A stretch of DNA of 64,000 nucleotides from the NCBI GenBank assembly GCA_949299935.1, contig CASGCE010000034.1, forward strand, positions 1-64,000, written 5' to 3'. The stretch's first letter is position 1. Each line of letters starts with the position of its first letter. The DNA comes from an uncultured bacterium. GTDB lineage: Bacteria > Cyanobacteriota > Vampirovibrionia > Gastranaerophilales > Gastranaerophilaceae. Positions 1 to 64,000 of this stretch are shown piece after piece. The notes beneath the pieces were generated by a model. It did no database searches. It was not told where the DNA came from and was given only the letters and a program-made list of their open reading frames with translations. A program made the translations under genes and the position numbers.

Positions 1-86
1 CATGATATCGATTAGGTCAAAACCCTTGTCTTTTCTACTTAGAGGAGTCGCCCCCCCCCGTTACAAGTCTTTGAAGCTTCATCCAT
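1..86 (-). CDS. 5' end of unknown gene with G9 tract; frame broken here
   Basis: A left-going start is complete: ATG at 86-84, Shine-Dalgarno AAAGGAG at 100-94 seven bases upstream, and a promoter at 109-136. After nine codons the frame enters nine consecutive G (plus-strand C 51-59) and, as written, stops at TAA 41-39 after 15 residues. With eight G it would also stop; with ten (or seven) G it stays open to the window edge, reading MDEASKTCNGGG then ATPLSRKDKGFDLIDIM. The gene is therefore either a phase-variable gene in the OFF state, a pseudogene, or a homopolymer miscount. No family can be recognised from 29 residues. Confidence 0.55.
51..59. repeat. Homopolymer C9/G9 tract
   Basis: Nine consecutive C on the plus strand in an AT-rich chromosome, lying 27 bases inside a left-going reading frame. 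No other G or C run of this length was noticed in the window. Such tracts slip during replication and are the usual engine of phase variation. Confidence 0.9.
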
Positions 87-108
87 GACTTTTCTCCTTT
101 TGTAACTC

Positions 109-136
109 ATTATAACAAATTTTTTATCATTTGCAA
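109..136 (-). promoter_or_regulatory. Promoter of the G-tract gene
   Basis: On the minus strand, -35 TTGCAA (136-131), 16-bp spacer, -10 TATAAT (114-109). The expected start is near 102, giving a short leader that carries the Shine-Dalgarno at 100-94. It lies back to back with the promoter of the gene at 179. Confidence 0.7.
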
Positions 137-141
137 ATTTG

Positions 142-171
142 TTGACTTATTTTTACATGATATATTATAAT
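142..171 (+). promoter_or_regulatory. Promoter of first operon, leaderless type
   Basis: -35 TTGACT (142-147), 18-bp spacer, -10 TATAAT (166-171). The ATG at 179 is seven bases after the -10 box, so transcription should begin at or within about two bases of the start codon. No Shine-Dalgarno is present. Confidence 0.7.
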
Positions 172-178
172 TTATTCT

Positions 179-478
179 ATGAAAAAACGTTGGTATGACT
201 TAGATGTTACGGTCAGCAAAGCAGTCAGCATGCTGGAAAAGGCAGACGAAACAATACAGGTACGCTGTGCAGAATATGTTATTGCTCAACTAAAAGACAT
301 TGATTTTGATATTCCTATGTCGCTGGAGGATCAATATAATTATATCTTAAGGCGTTGGTACGATAAGAATATTAAGGTATCACATGCAATGGAATATCTT
401 AAAAATTGCCCCGTAGAAATTAGAAAGCAGCTGGCACTTGATATTATTGAATACTTAAGACAGGTTCAAAATGACTGA
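179..478 (+). CDS. Unknown 99-aa protein with internal duplication
   Basis: I do not recognise a family. The protein is small, helical-looking and charged, with no signal peptide or membrane segment. Two halves look like copies of one module of about 40-55 residues: KRWYDLDVTVSKAVSMLEK near the start and RRWYDKNIKVSHAMEYLKN from about residue 58, each followed by R, a short helix and an I-x-L ending. It is the first gene of an operon running to 5581; its stop overlaps the next start by eight bases (471-478). The start is placed at ATG 179, directly downstream of a strong -10 box. Confidence 0.7.
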   Translation: MKKRWYDLDVTVSKAVSMLEKADETIQVRCAEYVIAQLKDIDFDIPMSLEDQYNYILRRWYDKNIKVSHAMEYLKNCPVEIRKQLALDIIEYLRQVQND

Positions 479-809
479 TGACATAAATAAAAAAATAGTG
501 AATTTTTTTTCTAAGCATGGTAAATCGATTCCGACAGGAGAAAAGATAAAATACTATGCGGGATTTAGTTATGTAAAAATAAATAAAGACACGAACGGAA
601 AAAAATTCAACCCCGAGCACTTGAAAAAATATGCTGAAAAATGTCACTACATAGTTAGTGTGATGAGAGAATTTGACGGGGAAACGTATCTTTATAATTA
701 TGATGTACCAAACAATGATTTATTTAAATTTATGAAATCCTTTGAAGAAAACACCCTTGATGGAACTATAATCGAAATTGACAAATATTTTCCGGAAGAT
801 TTAGCATAG
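471..809 (+). CDS. Unknown 112-aa protein
   Basis: No family recognised. Soluble, lysine-rich protein with a probable alpha/beta fold and no signal peptide, membrane segment or cysteine cluster. It overlaps the upstream gene by eight bases and its TAG stop (807-809) directly abuts the ATG of the radical SAM gene at 810, so it is very likely translated from the same mRNA. The position between a small unknown protein and the TIGR03960-type radical SAM gene gives no clear function. Confidence 0.65.
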   Translation: MTDDINKKIVNFFSKHGKSIPTGEKIKYYAGFSYVKINKDTNGKKFNPEHLKKYAEKCHYIVSVMREFDGETYLYNYDVPNNDLFKFMKSFEENTLDGTIIEIDKYFPEDLA

Positions 810-3341
810 ATGAATTGTTTTTTTAGAAAATATCACGAGGCATTATACAAATGTACAAAACCATACCAATATGTAGGCGGTGAATTTTTGTCCTACAATA
901 AGGACTTTAAAAGCTCCAAAATCAGATTTGCATTTGCATTTCCAGACAAATATGAAATAGGGATAAGCAACTTAGGAGTGAGAATTCTATACGATATGAT
1001 AAATCGTAGGGAAGGATATATGTGTGACAGGGTATATGCACCCGAACCGAATTTTAAGCCCGAAAATTTATACGGCATAGAAAGCAAATTTCCGATTAAA
1101 GATTTTGATGCAATAGGATTTTCACTGCAATACGAAATGTGTTATCCCACTGTTTTAAAAATGCTAGAAATGGGAGGTATACCATACAAAAATACTGAAA
1201 GAAGAGAAACTGACCCGATAATAGTGGGAGGAGGGCCATGCACGTATAACCCGCTACCAATGGCAGAATTCATAGATGTCTTTATGATAGGTGACGGCGA
1301 AGAAAGTGTAGTAGAAATTTGTGAGATTTTAGAGCAGACTAAAGGTATGCCCCGAAAAAAACGCATAAAAGCACTGGTAGCCGGTGAAAATTCAGGTCGA
1401 TGGTCAATTATGACAGGCGGAAAAGTTAAAAAAAGAATTACGCAATTGGATTACGACAAGGCTCTGACCTCCTATCCCATACCCTTTTCAGCCGCAGTAC
1501 ACGACCGAGCTATTGTAGAAATTCAAAGAGGCTGCGGCAGAATGTGTCGTTTTTGCCAACCGGGACATGTTACTTTGCCGGTGAGAGAACGTAGTGCCGA
1601 GGATATTATTAAAATAACAAAACAACTTGTAAAAAATACTGGCTACAATGAGTACTCTTTGCTTTCTTTGTCATCTAATGATTACTCCAATATTAACGAG
1701 GTAATAAAAGAGCTTGCAGTTGATTTTAATGAAAAGAAAATTTCAGTTTCACTTCCCAGCCAAAGAATAGACGGATTTAACCTTGAACTTGCAAACCTTG
1801 TGCAAAGTGTAAGAAAATCAACAATGACACTCGCTCCTGAAGCAGGAAGCCAACGACTTAGAGATGTTATTAAAAAAAATATAACGGAAGAACAAATTCT
1901 TGAAACTGTTTTGACACTATACGAAAACGGCTGGTCACGGGTTAAGTTTTACTTTATGTGCGGTCTTCCCACCGAAACACTTGAAGATATGGACGAATTA
2001 GCGGAATTGTTAGCTAAAATTAAGTACCGCACAAAACAAATTAAAAAAGAAAAAGGTCTGAAGCACGAAATGGATATAACCTGTACACTTTCCATTTTTG
2101 TGCCAAAACCTTTTACACCTTTTCAGTGGTTTGGACAGATGAATTTGGAAGAGGTAACCGTTCATATTCATTACCTGAAAGACAAAATCAAACATTTGAA
2201 GGGCGTAAAAGTAAATTATCATGAAAAGTTTGTGTCGCAGCTTGAAACTGTGCTAACACGTGGTGACGTGAATATTTGTGAATATATCGAAGCACTTTAC
2301 AAAAAAGGATGCTACTTAGATGCTTGGAGTGAGTATTTTGATAAAAATGTCTGGCAGGAAACCGCAAAAGAATGCGGCTTAAATCTTGCACAAATAGCAG
2401 AACGTACATTTTCAACCGATGAAACTTTGCCATGGGATTTTATCGATACGGGATTAAACAAAGATTGGCTTATAAATGAATACAACACTGCCTTAAAAGT
2501 TGATAAAAACTTTCCTCACATTGTTCCGACCTGTGAAACCAAATGTGTAAATTGCGGGGTTTGTCAAAATCTGAAAACACACAAAGTTATGGCAAAACCC
2601 TTCAAAGCAAGTAAAAAAGCACAAGCTCTCATAAAACTTGAACCGGTTGACCCGGCTGATTCTCATCAGATAAGAAAATCTTTTAAATATCGCATTAAAC
2701 TAACCAAAACCGGAATCTTGAGATATTTTTCGCATCTTGACTGGCAAAATACTTTTTTTAAAGCTATTGCACGAACAGATTTAAACATAGCCTTTTCACA
2801 AGGCTTTAACCCGTCGATGAAAATATCCATGGGAGTAGCTTTACCGTTATTCTATGAAAGTCTTACAGAATTTGTTGATATTGAATTATACGACAATATC
2901 CCTTGTGAAACTATCCAACTAAAGTTAGCAAAAGCATTGCCGGAGGAATCTAAAATAATAAGTATTGTAAAACTTGAAGAAGGTGCAAAATCAATAGATA
3001 ATACCGTATTTTGGGCAGAATATAAAATAGAAATTTTTGATAAAGCCCTTTACGATTTTGAAAAATTATTATATAATACAAACAAAGTTTTGACTTCTGA
3101 TAAAATTTATATCGAGAAGAAAAACAAAAAAGGTTTAATTAAAAAAACAGACATCAAACCGTCAGTAAAATCTTATCGATTTGAAGATAACTGTCTGTTC
3201 ATAGTGTTGAAAACAGGTCAAAATCTTGAAAATAGCATTCAATCCCTGAGGGCAGACACCCTTATGAATGTGATTGCAGAAAATGTGATGTTTAATATTA
3301 CAAGAACAAGATTTTTTGACGAAAGTTTAAAAGAATTATAA
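810..3341 (+). CDS. TIGR03960-type radical SAM protein fused to DUF2344
   Basis: Long fusion protein (843 aa). The N-terminal half has a B12-binding-like Rossmann region and a radical SAM domain whose iron-sulfur ligands are Cys242, Cys246 and Cys249 (GCGRMCRFC). A second cysteine group, CETKCVNCGVC, sits near residue 575 at the domain junction. The C-terminal ~230 residues match the TIGR03936/DUF2344 region (FKYRIKLTKTGILRYFSHLD, FSQGFNPSMKISMGVALPL). In many bacteria these two parts lie next to the RNase G/E gene, as here (15-bp gap). The exact reaction is not established; a role linked to RNA or ribosome maturation is inference from neighbourhood. Length is normal for the fused form. Confidence 0.9.
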   Translation: MNCFFRKYHEALYKCTKPYQYVGGEFLSYNKDFKSSKIRFAFAFPDKYEIGISNLGVRILYDMINRREGYMCDRVYAPEPNFKPENLYGIESKFPIKDFDAIGFSLQYEMCYPTVLKMLEMGGIPYKNTERRETDPIIVGGGPCTYNPLPMAEFIDVFMIGDGEESVVEICEILEQTKGMPRKKRIKALVAGENSGRWSIMTGGKVKKRITQLDYDKALTSYPIPFSAAVHDRAIVEIQRGCGRMCRFCQPGHVTLPVRERSAEDIIKITKQLVKNTGYNEYSLLSLSSNDYSNINEVIKELAVDFNEKKISVSLPSQRIDGFNLELANLVQSVRKSTMTLAPEAGSQRLRDVIKKNITEEQILETVLTLYENGWSRVKFYFMCGLPTETLEDMDELAELLAKIKYRTKQIKKEKGLKHEMDITCTLSIFVPKPFTPFQWFGQMNLEEVTVHIHYLKDKIKHLKGVKVNYHEKFVSQLETVLTRGDVNICEYIEALYKKGCYLDAWSEYFDKNVWQETAKECGLNLAQIAERTFSTDETLPWDFIDTGLNKDWLINEYNTALKVDKNFPHIVPTCETKCVNCGVCQNLKTHKVMAKPFKASKKAQALIKLEPVDPADSHQIRKSFKYRIKLTKTGILRYFSHLDWQNTFFKAIARTDLNIAFSQGFNPSMKISMGVALPLFYESLTEFVDIELYDNIPCETIQLKLAKALPEESKIISIVKLEEGAKSIDNTVFWAEYKIEIFDKALYDFEKLLYNTNKVLTSDKIYIEKKNKKGLIKKTDIKPSVKSYRFEDNCLFIVLKTGQNLENSIQSLRADTLMNVIAENVMFNITRTRFFDESLKEL

Positions 3342-3356
3342 GAAGGATTTGAAAAC

Positions 3357-5069
3357 ATGGGAAACTACAAAAACAACCAAAACAAGCAACAGCAGGATAA
3401 TGCAGCTGTTGAAAAGAAAATTATTATTGCAGAGAAAGACAACATTGCAGCGGTCATAGAGGATAAAAAAGTAACTGACTTTTTTATCCACAGGGGGGAT
3501 ATACTTTTGGGTGACGTGTATCTTGCCACTGTTGATAACATTTTACCAAGTATTGATGCTGCATTTGTGAATGTTGGCAGTGATAAAATGGGTTTTTTAC
3601 ACGCAGAAGATGTTATGGGTAAAGGTACTTTAAAAGAAAAACTTAAACCTAAACAGAAATTGATAGTTCAGGTAGTAAAAGAACCCACCGGTCACAAGGG
3701 GCCAAGAATAACAACTGAAATAAGTTTACCTGGCAGGTTTTTAGTGCTTATGCCATATGAGGTCGGTGTAAGTGTAAGTAAAAAAATTGAGAATTCAAAA
3801 GAAAGAGCACGACTTAAAGCCATAATGAACCTAATTAAGCCGGTCGGAGTGGGAGTGATTATCCGTACAGAAGCTGAAGGTCAGCCTGAAGCAGATATCC
3901 AAGAGGATTTGGAAATACTTTTAGAAAAATGGAACAATATAATAACATCCGCAGAGACCTTAACTCCGCCTAATCTTATATACAGAGATCAGGATTTACT
4001 ATACAGAGTTATTAGAGAGGCCTGCACGGATGATGTTAAAGAAATCATAGTAGATACAGCATTTGCAATGAACCGAGTACAGAATTTACTTCAAAATTGG
4101 CATATGAACAAAAATATTGAAGTAACCTTATACAAAGGAACTGAACCGCTATTAATTGCAACTGACATACACAAGGAAATAAAAGCGGCATTGAACGTAA
4201 AAGTAAATATGCCTTCCGGCGGGTATTTATATATACAACAAACAGAAGCTCTGACTGTTATAGACGTAAATAGCGGCAAATTTACCAGTTCAGCGACACA
4301 AGATGAAACTATTTTAAAAACGAATATTGAGGCGGTACACGAAATAGCAAGACAGTTAAGGCTGAGAAACATTGGCGGTATGGTTATCATTGACTTTATT
4401 GATATGATTTCTCGTGCAGACAAACTGGCTATAATGGAAGAATTGGAAATAGCACTTGAACCTGACAAAGCTAAACCGCAAATAGGACAGCTTTCTGATT
4501 TAGGTTTGGTGGAATTAACAAGACATAGACAAGGACAATCTCTATCAGAAATCTTTACCAGAAAATGCCCGCACTGCCAGGGTAGCGGCTACTTTATGAA
4601 TGAATTTAACTTTTCAACTCCTACGGCAGAAGGTGAATATCACGCTAAGCAAGCTAAAACAAAACTTCCAATATCAAATAACTTTAAAAAGAACAAAAAC
4701 AGTAAAATACAAGATGCTCAAGCAGATCAAGCACCAAGTGAACAAGTTCAAAATACCGTTGTAGAAATAGAAGTTGAAAATCCGTCAAAAACTGCACAAA
4801 ATAATGAAAATGCGAAACGTGACAATAAACGAAAAAACAGTCGCAGAAATAATAAATTTACCAAAAATAAGCCAACATTTGGAAATGAAATTTCAACAGC
4901 CCAAACCGTTTTGAGCCCAAATGAAGAAATTAAACCTGTTGTAGAGAAACCGACTGTCGAAACAGAACAAGTACCATCAGAACCAACTAAAGAAGAAAAG
5001 ACCAAACGTAAACGCACAACTACAAAAAAGACGCGCGCAAAAAAAAGTGAGGCAAAAGTTGAAAAATAA
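3357..5069 (+). CDS. rne: Ribonuclease E/G
   Basis: Endoribonuclease of the RNase E/G family, acting in mRNA decay and rRNA processing. An S1 domain lies near residues 35-115 (GDVYLATVDNILPSIDAAFV). Catalytic Asp303 (TVIDVNSG) and Asp346 (IIDFIDM) and the zinc-link cysteines Cys404 and Cys407 (CPHCQGSG) fall at the same numbers as in E. coli RNase E. The last ~150 residues are low complexity, rich in K, R, N, E and Q, ending in a basic KKTRAKKSEAK tail, like the disordered tails that bind RNA or partner proteins. The start ATG 3357 has AGAAGG upstream. At 570 aa it is close to cyanobacterial RNase E rather than the long E. coli enzyme. Confidence 0.93.
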   Translation: MGNYKNNQNKQQQDNAAVEKKIIIAEKDNIAAVIEDKKVTDFFIHRGDILLGDVYLATVDNILPSIDAAFVNVGSDKMGFLHAEDVMGKGTLKEKLKPKQKLIVQVVKEPTGHKGPRITTEISLPGRFLVLMPYEVGVSVSKKIENSKERARLKAIMNLIKPVGVGVIIRTEAEGQPEADIQEDLEILLEKWNNIITSAETLTPPNLIYRDQDLLYRVIREACTDDVKEIIVDTAFAMNRVQNLLQNWHMNKNIEVTLYKGTEPLLIATDIHKEIKAALNVKVNMPSGGYLYIQQTEALTVIDVNSGKFTSSATQDETILKTNIEAVHEIARQLRLRNIGGMVIIDFIDMISRADKLAIMEELEIALEPDKAKPQIGQLSDLGLVELTRHRQGQSLSEIFTRKCPHCQGSGYFMNEFNFSTPTAEGEYHAKQAKTKLPISNNFKKNKNSKIQDAQADQAPSEQVQNTVVEIEVENPSKTAQNNENAKRDNKRKNSRRNNKFTKNKPTFGNEISTAQTVLSPNEEIKPVVEKPTVETEQVPSEPTKEEKTKRKRTTTKKTRAKKSEAKVEK

Positions 5070-5355
5070 AATCTTTCTAAAAAGTTTGGTTATACCGACA
5101 GCAGTAATAATCATTATTGCTTTACCGGCGTTTTGTGCACCTGCTGTACCTATAAAGCAAACAGCCATTAAATTCCTACTTGCAATGGGTGGGGTTGCAT
5201 TATCCTCATTTATAATTTTTATAGGACTCTCACTTTATAACAATTTTTTTGTTGCGCATAAATCTACAAATTTCGACAAAGATGACTCACTATCAACTCC
5301 TGATAACGTTAACGATGCTGTAAACTTCTTTATAAAGAAAAATAAATTAAGGTAG
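5059..5355 (+). CDS. Small membrane protein
   Basis: About 98-residue unknown protein. It begins inside the end of the RNase gene. I choose TTG 5059 because GTGAGG at 5047-5052 then serves as a well-spaced ribosome binding site; the longer GTG start at 5047 would have none. The N-terminus MKNKIFLKSLVIPTAVIIII followed by ALPAFCAP looks like a signal peptide or first membrane helix, and a second helix follows (FLLAMGGVALSSFIIFIGLS). The C-terminal ~40 residues are polar. Operon position next to a pseudopilin-like gene hints at an envelope role. Confidence 0.6.
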   Translation: MKNKIFLKSLVIPTAVIIIIALPAFCAPAVPIKQTAIKFLLAMGGVALSSFIIFIGLSLYNNFFVAHKSTNFDKDDSLSTPDNVNDAVNFFIKKNKLR

Positions 5356-5359
5356 GTTT

Positions 5360-5581
5360 ATGAAAAAAGCAGTTGGCATTATAGAACTTTTAATATCGTT
5401 TTTGCTGTTGAGCATAATTATTGGCGGTTTTCTACATATGACATTAGTTCAAATGCAAGATGGAAAACCTAAGCACACGCAACTTCAAGATGCACAAAAA
5501 CAGGCTGAGCAAATGGTTGATGAAATTCAAACTATAAAAGAAAATAACCAAATATTTGAGGAAAATTTACTTAATAACTAA
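5360..5581 (+). CDS. Pseudopilin-like small protein
   Basis: 73 aa. The N-terminus MKKAVGIIELLISFLLLSII resembles a type IV prepilin leader if cleavage falls after Ala4: the mature protein would start V-G-I-I-E, placing Glu at position 5 before a long hydrophobic helix. Ala instead of Gly at -1 makes it divergent. The rest (KHTQLQDAQKQAEQMVDEIQ) is a short polar coiled-coil-like helix with no globular pilin head. It is the last gene of the operon and overlaps the 3' end of panE by 15 bp (convergent). Confidence 0.55.
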   Translation: MKKAVGIIELLISFLLLSIIIGGFLHMTLVQMQDGKPKHTQLQDAQKQAEQMVDEIQTIKENNQIFEENLLNN

Positions 5582-6505
5582 TGACCTTTTAAGCTCAAAA
5601 TTTCTGTGAATAATCATAAATAACTCATAGATGAACTCATTAAACGGAACAGGAATATTATGCTTTTTGCCAAGTTTAATCATAGTACCGGCAAACATTT
5701 CCACCTCAGTATTTCTGCCTGCCAAAATATCCTGATACATTGAGGTTTTACCCTCTGGAATCATTTCAGATAAGGCAACCATTGCCTCATTAAGCATAAA
5801 TTCCGTATTTCTTACTCCTTCAGCTTTTGCAACCGCTTCAACTTCCATCATTATTTTTTTTGCAAGCGCAAGAAATTTTTCATTTTTATTCATCTCGCCA
5901 AAAGTCATTCCTAAAAGTGCAGAAAGTTGATTTGTACCAACATTCATCATGTATTTAAGCCATAAAGAATGCTTTATATCATTAGATATATCATAGTCAA
6001 TTTCCACATCATCAAAAAAATGCTTCAAAACAAACTCATTGGTTTTATCAGTACCGTTCGTACCAAATACAATTTTACCCACGCCATCGTGAATTATAAA
6101 TCTACCATCCCGCATGGCACTATGTCCAATGAAATATGACAACAAAATCTTATCCCACCCGTATTCTTCAGCGATAAGATTCTCGGATATAACTCCGTTT
6201 AATAGAGAAATGATAATCGTATCATCACCTACAAAATTTTTAATATTTTTAATAGCGGAATTTAACCCGCTAAATTTTGTGGCAATAATAATTAAATCCG
6301 CCTTAAATCCCTCATTTTCAGGCAAAATATAATTAAGTATAAGTTCATTTCCGTTGAATACCACCGGAGAAGTTGAATAACGTATTAATCTTTCTTCATT
6401 AACAAGAATTCTTAAATTATACCTACTAAAACGGGATATTTTATCGGCATAAATACTACCCACTGCGCCAATTCCACATATTAAAATATTTTTTATCTCT
6501 CTCAT
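5567..6505 (-). CDS. panE: 2-dehydropantoate 2-reductase
   Basis: Ketopantoate reductase: NADPH-dependent reduction of ketopantoate to pantoate in pantothenate/CoA synthesis, cytosolic. The nucleotide-binding glycines are Gly11, Gly13 and Gly16 (ICGIGAVGS). The central NDIKHSLWLKYMMNVGTNQLSAL and later GRNTEVEMFAGTMIKLGKKHNIPVP segments are typical of the C-terminal helical domain. Length (312 aa) is usual. The ATG at 6505 has no Shine-Dalgarno but sits six bases after a TATAAT box. coaX, a later step in the same pathway, is at 29529. Confidence 0.92.
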   Translation of the reverse strand: MREIKNILICGIGAVGSIYADKISRFSRYNLRILVNEERLIRYSTSPVVFNGNELILNYILPENEGFKADLIIIATKFSGLNSAIKNIKNFVGDDTIIISLLNGVISENLIAEEYGWDKILLSYFIGHSAMRDGRFIIHDGVGKIVFGTNGTDKTNEFVLKHFFDDVEIDYDISNDIKHSLWLKYMMNVGTNQLSALLGMTFGEMNKNEKFLALAKKIMMEVEAVAKAEGVRNTEFMLNEAMVALSEMIPEGKTSMYQDILAGRNTEVEMFAGTMIKLGKKHNIPVPFNEFIYELFMIIHRNFELKRSLVIK

Positions 6506-6511
6506 AACGTT

Positions 6512-6517
6512 ATTATA
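6512..6517 (-). promoter_or_regulatory. -10 box of panE, leaderless type
   Basis: TATAAT on the minus strand (6517-6512), six bases before the panE ATG. I see no convincing -35 box. Confidence 0.55.
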
Positions 6518-6626
6518 ATAACATAAATACCCTGCATATGTTAAATTTTATTCACAAAATCATACTTTTATGCAATCACAACAAAAAAAAATACTTTATA
6601 TAAACATAGTAGTGTAGGTAGTTTTA

Positions 6627-7421
6627 GTGTGGGAAATGGGAATTGAAGTAAAAAAGCCGCTCGGTACAGGCACTGTTAGTTCAAATATAAATATTTTTAC
6701 ATCTCGTGTAGGATTTGGGAATGATTTAACCAAAGACAGTTTCGAAAGAACTTCCGTTGATCAATATATTACCGAAAATTACATAAAAAACGCCCTGCTT
6801 TCAAATCAGCAAATAAAAGTTATCCTTAAAGAAATGAATGCCCCCGCCAAATTGAATTTAAAAGAACTTGAAGAGCTTTCAGAAAATCATCTGAAAAAAA
6901 CTCAAGAAATCTCAGCGGGAATAATCAGTAATCTGCCAAAAGCATTAAAACAACACGTCGATATAAAAGCAGTTAAAGATGCGGCATACCTTCACGATAT
7001 AGGCAAAGTGCTTATACCCTCAGAAATTTTGAATAAAAAAGGCAAACTTACGGATACAGAAAAAGAAATTATGCATAGACATTCAGAACTGGGTTATGAG
7101 ATTTTAAAAAACAGTGGATTAGATAACAAAACCCTTAATCTTATAAAATACCACCACCAAAATATGAGTCATAGCGGATATCCAAAAGTTTCAACCGACT
7201 TTTTTGCGGATTTAAATTTGCAAATTCTCACAGCTGCAGATAAATATTCGGCATTACTTGAACAAAGAGTTTATAAGTCACCTTTGAATAACGATCAGGC
7301 ACTTGCAATCATCTATAAAGATGTGGCAAAAGGCAACCTACACCCCTTTGTATTTAAGGCTCTTAAAAATTATACCGAAAATTTAACACTTTCAGAACAA
7401 TGTTTGACTCCGAAAAATTAG
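6627..7421 (+). CDS. HD-domain (HD-GYP-like) phosphohydrolase
   Basis: Metal-dependent phosphohydrolase domain: HDIGK at residues 123-127, later H150, H152, and HHQNMSHSGYP near 176-186. The last motif resembles the HD-GYP signature of cyclic di-GMP phosphodiesterases but with SHSGYP instead of D-G-x-GYP, so the substrate is uncertain. The N-terminal ~85 residues are polar and unknown. The start may be GTG 6627 or ATG 6636; the GTG has a weak TAGGT site upstream. Single-gene unit between panE (divergent) and agcS. Confidence 0.75.
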   Translation: MWEMGIEVKKPLGTGTVSSNINIFTSRVGFGNDLTKDSFERTSVDQYITENYIKNALLSNQQIKVILKEMNAPAKLNLKELEELSENHLKKTQEISAGIISNLPKALKQHVDIKAVKDAAYLHDIGKVLIPSEILNKKGKLTDTEKEIMHRHSELGYEILKNSGLDNKTLNLIKYHHQNMSHSGYPKVSTDFFADLNLQILTAADKYSALLEQRVYKSPLNNDQALAIIYKDVAKGNLHPFVFKALKNYTENLTLSEQCLTPKN

Positions 7422-7467
7422 TGCATAACTTAAGTTATAATCCGATAATACAGAGTTTTTTATGAAT

Positions 7468-7495
7468 TTGTGGAATAATTTGTTTATAGTATAAT
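7468..7495 (+). promoter_or_regulatory. Promoter of agcS, leaderless type
   Basis: -35 TTGTGG (7468-7473), 16-bp spacer, -10 TATAAT (7490-7495). The ATG at 7502 follows six bases later without any Shine-Dalgarno. Confidence 0.65.
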
Positions 7496-7501
7496 TTAAG
7501 A

Positions 7502-9016
7502 ATGAATTTGGATAACATAATTGATAATCTGCTATCACCGATAGCAGATAAGATTTCAGGCATTATATTTTACTCCGTGAAAATAAATGGTGTTGAAGTA
7601 CAATTGCTTATAGCTCTTTTAATGTTCGCAGCATTTTATTTCACTTTCAGAATGAAATTTATCGGGATATGGGGATTCAAACACGGACTAAATCTTATAC
7701 TTAACAAGTATAAACATGAAGATATAATAAAACGTAAAAAAAAGGGAGAAGTTTCATCGTTCCAAGCATTGACAGCGACAATTTCAGCGTCGGCAGGGAT
7801 AGGGAATGTTGCAGGTTCGGCCGCAGCAGTATCAATAGGTGGTCCGGGCGTAATTTTTTGGATGATTACAGCCGGATTTTTTTCAATGGCACTAAAATTT
7901 GCTGAAGTTCTCCTGGGTATAAAATTTAGACAGCTAAACAAGGACGGAACTGTATCCGGCGGACCTATGTACTATATTTTAAAAGGACTAAAAGCTCCTT
8001 GGATAAAACCTTTTGCACCGTATTTGTCTAAGATTTATGCACTATGTTGCGTATTTGCAATGATTGGCGGTTGGAACTTATTTCAAATTAATGCAATGAC
8101 TGCACAAATTACAGAAGTAACTGGCGGTGAAAACAGCTTTTTTGCGGGTCAAAGCTGGCTTTTGGGGCTTATCGTCGCAATAATTACTTACGTGACAATT
8201 ATAGGCGGAATAAAAGCTATAGGTAAATTTACCTCAAAAGTAACACCGGTAATGTGTACTTTATACATATTTTCGGCAATAATCATATGCTTAATACACC
8301 TGGGAAAAATTCCGCACACAATTTATGTTATAATAAAAGAAGCATTTAAACCCCAAGCGCTCACAGGGGGAATGTTTGCTTGTATGTTATGGGGATTTCG
8401 TCGTGCCATGTTTGCTAATGAGGCAGGCTTGGGAACGGCTCCAATTGCGTTTTCAGCCGTGAAAACCAGCAAACCTGTGGCACAAGCTTTTATTGCAATG
8501 CTTCAGCCCTTTGTAGATACGATTATTGTTGGTTCCGCAACAGCTTTTGTAATTGTTGTTTCAGGTGCGTATTTACAATCCAACGGTCTTGCAGGTATTG
8601 AATTAACCTCAAAAGCCTTTGAAACCGTTTGTCCGTTCTTCCCAATACTTTTAACAGTTATGACAAGCTTTTTTGTTTTATCAACCATGCTATGTGGCTC
8701 ATATTACGGAATTAAAAGCTGGAGTTTTTTATTTGGAGATTCTAAATGTACAACAAGAATTTTTCAAGTTATATATTGTCTGTTCATAATTATTGGTTCG
8801 GCCATGAACTTTAAAAGTATAATAAATCTGTCTGATGCATTTACACTGTTCTTGGCCGTTCCAAACTTATTAGCAGTATTTTTACTTTCGAATGTAATTA
8901 TGAAGGAACTTAAACGATATTGCCAAAAATATAATATTGGGTTAGAATTAAACAATAACAAGGAGAGAGATAAAAATGATGATGAAAAAAGAATGCCTAA
9001 ACATTGTAGAATCTAA
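7502..9016 (+). CDS. agcS: Amino acid:Na+ symporter, AGCS family
   Basis: Inner-membrane sodium-coupled alanine/glycine transporter. The family signature GIGNVAGSAAAVSIGGPGVI and the following MALKFAEVLLGI are clear, as are MYYILKGLK and the FRRAMFANEAGLGTAPIA loop. About ten or more hydrophobic helices are visible, and length (504 aa) is slightly above the usual 440-490. Substrate (Ala, Gly or Gln) cannot be told. The gene's last 41 bases overlap the uracil-DNA glycosylase start, so the two are co-transcribed. Confidence 0.92.
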   Translation: MNLDNIIDNLLSPIADKISGIIFYSVKINGVEVQLLIALLMFAAFYFTFRMKFIGIWGFKHGLNLILNKYKHEDIIKRKKKGEVSSFQALTATISASAGIGNVAGSAAAVSIGGPGVIFWMITAGFFSMALKFAEVLLGIKFRQLNKDGTVSGGPMYYILKGLKAPWIKPFAPYLSKIYALCCVFAMIGGWNLFQINAMTAQITEVTGGENSFFAGQSWLLGLIVAIITYVTIIGGIKAIGKFTSKVTPVMCTLYIFSAIIICLIHLGKIPHTIYVIIKEAFKPQALTGGMFACMLWGFRRAMFANEAGLGTAPIAFSAVKTSKPVAQAFIAMLQPFVDTIIVGSATAFVIVVSGAYLQSNGLAGIELTSKAFETVCPFFPILLTVMTSFFVLSTMLCGSYYGIKSWSFLFGDSKCTTRIFQVIYCLFIIIGSAMNFKSIINLSDAFTLFLAVPNLLAVFLLSNVIMKELKRYCQKYNIGLELNNNKERDKNDDEKRMPKHCRI

Positions 9017-9605
9017 ATGCAGAGCATGCAAAAGCTGTACATTAGCTAAAACTCGGCACAACATAGTGTTCGCAGACGGTAATCCGCAAACCGCAGAAAT
9101 TGTGCTGATAGGTGAAGCCCCGGGTGAATTAGAAGATATAGAGGGAAAACCTTTTGTAGGCAAAGCAGGTCAGCTGTTAAATGATTTTTTGAATGAAGCA
9201 GGGATTTCCAGAGAATATGATTTGTATATAGTTAATACCGTGAAATGCAGACCACCTGAAAACAGAATTCCTACGGATGAAGAAAAATCAGCATGTGAAA
9301 AATTTTTACATGCACAAATTGACATAATGAATCCAAAAGCAATAATATTTTGCGGCGCAACAGCTCTAAAATCTTTTTGTAGTGATTCTAAAGTACAGAT
9401 CTCTAAAATTCGCGGCAAATGGTTCAATGTAACTATAAACGGAAAAGATTATAAGGCAATGGCAATTTTCCATCCTTCATACCTTTTAAGAAATCATTCT
9501 ATGCAGGAAGGTTCTCCGAGAAGGTTGATGCAGAAAGATTTGGTAGAAATAAGAAATACAATTTTGTCTGACAAAGTTGCGGATGAAAATTTTGCATTGG
9601 TTTAA
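8976..9605 (+). CDS. Uracil-DNA glycosylase, family 4 (iron-sulfur)
   Basis: Removes uracil from DNA. Motif GEAPGELEDIEGKPFVG (residues 46-62) is the family 4 active-site loop; Cys18, Cys21, Cys91 and Cys107 match the 4Fe-4S ligands; FHPSYLLRN near the C-terminus is the second active-site motif. At 209 aa it is normal for UDGa. The ATG 8976 has an excellent ribosome binding site (AAGGAGAG, 8960-8967) located inside the end of agcS. Confidence 0.93.
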   Translation: MMMKKECLNIVESKCRACKSCTLAKTRHNIVFADGNPQTAEIVLIGEAPGELEDIEGKPFVGKAGQLLNDFLNEAGISREYDLYIVNTVKCRPPENRIPTDEEKSACEKFLHAQIDIMNPKAIIFCGATALKSFCSDSKVQISKIRGKWFNVTINGKDYKAMAIFHPSYLLRNHSMQEGSPRRLMQKDLVEIRNTILSDKVADENFALV

Positions 9606-9616
9606 TGAACAGTACC

Positions 9617-9648
9617 AAAACAGACAATACTTAAGTATTGTCTGTTTT
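9617..9648. terminator. Perfect 32-bp palindrome, bidirectional terminator
   Basis: AAAACAGACAATACTT followed by its exact reverse complement, with A-run on the left and T-run on the right. It ends the agcS-udg operon and overlaps the stop codon of the left-going gene at 9631, so it can serve both strands. Confidence 0.85.
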
Positions 9649-10473
9649 AGTCTGCAGTTTTTCCTTTAATTCATTTTCAAATTCTTCTGTAAAACCCAAT
9701 TTTAATTTATCATCTTCAGTTAGGTTATTGTACATATTTTTTATGCAATTGCGAACGGAATTCCGTGTCGGTTCAATTTTGTCGCCTTTCCAACCCGGAT
9801 TAAAATATGTACTCAAAGCTAAGATATTGGGAGTTCTATCCTCACCCAGTTCGCAACTGATATAAAAATTCCCCTTACTTATGACATTCAAAAGAGTTTC
9901 AAAATCTTTCAAAAAATCGGCTCGAGCCGCTTTAACTTCTGCTTTAAACCTATCAATTTCGGGTGCGATTTTTTCCTGTGTTAAAGATTTTTTTTGTAAT
10001 TCACATATTTTTTTATCCAAAAGAACATTATCATCAATAAAAATCGGATTAGACCAAAAATCAGGTTTGATAGGATATGAAAAGTAATTAATATTTCGTT
10101 TTTTACATTCGGTCTGCAAATTGTCAAAACCTGCTAAATCAATTACTGTATATATATTGGAATTGTCTAACAAATCAAGGTATTCAACATTATTAGCAAG
10201 CGTTGCACCTTTGTATGAATTAGAACCGATATTTTGTAAATTTAAAATATAAACATCATCCAAAGTTTCGGCATAATCAGGCAATTTTCTGTCACTGATC
10301 AAAAGTTGACCGTACATGCTTGCTCTTATTGCATCACGCAGTTTTGCCCCCTCAATATCGTCAGCAGCATACCAATCATCATCATAATCCGAAAATGAAT
10401 ATTTATTGTTGTATTCATTGGACTTAAAATTAAGGGAATTGGTTTTGAAAGAATTTAAAGCTAAAATTTTCAT
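9631..10473 (-). CDS. Tyrosine-phosphatase-like protein
   Basis: 280 aa from ATG 10473; a longer frame from TTG 10509 is less likely. It carries a Cys-x5-Arg phosphate loop, ISCELGEDRT, with Cys207 and Arg213 (numbered from ATG 10473). Upstream, YTVIDLAGFDNLQTECKKRN followed by INYFSYPI resembles the strand-helix-strand seen before the active site in dual-specificity phosphatases. The rest is divergent; no general acid can be assigned. The N-terminus MKILALNSFKTNSLNFKSNE is low complexity with a Phe-Lys motif shared in style with proteins at 50334 and 51203. Function as a phosphatase is inference. Confidence 0.55.
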   Translation of the reverse strand: MKILALNSFKTNSLNFKSNEYNNKYSFSDYDDDWYAADDIEGAKLRDAIRASMYGQLLISDRKLPDYAETLDDVYILNLQNIGSNSYKGATLANNVEYLDLLDNSNIYTVIDLAGFDNLQTECKKRNINYFSYPIKPDFWSNPIFIDDNVLLDKKICELQKKSLTQEKIAPEIDRFKAEVKAARADFLKDFETLLNVISKGNFYISCELGEDRTPNILALSTYFNPGWKGDKIEPTRNSVRNCIKNMYNNLTEDDKLKLGFTEEFENELKEKLQTKTDNT

Positions 10474-10552
10474 ACTTATAGTAAAATATATAAAAATAAA
10501 TTTTGACAAATATTAAACATTTTTTCAAATATTGATACAAAATTTAATATTA

Positions 10553-11929
10553 TTATTCGTATATATTTTGTTCATCAAAATTTTCCGGATTATCAACCAA
10601 CCCAGGTTCAAGTTTGGAACCGGTATACCATTCTCGGAATAAAAACTGAGCTTTAGGCAAGCAATATGCCAATAAGAAGCTGCTTAAACCAATATTAGCA
10701 AGAATTGTTAATGAACGAAGTCTTAATGATCTATTAGCAAATTTAATTATATCATCGTTACATCCGGCCTTGTTTTCAATTTTTAACTTTACATTGTGTT
10801 CTTTTGCACTTTTAATAAATTTTTCTATATTAAGCTTAAATTTTGCAAGCTCTTTCACATCAACAAATGCACGAGGATCCCTTACGCCATTTTTAAGAAG
10901 TTTGACTTTACCCGAAGCAGCAGCAAGCTTTGTAAATATTGCCTTTGGATTATTATCGATAAATTCTATCAAATCTTTTGAAGAATCAGATTTGGGCAAA
11001 GAAAGGTTACCCTTTTTAACACTCGCCAGGAACCTCTTATTAACAAATATTTTAGGATCAAGATTAACATCCGTAATTTTATTAAAAGCTTTTTCAATCC
11101 AATGCGGAGCTACAAAATTTAAAAACATCATGCCAGACATTTTAAATGCGAGATCAACAGCTTCATTTTTTTTACGTGCAGTAATAATTCTTCCGGCGGC
11201 ATAACCGCCATCCGTAATAGCCATTTTTTGCACCGTTGTAAGATTTGTAAGCACAGAAGTCAAAGTACCCTGAAAATTGGTCATTTTCTCTCTACCGCGT
11301 ATAAACTGCTCAAAACTTTTTGAACCGAAAGTCAAACCGGCAAAATCCGCATCAGGATTTTCTTTTTTATATTTTTCCAGTTTTTTGGCTGTAGATGCAA
11401 AAACCAGTTTTGGAATGACAAAACCCATTAAACTAACAGGGAAAATTATTGATGCCAAAAACTTTGCATTCATTAAATTTTCAAATAATTTTTTGTTATT
11501 TTTAACTTTAATTAAATCCTCGACTGCCTCTTTTGCTTCAGAGATATTAGCAAATTTCTTTATATTATATTCAAGCCCCTGATAGAGTTTTTTAGGGTTT
11601 TTACCGGATTTTAACTTTTTATTATATTTTTCTTCTTCATTTATTAGTTTCAGATTTACGTCAGAATTTAACCCTACTTTTCGCACATTTTTTATAATTT
11701 TTTTACCCAGAAAATCAATCAAAGGAATACCACCAAGCCACACGCCAGATACCGAATATTCATCAATGAAACGCTCTCTTGCACCCAGCCAAGCAATTTT
11801 TTTATTCTCTTTATTTTGATTGTAAGTCAATGCGATTTTTGTGGGGACCTCAATACCGCAGTCCCTGACTATTAGGGGATAAATGCTGCTATTATTACCT
11901 ATGGCAGAAATTATATTGACTAATGACAT
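10553..11929 (-). CDS. Unknown membrane-associated protein
   Basis: 458 aa, no family recognised. Hydrophobic segments lie near residues 155-180 (FLASIIFPVSLMGFVIPKLV), about 268-285 (MSGMMFLNFVAPHW) and about 405-425 (LTILANIGLSSFLLAYCLP), separated by long lysine-rich soluble stretches. There is no classical signal peptide. The start ATG 11929 has a good GGAGG site nine bases upstream. It is expressed alone from a promoter at 12102-12130 with a long leader. Its style (membrane helices plus basic helical regions) recalls the pair at 50334-51961, but I cannot show homology by eye. Confidence 0.65.
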   Translation of the reverse strand: MSLVNIISAIGNNSSIYPLIVRDCGIEVPTKIALTYNQNKENKKIAWLGARERFIDEYSVSGVWLGGIPLIDFLGKKIIKNVRKVGLNSDVNLKLINEEEKYNKKLKSGKNPKKLYQGLEYNIKKFANISEAKEAVEDLIKVKNNKKLFENLMNAKFLASIIFPVSLMGFVIPKLVFASTAKKLEKYKKENPDADFAGLTFGSKSFEQFIRGREKMTNFQGTLTSVLTNLTTVQKMAITDGGYAAGRIITARKKNEAVDLAFKMSGMMFLNFVAPHWIEKAFNKITDVNLDPKIFVNKRFLASVKKGNLSLPKSDSSKDLIEFIDNNPKAIFTKLAAASGKVKLLKNGVRDPRAFVDVKELAKFKLNIEKFIKSAKEHNVKLKIENKAGCNDDIIKFANRSLRLRSLTILANIGLSSFLLAYCLPKAQFLFREWYTGSKLEPGLVDNPENFDEQNIYE

Positions 11930-12095
11930 ATTTTCTTAAACCTCCAATTCCGCAAAAAATAACTTCTCGTTTGTTTTCGGGAAGCCATTTACAGAATTGC
12001 ACCAAAAGTCACATCAACTCTGTGGCTACCCGTGGGTGCCATAGGAATGATGATACATTTTTATCAACGCTTTCTTCATTTAACTTTCCTTATGT
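11930..12095 (-). promoter_or_regulatory. Long 5' leader with stem-loops
   Basis: About 166 nt between the predicted transcription start near 12095 and the ATG at 11929, unusual here where many genes have no leader. It holds a small frame (12026-12079), a GC-rich stem-loop around 12023-12040 (GGCACCCACGGGTAGCC) and a second weak hairpin near 11964-11985 (CTTCCCG ... CGAGAAG). I could not match it to a known riboswitch class. Confidence 0.4.
12026..12079 (-). CDS. Possible leader peptide (17 aa)
   Basis: ATG 12079 preceded by AAGGAAAG at a proper distance encodes MKKALIKMYHHSYGTHG, then TAG. Three His in 17 residues and a stem-loop overlapping its end look like an attenuation leader, but the downstream gene is an unknown membrane protein, not a biosynthetic gene. 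Could be chance. Confidence 0.3.
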   Translation of the reverse strand: MKKALIKMYHHSYGTHG

Positions 12096-12101
12096 TGTTC
12101 C

Positions 12102-12130
12102 ATATTAGCATAAGTATTTTATTTTGGCAA
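12102..12130 (-). promoter_or_regulatory. Promoter of the gene at 10553-11929
   Basis: Minus strand: -35 TTGCCA (12130-12125), 17-bp spacer, extended -10 TGC-TAATAT (box 12107-12102). Confidence 0.6.
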
Positions 12131-12149
12131 TATTTATAATCACTTCAAA

Positions 12150-12179
12150 CAAAAAATCATTAATAAAGTTGATTTTTTT
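12150..12179. terminator. AT-rich hairpin after DUF167 gene
   Basis: Nine-bp arms AAAAAATCA (12151-12159) and TGATTTTTT (12170-12178) with a 10-base loop, overlapping the stop codon of the left-going DUF167 gene. Low GC makes it weak. Confidence 0.4.
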
Positions 12180-12465
12180 AATTATCAAACATATCTTCAA
12201 TCAACTTAATCTTAGCGACATCAATAACCTTAAACAGTAGTACTTTGTCTTTAGAGGATAACCCTTTCACAATCTCGATAGAAGACTTCGGAATATTAAG
12301 TTCTTTAGAAAGAAACTCAACCAAAGCTTTATTAGCTTTACCGTCAACAGGCTGTGCCGTAAGTTTCACTTTTAATTCATTGCCTGATATTATAATCTCA
12401 TTTTTAGACGAGTTTGTTGAAACTTTTAAATTAATCAATATACCATTTTTTGTTCTCTTAAGCAT
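12178..12465 (-). CDS. DUF167/YggU family protein
   Basis: 95-aa small alpha/beta protein of the UPF0235 family; the diagnostic core KVKLTAQPVDGKANKALVEFL is present, followed by SIEIVKGLSSKDKVLLF. Biochemical role unknown for the family. Divergent from the Rel gene, with about 70 bp between the two starts. Confidence 0.88.
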   Translation of the reverse strand: MLKRTKNGILINLKVSTNSSKNEIIISGNELKVKLTAQPVDGKANKALVEFLSKELNIPKSSIEIVKGLSSKDKVLLFKVIDVAKIKLIEDMFDN

Positions 12466-12496
12466 AATATTTCCGAATGAAATTCTTTAGTTTTAC

Positions 12497-12525
12497 TTGA
12501 AAAAAATATAAAAAATTTGTATCAT
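12497..12525 (+). promoter_or_regulatory. Promoter of rel, nearly leaderless
   Basis: -35 TTGAAA (12497-12502), 17-bp spacer, -10 TATCAT (12520-12525). The ATG 12535 follows nine bases later, giving a leader of only about 2-4 nt and no Shine-Dalgarno. Confidence 0.6.
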
Positions 12526-12534
12526 AATTATACC

Positions 12535-14730
12535 ATGTCCGACATAGAACTTTTTGAAGAAATTAAACAAAAACTTATTGAACAAAACAGAAGTAATGAA
12601 GATATTGCTCTTGTGGAAAAAGCTTATCATTACGCAAAGAAATTACACGAAGGTCAATATAGGATATCAGAAGAACCTTACATAATCCATCCAGTTGAAG
12701 TCGCAAAAATTTTAGTTGATTTAAAAGTTGATACAAATACCCTTATAGCAGCATTCTTACATGACATTTTGGAGGATACGGAAACAAAACCGGAGGAGAT
12801 TAAAAATCTATTTGGAGAGGATACCCTAAATCTTGTACAAGGTGTGACAAAACTCAGCAAATTAAAATTCAAGTCAAAAGAAGAACGTCAAGCAGAAAAT
12901 TTCCGCCGACTTTTTATTGCGATGGCGAATGACATAAGAATAATTTTCCTAAAACTTGCCGACAGGTTGCACAATATGCGCACATTAAACTTCATGGCAG
13001 TGAATAAACAAAAAAAAATTGCTCAGGAAACACTTGATATCTTCGCCCCACTTGCCAATCGACTTGGTATGGGAAAAATTAAAGCCGAACTTGAAGATTT
13101 ATCACTAAGGTATCTGGAGCCGGACAAATATTTTGAAATTGCCCAACTTGTGTCCCAAAAGAAGGCGGAACGGGAACAAACAGTAAAACTTTTAATCGAC
13201 AAAATTTCAAAAGACGTAAAAGCAGCTGGAATCAACGCACAAATAACGGGACGTGCAAAACATTACTATAGTATATATTGTAAAATGAAAAGACAAAATA
13301 TTGCTTTTCACGATCTTTATGACATAACAGCAGTGAGGGTAATAGTAGATACCGAAAAAGAATGTTATGAAGTTTTAGGACTTATACATTCACAGTTTAA
13401 GCCCATACCGGGGCGGTTTAAAGATTACATAGCAATGCCTAAAGGGAATTTATACCAATCACTGCACACCTCAGTAATAGGTCCAAGATCAAAACCTTTG
13501 GAGGTGCAAATAAGGACATGGGAAATGCACGAAGTCGCCGAATATGGTATAGCGGCACACTGGAGATATAAAGAGAAAGGTTCTGAAAAAGCGAATCAAA
13601 CATCAGATTTACAGTTTTCCTGGATGAGAAAACTCGTCGAATATGACAAGGAAACAAAAAATGCAAAAGATTATGTGAATTCCGTAAAACTTGATTTATT
13701 TTCGGATCAAGTTTTTGCGTTCACACCGGGAGGAGATGTTTTGGATCTGCCGAAGAATGCGACACCGGTAGATTTTGCCTATCGTATTCACAGCGATGTC
13801 GGACATCGCACAATCGGAGCCAAAATTAACGGAAGAATCACTCCCTTGGATACCAAAATAGTAAACGGCGATATCGTAGAAATTTTAACTTCAAAAACTC
13901 CTGCTCCACGTCTTGACTGGCTGAATTTTGTGGTTACTAAACAAGCTTCTTCAAAAATAAAACAATGGTTTAAGAAGAATAATCGTGAAGAACACGTCGA
14001 ACTTGGTAAATCAAATCTTGAGCATGAATTGACCAAATCGGTTTTCGACGAATACTTTAAGCAAGGTGAATTTGATAAAATAGCAAAACAAATGAATTAC
14101 TTATCATCAGAAGACCTGTTTGCAGCACTTGGATACGGAGAAACCACTTTAAACAAAATAGTAAACAAACTCCAAAAACCCAAAGAAAAAAATATAGAGG
14201 ACAATTTCCATACTTCAACCAGAAAGAAATCCGAAAAGGATATTATCGGACTGGAAGGTATGATGTATTCATTTGCACGATGCTGTTCACCGATTCCGGG
14301 AGAACCAATAGTAGGAATAGTTACCCGTTCAAAGGGTGTAACAGTCCATAGAATTGATTGTAAAACTCTTGAATACATAGAACCTGAGCGCATGATGGAC
14401 ATAAAATGGGCAGGGACAAATACAAATAAAACATATACAACGACAATCCGTGTGGAAACAGCCGATAAATTGGGTATGCTTAAAGATATCATAGCTGCCG
14501 TTTCAGACAATAATACAAATATTATAACCGCAAACGTAAAATCAAGAAATAATGTAGGTATAATTGAAATAGGACTTGAATTAGACAATATTGAAACTCT
14601 AAAAAAGGTAATTAACTGTTTACAGGCTCTTCCGGACGTTTTCAGCGTCAAGCGTATACAAACATCAGCCCAAACTACCGCTCCAAAGCGAAATAACAAC
14701 GGCAAACAAAGACCCCAGAAACGAAGATAA
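12535..14730 (+). CDS. rel: Bifunctional (p)ppGpp synthetase/hydrolase
   Basis: RelA/SpoT homologue making and degrading the stringent-response alarmone. In order: HD hydrolase domain (HEGQYRISEEPYIIHPVEVA, FLHDILEDT, KLADRLHNMRTL), synthetase domain (YSIYCKMKRQ, HDLYDITAVRVIV, GRFKDYIAMPKGNLYQSLHT), TGS domain (FAFTPGGDVLDLPKNATPVD), a zinc-finger-like FARCCSPIPGEPIVG region and a C-terminal ACT domain. Both catalytic halves look intact. 731 aa from ATG 12535, normal for a long Rel. A TTG at 12517 would add six residues and is unlikely. Confidence 0.95.
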   Translation: MSDIELFEEIKQKLIEQNRSNEDIALVEKAYHYAKKLHEGQYRISEEPYIIHPVEVAKILVDLKVDTNTLIAAFLHDILEDTETKPEEIKNLFGEDTLNLVQGVTKLSKLKFKSKEERQAENFRRLFIAMANDIRIIFLKLADRLHNMRTLNFMAVNKQKKIAQETLDIFAPLANRLGMGKIKAELEDLSLRYLEPDKYFEIAQLVSQKKAEREQTVKLLIDKISKDVKAAGINAQITGRAKHYYSIYCKMKRQNIAFHDLYDITAVRVIVDTEKECYEVLGLIHSQFKPIPGRFKDYIAMPKGNLYQSLHTSVIGPRSKPLEVQIRTWEMHEVAEYGIAAHWRYKEKGSEKANQTSDLQFSWMRKLVEYDKETKNAKDYVNSVKLDLFSDQVFAFTPGGDVLDLPKNATPVDFAYRIHSDVGHRTIGAKINGRITPLDTKIVNGDIVEILTSKTPAPRLDWLNFVVTKQASSKIKQWFKKNNREEHVELGKSNLEHELTKSVFDEYFKQGEFDKIAKQMNYLSSEDLFAALGYGETTLNKIVNKLQKPKEKNIEDNFHTSTRKKSEKDIIGLEGMMYSFARCCSPIPGEPIVGIVTRSKGVTVHRIDCKTLEYIEPERMMDIKWAGTNTNKTYTTTIRVETADKLGMLKDIIAAVSDNNTNIITANVKSRNNVGIIEIGLELDNIETLKKVINCLQALPDVFSVKRIQTSAQTTAPKRNNNGKQRPQKRR

Positions 14731-14763
14731 CAACTTATAAACTTTTTAACAAATTTAACTTAT

Positions 14764-14791
14764 TTGCAAAAAACTAAAACACTGCTAACAT
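14764..14791 (+). promoter_or_regulatory. Promoter of histidine kinase, leaderless type
   Basis: -35 TTGCAA (14764-14769), 16-bp spacer, extended -10 TGC-TAACAT (box 14786-14791); ATG 14799 is seven bases later. Confidence 0.5.
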
Positions 14792-14798
14792 AGTAATT

Positions 14799-16502
14799 AT
14801 GGGGAAGATTTTATTTATTTCAAACAGGTTGGAAAAAATTCAACATTATGCAAAAATTTTTGATAAAAAGCCTTATGAATTTTTCACATCATCTGACGAA
14901 GGCGCAATTTTTGAGATTACCGAAATAAACAACCCCGACATAATCATCTTTGATCATGCGTTTGTAAACGTTAAACAAATCATAAAAAAACTAAAATCAG
15001 TAACAACATCCAGTTCTTTTGTTTTTTTAACACAGAACACGGTTATTGAAAACGACATAATAAAATATATTAACGCATTTTTAACGGAAGAAATGTCAGA
15101 TGAGCTTGTATTATCGACTATAGCTGTAAACCTTAAAACAAAAAACATGCTGGAAAGACTTTCCGATACCAACAAAAACCTTGCAGACAGTCTTTACCGG
15201 CTTAATGTATTATACAGTACCAGTTCACAATTTGCCGGTTCGTTAGATAAGGGTAAACTTATTAATTATATGGTAGAAGGTCTTGATAAATCATTAAGCT
15301 TTGATTTAACCTGCACACTTTGTACCGAAGATGAACCTGTGTTAATATTAAATTCGCTGTATGAAATTTCAGATGAATTATTAAGTGCAATAAAGCTGCG
15401 AACAGTATTAAATTATAAGTCGTTATTTGAAGATAAGAACCCGCCGTTTGAAATTGATATTGAGAATTTAAAAGTTATTAAAACAGTAAAATATCCGGCA
15501 AACAGATTTACTTTTACGATTTTTCAATATGATAATATGTTTGCTCCAATAAGTCTTGGTGACAACTTTTTTGGCTGTATAGAAATATTTAAAGAAGCAC
15601 CTTTCACATCAGATGATGCAACCTGTTTTCAAACTATTGCACAGCAGGTTTCATTACCTTTGAAAAGTGCAACTTTATATCAGGAAATAATGGAAACCAA
15701 TCTTAAACTGGAAAAACTCGAAAGATTAAAATCCGAGTTTATTTCAATAGTTTCACACGAACTTAGAACACCCTTAACTGCAATAAAAAATTCCTTGGAT
15801 ATTATATCATCAGAACGATGCGGTACCATAAACGAATCCGGTCAAAAGTTTTTATCAATGGCACAAAGGAATGTACAAAGACTCGCAGGTATTATAAATG
15901 ATTTGCTCGATCTTTCAAAGATTGAAGCAGGAAAGATGGAATATCATTTTACAAATATGAACATCCACTCAGTTATCGACTATGTAAAATCTACACTATT
16001 TGGAGTTGCAAAAGAAAAAGGTTTGAATTTAATAGCCGAAGAAACTTTGAATTTGCCGGAAATATATGCGGATGCACAAAGGCTTGAACAAGTTTTAACC
16101 AATTTAGTTTCAAATGCAATAAAATTTACACCTGAAGGTAAAAACATAATAATACGCTCACATCTGGCTAAAGCCGAACAACTGAATGCACCAGATTGCT
16201 TTAAGGATGACTTAAAAAAATTAAACGGTGAATATATAGTAGTTTGTGTTGAAGATGAAGGAATAGGTATAGCAGAAAAAGATTTACTCAGAGCATTCGA
16301 CAAATTTGCTCAAATTGAAAATTCTTTATCAAGAAAAGTAGGAGGTTCCGGTCTTGGCTTACCAATTGCAAAACAGCTTCTTGAAGCGCACAGCGGAGCA
16401 ATTTGGTGTGATAGTGAACTGAATAAAGGTTCAAAATTTTACTTTGCGCTGCCTGTAAATGCCGTTACCTCAAACTTAGAAAAAAGTCTTATTTTGAATT
16501 AG
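14799..16502 (+). CDS. Sensor histidine kinase with receiver-like and GAF-like regions
   Basis: 567 aa, no membrane segment, so a cytoplasmic sensor. Residues 1-110 look like a degenerate receiver domain (KILFISNR, PDIIIFDHAFV). Residues about 125-300 resemble a GAF domain. The kinase core follows: H-box SHELRTPLTAIKNSLD with His320, N-box LTNLVSNAIKFTPEG, G1 VEDEGIGI and G2 GGSGLGLPIAKQ. The receiver at 16672 lies downstream in the same direction and is a plausible partner, although a 169-bp gap with its own -10 box separates them. Confidence 0.9.
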   Translation: MGKILFISNRLEKIQHYAKIFDKKPYEFFTSSDEGAIFEITEINNPDIIIFDHAFVNVKQIIKKLKSVTTSSSFVFLTQNTVIENDIIKYINAFLTEEMSDELVLSTIAVNLKTKNMLERLSDTNKNLADSLYRLNVLYSTSSQFAGSLDKGKLINYMVEGLDKSLSFDLTCTLCTEDEPVLILNSLYEISDELLSAIKLRTVLNYKSLFEDKNPPFEIDIENLKVIKTVKYPANRFTFTIFQYDNMFAPISLGDNFFGCIEIFKEAPFTSDDATCFQTIAQQVSLPLKSATLYQEIMETNLKLEKLERLKSEFISIVSHELRTPLTAIKNSLDIISSERCGTINESGQKFLSMAQRNVQRLAGIINDLLDLSKIEAGKMEYHFTNMNIHSVIDYVKSTLFGVAKEKGLNLIAEETLNLPEIYADAQRLEQVLTNLVSNAIKFTPEGKNIIIRSHLAKAEQLNAPDCFKDDLKKLNGEYIVVCVEDEGIGIAEKDLLRAFDKFAQIENSLSRKVGGSGLGLPIAKQLLEAHSGAIWCDSELNKGSKFYFALPVNAVTSNLEKSLILN

Positions 16503-16671
16503 CATTTTCTGTAACTCATTACTATGCAAAGACAAGCAAATTTTTCCACAGCAATAAAAACTTCAATAAATACTAAAACTCTCACGAAAAAACATAGTTC
16601 ATTTTACAAAATGTAACAAAAACTTTGACCGATAAAAGGTATGATATAATAATGTAACTAGGGGAAAAGGT

Positions 16672-17034
16672 ATGAAAAAAATCTTGATAGTAGATGATGA
16701 ACAGGATATAGTAGAAAGCCTAAAATTTGTACTGGAGGCAGCAGATTATATCTGTTACTGTGCATACAACGGCGAAGACGGTTTAAAACTGGCAAAAGAT
16801 ATAATGCCTGATCTGATCATTTTGGATGTAATGATGCCGAAGATTAACGGCTATAAAATCAGCCGACTTTTAAAATACGACAAAAAATACAAAAACATAC
16901 CAATTTTAATGATTACTGCACGCTCACAAAAAGAGGACAAATTAATCGGCGAAGAAACCGGTGCCGATGAATATATTACCAAACCTTTTGATCTGGATGA
17001 AGTTGTTAATACCGTTAAAAAATATTTAGGATAG
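16672..17034 (+). CDS. Single-domain response regulator (CheY-like)
   Basis: 120 aa, a lone receiver: acidic pocket DDE near residues 8-10, phospho-acceptor Asp52 (LIILDVMMPK), Thr in MITARS and Lys in YITKPFD. No output domain. It ends two bases before the next gene, a PilB/GspE-like protein, so it probably acts by protein contact on that product. The start has GGGGAAAAGG upstream, and an extended -10 TGA-TATAAT lies at 16642-16650. Confidence 0.92.
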   Translation: MKKILIVDDEQDIVESLKFVLEAADYICYCAYNGEDGLKLAKDIMPDLIILDVMMPKINGYKISRLLKYDKKYKNIPILMITARSQKEDKLIGEETGADEYITKPFDLDEVVNTVKKYLG

Positions 17035-17036
17035 AA

Positions 17037-18419
17037 ATGGAAACTGTTACAAATAAAACACTGGAAAAACTCAAATATGATTTGGTAAGAGCAGGACTTG
17101 TACAGTATGAAATTATTGAACAAGCTGATGAAATTTCTAACGCACAAAATATTAACATAGGACAAGCACTTATAAATTCCGGAGTCATAACCGAAGAAAC
17201 ATTGCTTAAATTTCTGGAATCCAGGCTGCATATCCCCTACGTAAACCTTGAAGATTACTCACTTGACCCAAATTGTCTTAAATATGTGAGCTATTCGGAT
17301 GCAAAAAGATATCGCATTATTCCGTTGTTTAAAATAGAAGATACCCTAACCGTTGCAATGGCAGATCCTTTAGATTTATTTGCAATTGATAAAATTATAG
17401 AAACCGCAGAATGTTCAATAGAACCTGTAATTTCTTCCGAGAGTGTAATTCTCAAAAAAATTGATGAATATTATAAAACAGAAAATACCGTTGGAGAAAT
17501 TTATACTGACACCAATTCAGATTACGATTGGCGAGACGAACTTCATAGTGAAGATTTGAGTGACAGTCATATCCAAAAAATAGTCCGGGCAATTCTAAAA
17601 CAAGCAATTATGGAAGGTGTCCACGAAGTAACCTTCCAAGGTGAAGATGCAGGTTTTGGGGTAAACTTTAAGAAAAACGGAGAGATTTTAAACAAGGGAA
17701 CCATTCCTTCCGTATTAACTTCGTCTTTCACTGCAAAACTGAAAATTCTTGCAGAGCTTGATCCTTCAGTATCTGAAGTGCCCCAACTGGGTAAGCTTAA
17801 TTTTAAGGTAGATGATGTTCAAGTCGTCGCCAGCATTTCAACTTTTCCGACGATTATGGGCGAACGAATTTTCATAAAAATATACAAACCACCCAAAGCT
17901 TTGAATAAAATAATAACATCTGATAAGCAGTTAAAGCTTATAAGAAAATCCCTTAATTCTCCGGGAATAATATTGGTTTGCGGCTCACCTTTGAGCGGTA
18001 AAACTCACGTTATTTATTCGCTTCTTTTAGAAGCCGTAAAACAAGGCTCAAAAAATATTATGACCCTTGAAAGTATTACAAAATATTATCTTAAAGGTGT
18101 AAACCAATGCGAGCTTAACGAAAATATCGGTTTTAATATGGACAAAGCTTCAAGATTTATTGAATTTCAATCACCGGATATAATTTATCTTGAGGGAATA
18201 AAAACAAAGGAATCTTTTGATTATTTTTCGGGATTGGTATTTGACGGCAAAACTATTATTATGGAATTTCTCGCAAATAATATGGAAGATATGCGTAATA
18301 AAATGGCTTTTTCCGATTTTGAAACTTTGAAATTACTTATAAGTTGCATGATTTTTATTCATTCAAAAGACAGTTTGGAAGTATTCGATAAAGAAACTAT
18401 CCAAAAGTATCTTGCATAG
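17037..18419 (+). CDS. Degenerate PilB/GspE-like protein
   Basis: 460 aa. Residues ~5-145 form an MshEN/T2SSE N-terminal domain (INIGQALINSGVITEETLLK, IPYVNLEDY), a fold that can bind cyclic di-GMP. The rest aligns with the GspE/PilB motor: Walker A is changed to GSPLSGKTH (usual GPTGSGKT), the Asp-box TIEDPVE is MTLESITKY, Walker B reads QSPDIIYLEGIKTKES (usual DPDVIMVGEIRD.ET) and the His-box is lost (GKTIIMEFLANN). No zinc CxxC pair. It is probably an inactive or regulatory relative of the pilus motor rather than a working ATPase. Translationally coupled to the receiver upstream. Confidence 0.75.
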   Translation: METVTNKTLEKLKYDLVRAGLVQYEIIEQADEISNAQNINIGQALINSGVITEETLLKFLESRLHIPYVNLEDYSLDPNCLKYVSYSDAKRYRIIPLFKIEDTLTVAMADPLDLFAIDKIIETAECSIEPVISSESVILKKIDEYYKTENTVGEIYTDTNSDYDWRDELHSEDLSDSHIQKIVRAILKQAIMEGVHEVTFQGEDAGFGVNFKKNGEILNKGTIPSVLTSSFTAKLKILAELDPSVSEVPQLGKLNFKVDDVQVVASISTFPTIMGERIFIKIYKPPKALNKIITSDKQLKLIRKSLNSPGIILVCGSPLSGKTHVIYSLLLEAVKQGSKNIMTLESITKYYLKGVNQCELNENIGFNMDKASRFIEFQSPDIIYLEGIKTKESFDYFSGLVFDGKTIIMEFLANNMEDMRNKMAFSDFETLKLLISCMIFIHSKDSLEVFDKETIQKYLA

Positions 18420-18420
18420 A

Positions 18421-19158
18421 TTATTTAGCAATATAAAATACCAGATTAACCAAAAAATCAGCAATAAGCATATAAAGTGTTGAAAGTATCGCGGCTTGAG
18501 TTGTAGAAATGCCGACTTCTTTCGCACCGCCTCTGGTTTCATAACCTTGTGTCGCACACACAAGAGCAATTAATCCGCCAAAAATTGATGCTTTCAAAAG
18601 ACTGATATAAATGTCACGAGTGGATAACCATGCCCAGACGGAATTCATATATCTTGCCGGATGCAAATCAATTGTGATATAAGAAATAAGCATCCCTCCA
18701 AGCACACCGATGACTTCAGCAATTAAGACTACCATAGGTACCGTAATCATGGCTGCTATTATCCTTGGAGTAAAGTAATAACCGACAGGATCAACTTTTA
18801 AAGTTTTTATTGCATCAATTTGTGAGGTAACCTGCATATTGGCAATCTCTGCAGAAATTGCGGTACCAGCCCTCGCACCTATTGCAAGCGCAACAAAACC
18901 GGGAGCTATTTCTCTTATCATTACTATGGCAATCGTCCCGCCAATGTACGTTTCTGCACCCGACATAAGAAACTGCTTCGCTACCTGAACTGCAATGACT
19001 GCCGCTGCAATAAATGCAATTGACAAAGATATTATTAAAGAATCATAGCTTATTGAAGCAGAATGACTAATCACACTCGAAAATTTTACCTGCCTCTGCA
19101 GCAAATACCTGAAGCTCTTGTATAAATTTATGACACACAGACCCAAAAAATTTATCAT
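18421..19158 (-). CDS. mlaE: MlaE-family ABC transporter permease
   Basis: Inner-membrane permease of the lipid-trafficking (Mla/YrbE) family, 245 aa. Family motifs are clear: VIREIAPGFVALAIGARAGTAISAEI and MQVTSQIDAIKTLKVDPVGY. Five or six hydrophobic helices. No mlaF ATPase or mlaD partner is adjacent. It lies 22 bases after the protease gene but has its own extended -10 box six bases before the ATG. Confidence 0.9.
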   Translation of the reverse strand: MINFLGLCVINLYKSFRYLLQRQVKFSSVISHSASISYDSLIISLSIAFIAAAVIAVQVAKQFLMSGAETYIGGTIAIVMIREIAPGFVALAIGARAGTAISAEIANMQVTSQIDAIKTLKVDPVGYYFTPRIIAAMITVPMVVLIAEVIGVLGGMLISYITIDLHPARYMNSVWAWLSTRDIYISLLKASIFGGLIALVCATQGYETRGGAKEVGISTTQAAILSTLYMLIADFLVNLVFYIAK

Positions 19159-19164
19159 ACAAAA

Positions 19165-19173
19165 AATATATCA
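19165..19173 (-). promoter_or_regulatory. Extended -10 of mlaE, leaderless type
   Basis: Minus strand TGA-TATATT (19173-19165), six bases before ATG 19158. A TTGCCA lies 18 bp further up, inside the end of the protease gene. Confidence 0.5.
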
Positions 19174-19180
19174 CGAACAA

Positions 19181-19855
19181 TTAATTTTTGGCAAGATTTG
19201 CACTTTTAATAAATAGTTTTGCATCATTTATGGGAATAGCAAACCCAATACCTATATTTGATATATTATTGTCCGGATTGTAAATCGATTGGTTAATACC
19301 AATAACTTCACCCGCAGAATTTAATAACGGCCCTCCCGAACACCCCGGATTAATCGCAGCATCAGTTTGAATTCTATTTTTTGTATAATCAATTCTTGAA
19401 ATAATACCTTGTGTCAAAGTCCCGTAAAACCCGAATGGATTTCCGATTGCAAGAACTTTTTGTCCTACCTTTATATCCTCTGAATCACCGAAATTAACTG
19501 TTTGTAAAGTGTTTTCCGGTTCAATTTTTAACAGCGCCAAATCCTTGCTCTTCCCCATTTTAGCAATAATTTTAGCTTTATAAACTTTTCCGTTATACAT
19601 AGTAACATCAATATCCTTACAATCTTCAACCACATGAGATCCCGTAAGTATTACTCCGTCTTTTGAAATAACACAACCGGTTCCTGCCGATACCCCATCA
19701 TCCAATTGGGCATCTATAGCTACAATCGCAGGATTTATTCTTTCATATACTGCTATATTTATCCGCTCATCTGGTTCATAATTAACTGCATAAACCGGAG
19801 TTAAACCAATTGAACACAAAGTTACTATTAAAAATATTTTCTTTAACATAATCAT
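19181..19855 (-). CDS. Secreted trypsin-like serine protease (HtrA-like, no PDZ)
   Basis: Catalytic triad visible: His in ILTGSHVVEDC, Asp in KSKDLALLKI and Ser in PGCSGGPLLNSAGEVIGIN. The usual GNSGGP is GCSGGP. The N-terminus MIMLKKIFLIVTLCSIGLTP then VYA is a signal peptide. About 225 aa, ending after the protease fold, so it lacks the PDZ domains of DegP. I choose ATG 19855 (or 19849) over the upstream TTG 19894, because a -10-like TACATA box ends six bases before 19855. Confidence 0.85.
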   Translation of the reverse strand: MIMLKKIFLIVTLCSIGLTPVYAVNYEPDERINIAVYERINPAIVAIDAQLDDGVSAGTGCVISKDGVILTGSHVVEDCKDIDVTMYNGKVYKAKIIAKMGKSKDLALLKIEPENTLQTVNFGDSEDIKVGQKVLAIGNPFGFYGTLTQGIISRIDYTKNRIQTDAAINPGCSGGPLLNSAGEVIGINQSIYNPDNNISNIGIGFAIPINDAKLFIKSANLAKN

Positions 19856-19970
19856 TTCTATTATGTACAATTTAGTGCTCCTTAGTATTACCAAAAAATA
19901 TTAATTTTAGGTTGCTTCTTGAAATTATTAAAATTTTAATGTATAATTCAGCAAAAAGGAGAATTTCACT

Positions 19971-20729
19971 ATGACAAGAATTGATTTATTCAAACAACAC
20001 TTACAAGAGAAAAAAGCAGTTAAAGTTATTGCAGGCATAGACAATTTTGATATTATAAATATCAAAAAAGTAGTATCTTCGGCAGAAACTTCAGGCGCAA
20101 GTGCCGTTGATATCTGTGCTAAAGAAGAAATAGTGAAAGAAATTCGTTCAATGACAGAATTACCACTATTTGTATCTTCAATCGTTCCTGAAGAACTTGT
20201 TAAAGCCGTAGAATTAGGCGCTGATGCCATTGAACTCGGTAACTTTGACGTTTTATATAAAAAAGGAATTTCTTTTGCCGCACAAGATGTGCTTAAATTG
20301 GTAAACAGAACCGTTGAACTATTAAACGGCAAAAAAACTTTCTTCTCCGTAACTATACCCGGAGAAATTTCTATAAAAGAACAAATTGAATTGGCAAGAG
20401 AATTGGAAACCATCGGCATTGATTTAATCCAGACAGAAGGACATTTCTCAAAAACATCTCAAGCTGATGGCGTTAGAGGTCTAATGGAAAGAGCAGAACT
20501 TACAATCTCTAATACAATTGAACTTGTAAGAAATATCGAAATACCTGTTATGACAGCTACCGGTATTAACCCGACAACTGCTCCGTTTGCTTTTGCCGCA
20601 GGAGCCTCCGCAATTGGAGTCGGTTCTTGTGTTAATAAAATGGATTCAACATTATCAATGATTGCAACTATTAAAAATCTTGTTCAAATCGCTGAGAAAA
20701 ACTCTATTAAAACTATGGAATTAGTTTAA
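19971..20729 (+). CDS. ycf23: Ycf23/DUF561 family protein
   Basis: 252-aa TIM-barrel-like protein. Segments such as VKVIAGIDNFDIINIKKV, GADAIELGNFDVLY, IDLIQTEGHFSKTS and VMTATGINPTTAPFAFAAGA then SAIGVGS match the DUF561 family found in cyanobacteria and as ycf23 in some plastids. Function unknown. A good ribosome binding site (AAAGGAG) precedes ATG 19971, and a strong terminator follows. Confidence 0.88.
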   Translation: MTRIDLFKQHLQEKKAVKVIAGIDNFDIINIKKVVSSAETSGASAVDICAKEEIVKEIRSMTELPLFVSSIVPEELVKAVELGADAIELGNFDVLYKKGISFAAQDVLKLVNRTVELLNGKKTFFSVTIPGEISIKEQIELARELETIGIDLIQTEGHFSKTSQADGVRGLMERAELTISNTIELVRNIEIPVMTATGINPTTAPFAFAAGASAIGVGSCVNKMDSTLSMIATIKNLVQIAEKNSIKTMELV

Positions 20730-20755
20730 ACATTTAAATATCTAAAATGTTATTG

Positions 20756-20785
20756 CGGCAGGTATAACATACCTGCCGATTTTAT
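20756..20785 (+). terminator. Intrinsic terminator after ycf23
   Basis: Ten-bp arms CGGCAGGTAT / ATACCTGCCG with a 3-base loop (AAC), followed by ATTTTATTTG. Confidence 0.92.
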
Positions 20786-20872
20786 TTGTCTGTAAATACT
20801 CATTACATTTATTTACATGTAATGGAAATTTCCGATATTTTTGACTAAAATGTATATCAGGAAGGAATTGGC

Positions 20873-22429
20873 ATGGAATACATTTTAGATTTATTATATA
20901 TTTATATAGCAGTTTATTCAGTGTATTTTTTAGTATTGGCTGTTAGAAATCTTAAAGATAAACCTTTTAAGATAGAAAAAAGATACGCACAATATGAAGA
21001 AAAAGATCATCTCGCCGTTGTAATATATTCACATAACAATAAATCCACTCTGGAAAGCTTGATTAATCAACTAAAATTACAAGACTACCCGATTGATTGT
21101 TTTAAGGTCTTTGTGATTTTGGACAATTGTAACGACGGGTCTGAAATAATTTTTGATACCAACAGATTTGTAAATGTTATTAATTTTAAAGAAAATAATA
21201 CTCTCGGCAAAGATCAAGCAGTTTCGTTATTGGTGGAACAACTTACACCGGATCAATGGATTAACTCATATATATTTATTGACGCAACAAGAAGTATTTC
21301 AACCGATTTTTTATCTACTGTTAACTCCGCATTGGTTAAAAACTCCGTTCTTAGCGGCGAAACTTTAATGATGACTGATAACCTTGATATTATTGACAGT
21401 ATCAAAGCAATTTATTTAAAATATCACATGAATTTTATCAGGAAAGCCAGAACTCTTTTAGGACTGTCCGTTCAAGCAGATTCGGGTTTGTTCATAATAA
21501 AGAAGGAAATTGTAGACAAAATTGGCGGCATTGATTTTAAAAATATTGACAGTGAACTTAAATATAGTCTCCTGCTGTCAAAAATAGGTTTTAGGTGCGC
21601 TTATAATCCCAATATCCAAACATTTGTCAATGCCGAAGGTTACATTTTCAGACGACCAAGACTTTCACAGAGATTAAAACTATTTGTAAATTGTTTGAAA
21701 GGCATTTTTACGAAAAACTTTATATTCACAGAACACGTATTTTCACTTATAGCTCCTAACTTTTGGGTACTGGTTATTGCATATCTGGGACTGATGAAAC
21801 ATTCCTACAGATATTATTTCTTTGTGGATTTTAAAGTTGTCCTATTCACGTTCATATTGTTAATTTCAGGGTTTGCTATCAGTCTGATTAACTCAAAATT
21901 AAATTTAAAAGAAATAGTTTTGCTTTGTTTTTACCCAATATATTCAATCGGACACATAATTAAGAATCTTCCGCCAATAAGAAATATTATTACTAAAATT
22001 TCAGATGGCAGAGCAGCTAGTGAAAAGGATAAACTCTCAATTGATGTTGTGGTATCTACGGGGAAAAGCGAGTTACCGTGCAAATTAGAGTTTATATCAG
22101 ACAAAGAACTCTCAAAAGTAAGATTTATATTCAAAAACAAAAGATACACGACCGGTTGTCACCTAAGAATGATCGATGCCTTACAGGAATTAAAATCAAA
22201 ACTTGACGATTACGGATTTATTTTAAAAATTTGTAATTGTTGTTCACATTTTACATCAAATGTTGATGGTTCAACAAACATGTTAAAGGGTACCTGCAGC
22301 TGTGAATATCCAAGCCCATCTTTAAAAGAACCGAAACCCACCTTAGTTTGGAATTCGTGTACAAAGTTTTCACCTGCAAGATTAAACAACCTTATTGAAG
22401 AAATGGTATCAAAAGGACAAGATAATTAA
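20873..22429 (+). CDS. Family 2 glycosyltransferase with Cys-rich C-terminal domain
   Basis: 518 aa. An N-terminal membrane helix precedes a GT-A fold of family 2 (VVIYSHNNKSTLESLINQL, VILDNCNDGSE, FIDATRSIS). Two or three hydrophobic helices follow near residues 290-370, as in membrane-bound polysaccharide synthases. The last ~130 residues are unusual: a PilZ-free domain ending with six cysteines (454, 456, 457, 475, 477, 496; CNCC, CSC, NSC) that could bind metal. Acceptor and sugar unknown. The 3' end overlaps folC by four bases (convergent). Confidence 0.8.
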   Translation: MEYILDLLYIYIAVYSVYFLVLAVRNLKDKPFKIEKRYAQYEEKDHLAVVIYSHNNKSTLESLINQLKLQDYPIDCFKVFVILDNCNDGSEIIFDTNRFVNVINFKENNTLGKDQAVSLLVEQLTPDQWINSYIFIDATRSISTDFLSTVNSALVKNSVLSGETLMMTDNLDIIDSIKAIYLKYHMNFIRKARTLLGLSVQADSGLFIIKKEIVDKIGGIDFKNIDSELKYSLLLSKIGFRCAYNPNIQTFVNAEGYIFRRPRLSQRLKLFVNCLKGIFTKNFIFTEHVFSLIAPNFWVLVIAYLGLMKHSYRYYFFVDFKVVLFTFILLISGFAISLINSKLNLKEIVLLCFYPIYSIGHIIKNLPPIRNIITKISDGRAASEKDKLSIDVVVSTGKSELPCKLEFISDKELSKVRFIFKNKRYTTGCHLRMIDALQELKSKLDDYGFILKICNCCSHFTSNVDGSTNMLKGTCSCEYPSPSLKEPKPTLVWNSCTKFSPARLNNLIEEMVSKGQDN

Positions 22430-23577
22430 AGTTTATTAAGAAGTTCTTTTATCATATAAAAAGACCCGCAGACAACGGTTAACTTGCCGTCCTTATAGTC
22501 AAATTTTTGTGATTGAAATTCGTATGAATCAAACGGACATGCCGCCTGAAGTGCCTTTACATCGACAGAGTTAGGATAATTGAAGTGATAAAAATATATT
22601 TCATCATTTTTATTAAACAATTCAGTAACCATTTTTTTATAATCTTTATTTTTAAGGCAACCAAATATAAATCTACGGGGGATATCCATGCAATAAAAAT
22701 CAAGACTTTGTTTTAACGCATTAATTCCGTTTGGATTATGAGCTGCATCTATTATCAAGTTTTTATCGGGGATATACTGGAACCTGCAAGGATGTTGAAC
22801 TTTTTTGAGAGCATTTTGAATAATATTTTCAGGTATATGGGAAAATAAATATCGAACTGCACTCAAAGCAAGCGATAAGTTTTCCTGTTGAAAGAGTCCT
22901 TTTAGTGCAAGATTTTGCGTATTCTCGTATGGTGATGTCATAATCATCAAAGAATGATTTTTATCAGCAATATCTTTAATAATTTCATAACCTTCATGAG
23001 TAAAAACCGGACAATTTTCTTTGATAATTCCTGCTTTTTCAAATGCAATTTGTTCTAATGTATCACCCAGACGTTCCACATGGTCGAAATCAATGTGCGT
23101 AATCACAGAACACAAATTTGATTTAATCACATTAGTTGCATCAAACCTGCCACCCAAACCTGTTTCAAGAACAACGATATCTACCTTATTATCAGCAAAG
23201 TATTTAAACATAACCGCGGTTAAAATTTCGAATTCAGTAAGGTAAATTTGGTTCTTATCAGCAAGATTACAAACATGCATCACATAACGCGCAAAATCTT
23301 CTTTGGAAATATCGCTGTCGGAAATTTTTATTCTTTCGGTATATTCAAAAATATGAGGACTGGTATACAGGCCAACCTTAATACCTGCCTCTTTTAAGAC
23401 AGCCGCAATAATTGCACAAACTGAACCCTTACCATTAGTTCCGGCAACGTGAATGCATTTTAGTTCATCTTGAGGATTTCCGAGAAGATTAAGTATTTTT
23501 AAAATTCTGTCAAGTCCAAGCTCAATGTAGAATTTACCTTGACTTGTTAAAAGCTTAGTAGCATCAGCATAATTCAT
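22426..23577 (-). CDS. folC: Dihydrofolate synthase/folylpolyglutamate synthase
   Basis: Mur-ligase-like enzyme adding glutamate to (dihydro)folate. P-loop HVAGTNGKGSVCAII near residue 45, KVGLYTSPHI, VLETGLGGRFDATNV and the ligand-binding IIDAAHNPNGINAL are diagnostic. 383 aa, on the short side of the family. Last gene of the murC-murB-ddl-ftsQ-nadE-folC operon; only two bases separate it from nadE. Confidence 0.93.
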   Translation of the reverse strand: MNYADATKLLTSQGKFYIELGLDRILKILNLLGNPQDELKCIHVAGTNGKGSVCAIIAAVLKEAGIKVGLYTSPHIFEYTERIKISDSDISKEDFARYVMHVCNLADKNQIYLTEFEILTAVMFKYFADNKVDIVVLETGLGGRFDATNVIKSNLCSVITHIDFDHVERLGDTLEQIAFEKAGIIKENCPVFTHEGYEIIKDIADKNHSLMIMTSPYENTQNLALKGLFQQENLSLALSAVRYLFSHIPENIIQNALKKVQHPCRFQYIPDKNLIIDAAHNPNGINALKQSLDFYCMDIPRRFIFGCLKNKDYKKMVTELFNKNDEIYFYHFNYPNSVDVKALQAACPFDSYEFQSQKFDYKDGKLTVVCGSFYMIKELLNKL

Positions 23578-23579
23578 GA

Positions 23580-24992
23580 TTAGTAAAACCTTTGCATAAT
23601 CGGGTAATTAACACTGTCAGTAAACGAACGTTCCGTAAGTCTCACGCCAAGACAACACTGTTTACGTTTAAACTGAGCCTTATATATTTTTCTTATAGTA
23701 TCAAGTACCAGCTCAGTACCGTGTTTAGCGGCGATTTCTTCAACAGGTTTTTCCTGTTCAACGTACATTTCAATAATATCATCAAGTATTTTATACTCAG
23801 GAAGCCTGTCCTGATCTTTCTGCCCTGGGCGAAGCTCCGCAGATGGGGCCTTATCTATAATAACTTGGGGAATTCTTTCAGCCTCGCGATTTATGTATGC
23901 AGAAAGCTTATATACATTAGTCTTAGTCAAATCACAAATTAAATTCAACCCGCCGGCAAGATCACCATACAATGTTCCAAAACCCATAGCTGTCTCTGAT
24001 TTATTACTTGTAGATAAGAGTAGTCTGTTATCACGGTTAGAAAAAAACATTAATATAATTGCTCTCAAACGTGCTTGTAAATTTTCTTCTGCCAAATCTT
24101 GATTATTTACATGTGCTACCTTCTCCATAAATTTGTCAAACAACGGAGTAATGGAATGTTTTTCAGTTTTTATCCCGAGATTTTGTGCTAAGGTAACAGA
24201 ATCAGTTACGCTTTCTTCGGAGGAGTACATACTCGGCATTAAAATCCCCAAAACATTTTCAGACCCGATAGCATCAGCAGCGAGGACAGCTGTTAATGCA
24301 CTGTCAATACCCCCTGAAAGTCCCAAAATTACCTTTTTAAACCCTGTATTTTCACAATATTCCCTAAGCGCAAATACCAGAACTTTATAAACAACCTCCT
24401 CAATTTGAGGTTCTGCATACACCACAGAAGAGTCAAAATCTACATTCTCACAAACCGATTCACATACAGGTAAAAATAACACCAACTCGTTTTCTTTATT
24501 CTTTGCAAAACTTCCGCCGGCATATACATTTTCGTCTGCCATTCCTATTGCATTAACATATACAAAATCATTCCTGGTATTTATGCTGTCCATAAAACTT
24601 TGGTGTTCATTCATCACAAAATATTTATTCTTAGCGAGAACGTAAAGATCACAAATAATCTCCTCTTTGTATATTTTATCAACATAAACATTTTTACCTT
24701 GAATAATGTAAAAACCGTCTTCTGACACAAAAAGTTTACCATTTTGAATTAGAACATCACCCACCAAAATTGATTTATCATAATTTTGTCGGGCAATTTT
24801 TTCATAGAATTCTGTCTCAGCATTTTGGACTCTACAATCCGATGCAAGCTCTTTTACTCCGGTATCTTCTAAATCATAGCGCGGGAAAATTATCAAATCG
24901 CACTCAGTATTTTCAATTTGTTCAGTTATTTGTTTATAGTTAAATTCAAAATCTGCCGTTTTAAATCTGGTCTGAGCCAACGCAACTTTCAT
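23580..24992 (-). CDS. nadE: NAD+ synthase with reduced glutaminase domain
   Basis: Last step of NAD synthesis. The synthetase half is intact: P-loop GLSGGIDSALTAV (SGGIDS 226-231), STSNKSETAMGFGTLYGDLAGG and PSAELRPGQKDQDRLPEY. The N-terminal carbon-nitrogen hydrolase domain is only ~205 residues; the catalytic Glu position reads FPR (residue 37) instead of FPE, and the segment around the nucleophile Cys (IICDLY, Cys114) is shortened by perhaps 20 residues. The enzyme may therefore depend on free ammonia or be an inefficient glutaminase. nadB and nadC are at 52133-54569. Confidence 0.88.
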   Translation of the reverse strand: MKVALAQTRFKTADFEFNYKQITEQIENTECDLIIFPRYDLEDTGVKELASDCRVQNAETEFYEKIARQNYDKSILVGDVLIQNGKLFVSEDGFYIIQGKNVYVDKIYKEEIICDLYVLAKNKYFVMNEHQSFMDSINTRNDFVYVNAIGMADENVYAGGSFAKNKENELVLFLPVCESVCENVDFDSSVVYAEPQIEEVVYKVLVFALREYCENTGFKKVILGLSGGIDSALTAVLAADAIGSENVLGILMPSMYSSEESVTDSVTLAQNLGIKTEKHSITPLFDKFMEKVAHVNNQDLAEENLQARLRAIILMFFSNRDNRLLLSTSNKSETAMGFGTLYGDLAGGLNLICDLTKTNVYKLSAYINREAERIPQVIIDKAPSAELRPGQKDQDRLPEYKILDDIIEMYVEQEKPVEEIAAKHGTELVLDTIRKIYKAQFKRKQCCLGVRLTERSFTDSVNYPIMQRFY

Positions 24993-25002
24993 TATTACTC
25001 CT

Positions 25003-25854
25003 TTATTCTAATTTCAAATAGTTAACTTTTTCCCAACTCAGGTCAATATATTTAACTTTTCCCTTAACTTTTGCCACCTGAGGCAAGATTGACGGAATTC
25101 GTTTTATACGCTCAAAAACCCCTGAATCCAATTGTCCAAGGCGGACGGGCACCGTTTGAATCTTAACATAAATATCATCGGGGTTTCGCATATCAACGTA
25201 CTCTACCTTTTCATGTGAAAAAGTTTCCACATATTTGCAAATTTTCTGAATCAATCTGATTTTATTAACATCCCACTGCCTGTAATCATCACCTTTATTG
25301 CCGTATGAAAGTACCTTAATTGTCTTATATTCCTCAGGAAGCGGTAAATAATCAGCGCCTATAATCAGTTTACCTTCTCTGGTAAATGCAGCAACAGGTT
25401 TAACCTTAGGATCAGGTGCAATAGTAATAACGGGTGTTGCTTCCCTTATAATTACTAAAATCCTTGCAGGAAAAGCATATCGCCTTATATAAACTTCATC
25501 TACGGGGGCAAGTGAAGTAAGTTTATATTTTAATTCATTTAAATCAGCCATATATATAGGGGCAGAAGGCACCTTCACCTGCTTCATTATGCTTTTAACT
25601 TTATCAATTTTAACAATTTTATTATCAACTACCTGAATAAATGCAGGATCAAAACTATCAAAAATTTCTTTTGGTAAATACCAACCCTTAAGAGTTGAAG
25701 CGTAGTAAACACAAAAAACAATAGCACAGCCCGTTAAAAAACGCAGCAAATTCTTTAATAAGCTTTGCTTTTTTTTACCTTTACGTAATTGTCTTTCTTT
25801 CCGTTTTGCTTTTAAAAGTTCTTCCGGACTTTCAAATTCTTCATATTCAGTCAT
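25003..25854 (-). CDS. ftsQ: Cell division protein FtsQ/DivIB
   Basis: 283-aa bitopic membrane protein of the divisome. Basic cytoplasmic N-terminus (KAKRKERQLRKGKKKQ), one membrane helix (LLRFLTGCAIVFCVYYAST), then a POTRA-like domain with the characteristic SLAPVDEVYIRRYAFPARILVIIREATPV. The location after ddl is the classic dcw arrangement murC-murB-ddl-ftsQ, and the start overlaps the ddl stop (TAATG). No ftsA or ftsZ follows; nadE does. Confidence 0.88.
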   Translation of the reverse strand: MTEYEEFESPEELLKAKRKERQLRKGKKKQSLLKNLLRFLTGCAIVFCVYYASTLKGWYLPKEIFDSFDPAFIQVVDNKIVKIDKVKSIMKQVKVPSAPIYMADLNELKYKLTSLAPVDEVYIRRYAFPARILVIIREATPVITIAPDPKVKPVAAFTREGKLIIGADYLPLPEEYKTIKVLSYGNKGDDYRQWDVNKIRLIQKICKYVETFSHEKVEYVDMRNPDDIYVKIQTVPVRLGQLDSGVFERIKRIPSILPQVAKVKGKVKYIDLSWEKVNYLKLE

Positions 25855-26804
25855 TATTTATTTAACCCTGCGCTGTTTAATATTAATAACACCAAATTAT
25901 CATAATCAATACCCATAGCAAGAGCCTGCGCCGGCAAATCACTGGTAGCAGTCATGCCAGGACTTGTATTAATTTCCAACAGATAAGGAATATCATCTTT
26001 CATCATAAAGTCAATCCTTGCAACACCGCTGCAACCGGCAGTTTCAAATGCTTTTACAGCCAGCTCTTTTACATATTCAGTAACCTCAGGTAAAAGATTT
26101 GCCGGGCATATAAAATCTGACATACCTTGAGTATATTTTGCTTCAAAGTCATACCATTCATTTTTGGGTCTTATTTCAAGAATTTCAGCTGCGAATACCT
26201 TATCATTATGCTCAAGTACACCTACAGTTACAAAAAAACCATCTATAAATTCTTCAACCAACACATCGTCATTATATTCAAGAGCGGTTTCGTACGCTGC
26301 CTTTAAATCTTCCTTTTTATCAACTTTAGTCATGCCGAAACTTGAACCTTCACAAACAGGTTTAACAAATAAAGGATAATTTAAATCGGCCGTCCTATCA
26401 AAAATATTATCACCCCTTTTGATAAAGGCAGATCTTGCCATAATAATCTCAGGATTAGTGGAAAGAATTCTTTTAGTAAATTCTTTATTCATACAAATAG
26501 AACTTGCCATAACACCACTGCCGGTGTAAGGGATTCTCAAAATCTCCAAAACTCCCTGTATACAACCATCTTCACCATATTTGCCATGCAAAGCGTTAAA
26601 TGCATAATCATACTTGCCCTCTTTCAGGGTTAATGCTATATCTTTATCAACAATAACGATTTGAGAGTTGACAAACCCGAGCCTTTGAAGAGCATCAAAA
26701 CATCCTTTACCTGAACGCAAAGAAACTTCTGCTTCTGAAGACATGCCCTTGCATAAAACAGCTATTTTTGAATTTTTATCGATTCTATTTGTAATTTCTT
26801 GCAT
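25854..26804 (-). CDS. ddl: D-alanine--D-alanine ligase
   Basis: ATP-grasp enzyme making the D-Ala-D-Ala dipeptide of peptidoglycan. Motifs: EAEVSLRSGKG, HGKYGEDGCIQGVLEILRIPYTGSGV, VKPVCEGSSFGMTKV and the metal-binding IDFMMKDDIPYLLEINTSPGMT. 316 aa, typical. The ATG 26804 has GAGGTA upstream and lies 43 bp inside the end of murB. Confidence 0.95.
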   Translation of the reverse strand: MQEITNRIDKNSKIAVLCKGMSSEAEVSLRSGKGCFDALQRLGFVNSQIVIVDKDIALTLKEGKYDYAFNALHGKYGEDGCIQGVLEILRIPYTGSGVMASSICMNKEFTKRILSTNPEIIMARSAFIKRGDNIFDRTADLNYPLFVKPVCEGSSFGMTKVDKKEDLKAAYETALEYNDDVLVEEFIDGFFVTVGVLEHNDKVFAAEILEIRPKNEWYDFEAKYTQGMSDFICPANLLPEVTEYVKELAVKAFETAGCSGVARIDFMMKDDIPYLLEINTSPGMTATSDLPAQALAMGIDYDNLVLLILNSAGLNK

Positions 26805-27676
26805 AATTCTACCTCATTATCATCATTTCCACCTAAATATCGCACCTCAGGCAACAATTTTAAACCATATTTATCCTCAACCGCCGAAGACATATTATAC
26901 ATAAGAGTTAAAACATCCATAGAAGTTGCCTTGTTATAATTTATTATAAAATTTGCATGTTTGTCAAAGACACCTGCACCACCGCAAAACATTTTTTTTG
27001 CACCCGTTGATTCCAAAAGATATCCCGCACAATTACCTTCAGGATTTTTAAACACACTGCCGCAATTTGGTAATGTTAAAGGTGGCTGTTTACTTTGTCT
27101 AAAAGCCAGATTATCATTCATTTTTTTTTGAATATTCTCAAATCTGTCAGGTTTTAATTCAAATTCTGCAGACAGAACAACATACGGCATTCTTTGACAA
27201 ACCGAAGTTCTGTAAGAAAACTCCATTTTATTATTATCAAATTTCAATATACCATTTTCGGGGCAATAGATCAAAGCAAACTTCAGCACATCAGAAATCG
27301 TCTGTCCGTGAGCGCCGGCATTCATATAGACTTCACCGCCGACAGAACCCGGAAATGCAATCATAAATTCCAATCCGCTAAGCCCTTTGTTTGCAGCAAT
27401 TTTAGATAACTTTATTCCTTTTACTCCGGCACTTGCTGTAATTGAATTTTCGGAAATGACTATTTCGTCCATATTTTTTGTGCAAATCACACTACCATTA
27501 TAACCTTTTGATGAAACCAAAATATTTGATAAATTCCCAACGACAACAACATCAGGTTCAGATTTTAAAATTTCTGCAAATTCATCAACATTTTCAGGGA
27601 AATAAATTTTTTTAACTTTCCCACCAATTTTAAATGATGTAAGTTTTGAAATATCAAAATCATTTTCGACAAGCAT
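26762..27676 (-). CDS. murB: UDP-N-acetylenolpyruvoylglucosamine reductase
   Basis: FAD enzyme reducing UDP-GlcNAc-enolpyruvate to UDP-MurNAc. FAD-binding N-terminus (TSFKIGGKVKKIYFPENVDE, VVGNLSNILVS), GLEFMIAFPGSVGGEVYMNA, the catalytic Ser/Glu region LPNCGSVFKNPEGNCAGYLL and HANFIINYNKAT. 304 aa, type II-like length. It begins 17 bp inside murC with AAGGAGA as ribosome binding site. Confidence 0.95.
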   Translation of the reverse strand: MLVENDFDISKLTSFKIGGKVKKIYFPENVDEFAEILKSEPDVVVVGNLSNILVSSKGYNGSVICTKNMDEIVISENSITASAGVKGIKLSKIAANKGLSGLEFMIAFPGSVGGEVYMNAGAHGQTISDVLKFALIYCPENGILKFDNNKMEFSYRTSVCQRMPYVVLSAEFELKPDRFENIQKKMNDNLAFRQSKQPPLTLPNCGSVFKNPEGNCAGYLLESTGAKKMFCGGAGVFDKHANFIINYNKATSMDVLTLMYNMSSAVEDKYGLKLLPEVRYLGGNDDNEVELCKKLQIESIKIQK

Positions 27677-29033
27677 TTGCTGTCTCCTTACTTAAGTTTA
27701 AAAGTTCCTTGCCAAGATTTGTAATATCACCCGCACCAAGACCTATTACAATATCACCGGATTTCAACTCAGGAAATAGTTTTTGTGCGACAGTTTTAAT
27801 ATCACCGTTTAAATATACAGCGGATTGTTTAGCTGACAATTCTTCAGCAAATTTTTCGGAATTGATACCTTCTAAAGGTTTTTCTGACGCCGCATAAATG
27901 TCAGTTACAACTACCAAATTAACATCGCCAAATGCATTTAAAAAGTCATCCCATAAATTTGCCAACCTAGTAAACCTATGGGGCTGGAAAACTGCAATAA
28001 CATTTTTGTTTTTAAACGACTTTACCGAAGATAGTGTCGCCTTAATTTCCGTAGGATGATGTGCATAATCATCATAAACACTTATGCCGCAAAATTCACA
28101 AACTTTCTGAAATCTTCTGCCCATACCGGTAAATGTCGCAAAATGCGGCTTTATAAGCCCCATTTCGACTCCTAATTCGCGTAAACTTGCATAAACCGCC
28201 AGTGTATTGTACACATTATGTATACCTTTCAGACAAATTTTCATATCTGACAAGAACTCATCCCTATAATATATGTCAAAAGTTGTAAAATCCTCATTAT
28301 ATTGAACATTTTTGGCAACATAATCAGCACTATTTAAGCCATAGGTTATGAATTCTCTGCCTGATATTTTTGTAGCACCTTTACAGTCATTATTAATCAA
28401 AACTTTAGCTTCAGGTTTCAAATTTAATATAAACTTGTCGAAAGTTTCAATAATGGAACTCAAACCGTTTTTATAAAAATCCAAATGGTCAGCCTCAAGA
28501 TTATTAACTACAACCACATCAGGAGAATACTTAACTATAGTTCCATCACTTTCATCAAGCTCGGCACAGAAAAATTTACCATCTTGTGAATGTGCGTTTG
28601 TACCAATATCAGGTAACATTCCACCTACAACGTATGATGGTTTAAGTCCGGCCTTTTCTAATACATAGGCACATAAACCGCTTGTGGTAGTTTTTCCGTG
28701 AGTACCGGAGTAGCCTATGAAAAATTTACCCATTTTAGATAATTTTGCCAAAACATCTGATCTGTGATAAACTTCTAAGCCGAGTCGCCTGGCTTTTTGC
28801 ATCTCGGGGTTATTTTCCTTAATCGCAGTACTTGCTACCACAATACAATCCTCAGGCAAATTTTTCTCATCGTGTCCTATATATACCTTTGCACCCAAAT
28901 CTCGCAATTTATCAATGTATTTGCTGTCGTTTATGTCTGAACCTGACACATCATAGCCATTTTCCAAAAGATACTTGGCCAGTCCGCTCATTCCTATTCC
29001 GCCTATTGCAATAAAATAATATTTCTCTCTCAA
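27660..29033 (-). CDS. murC: UDP-N-acetylmuramate--L-alanine ligase
   Basis: Adds L-Ala to UDP-MurNAc. N-terminal FIAIGGIGMSGLAKYLLENGY, P-loop [20 protein letters not shown], the family ELDESDGTIVKYSP segment and DDYAHHPTEIKATL. 457 aa, normal. The start is TTG 29033 with AGGGATAGG upstream. First gene of the six-gene operon; a TATAAT box lies about 35 bp upstream of the start. Confidence 0.95.
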   Translation of the reverse strand: MREKYYFIAIGGIGMSGLAKYLLENGYDVSGSDINDSKYIDKLRDLGAKVYIGHDEKNLPEDCIVVASTAIKENNPEMQKARRLGLEVYHRSDVLAKLSKMGKFFIGYSGTHGKTTTSGLCAYVLEKAGLKPSYVVGGMLPDIGTNAHSQDGKFFCAELDESDGTIVKYSPDVVVVNNLEADHLDFYKNGLSSIIETFDKFILNLKPEAKVLINNDCKGATKISGREFITYGLNSADYVAKNVQYNEDFTTFDIYYRDEFLSDMKICLKGIHNVYNTLAVYASLRELGVEMGLIKPHFATFTGMGRRFQKVCEFCGISVYDDYAHHPTEIKATLSSVKSFKNKNVIAVFQPHRFTRLANLWDDFLNAFGDVNLVVVTDIYAASEKPLEGINSEKFAEELSAKQSAVYLNGDIKTVAQKLFPELKSGDIVIGLGAGDITNLGKELLNLSKETANACRK

Positions 29034-29265
29034 TTTCCTATCCCTTTTGCTATTTACTTTTCTTATTATAATACTAAAATATCGCTGCGGGCTGAATGTT
29101 ATAATTTATTAATATATTTTCGATTCAACACAAAATCTGATTTTGTTTTAAGTATAAATATTATAATTATATGTAACAAATTGTAAAGTTTTTTAGACCT
29201 TTGGGCAATTCATTAATGAATAAATACTTTATATATATGAGATGTATTAACGAGGAGTATAAATT

Positions 29266-29472
29266 ATGTCTAAAATTGAAGGAATAAAACCTGTCGGATA
29301 TAACAAAGATGATGTACAGACAGACTACACCGATGAAAAGAAAATGAAAAAAATAAATTCGTTGTTTACTGATGGTTCAGCGGCTCCTAAAGTAGCCTAT
29401 ACACTGGATGTTGGTAATTCAATATTCGGGGACGGAACTAATCAGCCGAGTCAGACAGCAGTACAGGCTTAA
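29266..29472 (+). CDS. Small unknown protein (68 aa)
   Basis: Soluble, charged, no recognised domain, no signal peptide. Translation is well supported: CGAGGAG lies before ATG 29266, and a clear terminator follows the stop. It contains AYTLDVGNSIFGDGTN near the C-terminus. Single-gene unit between divergent murC and downstream coaX. Confidence 0.6.
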   Translation: MSKIEGIKPVGYNKDDVQTDYTDEKKMKKINSLFTDGSAAPKVAYTLDVGNSIFGDGTNQPSQTAVQA

Positions 29473-29499
29473 TTTTACAAAAAAATCTGTTTAGTATAA

Positions 29500-29527
29500 A
29501 ATAATCCCTGCAAAGGGATTATTTTGT
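29500..29527 (+). terminator. Intrinsic terminator before coaX
   Basis: AATAATCCC (29500-29508) and GGGATTATT (29515-29523) with a 6-base loop, followed by TTG TT. The coaX ATG begins at 29529, immediately after, so the hairpin could also affect coaX translation on read-through mRNA. Confidence 0.75.
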
Positions 29528-29528
29528 T

Positions 29529-30308
29529 ATGTTATTAACGGCAGATATAGGAAATACCAACATTACACTCGGACTTTTTGATGATAAAGTATTCTTAAAA
29601 GAGTTCAGATTAGCTTCTGACAAAGATTTATCTCTAGAAGAATATGAATTACTTCTAAAATCATTATTTAAAGATTATAAAATACAAGGATGTATAGTAG
29701 GTTCAGTAGTTGAGGAACTGAATTACAAATTACTATGCTCAATTCGAAATACTTTTTCTGTTGAACCTGTTTTTTTGACAAATAAAACGAAAACGAATAT
29801 CAAAATAAAATTAGACTTTCCTGATGAAGTAGGCGCCGATAGAATAGCAAATGCCGCAGGGGCTTACATATTGTATAAAAAACCAACAATCGTGGTAGAT
29901 TTTGGCACGGCAACAACTTTTGATATCATAAACAAAAAAGGCGAATTTATCGGCGGAATAATTGCTCCGGGAATAAATTTACAGCTAAAGGTTTTAAATA
30001 AATTTACATCTAAATTACCCCGAATTGATGTTGATGTTTCTTCAAAAGCAATAGGTCATAATACGGCTGATGCAATATTATCGGGAGTTATTCGCGGAAC
30101 TGCCTGCATGATTGACGGAATGGTTGAGCAGTGTGAAAAAGAATTAGGACAAAAAGCGGTACTTGTGGCAACAGGCGGCTATTCAAGCTTGCTAGCAAAT
30201 TACTTAAAAAGACCATTTGACTACATTAATCCTAAACTCACTTTAGAGGGTTTACTTCACATTTATAACTTAAATGTTGTAGGTGAATTGCAAAAAGTTA
30301 CCCATTAA
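29529..30308 (+). CDS. coaX: Type III pantothenate kinase
   Basis: First committed step of CoA synthesis. ASKHA-fold motifs: TADIGNTNITLGLFDD near the N-terminus, DEVGADRIANAAGAY, VVDFGTATTFDIINKKGEFIG then GIIAPGI, and VATGGYSSLL. 259 aa, typical. Overlaps the 3' end of rex by 39 bp (convergent). No obvious Shine-Dalgarno; the terminator hairpin lies directly before the start. Confidence 0.95.
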   Translation: MLLTADIGNTNITLGLFDDKVFLKEFRLASDKDLSLEEYELLLKSLFKDYKIQGCIVGSVVEELNYKLLCSIRNTFSVEPVFLTNKTKTNIKIKLDFPDEVGADRIANAAGAYILYKKPTIVVDFGTATTFDIINKKGEFIGGIIAPGINLQLKVLNKFTSKLPRIDVDVSSKAIGHNTADAILSGVIRGTACMIDGMVEQCEKELGQKAVLVATGGYSSLLANYLKRPFDYINPKLTLEGLLHIYNLNVVGELQKVTH

Positions 30309-30887
30309 ATTTTCATTCCATACTTGAACATTTTTGGGAATACTTAAGACGGTTGGCGTAAAGTTCCATATATATTTAATATTTGATGCCACTAAAAATT
30401 CCGCTGTTTTTTGAGCGTATTTACCCGGAACAGTTAAAATGGCTATATCTACATTGTTTTTTCTGGCTAAATTCGGTAGTTTCTGAATATCCAAAATTAA
30501 AAGCTTTCCGTTAACAGTTGTACCAATTTTTTTACGATCATTATCAAACAGGGCTATAATATTCAATCCATAATTTGTAAAATTATCATATTTTGCAAGA
30601 GCCATACCCAAATTACCAGCACCAACAATAAAAGCTTTTTTAGTTTTAGAAAAACCAAGAGTCTTTTCTATAGAAACCTTTAATTCTTCAACGATATAAC
30701 CTATTCTTGATTTACCGGAATTATTAAGTATACTGATATCTTTTCTTACCTGAGAATCATCTATATCTAAAAGCGCCGCAATTTGTCCGCTTGATATATA
30801 TTTCTCCCCACTATTTATAAAATCCTGTAAAATACAATGATACAGGGTTAACCTATTTATAACCTTGTCTGAAATCTTTTTTTCCAT
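30270..30887 (-). CDS. rex: Redox-sensing transcriptional repressor Rex
   Basis: NADH/NAD+-sensing repressor. N-terminal winged helix (YISSGQIAALLDIDDSQVRKD), then a Rossmann domain with AFIVGAGNLGMALAKY and ILTVPGKYAQKTAEFLV. 205 aa, normal. Its regulon cannot be read here; I did not find a clear TTGTGAA-N6-TTCACAA operator. The ATG follows an extended -10 box by six bases. Confidence 0.93.
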   Translation of the reverse strand: MEKKISDKVINRLTLYHCILQDFINSGEKYISSGQIAALLDIDDSQVRKDISILNNSGKSRIGYIVEELKVSIEKTLGFSKTKKAFIVGAGNLGMALAKYDNFTNYGLNIIALFDNDRKKIGTTVNGKLLILDIQKLPNLARKNNVDIAILTVPGKYAQKTAEFLVASNIKYIWNFTPTVLSIPKNVQVWNENLMGNFLQFTYNI

Positions 30888-30893
30888 AACTTT

Positions 30894-30902
30894 ATTATAA
30901 CA
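30894..30902 (-). promoter_or_regulatory. Extended -10 of rex, leaderless type
   Basis: Minus strand TGT-TATAAT (30902-30894), six bases before ATG 30887, no Shine-Dalgarno. It abuts the terminator of the upstream pilin gene. Confidence 0.6.
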
Positions 30903-30905
30903 CGT

Positions 30906-30938
30906 AAAAAAAGCACAAGATTAAATCTTGTGCTTTTT
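30906..30938 (-). terminator. Intrinsic terminator of pilin gene
   Basis: Read leftward: AAAAAGCACAAGATT, short loop, AATCTTGTGCTTTTTTT. Strong stem with T-run, 23 bp after the pilin stop. Confidence 0.92.
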
Positions 30939-30961
30939 AGGATTGGTAAGTTAAGTAGAAA

Positions 30962-31717
30962 TTACTTACCGAACAAAACTGCTCTGGCCGCATCAGACCC
31001 CGGTTCAACCGTTTGACCGTGAATATATACCGGATAGATGTCTGTTATTGCAGAAGCTGATACAGTACAAGCATTTGCTCCAGTTCCGCCTTCTTGAGTA
31101 CCATTATCACATTTAATTAAAGTATTCGGACCAGTAGAACCGTTGACATCAATAAATCCTACGCAAACATTATTTGCTGCACCTTTTGTTGTATCAGTAC
31201 AATTCGCTGCCTGTATATTAAAGCCAAAAGTTATTCCATCTGCAAATGAATAAACTTTTGCAGCAGTAGCGGATGGTGTAAAAGTTGATACTGTACCGAC
31301 TTCAGATGCATTGGAAGACCCATAACATACGGAATCTTCATCGATTTTATTGTCATCATTGCACGTTACTTCGCCCGTATACTCAATTGCACCAATACCT
31401 GTTGCCTTCTCAAAGTAATTCGTTGTAATATCAGTAGCAGATTGCATACGGTTTAAAAGCATCCTTGATAGCGAATTATCAGGAACTGTTTGACCTGTTC
31501 TTGCATCAGCTTCTAATGTTGAAAAATCGGTGTCCTCTAATGCTATGTTCATCAATACAGCCTGATTTAAAGTTGAAAGTGCCTTTTTGTAAGCTGTTTT
31601 AAACTGCGCACCGTTTGTATTTGAGATTAATGTCGGAATAGTCATGGCAGCTACTACTCCAATGATACCAAGGGTAATTAAAACTTCTGCCAGAGTAAAT
31701 GCATTTTTTCTAATCAT
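30962..31717 (-). CDS. Type IV pilin-like protein
   Basis: 251 aa. Prepilin leader MIRKNA, then FTLAEVLITLGIIGVVAAMT with Glu at mature position 5, so it should be cleaved by prepilin peptidase after Ala6; Ala at -1 is less common than Gly. The head has six cysteines (likely disulfides), low-complexity Ser/Thr/Ala stretches and the motif DVNGSTGPN shared with the pilins at 43212 and 63397. Good AAAGGTGAG site upstream of ATG 31717. Not in a pilus operon, as is usual for these scattered pilins. Confidence 0.85.
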   Translation of the reverse strand: MIRKNAFTLAEVLITLGIIGVVAAMTIPTLISNTNGAQFKTAYKKALSTLNQAVLMNIALEDTDFSTLEADARTGQTVPDNSLSRMLLNRMQSATDITTNYFEKATGIGAIEYTGEVTCNDDNKIDEDSVCYGSSNASEVGTVSTFTPSATAAKVYSFADGITFGFNIQAANCTDTTKGAANNVCVGFIDVNGSTGPNTLIKCDNGTQEGGTGANACTVSASAITDIYPVYIHGQTVEPGSDAARAVLFGK

Positions 31718-31845
31718 ATAGACTCACCTTTCTTTTTTTAGTTGCACAAAATAGGGTATAAGAAAAATTATACCCATTAACTAATTCTTTATAACTATAT
31801 GTAAAGAAAAATTAATACTAAAGAATTAGTTTTATATAATCCTAA

Positions 31846-32160
31846 TTAATTAGATGCTCTTTTTTCCTCTTGTTTGATGAAATCACAGAGTTCTTCGAGC
31901 CGCTTGTCTTCCATGACATTAATTAATTCTTGTATGTCATTAATTTTATTCAAAGCAAAACTTATCTCCGCAATCAAAACACAATCATTGCAGAGTCTAT
32001 AGCCGCTATACTCAATTGATCCGGCGAGCGGTTTCAACTGAGCGCAACAGTCGCATTCAAACATTTCATCGGCAAGTGCCGGATTTTCATCCAAATCATC
32101 AATAACCATTTGCGCAACAACTTGCTGCATTTCTTTAATAATTTCTTCTTGTGATTTCAT
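31846..32160 (-). CDS. Small zinc-ribbon-like protein
   Basis: 104 aa, unknown. Two CxxC pairs (CDCCAQL and LCNDC) about 25 residues apart, forming a probable zinc site between acidic helical ends. The start overlaps the pdxJ stop (TAATG), so it is the third gene of the murT-pdxJ operon. No catalytic motif. Confidence 0.65.
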   Translation of the reverse strand: MKSQEEIIKEMQQVVAQMVIDDLDENPALADEMFECDCCAQLKPLAGSIEYSGYRLCNDCVLIAEISFALNKINDIQELINVMEDKRLEELCDFIKQEEKRASN

Positions 32161-32870
32161 TATTTCACCAAATCTTTCATTTCTTTTACTGCCTGTGGCA
32201 AACCTACAAATACGGCGCGCGAAATTATGCTGTGACCGATATTTAATTCATACAAACCCGGAATTTCATGCATTCTGTGTACGTTTTGATAATTCAATCC
32301 GTGTCCTGCATTAACTTTTAATCCCAAAGATTTTGCGAGTGTAACAGCTTTTTTAATCTTCAAAAATTCGGCTTCTTCTTGCGATGTACCAAACTTTTCG
32401 GAATATTGTCCAGTATGTATTTCAACAAATTGTACACCTGTTTGAGCAGAAGCCTTGATTTGTTCATCAACGGGATCGATAAACAAACTCACCAAAATTC
32501 CGGCTGATATTAATGGTTTGGCAAAATCAGTAATTTTAACAATTTGTGCTGCAACATCAAGACCACCTTCGGTTGTAATTTCTTGTCTTTTTTCAGGTAC
32601 AAGGCAAACTGAATGGGGAACTATTTCAAGTGCTATTTTCTGCATCTCGTCCGTCACAGCCATTTCTAAATTTAAATTTGTTTTTAAAGTACGGATAAGC
32701 ATTCTGACATCACTATCTTTTATGTGACGCCTGTCCTCTCTCAAGTGCGTCGTAATTGAAGTTGCACCATTTAGCTCACAAATTTCAGCCGCTTTAATTG
32801 TATCCGGTTCCACACCTCCTCTTGCATTTCTCAAGGTTGCAACATGATCTATATTTACTCCTAATAACAT
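32160..32870 (-). CDS. pdxJ: Pyridoxine 5'-phosphate synthase
   Basis: TIM-barrel enzyme closing the pyridoxine ring from 1-deoxyxylulose 5-phosphate and 3-amino-2-oxopropyl phosphate. [17 protein letters not shown] at the N-terminus, [30 protein letters not shown] and [12 protein letters not shown] are diagnostic. 236 aa, normal. AAAGGAGG precedes the ATG. Confidence 0.95.
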
Positions 32871-32881
32871 TTTTGCCTCCT

Positions 32882-34210
32882 TTAGTATTTACTTATTTTC
32901 AAAAGTGCCGTATATGATGGTAAAATAGTTATTTTTTCATCTTTTGGGGTAAAATTTGATACAAATTTCACGGCTTTTTTAACATCAGGTTCAATGATTA
33001 TTCTTTTTTGAGCAATACCGGCATATTTCAATCTCGCAGCCATATCATACGCTCTTGCACCGGAAGTAACTACAAGCTTTTGCGCATCTTTAAGCTGTTC
33101 AAAATCGGTATCCCAAAGCCAGGAAACATCACGACCGTCTGCATATTCGTCGTTAATTGCTATTAATATATTTGAATTTAAGTCGACAGTCTTTAAAACT
33201 TCACCGGCGCCTGCAGGATTTTTTATCAGTTGTATGATGGTTTTGTGACCATTAATTACCCTTGTTTCAGTTCTACCAAAGACAGAGTGATATGTATCCA
33301 ATGCACTTTGGATATCAGACTGATTTAACCCGTTTTCAAAAGCAACTGCAATTGCTGCAAGAGCATTATACGCATTATATAATCCTACAAGATTAACTTT
33401 AAATTCAAAAACTGTCCCGTTATGTTTAACATAGAGCATTGAGTATTCATCAAAAATTTTAGCCTTAGCACAATAATTACACAGCGGACGTTTGTAGCCA
33501 CAATTATTACAAAAATAATGTCCCTGTTGGGCATAAAATCTCTTTGTATATTCTAAAGGCTCTAAACAAATACAATTAACTATTTCCGAAGGTGCGTTTG
33601 CCGCATCACTGTAACCACAATGATATGTGACTTCTTCAAACCCGTAGAACACGGTATTATCAGGTTTTGCAAAAGATGCTACAATCGGATCATCCGCATT
33701 CAATATAAGCCTTAAATCGGGATTTTTGTTAATGGCAGCTTCAATAATTTTTGCAGTATAATCCAATTCACCATAGCGATCCAGCTGGTCACGAAAAAGA
33801 TTCGTCACCACCAAAATATCACCGCGAACATAATCATATAACTTTGTTAAATAAGCCTCATCCGTTTCAATTACAGCATAACCATATTTCTTAAAAGGTC
33901 TTATCTTAAGCGCAAATACATTCGCAATCCCGCTCAACATGTTTGCACCCTTTAAATTATGAATAATACTTTGACCAGTATTTTCAAATATGTAAGCAAT
34001 CAAGCCTGAAGTTGTTGTCTTTCCGTTAGTACCCGTAACATTTATAATATTGTGATTAATATATTTTTTTGAAAAAGCTAAAAAATCAGGACATATTTTG
34101 AGGGCAACATAACCTGCATAGGCAGTAGCCGGCCTTTGAAGCAGTTTCAATACTGCAAACGAAAGTTTTGAAATTAATAATGCGGCGTAAAATTTTGTTT
34201 TTTTAATCAT
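32882..34210 (-). CDS. murT: MurT-like Mur ligase (lipid II amidation subunit)
   Basis: 442 aa. Mur-ligase core with P-loop [28 protein letters not shown] and [16 protein letters not shown], an inserted zinc ribbon ([14 protein letters not shown], with CICLE upstream) and a C-terminal DUF1727 region ([18 protein letters not shown]). MurT with the amidotransferase GatD converts D-Glu of lipid II to D-iso-Gln. No gatD is next to it; pdxJ follows after 11 bp. Identification as MurT rests on the zinc ribbon plus DUF1727. Confidence 0.85.
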
Positions 34211-34287
34211 AAATAGTCCTATAAGTGTATTCCAATTTAGAAGTAATTATTCTATACTTCAAATATAATAATACAAAAGTAGAAAAA

Positions 34288-34653
34288 ATGTATTTTCTTA
34301 TTGCAATAATCTTAATAGCAGAGTTGATAATTACAGCCAACATCGTTTGTCTGATAGTCAGTGTTGATAAAAAAACCATTGCGCTAACCAAGAAAATAAC
34401 TGAAAGCAAACCCAAGTTAAAAGAAGCCTTAAAAAGTGCTAAAGATTCTGTTACAAAGCTTGTTGAGGGTGTCCATGCCCTTTGTAAATTTGCCGAAAAA
34501 AAGAAACAAGAATACACTATGTCCATTGCAAGAACTATTTTAATCTATCTTTTGTTATTTATTCTCAAAGGAAAAAGCAAGAAATGTCTATCAGCAATGC
34601 AGCTTGCAATAGCGTTAAGGGAGTGTTGGGACTGTGGTGCGGCTTGTAATTAA
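34288..34653 (+). CDS. Small membrane protein, unknown
   Basis: About 121 aa from ATG 34288 (an upstream in-frame start at 34225 would add 21 poorly supported residues). N-terminal helix MYFLIAIILIAELIITANIV followed by a Lys-rich helical part and a second hydrophobic stretch (SIARTILIYLLLFIL). It ends with cysteines (ECWDCGAAC). Divergent from murT; a TATAAT box lies at about 34264-34269. First of four small genes that look like one envelope-stress group. Confidence 0.55.
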   Translation: MYFLIAIILIAELIITANIVCLIVSVDKKTIALTKKITESKPKLKEALKSAKDSVTKLVEGVHALCKFAEKKKQEYTMSIARTILIYLLLFILKGKSKKCLSAMQLAIALRECWDCGAACN

Positions 34654-34700
34654 TGAAAAGGTATGTTATAATTACTTGAAAGAAAGATGAGGTACACATT

Positions 34701-35012
34701 ATGAGCAAAAATAAATCATTTATGTTCGGAATGGGTCTTATAGCAGGCGTAATAGGCGGCGTTATAGCCGGCGTTCTGTATGCTCCAAAATCCGGAGAAG
34801 AATCAAGACGTCAGCTGAAGGAAACAGCTTGTAAGTTATATGAAGAAAATTCCCCAGCTATTTGCGAAGCTAAAAAACAGGCTCTTGAATCAGTTGATTT
34901 GATGAGATATAAACTTGAAAGACAATTAAGGAAGTTTAGCAACATGTTGAAAAACAGAAAACTAAGAAAAGCCAAAGAACTGGAAGATGGCGAAAGTGAA
35001 TTTACATACTAA
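34701..35012 (+). CDS. YtxH-domain protein
   Basis: 103 aa. N-terminal glycine-rich helix (FMFGMGLIAGVIGGVIAGVL) then YAPKSGEESR, the YtxH signature, and a long charged helix. Membrane-anchored; family role unclear, often linked to stress. GAGGT precedes the ATG. Followed after 21 bp by a DUF948 gene. Confidence 0.85.
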   Translation: MSKNKSFMFGMGLIAGVIGGVIAGVLYAPKSGEESRRQLKETACKLYEENSPAICEAKKQALESVDLMRYKLERQLRKFSNMLKNRKLRKAKELEDGESEFTY

Positions 35013-35033
35013 TAATATAAAGGAAATTAAATT

Positions 35034-35393
35034 ATGGATTATTCACAAATAGCATTAAATCAAGGACTAACTTTTCTGGCATGGATAACCGGTGTAGTAC
35101 TGGTTATAGTTGCCGGGTTTTTGATAAAACTTTTAATTGATTTGTCAAAGCTGTCAAAAAATTTAAATGAAACTTCAATTATGCTTAATACCGAATTAAA
35201 ACCGACATTGCAAGAATTAGGCGAAACTTTACATACTATTAATGACCTTGTAAAAAGTACTGATAAAGGCGTTGATAATATAAAAGTAATAATTGAAAGG
35301 GTAATCGGTAAAACAAAACATATTTCAGAATCTATAATAGGTGGATTTTTAAAAGGCTTTATTTCAATGATGGGGCTTTTTTCAAAAAAATAG
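35034..35393 (+). CDS. DUF948-like membrane protein
   Basis: 119 aa. One N-terminal membrane helix (FLAWITGVVLVIVAGFLIKL), then an amphipathic helix with the NETSIMLNTELKPTLQELGE then TLHTINDLVKSTDKGVDNIK pattern typical of DUF948, ending in GGFLKGFISMMGLFSKK. It lies between two YtxH genes, the usual neighbourhood of this family. Confidence 0.78.
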   Translation: MDYSQIALNQGLTFLAWITGVVLVIVAGFLIKLLIDLSKLSKNLNETSIMLNTELKPTLQELGETLHTINDLVKSTDKGVDNIKVIIERVIGKTKHISESIIGGFLKGFISMMGLFSKK

Positions 35394-35457
35394 CCGGTTT
35401 TGGTGATTAAAAATTTCCGGAATAAAGTAAAATATAAAAGAAAAGGAGTGAAATAAT

Positions 35458-35727
35458 ATGTCAGCAACAAGATTTTTAGCAGGTTTTATAGTAGGAGGAG
35501 CAATAGGTGCCCTTACAGGTATTTTGCTTGCCCCAAAGTCAGGTGAAGAAACCCGCACTATGCTAGCCAATTCTGCAAAAGAAGCTATGCGAAAAGCAGA
35601 CGAAACTGTTAAAGAAATCCAATCAAAAGCAGATGATGTAGTTTCAGATTTGCAAAAAAAGGGCGACGAAATCAAAGAAAAGCTTCAAGGGTTAATAAAC
35701 CAGCAAAAACAAGAAGCTGAAGTTTAA
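35458..35727 (+). CDS. YtxH-domain protein, second copy
   Basis: 89 aa. FLAGFIVGGAIGALTGILLA followed by PKSGEETR and a charged helix ending in Gln/Lys/Glu. Paralogue of 34701. AAAAGGAG precedes ATG 35458, and a bidirectional terminator follows. Confidence 0.87.
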   Translation: MSATRFLAGFIVGGAIGALTGILLAPKSGEETRTMLANSAKEAMRKADETVKEIQSKADDVVSDLQKKGDEIKEKLQGLINQQKQEAEV

Positions 35728-35735
35728 AACAACTT

Positions 35736-35792
35736 ATATTAGCGTGAAAGAGAGAACCTTTAAAAGTCCTCTTTTTCACGCTAATATTTTTT
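35736..35792. terminator. Bidirectional terminator
   Basis: Long inverted repeat: ATATTAGCGTGAAAGAGAG (35736-35754) pairs with CTCTTTTTCACGCTAATAT (about 35769-35787) with one mismatch, then TTTTTT. Separates convergent genes. Confidence 0.88.
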
Positions 35793-35801
35793 AATATCTT
35801 C

Positions 35802-36179
35802 TTACGACTTATTTATTGCATCTTCAAGTGCTTTTTCAAGTGTAGCTATTTTAGCCTCTAATATTTCGACTTTTGAAGTACTTGAGGAATTTGTAATGGA
35901 ACTTTTTTCCAACTCTCTTTTATACGCAATTAATTTTTCTTTCTGGGACAAATAAAACTGTCCCATCCAACAAATCCCCGTAAATAACCCGATAACAAGT
36001 ACAATAAATGTATAGCTTGCCAGATTAAGATTTTTAGTATATTCAACCATGCCAAGAATTTCAGAACTGTCTTTTATTCCCCAAAGATGTAAGTTTAATG
36101 TTTCCGAAGCATTAATAACTGCGATATATATAACACTTAAAATCAAAAGGTATGATACGATGTTAATAATTTTTTTCAT
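35802..36179 (-). CDS. Membrane protein with C-terminal coiled coil
   Basis: About 125 aa, LapA/DUF1049-like in shape: two hydrophobic helices (IVSYLLILSVIYIAVI and ASYTFIVLVIGLFTGICWMG) and a C-terminal coiled coil (VEILEAKIATLEKALEDA). Start at ATG 36179, overlapping the rluD stop by one base (TGATG), with AGGAG upstream. Function unknown. Confidence 0.65.
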   Translation of the reverse strand: MKKIINIVSYLLILSVIYIAVINASETLNLHLWGIKDSSEILGMVEYTKNLNLASYTFIVLVIGLFTGICWMGQFYLSQKEKLIAYKRELEKSSITNSSSTSKVEILEAKIATLEKALEDAINKS

Positions 36180-37099
36180 CAATTTCTCCTATTTCTATAA
36201 AATTTAAGAACTTTATTAATTTTTTCATCAGGTTCAATTTCCAATTCTATTATCTCACCGGTAAATGGTTTTGTAAACCTCAAGTAATAAGCCTGCAATA
36301 CTTGTTCTTGAGTCTTAACCCTTCCATCTGCGGCACCATATAAAGTATCATTATACACTGGATGTTTTAAATAACTCATATGAACTCTTATTTGGTGAGT
36401 TCTACCGGTAATTAACGTTAATTCTACATATGTTGCTTCGTGAAATCTCTCAATAACCTTTAAAAGTGTAGTACTATCCTTGCCGCCATCTTCTATCGGT
36501 ATTACTGCCATTTTGTGAGGATGTTTTGGATTTCTGCCTATAGGTAAATCGATTTTTTCTTCATTTTTTATATAGTTTCCTTTCAAAACTGCTCGGTATT
36601 TTTTTGTAACCGTATGATTTTTAATCTGCCGGGCAAGAATTTCGTGTGTAACATTATTTTTTGCCACCATAAGAAGTCCCGAAGTATTTCTGTCAAGACG
36701 ATGGACTATCCCGCGTCTGAATTCACCGTTGATATCAGACAAATTATTACCATATAAATATAAAAGAGCATTCACCAATGTATTTTCACGTTCAATAAAT
36801 GTCGGATGTGTTAACATGCCTGAAGGCTTATTTACCACAAGCATATTTTCATCTTCGTAAACTATATCAAGGGCAATATTTTGAGGTTTAATTTTTAATT
36901 CTTCATTCTCAAGCTTTTCAAATTCGACCTTATTTCCTTCTTTAAGAATATATGCCGGTTTTTTAACTGCATTATTTACCAAAACTTTTCCATTTTTTAT
37001 AAAATTTTGGATTTTAGAGCGCGAAATATCAGAAAACATTCCGGACAGGTAGTTATCAAGCCTTATATTTTCATCATTTTCATCAACAATAATTATCAT
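36179..37099 (-). CDS. rluD: RluA/RluD-family rRNA pseudouridine synthase
   Basis: 306 aa. N-terminal S4 RNA-binding domain (SRSKIQNFIKNGKVLVNNAV) and the pseudouridine synthase domain with the catalytic motif HRLDRNTSGLLMVAKN, IVYEDENMLVVNKPSGMLTH and GRTHQIRVHMSYLKHPVYND. Modifies uridines in 23S rRNA; exact positions cannot be told, so RluD is a family name. Overlaps lspA by four bases. Confidence 0.92.
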   Translation of the reverse strand: MIIIVDENDENIRLDNYLSGMFSDISRSKIQNFIKNGKVLVNNAVKKPAYILKEGNKVEFEKLENEELKIKPQNIALDIVYEDENMLVVNKPSGMLTHPTFIERENTLVNALLYLYGNNLSDINGEFRRGIVHRLDRNTSGLLMVAKNNVTHEILARQIKNHTVTKKYRAVLKGNYIKNEEKIDLPIGRNPKHPHKMAVIPIEDGGKDSTTLLKVIERFHEATYVELTLITGRTHQIRVHMSYLKHPVYNDTLYGAADGRVKTQEQVLQAYYLRFTKPFTGEIIELEIEPDEKINKVLKFYRNRRN

Positions 37100-37560
37100 A
37101 GTTTCTTTTTAAGTAAAATCATTATTATAATAGCAACAACACCGATATTTATCAAAACATCAGCGATGTTAAATACCGGAAAATCCATGAAATTAAGTTG
37201 AAAATAGTCCCTGACAAAACCAAGCGCAATTCTTTCATGCAAATTTCCGCCGATACCTGCCCCTAACATTGCGAGAAAAAATATAGCTTTAAAAGATATA
37301 GTAGAAATATGTCTTATTATGTAAGCGATAATACAACATATGGCAACAACGGAAGCAATAATAAGAATCTCTCTTGAATCTTTCAAAATACTGAAAGCAG
37401 CACCGGTATTCTCAACGTAATTCAATGAAACAAAACCATTAGTATAAGAAAATCCGTATAAAAGTTGTGAAACAATCAAATCCGACAAATACAAAGTTGC
37501 AAATACAAAAAAAGCAAAACAAATTGTAAAATAAAAATATTTACTTATCTTTTGATGCAT
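37096..37560 (-). CDS. lspA: Lipoprotein signal peptidase
   Basis: Aspartyl protease cleaving prolipoprotein signal peptides, inner membrane, four helices. YVENTGAAFSIL, GAGIGGNLHERIALGFVRDY and VFNIADVLINIG carry the conserved regions; the catalytic Asp residues are in FVRDYF and FNIAD. GNLHER replaces the usual GNLIDR. Start at ATG 37560 with GAGGTC upstream rather than 37581. 154 aa, normal. Overlaps the upstream gene's end. Confidence 0.9.
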   Translation of the reverse strand: MHQKISKYFYFTICFAFFVFATLYLSDLIVSQLLYGFSYTNGFVSLNYVENTGAAFSILKDSREILIIASVVAICCIIAYIIRHISTISFKAIFFLAMLGAGIGGNLHERIALGFVRDYFQLNFMDFPVFNIADVLINIGVVAIIIMILLKKKL

Positions 37561-38437
37561 TTTTGACCTCATCTTCGACATTGACTCTTGTCATGATAAA
37601 AGCAAGTCCTGCAATATAAACACGGAATTTTTCAAAAGTAATCTGTTCGGATTTAGAAATCCCGATTGATGCCACGTTATACTCATTTTTGCCGTCTTTA
37701 TTTGCGTAAAACATTCGTTCTAAAATATTGTCATCCGGTAATCTTCTGAAAACTTCTTCGGTTTGCTCCTGTGGATAGGCTATAACATCTTTACCTATTG
37801 ATGCTATAGCAAAAGCATTTTTAGGCAAATCAATTTTTAAAGATGCTGTGTAATACTCATTTGGAACAACTTTTTCGGGTGAAACCAAGTCCATATCAAT
37901 AAATCTTGTATCTCCATATTTCAAAAAGGATTTTTCATTATGCACCTTTTCACCTGAAATAAACCATTTACCGTTTATTTGTTTAAAATAATAAGCACCA
38001 TTTGAATAAGAATTTAACTCACCATACAACTTAACACCTTCACTAAATTGAGTAGTATTGGCGTAAGAAGTCTCATAAACCTCCGCAGTTGCATTGTCAC
38101 CATCAACTACAATATCTTTTATTTCAGTTGTATAAGTTATATCAGGATAAGATTTCCAAGTTTCTTTTATCAAGGTGAAATACACATCTTTAGTAAAACC
38201 ATCCGTATTTATAAAATCTTGTGCATACAAATTAAAAAGTTCATCGTAATTATGTTTGGAAGCATATTTAGTCTGCTTTTTCAAAATATTTCTGATAGAT
38301 TTTTTAGCCAGATTATACTTGATATTATGGACGATTCCGGTTTCAGAATTATTAAGAAAACCGGCTTCGACAGGTGTATAAAAGCTTGTAAGAACAAATA
38401 ATCCTATAAATAAAAAAACCGACAATATTTTACTCAT
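37541..38437 (-). CDS. Secreted protein with NTF2-like region
   Basis: 298 aa, unknown. Signal peptide SKILSVFLFIGLFVLTSFYT with probable cleavage after VEA. Residues ~55-165 resemble an NTF2/SnoaL-like fold (HNYDELFNLYAQDFINTDGF, YYFKQINGKWFISGEK). The C-terminal half is beta-rich and unrecognised. First gene of a run with lspA, rluD and a membrane protein. Confidence 0.65.
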   Translation of the reverse strand: MSKILSVFLFIGLFVLTSFYTPVEAGFLNNSETGIVHNIKYNLAKKSIRNILKKQTKYASKHNYDELFNLYAQDFINTDGFTKDVYFTLIKETWKSYPDITYTTEIKDIVVDGDNATAEVYETSYANTTQFSEGVKLYGELNSYSNGAYYFKQINGKWFISGEKVHNEKSFLKYGDTRFIDMDLVSPEKVVPNEYYTASLKIDLPKNAFAIASIGKDVIAYPQEQTEEVFRRLPDDNILERMFYANKDGKNEYNVASIGISKSEQITFEKFRVYIAGLAFIMTRVNVEDEVKNASKDK

Positions 38438-38444
38438 AGTTAAT

Positions 38445-38450
38445 ATTATA
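38445..38450 (-). promoter_or_regulatory. -10 box, leaderless type
   Basis: Minus strand TATAAT (38450-38445), seven bases before ATG 38437; no Shine-Dalgarno for that start. Confidence 0.5.
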
Positions 38451-38491
38451 CGTCAAAAGTTTCAAAATAGTAATAATGTAAACAAATTATT

Positions 38492-38520
38492 TTGAAAAAG
38501 TATTGTATTCATGCTATCAT
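38492..38520 (+). promoter_or_regulatory. Promoter of leuS
   Basis: -35 TTGAAA (38492-38497), 17-bp spacer, -10 TATCAT (38515-38520). Start near 38527; the short leader holds an AAAGGGAGAG ribosome binding site, so this gene is not leaderless. Confidence 0.75.
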
Positions 38521-38542
38521 AGGTAAAGGGAGAGAAAAAATA

Positions 38543-41020
38543 ATGAAGCAGAGTTATTTTCCGCAAGAAATAGAAAAGAAATGGCAAAAGATTTGGGAAG
38601 AAAAAGGCACCTTCAAGACCTATGATAACAGTGATAAGCCCAAATATTATACTTTATCAATGTTTCCCTACCCTTCCGGTAAATTACACATGGGTCATGT
38701 AAGGAATTACACAATAACAGATGTTATAGCCAGATTTAAAAAAGCTCAAGGCTATAATGTTTTACACCCAATGGGCTGGGACAGTTTTGGACTTCCTGCG
38801 GAAAATGCAGCGATGAAAAACAGTGTTGATCCTGAGACATGGACGGATAAAAACATTGCCTATATGACCAAACAGCTAAAAATGCTTGGTTTGTCCTACG
38901 ATTGGGACAGGGAAGTAACCACTTGTAAACCTGACTATTACAAATGGACTCAGTGGCTTTTTTTACAGTTATACAAAAAAGGTCTGGCATATAAAAAAGA
39001 AGCAGCCGTCAACTGGTGTAACGATTGCGCTACAGTTTTGGCAAATGAACAGGTAATTGACGGAAAATGCTGGAGATGTGACGGAGAAGTCGAAAAAAAA
39101 TATTTATCACAGTGGTTTTTAAAGATTACCGATTATGCAGATGCATTGCTTGAAGATTTAAATAAATTACCCGGGTGGGGAGACAATGTTAAAACAATGC
39201 AAGCAAATTGGATAGGCAAATCACAAGGGGCCATTTTCAAATTTAAAGTAAAAGAGGTAGAAGGACTTGAAGTTCCAGTATATACGACCAGACCTGATAC
39301 AGTATACGGCATTACATATCTCGTCGTCGCGCCGGAATACAAAGATATTGAAAAACTTACCACAATTGAAAATAAGGCAAAAGTAGAAGAATATCGTACA
39401 AATGCCCGGAAGATGACAGAAATAGAAAGGCTTTCTACCGAAAGAATTAAAACCGGTGTACCATTAGGTACACATTGTATAAATCCTTTTAACGGCGAGG
39501 AATTTCCTTTATGGACAGCCGATTATGCCCTTGTAGAATACGGTACCGGTGCAGTAATGGCTGTGCCCACCCATGATACAAGAGACTTTGATTTTGCGCG
39601 AAAATATAATCTTCCAATGAAGGTTGTTATTCAAAATCCTGAAAATCCTTCAAATTGTGAAAAAGAGGCATATACTGAATCCGGAGTGCTTGTTAACTCT
39701 TGTGAATTCAACGGTCTTAAAAATGAAGAAGCCAAAAAATTAATTATAGAAAAAGCAGTAAAGGAAGGCTTTGGCGAATATAAAACTCAATACAGATTAC
39801 GCGATTGGCTAATTTCCAGACAAAGATACTGGGGAGCTCCCATCCCGGTGGTTTATTGTGACAAATGCGGAATTGTGCCAGTTGATGAAAAGGATTTACC
39901 GGTACTTTTGCCAAAAGATGTTGATTTTTCAATCGTTGGTAAATCACCTATAACCACTTCCAAAACATTTGTTAATACTACCTGCCCAAACTGCGGTTCT
40001 CCTGCAAGACGTGAAACTGATACAATGGACACATTTATGTGTTCAAGCTGGTATTACTTGAGGTATTCCGATGCCCATAATGATGAAAAACCTTTTGACC
40101 GCAATAAAGTTAATAAATGGCTTCCGGTAGACCAGTATGTAGGCGGCATTGAACATGCTATTTTACACCTTTTGTATTCAAGATTTTTCACAAAAGCATT
40201 GCGTGATATAGGACTTTTGGATTTTGATGAGCCCTTTAAAAATCTTTTAACTCAGGGAATGGTTTTAAAAGATGGTTCTAAAATGTCAAAATCAAAAGGT
40301 AACACTGTCGATCCCGATGAAATTTTTGAAAATTACGGTGCAGATACCGCAAGATTGTTTATACTTTCAGACTCACCGCCTTCTCGTGATTTTGACTGGT
40401 CAGATGCGGGCGTTGAAGGATGTTATAAATTTCTTAATCGTGTATGGAAACTGGTTGCCTCCAATGAAACAAATATTACTTTAGATTACATATTGTCCGA
40501 TAAATTAAGAAAAGAAAATGACGATCTTGTTCGACTTGTGCATATCGCGATTAAAGGCATTACAAACGATATTTCAAATGATTTTCAGTTTAACACTGTA
40601 ATTTCAAAATATCGGGAACTTACCAATGCAATAAACGATTGGCGAAATAAAAAAACTCAACTTGACGATGAGGACAAAAACGTATTAAGCTTTGCAATAG
40701 TTTCGTTACTAAAACTCATGTCACCTGTAGCAGTCCACCTGACGGAAGAACTTTGGCACGAATTAGGTGCAAAAACTTCAATTCACGAAGAATCTTGGCT
40801 CATTTGGGATGATAATCTTGCTAAAACAAGTTCCATAACACTTGTCGTCCAGATTAACGGGAAAGTAAAAGATAAACTTGAAGTTGACGAAGGACTTTCT
40901 CAGGATGAATTGAAAGAGGCTGCAATAAAAAGTCCAAAAATTAAAGAATTAATTTCTAATCATGAAATTGTAAAGGTTATAGTAGTACCTAAAAAATTGG
41001 TAAATATAGTTATAAAGTAG
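38543..41020 (+). CDS. leuS: Leucyl-tRNA synthetase
   Basis: Class I synthetase, 825 aa from ATG 38543 (AAAGGGAGAG eight bases upstream). HIGH-type motif PYPSGKLHMGHVRNYTI, editing domain (VYTTRPDTVYGITYLVVAP, GTGAVMAVPTHDTRDFDFA), zinc-like CDKCG and CPNCG pairs, KMSKSKGNTVDPDE and the C-terminal VQINGKVKDKLEV. Complete. A frame from 38492 would add 17 residues that overlap the promoter and is rejected. Confidence 0.97.
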   Translation: MKQSYFPQEIEKKWQKIWEEKGTFKTYDNSDKPKYYTLSMFPYPSGKLHMGHVRNYTITDVIARFKKAQGYNVLHPMGWDSFGLPAENAAMKNSVDPETWTDKNIAYMTKQLKMLGLSYDWDREVTTCKPDYYKWTQWLFLQLYKKGLAYKKEAAVNWCNDCATVLANEQVIDGKCWRCDGEVEKKYLSQWFLKITDYADALLEDLNKLPGWGDNVKTMQANWIGKSQGAIFKFKVKEVEGLEVPVYTTRPDTVYGITYLVVAPEYKDIEKLTTIENKAKVEEYRTNARKMTEIERLSTERIKTGVPLGTHCINPFNGEEFPLWTADYALVEYGTGAVMAVPTHDTRDFDFARKYNLPMKVVIQNPENPSNCEKEAYTESGVLVNSCEFNGLKNEEAKKLIIEKAVKEGFGEYKTQYRLRDWLISRQRYWGAPIPVVYCDKCGIVPVDEKDLPVLLPKDVDFSIVGKSPITTSKTFVNTTCPNCGSPARRETDTMDTFMCSSWYYLRYSDAHNDEKPFDRNKVNKWLPVDQYVGGIEHAILHLLYSRFFTKALRDIGLLDFDEPFKNLLTQGMVLKDGSKMSKSKGNTVDPDEIFENYGADTARLFILSDSPPSRDFDWSDAGVEGCYKFLNRVWKLVASNETNITLDYILSDKLRKENDDLVRLVHIAIKGITNDISNDFQFNTVISKYRELTNAINDWRNKKTQLDDEDKNVLSFAIVSLLKLMSPVAVHLTEELWHELGAKTSIHEESWLIWDDNLAKTSSITLVVQINGKVKDKLEVDEGLSQDELKEAAIKSPKIKELISNHEIVKVIVVPKKLVNIVIK

Positions 41021-41065
41021 TACACGACATTTTCAAAGACCAATTAAAAAACCTGTATTTCAAAT

Positions 41066-41947
41066 TTAGTTAAACAGCTTCTTTTGAAGCTCAAGAGCAG
41101 TTTTTGTACGAGCAAGACCGCCCAACGAGCTTTCCTTTAGTGCAGGCGACATCAATTGTCCTGTTTGATTCATTGCATCAACAACCTCATCCGGGGGAAT
41201 TTTAGATTCCACACCCGACATAGCAAGTTCACTTGCTGTCATTGCAATAATAGCCATAAACGGATTACGCTTGACACAGGGGATTTCAACCAACCCACAC
41301 ACCGGATCACATGTTAACCCTAAAATATTTTTTAAAGAAAGAGCTACAGCATTAAGAACCTGTCTCGGTGGTCCGCCTAAAAGTTGTGTAACGGCACCTG
41401 CTGCCATAGCAGCTGCCACTCCGCACTCGGCCTGACATCCCGCAACAGCCCCGGCTAATGATACTTTCGCAGAAATTATTCTTCCAATTTCTCCTGCGGT
41501 AATAAGAGCATTAACTTGTCGTTCTTCTGATATATTAAAATCTTCAGCTACAGCAATTATAACCGATGGAACAATGCCACAAGAACCTGCTGTGGGACAT
41601 GCAACAATTTTTCCCATTCTTATATTTTCTTCACTAGTGGCAAGGGCATATATCAAAATCTTTTCAAAAGTTTTGCCAAAAACAGCCGGACGTTGACTGA
41701 AACGTTTTTGCAATTTGTCGCAATCATCTCCGCACATCCCGCTCATAGAAAGCTCTACTGACTGCATACCCTCTTTTATAGCATCTTTCATAGCCTGTAA
41801 ACTGGCCATTGCACATTTCCTTACTTTGTTTACAGGTACTTCACACCATTCCGATTCATACGCCTGGGCAATTTGCCATACACGTTTCCCTCGGGTATTA
41901 CAAACTTCTAACAATTGTTCAAATGTATTTATACCTTTTGTTTCCAT
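41066..41947 (-). CDS. sdaAA: L-serine dehydratase, iron-sulfur, alpha subunit
   Basis: Deaminates L-serine to pyruvate using a 4Fe-4S cluster. MSGMCGDDCDKLQKR, CPTAGSCGIVPSVI, GCQAECGVAAAMAAGA and LTCDPVCGLVEIPCVKRN contain the conserved cysteines. 293 aa, normal for the two-subunit enzyme. Directly follows sdaAB with no gap. Confidence 0.95.
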   Translation of the reverse strand: METKGINTFEQLLEVCNTRGKRVWQIAQAYESEWCEVPVNKVRKCAMASLQAMKDAIKEGMQSVELSMSGMCGDDCDKLQKRFSQRPAVFGKTFEKILIYALATSEENIRMGKIVACPTAGSCGIVPSVIIAVAEDFNISEERQVNALITAGEIGRIISAKVSLAGAVAGCQAECGVAAAMAAGAVTQLLGGPPRQVLNAVALSLKNILGLTCDPVCGLVEIPCVKRNPFMAIIAMTASELAMSGVESKIPPDEVVDAMNQTGQLMSPALKESSLGGLARTKTALELQKKLFN

Positions 41948-42616
41948 TTATTCACCCAATTTATTTATATAACTTACAAAGTAAACCCTTTCCATATGTT
42001 TGACAACCTCCAAAATCTCGCTATCTAAATCCCCGTCAATACATATGCACATAGACGCTTCCTCACCTTTTGCATACCTGTCGCAATGCAAAGATGCTAT
42101 GTTTATATTTTTTGCCTGAATTAAAGACGTAACCTTTGATATCATCCCTGGAATATCATCATAAACAATCATTAACGTGTTATATTCACCGGTTAATTTT
42201 ACGGAAAACCCGTCAATAGTCCTTACAACAACCTCACCGGCACCTACTGACTCGCCGTATATGTCCATTGTTCTCCCATTCTCCATTACAAAATCAACTG
42301 AATTCGGATGCTTTTTAAAATCTTCGTAGTATTTAAATTCGTATTTAATTTTTTTTGAAATTTCATCATCAAAAATATTTTTTATGCGCCTATCATCCAC
42401 TGATAACCCTAAAATTCCTGCCAAAAGCCCTTTTTCTGTACCATGACCTTTGCCAGTTTGAGCGTATGAATTAAAAAGTTTAAATGTAACTTTTTTAGGT
42501 ATCCCACCATATATATTTTTTGCCAAAAGCCCCAACCTGACAGCCCCTGCGGTATGTGAGCTGGATGGACCTATCATTATTGGCGATATAACGTTGAATA
42601 TTGATGTCTGCTTCAT
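41948..42616 (-). CDS. sdaAB: L-serine dehydratase, iron-sulfur, beta subunit
   Basis: 222 aa. SPIMIGPSSSHTAGAVRLG is the family signature; the C-terminus (YNTLMIVYDDIPGMISKVTS and following) is an ACT domain, probably for serine sensing. GGAGATT precedes the ATG, with TATAAT at about 42637-42642. Operon sdaAB-sdaAA. Confidence 0.94.
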   Translation of the reverse strand: MKQTSIFNVISPIMIGPSSSHTAGAVRLGLLAKNIYGGIPKKVTFKLFNSYAQTGKGHGTEKGLLAGILGLSVDDRRIKNIFDDEISKKIKYEFKYYEDFKKHPNSVDFVMENGRTMDIYGESVGAGEVVVRTIDGFSVKLTGEYNTLMIVYDDIPGMISKVTSLIQAKNINIASLHCDRYAKGEEASMCICIDGDLDSEILEVVKHMERVYFVSYINKLGE

Positions 42617-42749
42617 TCTAATCTCCGATTCTCATTATATCATTAAAATTTATTATTAAAAATGTAAAAATTTTATTAAAATTAGGCAATTGTTCGGGAA
42701 AATATGTTTTTATATAAGTGTGTAGTTTATTTTTTGTGCAAGGAGTAAT

Positions 42750-42893
42750 ATGTTTAGCCCTGAATTTATGAGATATTTGATTAATTATCAAAAAAATGAT
42801 TTCAAGCCGGAAGAAAGCACCTCAAAAGAAATCCACTTTGATTCAAAAAAAGGCGGGCGTCTGGCCGAAATTTTGTTAACTATACAAAAATAG
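42750..42893 (+). CDS. Small protein, 47 aa
   Basis: Frame ATG 42750 to TAG 42893 with an excellent AAGGAGTAAT site. Sequence begins MFSPEFMRYLINYQKNDFKP and ends GGRLAEILLTIQK. No membrane segment; family unknown. It ends exactly where the convergent gene at 42894 ends, which supports a real gene boundary. Confidence 0.55.
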   Translation: MFSPEFMRYLINYQKNDFKPEESTSKEIHFDSKKGGRLAEILLTIQK

Positions 42894-43106
42894 CTACTTA
42901 TTTTTAGGTACAAAATAAGCTGTGTAGCCTATACAATCAAGGATTATTTCAATCTCTTTTGCATTAATAGTTCCGTTTTTGAGTTTTTGTGACAAATTCT
43001 GAACGGTATAGTGCTTGTTTTTGGATTGCGAAATTTTTTGCGAAAGTTGAGTTAACGTCAAATCTGCATCTATTAATAATTTTCTAATTTCTTTACTTAA
43101 ATCCAT
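42894..43106 (-). CDS. Small helix-turn-helix protein
   Basis: 70 aa. XRE-like layout: KLLIDADLTLTQLSQKISQS, YTVQNLSQKLKNGTINAKEI, then ILDCIGYTAYFVPK. Likely a DNA-binding protein; the same shape is seen in small LLM-type or antitoxin-like HTH proteins. No toxin-like partner nearby. -10 TATAAT eight bases before the ATG, no Shine-Dalgarno. Confidence 0.65.
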   Translation of the reverse strand: MDLSKEIRKLLIDADLTLTQLSQKISQSKNKHYTVQNLSQKLKNGTINAKEIEIILDCIGYTAYFVPKNK

Positions 43107-43211
43107 AGGTTAAGATTATACTATTTATCTTACAATTTGATTTTTTAAAGCAATAATTTAAAATTAAATATATACTTTAATATTAATAAATTCATTACAA
43201 AGGAGAGCAAT

Positions 43212-43953
43212 ATGAAGAAAGGCTTTACACTTGCAGAAGTGCTTATAACATTGGGTATAATAGGAATAGTTGCCGCATTAACAATACCAACTTTAATACA
43301 TAATTTTCAAGTTAAGGCACTTAAAAGCCAGCTTTTAGAAACATTTTCCTTAGTAAACCAAGCAGTAGGTCTTATGAAAGCAAATGAAAGTATCCCAAGT
43401 CTCTATAATTATTATACAATTTATGACATTAATAGAGGTGGATTCTACCATAGTGCTGAATTTAAAGAAAAATTTGCTAAATATGTAAAAATGCAAAAAA
43501 CCAGAAAGCACCTAAAGCTGTAGATTACTTAACATATGACGGTTCTCAACAAGTAAATAACGAAGGTTCTACATCATACATTGTAGGCGCGCCAGATATG
43601 GTATTAGCCAACGGTGCGTATTTAAAAATTACAATCGCAGGGAACCTTGATGGAAGAAGTATTGCATCTCAGTTGACATTAACGGTGCTAAAAAGCCAAA
43701 TCGATATGGATTCGACCTATTTTCGCTTGTTATTTTAAACTCAAATGATATATTAACTGGGCGAAAAATGTTGAAATCTTACACCGAAGAAGAACTTGAG
43801 AACATGAATCCAAACTACACCGGATTATATGGAACACCGTGTTCAGCAAAATCAAAACAATCCGTAAACGGACTTGGTTGCGCGTGGTATGCGCTTAATG
43901 ACATCTGTCCTGATGATGATACAAAGGGTTATTGGGAGTGTCTGCCCAAATAA
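43212..43953 (+). pseudogene. Type IV pilin-like gene with two -1 frameshifts
   Basis: ATG 43212 with AAAGGAGAG opens a clear prepilin: MKKG, then FTLAEVLITLGIIGIVAALT. The frame closes at 43521-43523, but pilin-like sequence continues in a second frame (KAPKAVDYLTYDGSQQVNNE) from about 43490 and in a third frame (VDINGAKKPNRYGFDLFSLV) from about 43674, running to TAA at 43953 and ending GYWECLPK. Each junction needs one extra base; the first is in an A6 run (43493-43500), the second near 43670-43674 (CTCAGTTG). Restored, the protein would be about 247 aa, close to the intact pilin at 30962. Either a decayed gene or sequence errors. Confidence 0.8.
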
Positions 43954-44225
43954 AAAAAAGAGCCTTATAATTAAGACCCTTTGGAATAATTTTCATCATT
44001 CCTCGTAATAGTGTGAAGTGTAGTGTGTGCTTAAAATCTCTTTTGATTCCTCAATTTTAAGCATACCTCGTGTTTACATATATATAAAAATTTTTCAGTA
44101 TATATTATTGCCATATTTTGTAAATACGAAGTTACGATTGTTACAAAATTTAATAAAAAGCTTTAAAGCTATTTGTTTTTAACAAAAAAACGGTTATTAT
44201 ATGGATACGAAATGAGGAGAATTAT
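43954..44225. other. Intergenic region before surE
   Basis: No gene seen. Contains an inverted repeat TGCTTAAAAT / ATTTTAAGCA (44028-44063, 16-base loop) without a T-run, so not a standard terminator, and near the end the surE promoter region with GAGGAG just before ATG 44226. Confidence 0.5.
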
Positions 44226-45020
44226 ATGAATATATTAATTTCAAATGATGACGGAATAGCAGCTAATGGCATAAGGGCATTAACAGAAGAATTATCCAAA
44301 TATCATAACGTATATGTAGTAGCACCGGATAGAGAAAGGAGTGCGGCAGGGCATTCGCTTACACTACATACTCCACTGCGCGTTGAAGAAATTGAAGAAT
44401 CAAAGTCAGGTGCAAAACGTACTTGGGTGACTAACGGGACACCCGGTGATTGCGTAAAATTAGGGATAAATGCAATTCTTGCACCTGAAGAACAACCCGA
44501 TTTTGTAATTTCCGGCATAAATCACGGTCCTAATTTAGGCTCAGATATTTTGTATTCAGGTACAGTAAGCTGTGCCATGGAAGGTGCAATGCTTGGAGTG
44601 CCCAGTATTGCCGTATCTTTAGCAAGTATGCAAACAGAATACGAGGATTTTAAATATACTGCCAAGTTTGTTGTATCACTTTTAAAAAAGCTCAGTGATT
44701 TTAAATTCCCCCCAAAAATGCTTTTGAATGTAAATGTTCCTTCTTTGGATGAAGATGACATTATAGGTGTCGCAATAACAGAATTAGGCAGGAAAATGTT
44801 CACTGACAATTACGAAAAAAGGATTGACCCAAGAGGGAAAGTTTATTATTGGATGGCAGGAGAACTTATAAGTGAACCATCCAATGCTAATACTGATATT
44901 GCAGCAGTAAGAAACAATAAAATTTCCATAACTCCCGTTACTTTTGAAATGACAAGGAAAGAAACTTTATCCGATCTTGAAGGTATTTTGTGCAAAGGCG
45001 ACAGTTGCGATTGGATTTAA
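44226..45020 (+). CDS. surE: 5'/3'-nucleotidase SurE
   Basis: Metal-dependent nucleotidase, 264 aa. N-terminal ILISNDDGIAANGIRAL supplies the Asp-Asp metal site; VAPDRERSAAGHSLTLH, VTNGTPGDCVKLGI and SGINHGPNLGSDILYSGTVS are diagnostic. Dephosphorylates nucleoside monophosphates and exopolyphosphate-like substrates. Single-gene unit with GAGGAG ribosome binding site. Confidence 0.95.
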   Translation: MNILISNDDGIAANGIRALTEELSKYHNVYVVAPDRERSAAGHSLTLHTPLRVEEIEESKSGAKRTWVTNGTPGDCVKLGINAILAPEEQPDFVISGINHGPNLGSDILYSGTVSCAMEGAMLGVPSIAVSLASMQTEYEDFKYTAKFVVSLLKKLSDFKFPPKMLLNVNVPSLDEDDIIGVAITELGRKMFTDNYEKRIDPRGKVYYWMAGELISEPSNANTDIAAVRNNKISITPVTFEMTRKETLSDLEGILCKGDSCDWI

Positions 45021-45026
45021 CCAGAG

Positions 45027-45749
45027 TTATTCAATAATAATTCTTGCCGGAAAGTTATTTTTCAAAAGTTCATTTGCAACACTTTGGGCTTTTTCAGGTG
45101 ACGAAAAAGATCCAACTTGCAAAGTATAAGCAGCACCGATATTTTTGACGAACGGTTGAACATTAAGACCTGCTTCTTGAATAATACCTTTAGCAACCTC
45201 TGCCTGCTCGGCAGTTGCATAATAGCCGACAATAACTTTAGAAGTGGTTGAAGGCTGTATTTTTTGCGCGGGCTGCACTGGTGACTCAGAATTCATTGCA
45301 GTTTCCTTAGTCTGACTTTCTTCTGTCACCGTATTTTCCGGTGATGACGATGCAACAGATTTGCTTGTATCCAGAACAATAACTTCACCTTCAGGCTCCA
45401 TTATACTTTTGTTCTTCTGTTGTGGAATTCTTACTTTTTCCTCAAGCTCTGGAGAAAAGGTTTCATCCTCCATAACTCCGGAATTATCTTCCATTTGTAT
45501 AAGTCGTAATCTGCCGTCAACATTACCTTTTATTGTTTCTTCTACTGAAACTTCCGAATTATCACCGATTGATACGTCTACATCCGGCGATAATTGCTTT
45601 GCTACACCCAAAAATATTATAAGCAATACAAAAAATGCCGATACAAATAAAATTATACCCTCGTTTGGTTTTGAATCTATATTTCTTTTGTACTCTTTAT
45701 AACTTATATGAGAAGGCCTTTCGTATTTTTCTTCATCTTCATAAATCAT
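45027..45749 (-). CDS. SPOR-domain membrane protein
   Basis: 240 aa. Short cytoplasmic N-terminus, one membrane helix near residue 33 (GIILFVSAFFVLLIIFLGVA), a long low-complexity periplasmic linker rich in Ser, Glu and Val, and a C-terminal SPOR domain (VIVGYYATAEQAEVAKGIIQ, YTLQVGSFSSPEKAQSVANE) that binds denuded glycan at the septum. AGAGGAGTG precedes the ATG. Last gene of a four-gene operon. Confidence 0.88.
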   Translation of the reverse strand: MIYEDEEKYERPSHISYKEYKRNIDSKPNEGIILFVSAFFVLLIIFLGVAKQLSPDVDVSIGDNSEVSVEETIKGNVDGRLRLIQMEDNSGVMEDETFSPELEEKVRIPQQKNKSIMEPEGEVIVLDTSKSVASSSPENTVTEESQTKETAMNSESPVQPAQKIQPSTTSKVIVGYYATAEQAEVAKGIIQEAGLNVQPFVKNIGAAYTLQVGSFSSPEKAQSVANELLKNNFPARIIIE

Positions 45750-45751
45750 AA

Positions 45752-46306
45752 TTACACTCCTCTTACCTTAGTGGATGCCATCATTATATCATCAATTTCT
45801 TCCGCGTACCTTTCCATAACTTCTTTTGCTAATTTATCCGTGTCATCTATACCTAAATCACTTTCTAATCCGCAAGCTTTGACCGGTGCACCTTGTGAAT
45901 TTATGTTAATACCTGTATGAATAAGTATTGAAGTTTGGGATTTTGTTGCAATTGATACTGTAAGCTTTTTACAATTAATATATAAATCATCACCGTAACG
46001 TTCAACTTTGATTCCTCGCCTTTCAAGTGCTTCCTTTATAATACAAATTAAAAGTCTTTGCCTGAAAACACCCTCTATAAGACTTACGTTAAATTGTTCC
46101 GTTATAAAATTAAGCATATTTTTGCTGTAAATCGGCTCGTTATTGATAACATCTTCAATATCAACCATTTCAGTAAGCTTGACCTCGCATTCACCTTTGA
46201 ACGCAACAATCGCATCACCTTGAATCTTAAAATTTTTGTAAATCCAATGAGGTGACAATTGCCAACCTTCGTATTTAATTTCTTTATCTGTTAATAACGT
46301 CTTCAT
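45752..46306 (-). CDS. DUF366 family protein
   Basis: 184 aa. YEGWQLSPHWIYKNFKIQGD then AIVAFKGECEVKL, and later SILIHTGININSQGAPVKAC with GLESDLGI match DUF366. Function not established. It overlaps the end of queC by 23 bp and so is translationally coupled to it; a link to 7-deazaguanine metabolism is a guess from this coupling only. Confidence 0.8.
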   Translation of the reverse strand: MKTLLTDKEIKYEGWQLSPHWIYKNFKIQGDAIVAFKGECEVKLTEMVDIEDVINNEPIYSKNMLNFITEQFNVSLIEGVFRQRLLICIIKEALERRGIKVERYGDDLYINCKKLTVSIATKSQTSILIHTGININSQGAPVKACGLESDLGIDDTDKLAKEVMERYAEEIDDIMMASTKVRGV

Positions 46307-46958
46307 CTTGAAAAATTAAGTTTATATATTTCGTATCATTATTAGCTGTGAGAGCATTTTTAAATCTCGTACAAGATTCGCATAATCCGCAATGTTTTTC
46401 AGCACCGCCGTAACAACTCCATACTAATTCTAAAGGCACTAAACATTGAATTGCTTGTTTAACTATATCATTTTTATTAAAATTTATCAAGGGAGCAACA
46501 ACCTTTGGCTTTCTTTTGGTAGAATATTTAAATTCAGCGTTGATTTTGTCAATAAAAACACCGGTATTATCCGGGAAAATTTGTGCTTCCTCTTTATTGG
46601 CACCTATTACTATATAATCAAAACCTTCACCGTCTGCCAGACTTGCAGCAATATTAAGAAATAATCCGTTGCGATTAGGAACCCACACAGAATTTGAATT
46701 CTTTTGAATACCCTCCGGAATTGGACTTGAATTAACAAGCGCGGTATGCGTAATCTCTTTTAACCAATTAAGTTTTATAATCTTATGTTCAATTTTATAA
46801 TATCGGCAAATTTTTTGACAGGCTTTAACCTCCTGTTTAACGGACTTTTGACCATAATCAAAGGTCAATGCAAGACTAATATTATATTTTTCTTTAACAA
46901 GTGCAAGGCTTACAAGTGAATCTAAACCACCTGATAAAAGAATAATTGATTTAGTCAT
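46284..46958 (-). CDS. queC: 7-cyano-7-deazaguanine synthase
   Basis: ATP-dependent conversion of 7-carboxy-7-deazaguanine to preQ0 in queuosine synthesis. PP-loop IILLSGGLDSLVSLAL, VWVPNRNGLFLNIAASLADG and the zinc-binding CYGGAEKHCGLCESC. About 224 aa. I prefer ATG 46958 (AAGGA eight bases upstream) over 46964. No queD, queE or folE in the window. Confidence 0.94.
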   Translation of the reverse strand: MTKSIILLSGGLDSLVSLALVKEKYNISLALTFDYGQKSVKQEVKACQKICRYYKIEHKIIKLNWLKEITHTALVNSSPIPEGIQKNSNSVWVPNRNGLFLNIAASLADGEGFDYIVIGANKEEAQIFPDNTGVFIDKINAEFKYSTKRKPKVVAPLINFNKNDIVKQAIQCLVPLELVWSCYGGAEKHCGLCESCTRFKNALTANNDTKYINLIFQDEDVINR

Positions 46959-47880
46959 TTTCATATTCCTTAATCATATATTTAGCTTCTTGTTTAAGAC
47001 TTTCAACATATGAAGGGAGATTAATGACTTCATCCAAAATGTCGCGTCCTTGGATGTTGTACAACGCAATCAGGGCATTTTTTCTAACATCTTCATTCTT
47101 ATCACCCAAACAAATTTTTATTGCATCAGACGCTTTAGGATGTGAACTTTCCATCAATGCTTCAATTGCGTTAATTCTGACCTGAGCAGATTCATCATTC
47201 AATGAGGACTTTAGCGCTTGAAAAACTCTTTCATTATCATCCAACCTGAGTTTTGTTAAAGCCTCAATTGCCCTTTCTTTCAAAAAAGTAAATTTGTTCA
47301 TCAAACCCTGTTTTGTTTCCAAAATACTTACAAGAGGATCTATCGCCCTTATATCACCTATAAGCCCTAACGCAGAAGCCGCAGATTCCCTCAGATAAAC
47401 CGATTTTTCATTTTCATCTTTTACGACATCAATCAACGGCACAACAGCATATTTGTCACCTATTTTGCCCAAAGCATCAGCACAAGCAAGCCGAACCCTG
47501 TAATGTTCGTCTTTATTATTAAGACAATATAAAAGCGGAGTTAGAGCACTTGTATCCTTATAATTTGCAATAGCTTTGGCGCACATTGAGCGCAAATTAA
47601 CATATTTTTCTTTAAGTGCGGCATCTTCTGTATAAGTTTTGGACAACAACAGTTCCACTAAAACATCCAAAGTGGACTTAAACCTAAACCTGTCAGAAAA
47701 TCTTATTACATTGGACAAAATTTCCGGATTATGAGATGCAGACAGTATGTAGTTATAAATCTCAACCAAATCTTCTCTAGAATATTCTTCATCTAAAGCT
47801 GCAATGTTATTAACAACCGCCTCAACGTCAGTTTCATCAAACAAATTACATTTTTTTGCAATTGCGTCGAAATCTAACAT
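46951..47880 (-). CDS. HEAT-repeat (PBS lyase-like) protein
   Basis: About 309 aa, almost wholly HEAT repeats of ~31 residues, e.g. EHYRVRLACADALGKIGDKY, KSVYLRESAASALGLIGDIR, SAQVRINAIEALMESSHP and NEDVRKNALIALYNIQG. A scaffold for protein binding; phycobilisome lyase-like HEAT proteins are common in the cyanobacterial lineage, but no phycobiliprotein is here. Start at ATG 47880 with AGGAAG upstream, rather than 47898. First gene of the HEAT-queC-DUF366-SPOR operon. Confidence 0.85.
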   Translation of the reverse strand: MLDFDAIAKKCNLFDETDVEAVVNNIAALDEEYSREDLVEIYNYILSASHNPEILSNVIRFSDRFRFKSTLDVLVELLLSKTYTEDAALKEKYVNLRSMCAKAIANYKDTSALTPLLYCLNNKDEHYRVRLACADALGKIGDKYAVVPLIDVVKDENEKSVYLRESAASALGLIGDIRAIDPLVSILETKQGLMNKFTFLKERAIEALTKLRLDDNERVFQALKSSLNDESAQVRINAIEALMESSHPKASDAIKICLGDKNEDVRKNALIALYNIQGRDILDEVINLPSYVESLKQEAKYMIKEYEND

Positions 47881-47951
47881 AATCTTCCTATCCATCATAA
47901 ATATACAATAAAAAGAAATTTATGGCAATTAATTATTATAATTGATTTTCG

Positions 47952-47960
47952 TGATAGAAT
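47952..47960 (+). promoter_or_regulatory. Extended -10 of purSQL, leaderless type
   Basis: TGA-TAGAAT (47952-47960); ATG 47967 follows six bases later with no Shine-Dalgarno. Confidence 0.55.
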
Positions 47961-47966
47961 TTACGT

Positions 47967-48212
47967 ATGAAAAATTATAAAGCAACTGTAAATGTAAAAC
48001 TCAAAGAAGCAGTAAAAGATATTAAAGCACAAACACTGGAACAGGCTGTGCATAATATTATGCCCGTTCAAAATCTAAAATGCAGGGTCGGAAATACTTA
48101 CAATATTGGATTTGATGCAAAAAATAAAAAAGAAGCAGAAAAAATTATAAATACAATTTGCGAAGAGATCTTGTCAAACAGCGTAATAGAAGAATACGAA
48201 ATTAAATGGTAA
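47967..48212 (+). CDS. purS: FGAM synthase, PurS subunit
   Basis: 81-aa small subunit of phosphoribosylformylglycinamidine synthase (purine step 4). ATVNVKLKEAVKDIKAQTLE, CRVGNTYNIGFDAKNKKEAE and SNSVIEEYEIKW are typical. Its stop overlaps the purQ start (AAATGGTAA). First gene of purS-purQ-purL. Confidence 0.92.
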   Translation: MKNYKATVNVKLKEAVKDIKAQTLEQAVHNIMPVQNLKCRVGNTYNIGFDAKNKKEAEKIINTICEEILSNSVIEEYEIKW

Positions 48213-48796
48213 AAGCGGGAATAATAACATTTTTAGGTACAAACTGTGAGCGTGACACAAAACGAGCATGCGAATTTTTCGGTTGGAATACTGAGTTTAT
48301 AAAACATAATGACAAAATAAAAGAGCATTATGATGTAATATTTTTACCCGGCGGTTTTTCATATGGTGATCATATATCTTCAGGAAGAATTGCAAAACTT
48401 ACTCCAGCAGTAAAATCTTTACCGGTAGGGAAAACTTTAATAGTAGGAATATGCAACGGATTTCAAATTTTGACGGAAGCAAAACTTTTATCCGGTGCAC
48501 TTACGTATAATGAAAATATCCACTTTATATCCAAAGTGGCAGATTTAGAATTTATGGGAGAGACAATAAAAATCCCAATAGCACACCATCAGGGGAATTA
48601 CACCGGAAAAGGCGGTGAAGAAGTTATTTTACGCTACAAATACAACGAAAACGGTTCTGATGACAGAATTGCAGGAATCTATGACAGAAAAAATAAAATA
48701 ATCGGGATGATGCCACATCCTGAAAGAGCAATTTTTGAAGAACTTGGATTAACAGACGGCAGAAAGGTTTTTGAATTTATTAAAAATGAGATATAA
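48206..48796 (+). CDS. purQ: FGAM synthase, PurQ glutaminase subunit
   Basis: Class I glutamine amidotransferase. FLGTNCERDTKRAC, FLPGGFSYGDHISSGRIA, nucleophile Cys in VGICNGFQIL, and the His-Glu pair in MPHPERA. 196 aa, a little shorter than the usual ~225. Delivers ammonia to PurL. Confidence 0.94.
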   Translation: MVKAGIITFLGTNCERDTKRACEFFGWNTEFIKHNDKIKEHYDVIFLPGGFSYGDHISSGRIAKLTPAVKSLPVGKTLIVGICNGFQILTEAKLLSGALTYNENIHFISKVADLEFMGETIKIPIAHHQGNYTGKGGEEVILRYKYNENGSDDRIAGIYDRKNKIIGMMPHPERAIFEELGLTDGRKVFEFIKNEI

Positions 48797-50288
48797 GAAA
48801 TATATTACAGAGAAATTAAACAGATTACCGAACGAATTTGAATTACATCTGTTTAGTGCAACATATTCCGAGCACTGTGGCTATATACACTCCCGTGAAT
48901 TATTAAAAGAGCTGCCGCGAGAAAATGCTATCTTCCCTAATGAAAATGCAGGTGGCATAAAAATCGGCGACCACGCAATTCTTTTTAAAATGGAATCTCA
49001 CAATCACCCATGTGCTGTAGAGCCGTTTAATGGAGCTGCAACAGGTATTGGAGGGATTGTAAGAGATGTCCTTGCCATGAATGCAAGACCGATTGCCCTT
49101 TGTAACTCACTAAAATTCGGTGACGATAAAAGAATTACGGAAGGCGTGATTGAAGGGATTTCAAACTACGGCAATTCGATTGGAGTTCCCACAGTATCAA
49201 CGGAAGTTTTATACAACAAAGTTTTCACCGAAAATCCGCTTGCTAATGTTACTTGTATAGGAATAGCAAAATATAACGATATTATAACGTCAAATAAAGC
49301 CCGAGAGGGTCAGAAACTTATGCTTATAGGTTCTGCAACAATGAAAGACGGCATGGGCGGTGCAAGCTTTGCCTCAAGAAAACTCGGCAATAGTAAAAAA
49401 AAAGACAAACTCTCAATTCAAATTGCAAACCCATTTATGAAAAAGAAATTGATTGAAGCATGTCTTGAAATATTTGAACAAAAACTTGTCACATCATGCC
49501 AGGATTGTGGCGCAGCCGGTATTTTATCATCAACCTCTGAAGCGGCATTTAAAAGTAATGTCGGTGTTGAAATAGATTTGTCTAAAATCCACGTTGCTGA
49601 CGATTCTATCAAAGATTTTGAAATAATGTTATCTGAAACTCAAGAAAGAATGCTATTTGTTGTTGACAAAAAAAATATTAAAAATATAGAAAATATTTTG
49701 AATAAATATGAATTGGAATCCTCAGTTATCGGAACAGTTACCAAAGACAAAAACTATGTGGTAAAACAAAATAATAAAATATTAGCAAACATTCCAACTA
49801 AAATACTTGTAACTCCGCCACCGGTAGAACTTGATTACTCTTACAAAAACTCCTGTTTTGCTGAAATTGTTTCAATTAATAACAAATCAATATACGAAAG
49901 GTATGATCACACCGTAGGCACAAGAACAGAACTTCAACCAAATGAAAACCCTCAATTTAATTCACTTAGGATTTGGGAAGAAAACTGTGATCTTGGGGTA
50001 TATACGTTTTCGTCCACTGTAAACAATGTTTATAAATCATTGATTAATGCTGCAAATTTATTTAAAAATAAGGGATATCGCCCTCTCGGCATAACAAATT
50101 GTTTAAACTTTACCAACCCGGAGATCCCGCCTACAATGTATGAATTCAGAAAAACAATATCTGACATAAAAAAAGCTTGCAACGAATTAAATATCCCTGT
50201 ATGTTCAGGCAACGTTTCATTCTATAATGAAAGCTCTAATTCAAAAATAATAAATATGCCTACCTTTACAATGATTGGAGTTAAGTAA
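48786..50288 (+). CDS. purL: FGAM synthase PurL, short form lacking last domain
   Basis: 500 aa from ATG 48786 (TTG 48771 possible). RLPNEFELHLFSATYSEHCG, MESHNHPCAVEPFNGAATGI, TSCQDCGAAGILSSTSE and TVGTRTEL identify PurL. Domains A1, B1 and A2 are seen; the chain ends at PTFTMIGVK, where the second AIRS_C domain (B2) would begin, and a terminator follows at once. Known PurL are about 600-740 aa. No remnant of the missing ~150+ residues is visible downstream in any frame before the terminator. Activity as a full synthase is uncertain. Confidence 0.85.
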   Translation: MRYKKYITEKLNRLPNEFELHLFSATYSEHCGYIHSRELLKELPRENAIFPNENAGGIKIGDHAILFKMESHNHPCAVEPFNGAATGIGGIVRDVLAMNARPIALCNSLKFGDDKRITEGVIEGISNYGNSIGVPTVSTEVLYNKVFTENPLANVTCIGIAKYNDIITSNKAREGQKLMLIGSATMKDGMGGASFASRKLGNSKKKDKLSIQIANPFMKKKLIEACLEIFEQKLVTSCQDCGAAGILSSTSEAAFKSNVGVEIDLSKIHVADDSIKDFEIMLSETQERMLFVVDKKNIKNIENILNKYELESSVIGTVTKDKNYVVKQNNKILANIPTKILVTPPPVELDYSYKNSCFAEIVSINNKSIYERYDHTVGTRTELQPNENPQFNSLRIWEENCDLGVYTFSSTVNNVYKSLINAANLFKNKGYRPLGITNCLNFTNPEIPPTMYEFRKTISDIKKACNELNIPVCSGNVSFYNESSNSKIINMPTFTMIGVK

Positions 50289-50316
50289 AAGAACCCCTTT
50301 TTAGGAGTTCTTTTTT
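50287..50316 (+). terminator. Intrinsic terminator of pur operon
   Basis: AAAAGAACCCC, short T-rich loop, GGAGTTCTTTTTT: stem with one mismatch and T-run. It begins within the purL stop codon region. Confidence 0.85.
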
Positions 50317-50333
50317 ATATTAAGATGCATCAA

Positions 50334-51203
50334 CTATACTTTTTTAGGTTCCTGATTTTGTTGTGCCTTTTCGGCATTTTTCTTATGGATATATGCGCCA
50401 ATTTTATTTGCAGGTTTCATAACCATTACAGGAACTATATACCTGTATACCATTCCGAATACAAATAAAGATTTAAAAATTCCCATTCCATCAATAAGGG
50501 TCGTTAAACGTTTATTTTTTAGCACATCAAGATTAAAATCACGTATATTTTTATATGCTATCGCCTCATCAGGTTTTACATGGTGCAGATTTGGTCTGCG
50601 CAAGCCCCTATAAGATCCGTCTGCAAGTGATTCTTTAATTTTTTTATTAAGTTCATCAATTCTTTTATTTTTAATATTATACCAATCGTTCATAAACTGA
50701 TTAATATTCCTCGGATCCCAATCTCCGAAGGTTCTGATCCTTTTTGCCCTAGGGTTATCCAGCAAGTAATTTGCAGCAAAACGCGTTGTTACAACATCCC
50801 ACCAGTTAGCAAGCTTACTATCCAAAAAATAAGATCCTGCGGTAGAAAATGCCCAAGTGAAAACATCATTTAAAGCTAAAGTTTTACGTTTATCATTTTC
50901 CAATTTATCATTTTGCAAAGTTCTAACAGTATACATACCAGAGATAAGCGTTGCACCTATGGCTGCCATGTGAGTTGTCATATTTTTTACATTTTTTGTT
51001 TTATCAGCAAACCACTTAGCAAATTTACTTTTATAAAAAGCCGCATAATATTTATTTGCAATACCTTCAGTCAGCCTGTCGTACCTCTTTGCAACGGGGT
51101 CAAACAACTTTGATCTCAGTGGCTGTACTCCTCGGAAGGAAGTATCTTGACCCTTCTTCAAACCGCTATTATTTGGGTTGATTGTTAGGAAATTTACCTG
51201 CAT
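50334..51203 (-). CDS. Unknown membrane-associated protein
   Basis: 289 aa. N-terminus MQVNFLTINPNNSGLKKGQD then TSFRG is polar, with no signal peptide. Hydrophobic segments lie near 80-95 (MAAIGATLISGMYTV) and about 240-260 (GIFKSLFVFGMVYRYIVPVM); the middle is basic and helical (PRNINQFMNDWYNIKNKRID). The start overlaps the stop of 51203-51961 (TAATG) with GGAGGG upstream, so the two are a coupled pair. Family not recognised; looks lineage-specific. Confidence 0.65.
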   Translation of the reverse strand: MQVNFLTINPNNSGLKKGQDTSFRGVQPLRSKLFDPVAKRYDRLTEGIANKYYAAFYKSKFAKWFADKTKNVKNMTTHMAAIGATLISGMYTVRTLQNDKLENDKRKTLALNDVFTWAFSTAGSYFLDSKLANWWDVVTTRFAANYLLDNPRAKRIRTFGDWDPRNINQFMNDWYNIKNKRIDELNKKIKESLADGSYRGLRRPNLHHVKPDEAIAYKNIRDFNLDVLKNKRLTTLIDGMGIFKSLFVFGMVYRYIVPVMVMKPANKIGAYIHKKNAEKAQQNQEPKKV

Positions 51204-51961
51204 TAGTTATTCCCTCCTATGAACTTCGCCAAAGAAACCGGTACAAATTTATCCAAAAATGGTTTTGCGGCATAATCCGACTCAACCCGATGCTTAGATT
51301 TTTTTTCTATACCAAAGACATATTTTAAAATTGAAGGAATTAAAGCAATTGTCAGCATTGCTTTAGGAATCCCTAAAACAATTGAATCAGGAATCATCTG
51401 CGCAACCTTACTTATATTTTTGTATGGTTTTGATTTTTCAAGTTTACGCTTACCAATTTCTTTTACATCGAATAAACTTTCAAGCCCTTTTAAATATTTC
51501 TGAGGTTCCGCTTTTATTTTCTTGAATGCTTTATCAAACGGAGCCATAACAGTAGCTGATACTATGAAACCTATTACAGCAGAAGATATAGCATGCGCGG
51601 CAGCATACATGCTGTCTTCTCTGTCATCCTTACCAGCCATTGCCATATTTGTAGCAGGTCTAAAAACACCGGCAACAACCAAAGCAACCAGCGACTGCGC
51701 GACTACAGTTTTTTCTTCAAAAATTTCAAGTAATTTCTTAAATTTTTCTGATCTGAATATTTTATCCGAAAAAGTTTCACCTAAATCATTAAAAACTTTG
51801 GCGGCAGCTTCGCTCGTTTTTTTACTCGCTCTGCTGCCGCCAAATGCTACACTATATCCTTTGTCTGTATCCTTACTACACTCCCTCTCGGTACTCACAA
51901 GATAACCCGAATGGTATCCCTGCTTGAAAGATGTATCATATTGTATTGAATGAATTTTCAT
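51203..51961 (-). CDS. Unknown membrane-associated protein
   Basis: 252 aa. N-terminus MKIHSIQYDTSFKQGYHSGY is polar with a TSFK motif like its partner's TSFRG. Hydrophobic segments near 92-110 (SLVALVVAGVFRPATNMAMA), 127-147 (AAHAISSAVIGFIVSATVMA) and 200-220 (IVLGIPKAMLTIALIPSIL). GGTGAG precedes ATG 51961. First gene of a two-gene unit; function unknown. Confidence 0.65.
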   Translation of the reverse strand: MKIHSIQYDTSFKQGYHSGYLVSTERECSKDTDKGYSVAFGGSRASKKTSEAAAKVFNDLGETFSDKIFRSEKFKKLLEIFEEKTVVAQSLVALVVAGVFRPATNMAMAGKDDREDSMYAAAHAISSAVIGFIVSATVMAPFDKAFKKIKAEPQKYLKGLESLFDVKEIGKRKLEKSKPYKNISKVAQMIPDSIVLGIPKAMLTIALIPSILKYVFGIEKKSKHRVESDYAAKPFLDKFVPVSLAKFIGGNN

Positions 51962-52132
51962 TTCTCACCAATCAAATAATTAACTATACATCTATTGTAA
52001 ATCAAAGCAAGAAAAAATTTGCGTTACAAGTAAAAAAAGTTTACAATTATTCTTAAATTTGGTTATAAACCTATCAAATATTGTGAATTCAAACTTAACA
52101 ATTAATTCAACAGGACATTGTTAATAAAAATT

Positions 52133-52963
52133 TTACATATCTAAAGCCAAATCCAAAGTGGCTGCTTTTGCAACAATAGCACTGGAAGATATAATATCAA
52201 CACCGGTTGATGCAATTATATTAACTGTTTGTAAATTTACATTACCGCTTGCTTCAACAATAGCCTTATGATTAACAATTTGGCATGCTGTTTTCATGTT
52301 TTCAACATCCATATTATCAAGCATGATTATATCAACATTTGCGGCTAGAGCTTCCCTAACTTGGTCAAGCGTATCACATTCAACTTCGATTTTATGAGCG
52401 TGTGACAAATTTTCACGTAATTTTTTTACAGCATTGGTAATAGATCCTGCGAGTCTTATGTGATTATCTTTAATCATTGCACAGTCGGACAAGTTAAATC
52501 TGTGTAGAGCTCCCCCTCCAATTTTTACCGAGTATTTTTCAAACGCTCTGAAATTAGGAGTTGTTTTTCTTGTATCAACAATTTTGGCCGGAAAATTACC
52601 TATTGCATCCTGGTATTTACCGGTTTCAGTAGCAATACCGGACATACGCTGAATATAATTTAACGCAACCCTTTCTCCCATAAGAAGATATTTCGCAGGA
52701 CCTTCAATATCGGCAATTTTATCACCTTTTTTTATAATATCACCGTCTTTATAATGAAATTTTATTCTAACATCTTTTGAAAGAATTTCAAAAACCATCT
52801 TAAAAACGTCACAACCGCACAAAATGCCGTCACTGCGGGTGTTCAATTCCCCTTTTAAATAATCCTTTTCATCTGCCAGATTTTCAGTTGTAATGTCGCC
52901 GAAACCGATGTCTTCTTTCAAAGCTTCTTTTACATGTTCTTTTACATAAAAACTACTTAACAA
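52133..52963 (-). CDS. nadC: Nicotinate-nucleotide pyrophosphorylase (carboxylating)
   Basis: Quinolinate phosphoribosyltransferase, 276 aa. EDIGFGDITTENL, GERVALNYIQRMSGIAT, VDTRKTTPNFRAFEKYSVKI then GGGALHRFNLSD, and EVECDTLDQVREAL with DIIMLDNM are diagnostic. Overlaps nadB by 11 bp. Converts quinolinate to nicotinate mononucleotide; nadE at 23580 completes the route. Confidence 0.96.
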   Translation of the reverse strand: MLSSFYVKEHVKEALKEDIGFGDITTENLADEKDYLKGELNTRSDGILCGCDVFKMVFEILSKDVRIKFHYKDGDIIKKGDKIADIEGPAKYLLMGERVALNYIQRMSGIATETGKYQDAIGNFPAKIVDTRKTTPNFRAFEKYSVKIGGGALHRFNLSDCAMIKDNHIRLAGSITNAVKKLRENLSHAHKIEVECDTLDQVREALAANVDIIMLDNMDVENMKTACQIVNHKAIVEASGNVNLQTVNIIASTGVDIISSSAIVAKAATLDLALDM

Positions 52964-54569
52964 AGCTCAATTCTCCCTCGTCTTTTGTTATTACACTATG
53001 TTTGCCCACCTCGTCAGTATTCAAATAATCCAACCTATAGTGTGCGCCACGGGATTCTTTTCTTCTTATAGCGGAATTTATAATTAATTTTGATACAAGA
53101 AGCATATTTTTAAATTCATATTCTTCTTTGCTGAGACATTTAGTACTACGCGGAAATTTTTTTGCTAAAATACGAATTTCCTCAAGTGCCTTTACCAAAG
53201 TCTGCTCACTTCTTAGAATTCCTGCACCACGCCACATAATATCCTGGAGTTCGTGTTTTAAACCATCTATATTTAACTCCTCCATCAACAGTTCTTTAGA
53301 ATACTTATCAATAACAGACTTTAAATCCTCATCAATTTGTTTAGGAGTTTTCAGTTCTTCTGTTTTAAGATAGTTTGCAACTTCATAAGCACAAACAACA
53401 CATTCCAAAATGGAATTACTTGCTAATCTGTTGCCGCCGTGCAAACCGGTTGAGGCTGCTTCTCCTATTGCATAAAGCCCTTTTATTGTGGTTTTACCCT
53501 CAATATCAGTTTTAATTCCGCCCATTGAATAATGTGCAGCAGGGGCAACAGGTATAAAATCACGTGTTATATCAATACCGTTTTCAAGGCAAATTTTTGA
53601 AATATTAGGGAATCGCTCTGCAAGCTTATTTTTATCAATACATGTTGCATTCAAATATACAAAATCCATTTTTCTTTCAAGCATTTCATTATAATTAGCA
53701 CGGGTAACTACATCTCTTGGTGCCAACTCAAGTTTTTCATGATATTTATGCATAAATTCAATCCCATCAGAATCAACAAGCTTTGCACCTTCACCACGTA
53801 ATGCTTCTGAAATAAGAAATCTGTTTTCATCGCCATCAATAGCCAACGCCGTAGGATGAAACTGGATAAATTCCAAATCCTGTAACGCAGCACCGGCATT
53901 GTAAGCAAGTGCAATACCGTCTCCGGTCGCAATAGCCGGATTAGTTGTATATTTATATAATTGTCCCAAACCTCCCGTCGCTATAATTACTGCTGACGAG
54001 TATATTGTTTCGTATTCATGCGTTAGATCATTAAATACTATAACTCCCTTGCACTCTTTATTTAAATTAACTAAAAGTTCAACTGCTTGTGTCTGCTCGT
54101 AGACATCAATGTTTTCATTTTCATAAACATCTTTTGTCAATGCTTTTTCAATCATTTTACCCGTAGCATCGCCTCCGGAATGAAGAATCCTTCTAACACT
54201 GTGCGCTGCTTCTTTAGTAAAACAAAAATTATTATTTTCATCTCTATCGAATTCTACACCGAATTTTAATAAATCTCTCACGACGTAATCTGAATGCTCA
54301 GAAATGAATTTTACGGTGTTGAATTCGCTAAGACCGGCACCTGCTTTTATTGTATCCATGATATGCGATTCGGTTGAATCTGATTTGTTGTTTTTCATAA
54401 CAGCGACCATACCGCCTTGTGCATATCTTGAATTACTTTCTCCTAGTTTGGATTTTGTAATCAACAAGATACCGTCATCAAGATTTGTTTGCTGTTCTAT
54501 TTTTAACGCCGCATATAAACCGGCAATTCCGCTACCTATTATTACAACCGAATATTTGGAATATTTCAT
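52953..54569 (-). CDS. nadB: L-aspartate oxidase
   Basis: FAD enzyme making iminoaspartate for quinolinate, 538 aa. FAD motif VVIIGSGIAGLYAALKI, SRYAQGGMVAVMK, HSVRRILHSGGDATG, ATGGLGQLYKYTTNP, FIQFHPTAL, APAAHYSMGGIKTD and ASTGLHGGNRLASNS. C-terminal helical domain present. AAGGAC precedes the ATG. No nadA in the window. Confidence 0.95.
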   Translation of the reverse strand: MKYSKYSVVIIGSGIAGLYAALKIEQQTNLDDGILLITKSKLGESNSRYAQGGMVAVMKNNKSDSTESHIMDTIKAGAGLSEFNTVKFISEHSDYVVRDLLKFGVEFDRDENNNFCFTKEAAHSVRRILHSGGDATGKMIEKALTKDVYENENIDVYEQTQAVELLVNLNKECKGVIVFNDLTHEYETIYSSAVIIATGGLGQLYKYTTNPAIATGDGIALAYNAGAALQDLEFIQFHPTALAIDGDENRFLISEALRGEGAKLVDSDGIEFMHKYHEKLELAPRDVVTRANYNEMLERKMDFVYLNATCIDKNKLAERFPNISKICLENGIDITRDFIPVAPAAHYSMGGIKTDIEGKTTIKGLYAIGEAASTGLHGGNRLASNSILECVVCAYEVANYLKTEELKTPKQIDEDLKSVIDKYSKELLMEELNIDGLKHELQDIMWRGAGILRSEQTLVKALEEIRILAKKFPRSTKCLSKEEYEFKNMLLVSKLIINSAIRRKESRGAHYRLDYLNTDEVGKHSVITKDEGELSFVK

Positions 54570-54911
54570 TTCTTGTCCTTTTTTGTTTATAACATTGTAA
54601 ACTAAAAAGAATCAAATTTCTACCCCTTAAATGTTTAAGTTTTTATTAAGATTGTGAGCTTAACCTAAGTCTTATCCGAATTTTTTCAGTCAAATCCCAT
54701 TCATTTTCTATAAACAACATAAATATTCTCAATACAAATTTTTTTATCAGCATTATAAATAATATTCTTATTCCATACAACAAATTAAATTCTATTTTAA
54801 TCCAAATAATGCTTCATACATATACAGTAACAATATAGTCTACATATTTTAGAGATCAGGGGTTAAATGTGCTATTGAAAAGTCATATAAATATAAAAGA
54901 GGAGGAAAAAT
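54570..54911. other. 342-bp intergenic region
   Basis: Divergent region between nadB and the response regulator. Very AT-rich. I see no gene, no strong hairpin and no known riboswitch. A GAGGAGG ribosome binding site at about 54900-54906 serves the regulator gene. The long upstream region may hold operator sites. Confidence 0.5.
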
Positions 54912-55580
54912 ATGAACAACCTGCCTATAAAAATATTATTAGTAGAGGATCATAAATTAATGCGAGTAGGTCTGAAATCACTTTTTGAAGAAATGGAGGG
55001 ACTTGAGGTAATATCCGAAGCCCAAAGCGGTAAAGAAGCAATTGAAAGATATAAGATTACGCATCCGGACATAGTTTTAATGGATATAGGGCTGCCGGAT
55101 ATATCAGGTATCGAAGCTACAAAGAAAATTCTGGAACAAAACAATCTTGCAAAGGTTGTTATGCTTACTTCACACATAAGTGAACAGGAGGTGGTTGAAG
55201 CATTACATGCAGGAGCTTGTGCCTATGTAATGAAGGATATAAACATAGAAATTTTAAAAATGATTATAAAAACGGTAAAAGAAGGTGCGATGTGGCTAGA
55301 TCCGCAGGCAGTACCAATATTACGCGACAAAAACTGCGGAGTGGTACCCCCAAGACAAATGTCACGTGCCATGTTTAAAGAACAACACGCAAATCTTACC
55401 CAAAGAGAATATGAAGTCCTTAAGCTTGTTGTTGATGGAAAATCCAACAATGAAATAGCAAAAGAACTTACAATTTCCGAACATACAGCAAAAGCTCACG
55501 TTTGTAATATAATCCAAAAACTTGTAGTAGACGACCGAACACAAGCTGCCGTAAAAGCGTTAAAAGAAGGCTTGGTTTAA
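54912..55580 (+). CDS. NarL/FixJ-type response regulator
   Basis: 222 aa. Receiver (KILLVEDHKLMRVGLKSLFE, phospho-acceptor Asp58 in LMDIGLPDISG, Lys in YVMKDIN) and a C-terminal LuxR helix-turn-helix (LTQREYEVLKLVVDGKSNNE then IAKELTISEHTAKAHV). Linker of ~20 residues with CGVVPPRQ. No histidine kinase gene adjacent. Target genes unknown; the lone LuxR HTH at 59544 has a closely similar recognition helix. Confidence 0.93.
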   Translation: MNNLPIKILLVEDHKLMRVGLKSLFEEMEGLEVISEAQSGKEAIERYKITHPDIVLMDIGLPDISGIEATKKILEQNNLAKVVMLTSHISEQEVVEALHAGACAYVMKDINIEILKMIIKTVKEGAMWLDPQAVPILRDKNCGVVPPRQMSRAMFKEQHANLTQREYEVLKLVVDGKSNNEIAKELTISEHTAKAHVCNIIQKLVVDDRTQAAVKALKEGLV

Positions 55581-55594
55581 TTTTTAAAATTGCC

Positions 55595-55623
55595 TTGTTT
55601 CATTAATATATTTTGCTTATTAT
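55595..55623 (+). promoter_or_regulatory. Promoter of aldolase-like gene, leaderless type
   Basis: -35 TTGTTT (55595-55600), 17-bp spacer, -10 TATTAT (55618-55623). ATG 55631 is seven bases later, no Shine-Dalgarno. Confidence 0.55.
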
Positions 55624-55630
55624 TTAATTG

Positions 55631-56680
55631 ATGAAAAACAAGAGTATTAAAATTTTAGATTGTACCTTACGTGACGGCGGGTATGTGAATAATTGGAATT
55701 TTGGTTTTGAAAATATCAAATTTATTTTAGACCGACTTAATAATTCACGTATTGATTTTATTGAAGTAGGATTTTTAACTGATGAAAAAACTACCAAAAA
55801 CCAATCTTTATACGAAAATATTGATAAAATTAATAATGTTATACCCAAAAATTCCGATAAAGAAAAGTTTTTCGCGATGATTTCTTACGGCAAATTCAAC
55901 CCCGAAAAATTACCAAAATATTCAGGCGGCAGCATTCGCGGGATTAGGTTTATATTCAAAAAACAAAATCTTAATGATGCATTAGGTGATTGTAAAAAAA
56001 TAATAGACAAAGGATATAAACTTTTTATAAATCCAACTTTCATAAATCAATACAACAAAACCGAGCTTATTGAACTGGTTAGAAAAGTAAACAGGCTTTC
56101 ACCATACGGATTTACAATAGTTGATTCTACAGGCGGACTTAAAAATACAAAACTGCTGGAAATTTTCAAATTAATTGACAGCAATCTGAACAAAAAAATA
56201 ACAATCTGCCTACATACTCATGATAATTTAATGTTATCTTTTAAAAATGCTCAAACACTAATTCAAGCCGACACGATAAGACCGCTCGTGATTGATGTTT
56301 CTGTTTCAGGGATAGGCAGAGGTGCGGGAAATCTTAAAACTGAAATTCTTATTCCTTATTTAAACAAAAATTATAACACCAATTATGACATTTCCTGCAT
56401 ACAAAGCATTATTAGCAAAACAATAAAAAATCTTTCAGCTAAATTTTACTGGGGATATTCTGATGCTACATACCTTTCAGGCTGCAATTTTTGTCATCCG
56501 TACTACGCTTTGTATCTTTTAAAAAAGAATGGTTTACCGTATGAAATTCTAAACAAAATATTAAAAAGCATTCCGGATGCAGCTAAAAACACCTATGACG
56601 GAAATTTAATAGCGCAATTGCTTCACAAATATACAAAAAATATCAAACCTGACAAAAAGAACTATACAAATATTTTTTAA
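55631..56680 (+). CDS. HMGL-like (DRE-TIM) aldolase/lyase
   Basis: 349 aa from ATG 55631. TIM-barrel metal-dependent lyase family: ILDCTLRDGGYVNNWNFGFE (catalytic Arg-Asp), DFIEVGFL, IVDSTGGL, metal-binding CLHTHDNLMLSFKNAQ and VSGIGRGAGNLKTE. The C-terminal region (YWGYSDATYLSGCNFCHPYY) is like that of aldolases found in polysaccharide clusters and related to 4-hydroxy-2-oxovalerate aldolase. Substrate cannot be told. Stands alone. Confidence 0.8.
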   Translation: MKNKSIKILDCTLRDGGYVNNWNFGFENIKFILDRLNNSRIDFIEVGFLTDEKTTKNQSLYENIDKINNVIPKNSDKEKFFAMISYGKFNPEKLPKYSGGSIRGIRFIFKKQNLNDALGDCKKIIDKGYKLFINPTFINQYNKTELIELVRKVNRLSPYGFTIVDSTGGLKNTKLLEIFKLIDSNLNKKITICLHTHDNLMLSFKNAQTLIQADTIRPLVIDVSVSGIGRGAGNLKTEILIPYLNKNYNTNYDISCIQSIISKTIKNLSAKFYWGYSDATYLSGCNFCHPYYALYLLKKNGLPYEILNKILKSIPDAAKNTYDGNLIAQLLHKYTKNIKPDKKNYTNIF

Positions 56681-56742
56681 AAGCATTTTTCAACAACAGA
56701 TAAATCTTGTTATTATTTTATAGTAACAATTATAGCTTAATA

Positions 56743-57705
56743 TTATTCCAGATAAGTTTTAAAAAAAGTTTCAATCTTGTCGAAAGGAATTTTTTGCATA
56801 TTATCGTATAAATCTACATGATTTGCGTTATTGACAATAAACAATTCCTTATTATCACCTTTAAGTTTTTTAAAAATGTCCTCTGAAAAATATCTGCTGT
56901 GAGCTTTTTCACCATGTACAATTAAAACCGCATTTCTAATTTCATTAACATATTTTAATATTGGCATATTAATCAGTGCCAAAGCTGATGTTTTGCACCA
57001 GTTACCATTAGAATTTATAGAACGCCTGTGAAATCCTCTTGAAGTCTTATAGTATCCGTAATAATCTTGCACGAATTGCGGTTCTTCACCGGTAAGTTTA
57101 TCAGGCAAACCGGCTGCTTTAGCATAAACTCCCGTTTTAAAATCCTCTGTCCTTTGCTTGTTTAAGTTTTCTTTCAATTTATATCGCTCATTTTCATCCA
57201 TAGAATCAAAATACCCGTTAGCTGTCACACGTGTCATATCGTACATAGTTACGGAAACTGTTGCTTTAATCCTCGTATCAATAGCAGCAGCATTCAATCC
57301 GAAACCACCAAAACCACAAATACCTATTATTCCGATTTTTTCAGGATCCACATCAACTCTATTACTTAAAAAATCAACAGCTGCACTAAAATCCTCCGTA
57401 TTAATTTCAGCAGAAGAAATATTTCTGGGTTTTCCGCCACTTTCGCCGGTGTAAGAAGGATCAAATGCCAGAGTTAAAAAACCACGTTCTGACATAACCT
57501 GTGCGTATAAACCGGAAACTTGCTCTTTTACAGCACCAAATGGTCCGGCAACAACTATAGCTGACATTTTTCCTTTAGGCTTATTCTTGGGTTTATACAA
57601 ATCTCCCACTATGGTTATCCCGTACCTGTTTTTAAAACTTACTTTTTTTACATTAACTTCATTACTTTTTAAAAAAGTCTTATCCCAACACTTTTTGATA
57701 TTCAT
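56743..57705 (-). CDS. Alpha/beta hydrolase with Cys nucleophile
   Basis: 320 aa from ATG 57705 (AAGGGG upstream); the longer frame from 57726 is less likely. Dienelactone-hydrolase/COG1073-like fold: SAIVVAGPFGAVKEQVSGLY, FLTLAFDPSYTGESGG, VDPEKIGIIGICGFGGFGLN and a C-terminal NNANHVDLYDN holding the His. The nucleophile elbow reads G-I-C-G-F-G, i.e. Cys rather than Ser. Substrate unknown. Confidence 0.8.
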   Translation of the reverse strand: MNIKKCWDKTFLKSNEVNVKKVSFKNRYGITIVGDLYKPKNKPKGKMSAIVVAGPFGAVKEQVSGLYAQVMSERGFLTLAFDPSYTGESGGKPRNISSAEINTEDFSAAVDFLSNRVDVDPEKIGIIGICGFGGFGLNAAAIDTRIKATVSVTMYDMTRVTANGYFDSMDENERYKLKENLNKQRTEDFKTGVYAKAAGLPDKLTGEEPQFVQDYYGYYKTSRGFHRRSINSNGNWCKTSALALINMPILKYVNEIRNAVLIVHGEKAHSRYFSEDIFKKLKGDNKELFIVNNANHVDLYDNMQKIPFDKIETFFKTYLE

Positions 57706-57913
57706 AATTATACCCCTTATCATCAATCAAAATATTAACTTAAAATAAAAAGTTTTTTTGTATATTCACCATTTATAAAGTCCTCGCACATTATATATCA
57801 AAACCATTTCACTTGCAATTCGTAACTGTTTTTTCCGTTGAAAATTAATATACTAAAAAATAAATAAAAACTTCACAAGACAAATTGAGTCTTACTATAA
57901 CTTTTTGGAATTA

Positions 57914-59179
57914 TTAAGACGCATATTTTTCTAAATATTTTGACAGATTATATTTTCTTTTTAATGAATTATAAGTCATTCTGCGGATTTTACCTGTGAT
58001 AGGATAATCAGCAAATGCTCTGTCGTGCAATCCTCCTATCGCCCATAAAATTCCAACATATCCGTTAGCGGACGGAGCATCATAAGCATATTTATCATTC
58101 AAATACGCAGCAATTTCGTAGGCTTCATTTGGTGAACTCGTCCATTCAAGAATTTTTTTGGCCCAATACATCCTTAGATAACCATGTATAATACCTTTTT
58201 TTATCAATTGATTTTGTGTAGCATTCCACAATTCATCATGGGTTTGAGCATTTTCTAAATCTTTAACAGAATATATGTAGTGTTTAATGTCATATTTATG
58301 AGAATCAAGCGATGTTTTTGCCCAATTTGGAATACCGGTGAAATCTTTAAAATTTGAATGTAAACAAAAATTATCAGAAAGTTCTTTCCTTACAATTAAC
58401 TCCTCTAAAAATGCTTCTTTATCTTTGTTTGGGACGTTTGATTTTATAACTTCAATAGCTACTCTTTGACTTGAAATAAAACCCAAATTCAAATACACAG
58501 ACAAACCTGATAAAACATCTCTGGAAGGATCATTTTTAAATTCAGCATAATAAGGTAATTTATGTTCCAAAAAATTCTCTAACACATAATCCGCTTCAAC
58601 CTTTTTGTCCGTGAAATTTTCAAACTCGGTTAAAAAAGGATAAATATTATGATAAATTTTAGCTCGCAAATTGGCAGCGTAATACTCTTGTTTGTTTGAA
58701 ATAAACCTTGCAGGAATTATATTGTGACCATCAATTTCATATATTTTAAAATCCAGATTATGCAGATAATTTCTTTTTAAAATCGGGTTAAAATCAACTA
58801 TTAGCAATGCTATTTCATTACATTTGAGAATGTCTAGCTGATTTTGATTAATAATTTCCATACTTAAACCTGTTTCTTTAAACAATTTTTGCACCTGATA
58901 AATTTGTTTACTAATAAATTGTTGTTTAAGTACACATTCATAATTGATTTTAAGATTAACTATCTTGAGCGGTAAATTTAACTCTTTGCTCTTTTGCACA
59001 GCAAATTGCAGGGCAAAGTTATCTTTTATTCTTATTTCTCTTTCGCACAAATAAACTATAATCCCATTTTTAATAGGACAGTTATTTAAATTATAAATTC
59101 TTGCCGGATTTACATCATTTTCAGTTTCAAAATTAGCCGGAATATAATTTAAAAGAGTATTTTTGACAATTCTTTGCAT
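57914..59179 (-). CDS. phrB: Class II CPD photolyase
   Basis: Light-dependent repair of cyclobutane pyrimidine dimers, 421 aa. Class II features: N-terminal IVYLCEREIRIKDNFALQFA, FKDFTGIPNWAKTSLDSHKY, MYWAKKILEWTSSPNEAYEI, and the FAD-site NDKYAYDAPSANGYVGILWA then IGGLHDRAFADYPITGKIRR. Unexpected for a gut anaerobe, which suggests exposure to light in part of the life cycle or retention of an ancestral gene. ATG six bases after a TAAAAT box. Confidence 0.9.
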   Translation of the reverse strand: MQRIVKNTLLNYIPANFETENDVNPARIYNLNNCPIKNGIIVYLCEREIRIKDNFALQFAVQKSKELNLPLKIVNLKINYECVLKQQFISKQIYQVQKLFKETGLSMEIINQNQLDILKCNEIALLIVDFNPILKRNYLHNLDFKIYEIDGHNIIPARFISNKQEYYAANLRAKIYHNIYPFLTEFENFTDKKVEADYVLENFLEHKLPYYAEFKNDPSRDVLSGLSVYLNLGFISSQRVAIEVIKSNVPNKDKEAFLEELIVRKELSDNFCLHSNFKDFTGIPNWAKTSLDSHKYDIKHYIYSVKDLENAQTHDELWNATQNQLIKKGIIHGYLRMYWAKKILEWTSSPNEAYEIAAYLNDKYAYDAPSANGYVGILWAIGGLHDRAFADYPITGKIRRMTYNSLKRKYNLSKYLEKYAS

Positions 59180-59185
59180 TCAAAT

Positions 59186-59191
59186 ATTTTA
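59186..59191 (-). promoter_or_regulatory. -10 box of photolyase, leaderless type
   Basis: Minus strand TAAAAT (59191-59186) in the context GTTGTAAAAT, six bases before ATG 59179. The DUF3326 gene has the same GTTGTAAAAT-N6-ATG arrangement. Confidence 0.45.
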
Positions 59192-59339
59192 CAACAATTG
59201 GTAAAAACTTTTTATTAACCAAATATCCGACTAAACATAACCAATCTGCTTTATTATCTGCCCAAATTCCTGTACAGCTAAAATGTCCAGTTAAATTACA
59301 ACAAAAAAACGAACAACCTTAACAAAATTTTACAAAAAA

Positions 59340-59413
<74 letters not shown>

Positions 59414-59428
59414 ATATCGGCTGGTTTA

Positions 59429-59457
59429 ATTCTATATGAAAAAAACTTTTTTTTCAA
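59429..59457 (-). promoter_or_regulatory. Promoter of tRNA-Arg
   Basis: Minus strand -35 TTGAAA (59457-59452), 17-bp spacer, -10 TAGAAT (59434-59429), 15 bases before the tRNA. Confidence 0.65.
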
Positions 59458-59543
59458 GTTTTCTTACAAAAATAAAAAACAGGATTTATTATGAATTTAA
59501 GCCGTCCGGTAATATGTTAAACTATAAATATACGGAGGTAAAA

Positions 59544-59738
59544 ATGTTACAATTGACAGAACGAGAATTAGAAATATTTAGATTAATGAGCAAAGGGTTA
59601 AACAACACCGAAATAGGTGAAGTATTAAAAATCAGCAGACACACTGCAAAATCCCATGTCTGTTCGGTCATTAAAAAACTGCATTCATACAGTAGGAGTG
59701 AGGCCACTTTTTGGGCTGGTAAATATAATTTATTCTAA
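59544..59738 (+). CDS. Lone LuxR-type helix-turn-helix protein
   Basis: 64 aa from ATG 59544, chosen because GGAGGT (59534-59539) lies five bases upstream; the frame open from 59436 has no such signal. The whole protein is one GerE/LuxR DNA-binding domain: LTERELEIFRLMSKGLNNTE then IGEVLKISRHTAKSHVCSVI. No receiver or sensor domain. Similar to GerE-sized regulators; close in sequence to the output domain of the regulator at 54912. Confidence 0.85.
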   Translation: MLQLTERELEIFRLMSKGLNNTEIGEVLKISRHTAKSHVCSVIKKLHSYSRSEATFWAGKYNLF

Positions 59739-59791
59739 AAAATTTACAATTTGATTGTGAATACAAATATAGCTATAATAATATATGTAAA

Positions 59792-61630
59792 ATGAAAAAA
59801 ATTCTCATAACGTTTATAATATTCTTATTGTCAATATTTACTCACAACGTATTTGCTCAAAACACATACAAAATAACCGGGGCAAGCTTTGACACATCCA
59901 ATTCAATGATTGTACTAAACATACCCGATGAACCAACAGAGCCCGTACTTAATGAATTAAAAGTAATTTGCCTGGAAAATCCCACAAGGGCGTATTTTGA
60001 CATTTCAGACTCAATCTTAGTCCTACCGAAACAAAATTGGAAGTTCAGTACCAAAGGTATAAATGAGATTAAAATAAACCAATTCAGCACTAACCCTGAT
60101 GTAGTTCGTGTTGTAATATATTATGATAATGATTTTAATCCGGCGAATCTTAAATTTTTAAGAATAAAAAATAACATTATAATAAAATTAAAAGACACTA
60201 TTCGACAGGATGAATATTTTCACAGAACCTATCGAGATGAACACTCCTCCTCAAGTGATTTTTATGAATACTTAAATGTTGAAGTACAGGATGAGAGTCA
60301 AAAAGATTCAATAACAACACAAATTCAACAAGCATTTAACACCACATTACAACAAACACCCAAAATGGACACCCCTAATCTTGTAAAAAAAGACTTAAAA
60401 TTAAACACTAAATACTACATAAGTCGGATTACACCAAGACCAAACGGGGTATTATTAAGCGGTTTCGGTTCAGTTACAATAGAAAAACCTATGGTTTTAC
60501 AAAATCCGTTAAGGATTGTATATGACATTCCAAACACTCTTGTTAACCGCGAAGTAAGAAATAGTGAATATCAAATTAATGAAACCGATACTGTTAAGAT
60601 AGGGCAATTTGAAGTAAACAAGGCTCGTATAGTAATAACAACACCTGATGTTACAAAATATATTCCGGTTTATTCGACCGACAATCAATCATTATTAATC
60701 GCCAATTTGAACAAACTGGATCACAGAGCACTATTTTCTAACATAAGTGACATAATTTCTTATAATATAGAAAAAACAAATGCACAAAAAAATTCCATGA
60801 TACTATCCTTTAATCATCCTATTGTTCATGGCATTGACAGGACAAATACCCGGCTGGTGGTATACCTGTACAACGTTTCCAGATACAATGAAGACACCTT
60901 TGAAGATATCTATAAAAATACATTTTTCACAAATTCCAGTATAGAATTACTGCCGGGGATAGGCATGAAGCTTACCATACCTACAGAACCTGATACTTTT
61001 ATAAATACATATCTGGGAGCAGACAGTAAAACCTTGAAAATTGAAGTACTGTCCCCAAAAAAGAGCAAATCCCCGTTTATATCACAAAATCCCGGCAGCA
61101 AAAAAATTATTCTTGACCCCGGTCACGGCGGGTCTGATGTCGGGGCAATACGTGATGACATAACTGAAAAAGAGATAACTCTTGACGTAGCAAAACGTGT
61201 CAAAAACTTATTAGAGAAGAAAGGTTACATAGTAGAAATGACCCGTGAAACCGATGAAACTGTGTCACTTCAAGACAGAGTTGCCTTTAGTGAAGAAATA
61301 AATCCGGATATTTTTGTAAGTATACATGTAAATTCGAGTGAAAAACCTGAAATAATGGGTTTAGAAACACATTATTATCACCAGGAAAGTATGTCTTTAG
61401 CACAAAGTGTACACGCATCTTTGGCAAGTAATATAAAAAGTAAAAATCGCGGATTGTTCAAATCTAAATTTTATGTTATAAATCATACTACGGCTCCTGC
61501 AATATTAGTCGAAATAGGATTTATATCGAATACAGATGAAAGAGCTGAACTAATAAGCGAAAAACGTAAACAAGCTACGGCGAAAGCGATTGCAGAAGGA
61601 GTGGAGAACTATTTTAAAGATAACAAATGA
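59792..61630 (+). CDS. amiC: N-acetylmuramoyl-L-alanine amidase (AmiC-like)
   Basis: 612 aa, secreted: signal peptide MKKILITFIIFLLSIFTHNV then FAQ. The middle has repeated beta-rich AMIN-like regions (NELKVICLENPTRAYFDISD; VLQNPLRIVYDIPNTL) that target peptidoglycan. C-terminal zinc amidase_3: IILDPGHGGSDVGAI (His ligand), a Glu in DDITEKEITLD, VSIHVNSSEKPEIMGLETHY (second His) and catalytic Glu in AILVEIGFISN. Splits daughter-cell peptidoglycan. TATAAT at 59774-59779 with a leader of about five bases. Confidence 0.93.
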   Translation: MKKILITFIIFLLSIFTHNVFAQNTYKITGASFDTSNSMIVLNIPDEPTEPVLNELKVICLENPTRAYFDISDSILVLPKQNWKFSTKGINEIKINQFSTNPDVVRVVIYYDNDFNPANLKFLRIKNNIIIKLKDTIRQDEYFHRTYRDEHSSSSDFYEYLNVEVQDESQKDSITTQIQQAFNTTLQQTPKMDTPNLVKKDLKLNTKYYISRITPRPNGVLLSGFGSVTIEKPMVLQNPLRIVYDIPNTLVNREVRNSEYQINETDTVKIGQFEVNKARIVITTPDVTKYIPVYSTDNQSLLIANLNKLDHRALFSNISDIISYNIEKTNAQKNSMILSFNHPIVHGIDRTNTRLVVYLYNVSRYNEDTFEDIYKNTFFTNSSIELLPGIGMKLTIPTEPDTFINTYLGADSKTLKIEVLSPKKSKSPFISQNPGSKKIILDPGHGGSDVGAIRDDITEKEITLDVAKRVKNLLEKKGYIVEMTRETDETVSLQDRVAFSEEINPDIFVSIHVNSSEKPEIMGLETHYYHQESMSLAQSVHASLASNIKSKNRGLFKSKFYVINHTTAPAILVEIGFISNTDERAELISEKRKQATAKAIAEGVENYFKDNK

Positions 61631-62408
61631 AGGTCCAATAGCTTTTTTCGACTCCGGTGTAGGAGGATTAACCGTATATGCAAAGCTAAAAGAGCTTCTT
61701 CCAAATGAAAAATACATATATTTCGGAGATACAAAGCACATGCCTTATGGCGAAAAAACTAAAAATGAGCTGCTTGAGTATGCAGGTAACATTTTAGATT
61801 TTTTCATTAAACAAAACGCAAAAGCCGTAATCATGGCTTGCAACACAACCTCCTCAACAATTTACGATGATATTAAAAATAAATATGACTTAAAAATATA
61901 TCCCATAGTACAATCCGTTGCCGATATCTTAAGTAACTTACCCATAAATAAACTTGGTATTTTGGCAACACATGCGACAGTAAAGTCAAATGCTTATAAA
62001 AAAGAAATCCAAAAACATAATCCCGCTATTGAGGTTATACAAATAGCTTGCCCCGAATGGGTAAAGATTGTTGAAGAAAACAAACTTGATCAACCGCAAA
62101 GTATTATATTAGTAAAGGAGAAACTTGACGAAATATTGAAATATAATCCTGAAAAAATAGTACTTGGTTGCACGCATTACCCTTTTTTAATCGATATTAT
62201 TAAAAAATTTGTACCTGAAGAAATGCTCATAGATCCGGCAATTTATTTTGCAAAATACATAAAAGAAGATTTACAAAAAAATAATTTAATTAAAAATAAC
62301 CGGAGATACGAACAAATATACGTAAGCTCAAATCCTGAAATTTTCCGAAAATCAGCCCAAAGATTTTATCAAATTAAAAATTCACCTGAATTAGTTGTTT
62401 TTAATTAA
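61590..62408 (+). CDS. murI: Glutamate racemase
   Basis: Makes D-Glu for peptidoglycan. FFDSGVGGLTVYAKL (catalytic Asp/Ser), MACNTTSSTIYDD with the first catalytic Cys, and VLGCTHYPFLIDII with the second. Start unclear: no ATG or GTG precedes the conserved core in frame. TTG 61590 gives 272 aa with a long leader; ATT 61611, nine bases after AAGGAG (61596-61601), would give the usual length. It begins inside the amidase gene and is coupled to it. Confidence 0.92.
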   Translation: MQKEWRTILKITNEGPIAFFDSGVGGLTVYAKLKELLPNEKYIYFGDTKHMPYGEKTKNELLEYAGNILDFFIKQNAKAVIMACNTTSSTIYDDIKNKYDLKIYPIVQSVADILSNLPINKLGILATHATVKSNAYKKEIQKHNPAIEVIQIACPEWVKIVEENKLDQPQSIILVKEKLDEILKYNPEKIVLGCTHYPFLIDIIKKFVPEEMLIDPAIYFAKYIKEDLQKNNLIKNNRRYEQIYVSSNPEIFRKSAQRFYQIKNSPELVVFN

Positions 62409-63365
62409 TTCAAGACAATCCTGATAAGTTTCAACAACCACTATCCCCTCTGATTTATGTAGATTGTCATTTGTAACATTTAATATGGTATTGTTCTGTT
62501 TAACGGCATAAACCTTTATACCCAGCTTAATTGCTTCATAAACCGGAGTACAACCAAGACAATTATGTGGAATAACAAGATAATCAACCATAGAAACATT
62601 AACCTCATTACCAATTATCGGTGCATTAGAAAGTCCCAATAAAATACAAGGCAAAAATGTAGGCGTAATGTACTCTGAAGCAACCTTAGGATTAACGATA
62701 TCAGCAGATATTGAGTAATCTGCAAAAGCAGGCGAGTGAGCACAAGGAACTTTAAATTCTTTTGAAATATAATGAGATAAAATAGCTTCAACACCGCCAA
62801 CAGGATCAATTCCGATACCGTTTGCATATTCGGTATTATCTTTTTCGGGATCATCAAACATGCATACAATTGCAATGGCATCTGCTCCTTTCTTCAAAAG
62901 TCTTTCCGCAGAATTTTTAAGGGTTTCAATATTTTCGACTTTTCCAACAGAAGCTCCAAACTCATTGATATAAAACTCCACACCGACAGGAAATTCCGTA
63001 ATCTCATACCCAATTATGTCAATATCATAAACTGTTTTAACAGCATTTATTGTGTTTATATGAATATTCAAAACCTCTTTAGGTACGGACTTATCAAAAA
63101 CTACACCGATTTTGTTGTTAAAAGAAGTTCTTAAACCAATTTCACCTTTGAAAAATGAATCTAAAGTATATCCTTCAACATAAAGCATGTTGTCGGTTAT
63201 TCCGGAGAACCCGCCGGCATTAACAACATTAGGATTTACTATGAGCTTAGAACATAGAGCAAATTTTCTTGCCCAGCTGCTTGCATCACCTGCATAACCA
63301 CCAACTGATGCACCAATCCCGGTTGGTACTATAAATGCTCCTAATTTTTCCCCTGTCCTAAGCAT
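62391..63365 (-). CDS. DUF3326 family protein
   Basis: 324 aa, cytosolic. GAFIVPTGIGASVGGYAGDA then SSWARKFA, NAGGFSGITDNMLYVEGY, ANGIGIDPVGGVEAILSHYI and DYLVIPHNCLGCTPVYEAIK match DUF3326, conserved mainly in cyanobacteria. Function unknown; the Cys pair in NCLGC and glycine-rich N-terminus suggest an enzyme. Ends overlap murI by 18 bp (convergent). Confidence 0.85.
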   Translation of the reverse strand: MLRTGEKLGAFIVPTGIGASVGGYAGDASSWARKFALCSKLIVNPNVVNAGGFSGITDNMLYVEGYTLDSFFKGEIGLRTSFNNKIGVVFDKSVPKEVLNIHINTINAVKTVYDIDIIGYEITEFPVGVEFYINEFGASVGKVENIETLKNSAERLLKKGADAIAIVCMFDDPEKDNTEYANGIGIDPVGGVEAILSHYISKEFKVPCAHSPAFADYSISADIVNPKVASEYITPTFLPCILLGLSNAPIIGNEVNVSMVDYLVIPHNCLGCTPVYEAIKLGIKVYAVKQNNTILNVTNDNLHKSEGIVVVETYQDCLELIKNN

Positions 63366-63371
63366 AAAATA

Positions 63372-63377
63372 ATTTTA
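63372..63377 (-). promoter_or_regulatory. -10 box of DUF3326 gene, leaderless type
   Basis: Minus strand TAAAAT (63377-63372), six bases before ATG 63365; context GTTGTAAAAT as at the photolyase gene. Confidence 0.45.
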
Positions 63378-63396
63378 CAACAAAAAATTAAATAAT

Positions 63397-64000
63397 TTAC
63401 CAAGGATAATTTTCAGGTATAGTCCACCCGCTAACTTCTATCAACTTACCACAAAGAAAATTTTTATAAGAGTCGGTATTTTCCTTATTACAAGCATATC
63501 TACTACTGCCATTAATCAAAGTATACTCATCCTCAGCTGAATAACCGCAAAATTTTACTCTAAATGGATTACCCTTTTTTGCAGGATCTATATTTTTGTA
63601 CACATCAAAAACAAATATATCACGACCCACCTTATTGGGCTTTTGTACTCCATTTATATCCGCCAAACACCATATATAATTGGCAGGTACATTGGCAAAA
63701 AATGAAAATATTACACCGTTGTTCAATAACATAAAATTTGTTATAATACCACTGTTTCTGCTAGGATTACTTGCTGCAGGAAGAATAACATAATCACTTA
63801 ATTCACTCTGCTGCATTAATTTTGCCGATTTAAAATATGGTAAATAATATTTTCTGATGAAAGGCTCAATAATCTCAAAGCTGTATGATCCAACTTGCGG
63901 GAATTCCCACGTAGACATAGGTCCGTTATCAACTTCCGAAAAACGCACGGCATTATTAAGATCTGCATATACCTTTTTTAGTTGTACAACTGTTTGTTTT
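63397..64000 (-). CDS. Type IV pilin-like protein, N-terminus beyond window
   Basis: Frame open from the right window edge to 63397, so the gene is partial; a GTG at 63948 is an internal codon, not the likely start. The upstream residues KQTVVQLKKVYADLNNAVRF are the alpha-helix of a pilin. The head contains DINGVQKPNKVGRDIFVFDV, the same motif as in pilins at 30962 and 43212, and ends GWTIPENYPW, a tail common to these lineage pilins. Secreted/cell-surface after prepilin processing. Confidence 0.78.
   Translation of the reverse strand, partial: KQTVVQLKKVYADLNNAVRFSEVDNGPMSTWEFPQVGSYSFEIIEPFIRKYYLPYFKSAKLMQQSELSDYVILPAASNPSRNSGIITNFMLLNNGVIFSFFANVPANYIWCLADINGVQKPNKVGRDIFVFDVYKNIDPAKKGNPFRVKFCGYSAEDEYTLINGSSRYACNKENTDSYKNFLCGKLIEVSGWTIPENYPW

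Follow-up and report, generated by a model that had tools for sequence, protein, structure and literature searches.

The element at the left end of contig C34, in a MAG of the order Gastranaerophilales (1.68 Mb, 37 contigs; G000 below), probably forms the beginning of a type IV prepilin gene that is phase-variable and belongs to a large dispersed family; we put the probability of this reading at about three in four. The best reading of the family as a whole is that of default-OFF contingency genes that would switch by replication slippage, with 40-76 loci in the richest genomes. The window, that is the whole 64,000-nucleotide stretch analysed, begins with this contig. The original prediction from the window, a candidate phase-variable locus in the OFF state, gains support from the same architecture in dozens of paralogues and in sister species. 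Beyond that prediction, the analysis adds a whole gene family, its type IV prepilin product and a poly-C version.

The tract-bearing leader in the window

The promoter, Shine-Dalgarno sequence (SD), ATG, nine codons and G9 run described earlier on the minus strand are all present where they had been placed (Table 1). Starting from the ATG at 86-84, nine codons lead into the G9 tract, which is followed by CGA CTC CTC TAA. The two predicted outcomes, a stop after 15 residues with nine G and a frame open to the window edge with ten, are both exact. Because the contig starts 50 bases past the tract, within repeated sequence, it does not include the body of this copy's gene; a search of its own genome with the first 1500 bases returns 40 matches. 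A second tract-bearing prepilin of the family reaches into the other end of the window, its G9 leader lying ~180 bases past the right edge.

Table 1. Features of the window element and of related copies
Feature	Position	Strand	Remarks
Promoter: -35 TTGCAA (136-131), 16 bp, -10 TATAAT (114-109)	109-136	-	Similar promoters precede other copies
Shine-Dalgarno sequence AAAGGAG	94-100	-	Read from sequence
Leader ORF at nine G: MDEASKTCNGGGRLL, 15 aa, stop TAA (41-39)	39-86	-	Translation
G9 tract (C9 on the plus strand); OFF length, G10 would be ON	51-59	-	Orthologues G9, G9, G9, G10
Start of the prepilin-frame stretch on adding one G: ATPLSRKDKGFDLIDIM...	1-50	-	Prepilin beyond the contig end
Possible RNA stem-loop between the G tract and CTCCTCT (47-41)	41-59	-	Prediction only
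TTGACC, -35-like half of an internal promoter	15-20	-	The -10 would fall past the window edge
Second tract-bearing prepilin of the family, body	63397-63999	-	G9 leader at C34:64181-64189
Poly-C prepilin leaders (C9, one C8), own leader peptide	L333-L337, L348, L350 (G000)		

The tract had also been called very improbable by chance in such AT-rich DNA. Taken alone, the tract is weaker against chance than claimed: shuffles of the 64 kb window give an expectation of 0.30 for GGGGGGGG, against two overlapping matches in the actual sequence, and 5 of 100 shuffles have at least two. The case rests on the association of tracts with prepilins across the genome.

A dispersed family of tract-bearing prepilins

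Pattern searches of the window genome return 54 G/C runs of at least eight bases and 71 prepilin matches. As many as 52 of the 54 runs lie at most 520 bases upstream of a prepilin motif, in regions that make up about 2% of the genome, an association that rules out a chance tract. The two remaining runs are the window's own and one at C16:155490, the latter without a pilin. Conversely, 52 of the 71 prepilins carry a tract (read on the coding strand, 44 are poly-G and 8 are poly-C), while in most of those devoid of it a normal SD-ATG is found 12-21 bases ahead of FTLAEV. As in contingency genes, the homopolymer lies near the start, inside the coding frame, and is longer than chance. In general, a copy has a promoter and an SD, then a start codon with a small number of variable codons, (AAC) G9 CGACTCCTCTAA, an open stretch, and KGFTLAEVLITLGIIG. 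This last segment is the type IV prepilin N-terminus, and the stretch before it is open with one extra G. A 6-base SD match with an ATG is found in 190 of 259 scored elements. In G076, from a second genus, 40 of 56 runs precede prepilins; the other 16 G runs are not upstream of a recognised prepilin (e.g., C1:29975 and C5:55728) and possibly mark other switchable genes.

Several leaders of G000 depart from the common form. The poly-C copies have a different leader (such as MKTITTKAVQIVAPP) and a different codon phase, with the same OFF design: among the seven that were read, six are C9 and OFF, C10 giving the pilin frame, and one is C8, also OFF. L093 (~90-105, plus strand; G000:C36:54097) contains both a T9 and a G9 in its leader, with a start-frame stop between them. 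L340, L342 and L343 have leaders of 317-344 bases that are open in the pilin frame and contain sequence resembling a dispersed intergenic repeat.

The orthologous locus was reached in other species through relatives of the gene neighbouring the window's tract, with one assembly per species; among these relatives, none came from a second strain of the window's species. Four sister species have the locus, with G9 in three (OFF) and G10 in one (ON). The +1 frame at the three G9 orthologues encodes 366, 367 and 397 aa, and the G10 orthologue as it stands 347 aa, so that the long frame foreseen to the left with ten G is found there. All four frames lead into a prepilin and contain its motif. Separately, a MAG named Fusobacterium sp. 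carries a G15 prepilin leader in frame, i.e., ON (L052, about 2870-2990), and its neighbouring gene is related to that of the window.

For the breadth of the family, a pattern requiring at least eight G and, within about 70 bases after them, a prepilin motif was matched in 100 of 383 genomes and 17 of 52 genera of the order; its reversed control gave zero matches. A phylum-wide sample returned no clear case outside the window's order, its single match (G469) looking like chance, and no copies were found in viral contigs. Within this range the richest genomes hold 76, 67, 56, 47, 45, 44 and 41 loci; in the 67 of G061, some tracts at scaffold gaps are counted double. At four G061 loci (L179, L207, L213 and L219) such gaps (NN) fall within the G tract or next to it, as would happen if assembly had run into conflicting lengths. 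G057 has 179 G runs of at least eight bases in all.

Pilin frame, product and pilus machinery

Between tract and pilin, the pilin frame is open in 265 of 269 elements. The four with a pilin-frame stop were left out of the codon count, so the absence of stops there (0 of 4888 codons) arises by construction, which the 265 open frames do not; the other two frames have stops at 468 of 4739 and 595 of 4838 codons (about 10%). No ATG, GTG or TTG occurs in the pilin frame after the tract in 207 of the 265 elements. Leader substitutions exhibit a weak codon-position bias only, as expected from a loosely constrained leader. The 178 bodies read to a stop codon have a median length of 235 aa, with 5 under 120 aa, and the best full-length identity to a paralogue within G000 ranges from 38 to 93%. 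Stop-free pilin frames and intact bodies rule out decayed pseudogenes.

Pfam analysis of six proteins reports the N-terminal methylation motif (PF07963; G/A before F, E at +5) above the cut-off in four, and just under it in the other two (18.3 and 20.4 bits against 21.2). N_methyl is the only domain reported, with the addition of DUF6613 in one protein. The window genome also has one prepilin peptidase and four matches to T2SSE-type ATPases; the family thereby combines the methylation motif with pilus ATPase and peptidase genes in the same genome, as type IV prepilin-like proteins do. A structure model from four sequences has a long N-terminal helix followed by strands, with a mean pLDDT of 43, too low to use.

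Tract lengths and coding state

Across many species, 225 of the 259 elements with a scored start are OFF and 34 are ON. Among 83 elements from the window genus, the orthologous loci and one relative, 70 are G9, five G10, four G7, two G8, one G11 and one G6. The usual length in the main architectures is G9 in G000 (31/32), G10 in G050 (31/37) and in the two main architectures of G057 (23/24), G11 in G076 (13/14), G12 in G063 (9/12), and G9 and G10 in G134 (23/24); since paralogues are related, counts across copies are not independent. These usual lengths are all OFF in the six genomes, and a change of one base would reach the nearest ON length, which is G10 or G11, or G8 for the G9 copies of G134. 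Designs requiring +1 and -1 both exist across genera. As in contingency genes, an intact full-length gene is present at another tract length, lengths vary, and both states occur.

The original prediction had held that a constant nine-G tract would speak against switching, and this is found in part: G9 dominates the window genome, and G7, G8, G10 and G11 are present in the genus. Other genera use G9-G13. The near-constant length in G000, more uniform than free switching might give, is a point against switching. A MAG consensus would report the majority length of the population, which may explain lengths more uniform than in clonal isolates, and variants could also be hidden by the assembly of near-identical repeats. 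A single architecture of G134 comprises 13 copies with G9, 10 with G10 and one with G11, so lengths do move there, mostly between OFF values; G050 has 31 copies with G10 and five with G11.

Proposed mechanism and alternatives

In the proposed mechanism, ribosomes would initiate at the SD/ATG ahead of the tract. As long as the tract has the length typical of the species, they would leave it outside the pilin frame and soon reach a stop, and therefore no pilin would be made. Slippage of the DNA polymerase, adding one base in species with G9 or G10 and removing one in those with G11 or G12, would join the start to the prepilin frame, and prepilin peptidase would then remove the long leader. With most loci OFF in most cells, each cell would therefore show a small, random and heritable subset of pilins. 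The architecture, the frames, the excess of OFF copies, the constraint that keeps the pilin frame open as far as the tract and the pilus machinery genes can all be read from the genomes; phase variation of the pilins is a strong prediction and not a demonstration. Tract length would change within populations, and expression with it; the pilins may serve in adhesion, or in escape from phage or immunity.

The main rival to replication slippage is slippage at the RNA level. RNA polymerase would add or drop a base, a fixed fraction of the mRNA would encode the pilin while the DNA stays unchanged, and selection would keep the tracts at a fixed OFF length that gives dozens of surface proteins a low, set expression, perhaps aided by a stem-loop of which the tract is part. 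Near-uniform tract lengths within a genome would suit such a scheme, as would stops at most 15 bases past the tract in the assembled-length frame, which are commoner than in synonymous shuffles (z 4.0 to 6.3 for G000, G010, G015, G050, G057 and G076; the excess is not clear in G063 or G134, z 1.2). A CTCC-like pyrimidine block 3' of the tract, able to pair with it, is also over-represented relative to synonymous shuffles (17 observed v. 6.1 in G000, 24 v. 3.7 in G050, 12 v. 2.6 in G076 and 10 v. 2.2 in G134, counts that are not independent since the copies are related). Its predicted pairing is mainly with the tract in G000, G050 and G057, with the SD in G063, and with either in G076 and G134. 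As for a known RNA element, Rfam returns no match over the gathering score. However, the characteristic sites of transcriptional slippage are runs of A or T (PMC3711429; PMC1088944), whereas the tracts of this lineage, for all its AT-rich DNA, consist of G or C. Moreover, paralogues that share an architecture vary in tract length, and the DNA of some loci is itself in the ON state; we consider RNA-level slippage rather unlikely.

The two other readings move the shift to the ribosome or the start to the pilin itself. Programmed ribosomal frameshifting on the G run, joining leader and pilin, would agree with the uniform offset of several genomes: 26 of 31 scored elements in G057 and 32 of 39 in G050 need one extra base, which corresponds to a -1 shift. 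Nevertheless, the opposite shift is mostly needed in G076 and G063, and both are needed in similar numbers in G134. This difference in direction between genera argues against frameshifting; genes known to use it always shift in one direction, at a slippery site that is conserved, a feature not seen here. The same design also exists with poly-C, and some copies are in frame without any shift. With both directions and both G and C tracts in use, frameshifting as the sole cause is judged unlikely, and as an explanation at all it is very improbable. For the window's genus, the pilin might instead be made from an internal promoter and an ATG near the mature N-terminus, the tract leader being minor or regulatory. 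In 23 of the 34 complete G000 copies the leader contains TTGACC-N17-TATAAT-N6-ATG, or a near match, in almost every case 27 bases upstream of FTLAEV and with a palindrome around the start; the window's copy shows its TTGACC, and one tractless prepilin (L348, position 891) has only such a start. If used, this promoter would make pilin independently of the tract. The unit is, however, absent from the 11 other complete G000 copies and from all sampled copies of G050, G057, G063, G076 and G134, and the frame between tract and internal ATG stays open, which a start of this kind (TTGACM-N17-TATAAT-N6-ATG) does not need; we regard it as improbable. Single copies with the TTGACM form and a possible leaderless start also occur in G004, G007, G010 and G015.

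Comparison with known phase-variable systems

For this commensal lineage of non-photosynthetic cyanobacteria, the genomes analysed point to a very large and unreported set of surface pilins that are putatively switchable. A literature search, with subscription papers and preprints outside its scope, found nothing relevant on phase variation, pilins or pili in the lineage. If the reading of a phase-variable prepilin family is true, uncultured gut relatives of cyanobacteria hold one of the larger switchable gene sets known, made up mostly of pilins and with OFF as its default state. Tract-bearing prepilins are liable to be missed by gene callers or given a wrong start, and the pilin repertoires of the order are therefore probably under-annotated.

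In the Neisseria pilC genes, a poly-G tract in the signal-peptide region sets the frame ON or OFF. The family described here likewise concerns a type IV pilus protein with a poly-G run in its N-terminal leader; pilC, however, is present in one or two copies and encodes a pilus adhesin, whereas this is a large family of prepilins.

A precedent in setting and tract anatomy is offered by Bifidobacterium breve UCC2003, in which the sortase-dependent pilus loci bbr_0113 and bbr_1889 carry a G10/G11 tract early in the pilus gene (PMC9187656). Their reference state is OFF, with a short upstream ORF and a stop, and a one-base change fuses the ORFs; deep sequencing has measured this replication slippage and detects an ON minority, with 93.4% G10 and 6.5% G9 at one locus in culture, while at the other locus the ON length accounts for about 30% in mice (PMC9187656). 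Both cases thus concern a gut commensal with a G tract early in a pilus gene, an OFF reference and a one-base fusion. B. breve differs in having two loci for sortase-type Gram-positive pili, as compared with type IV prepilins at dozens of loci per genome, and its switching is measured, while that of the present family is only predicted.

Campylobacter jejuni NCTC11168 has 29 poly-G/C loci (PMC4965091). Like the window genome, it combines an AT-rich sequence with many poly-G/C tracts of similar length, on both strands and linked to surface features. Its tracts belong to many unrelated gene types in mixed ON and OFF states, whereas nearly all those of the window genome belong to one family and most are OFF. 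Judged by its anatomy, the predicted mechanism would fall in the same class as these known systems, and would differ from them in its scale, its bias towards one family and its near-universal OFF state.
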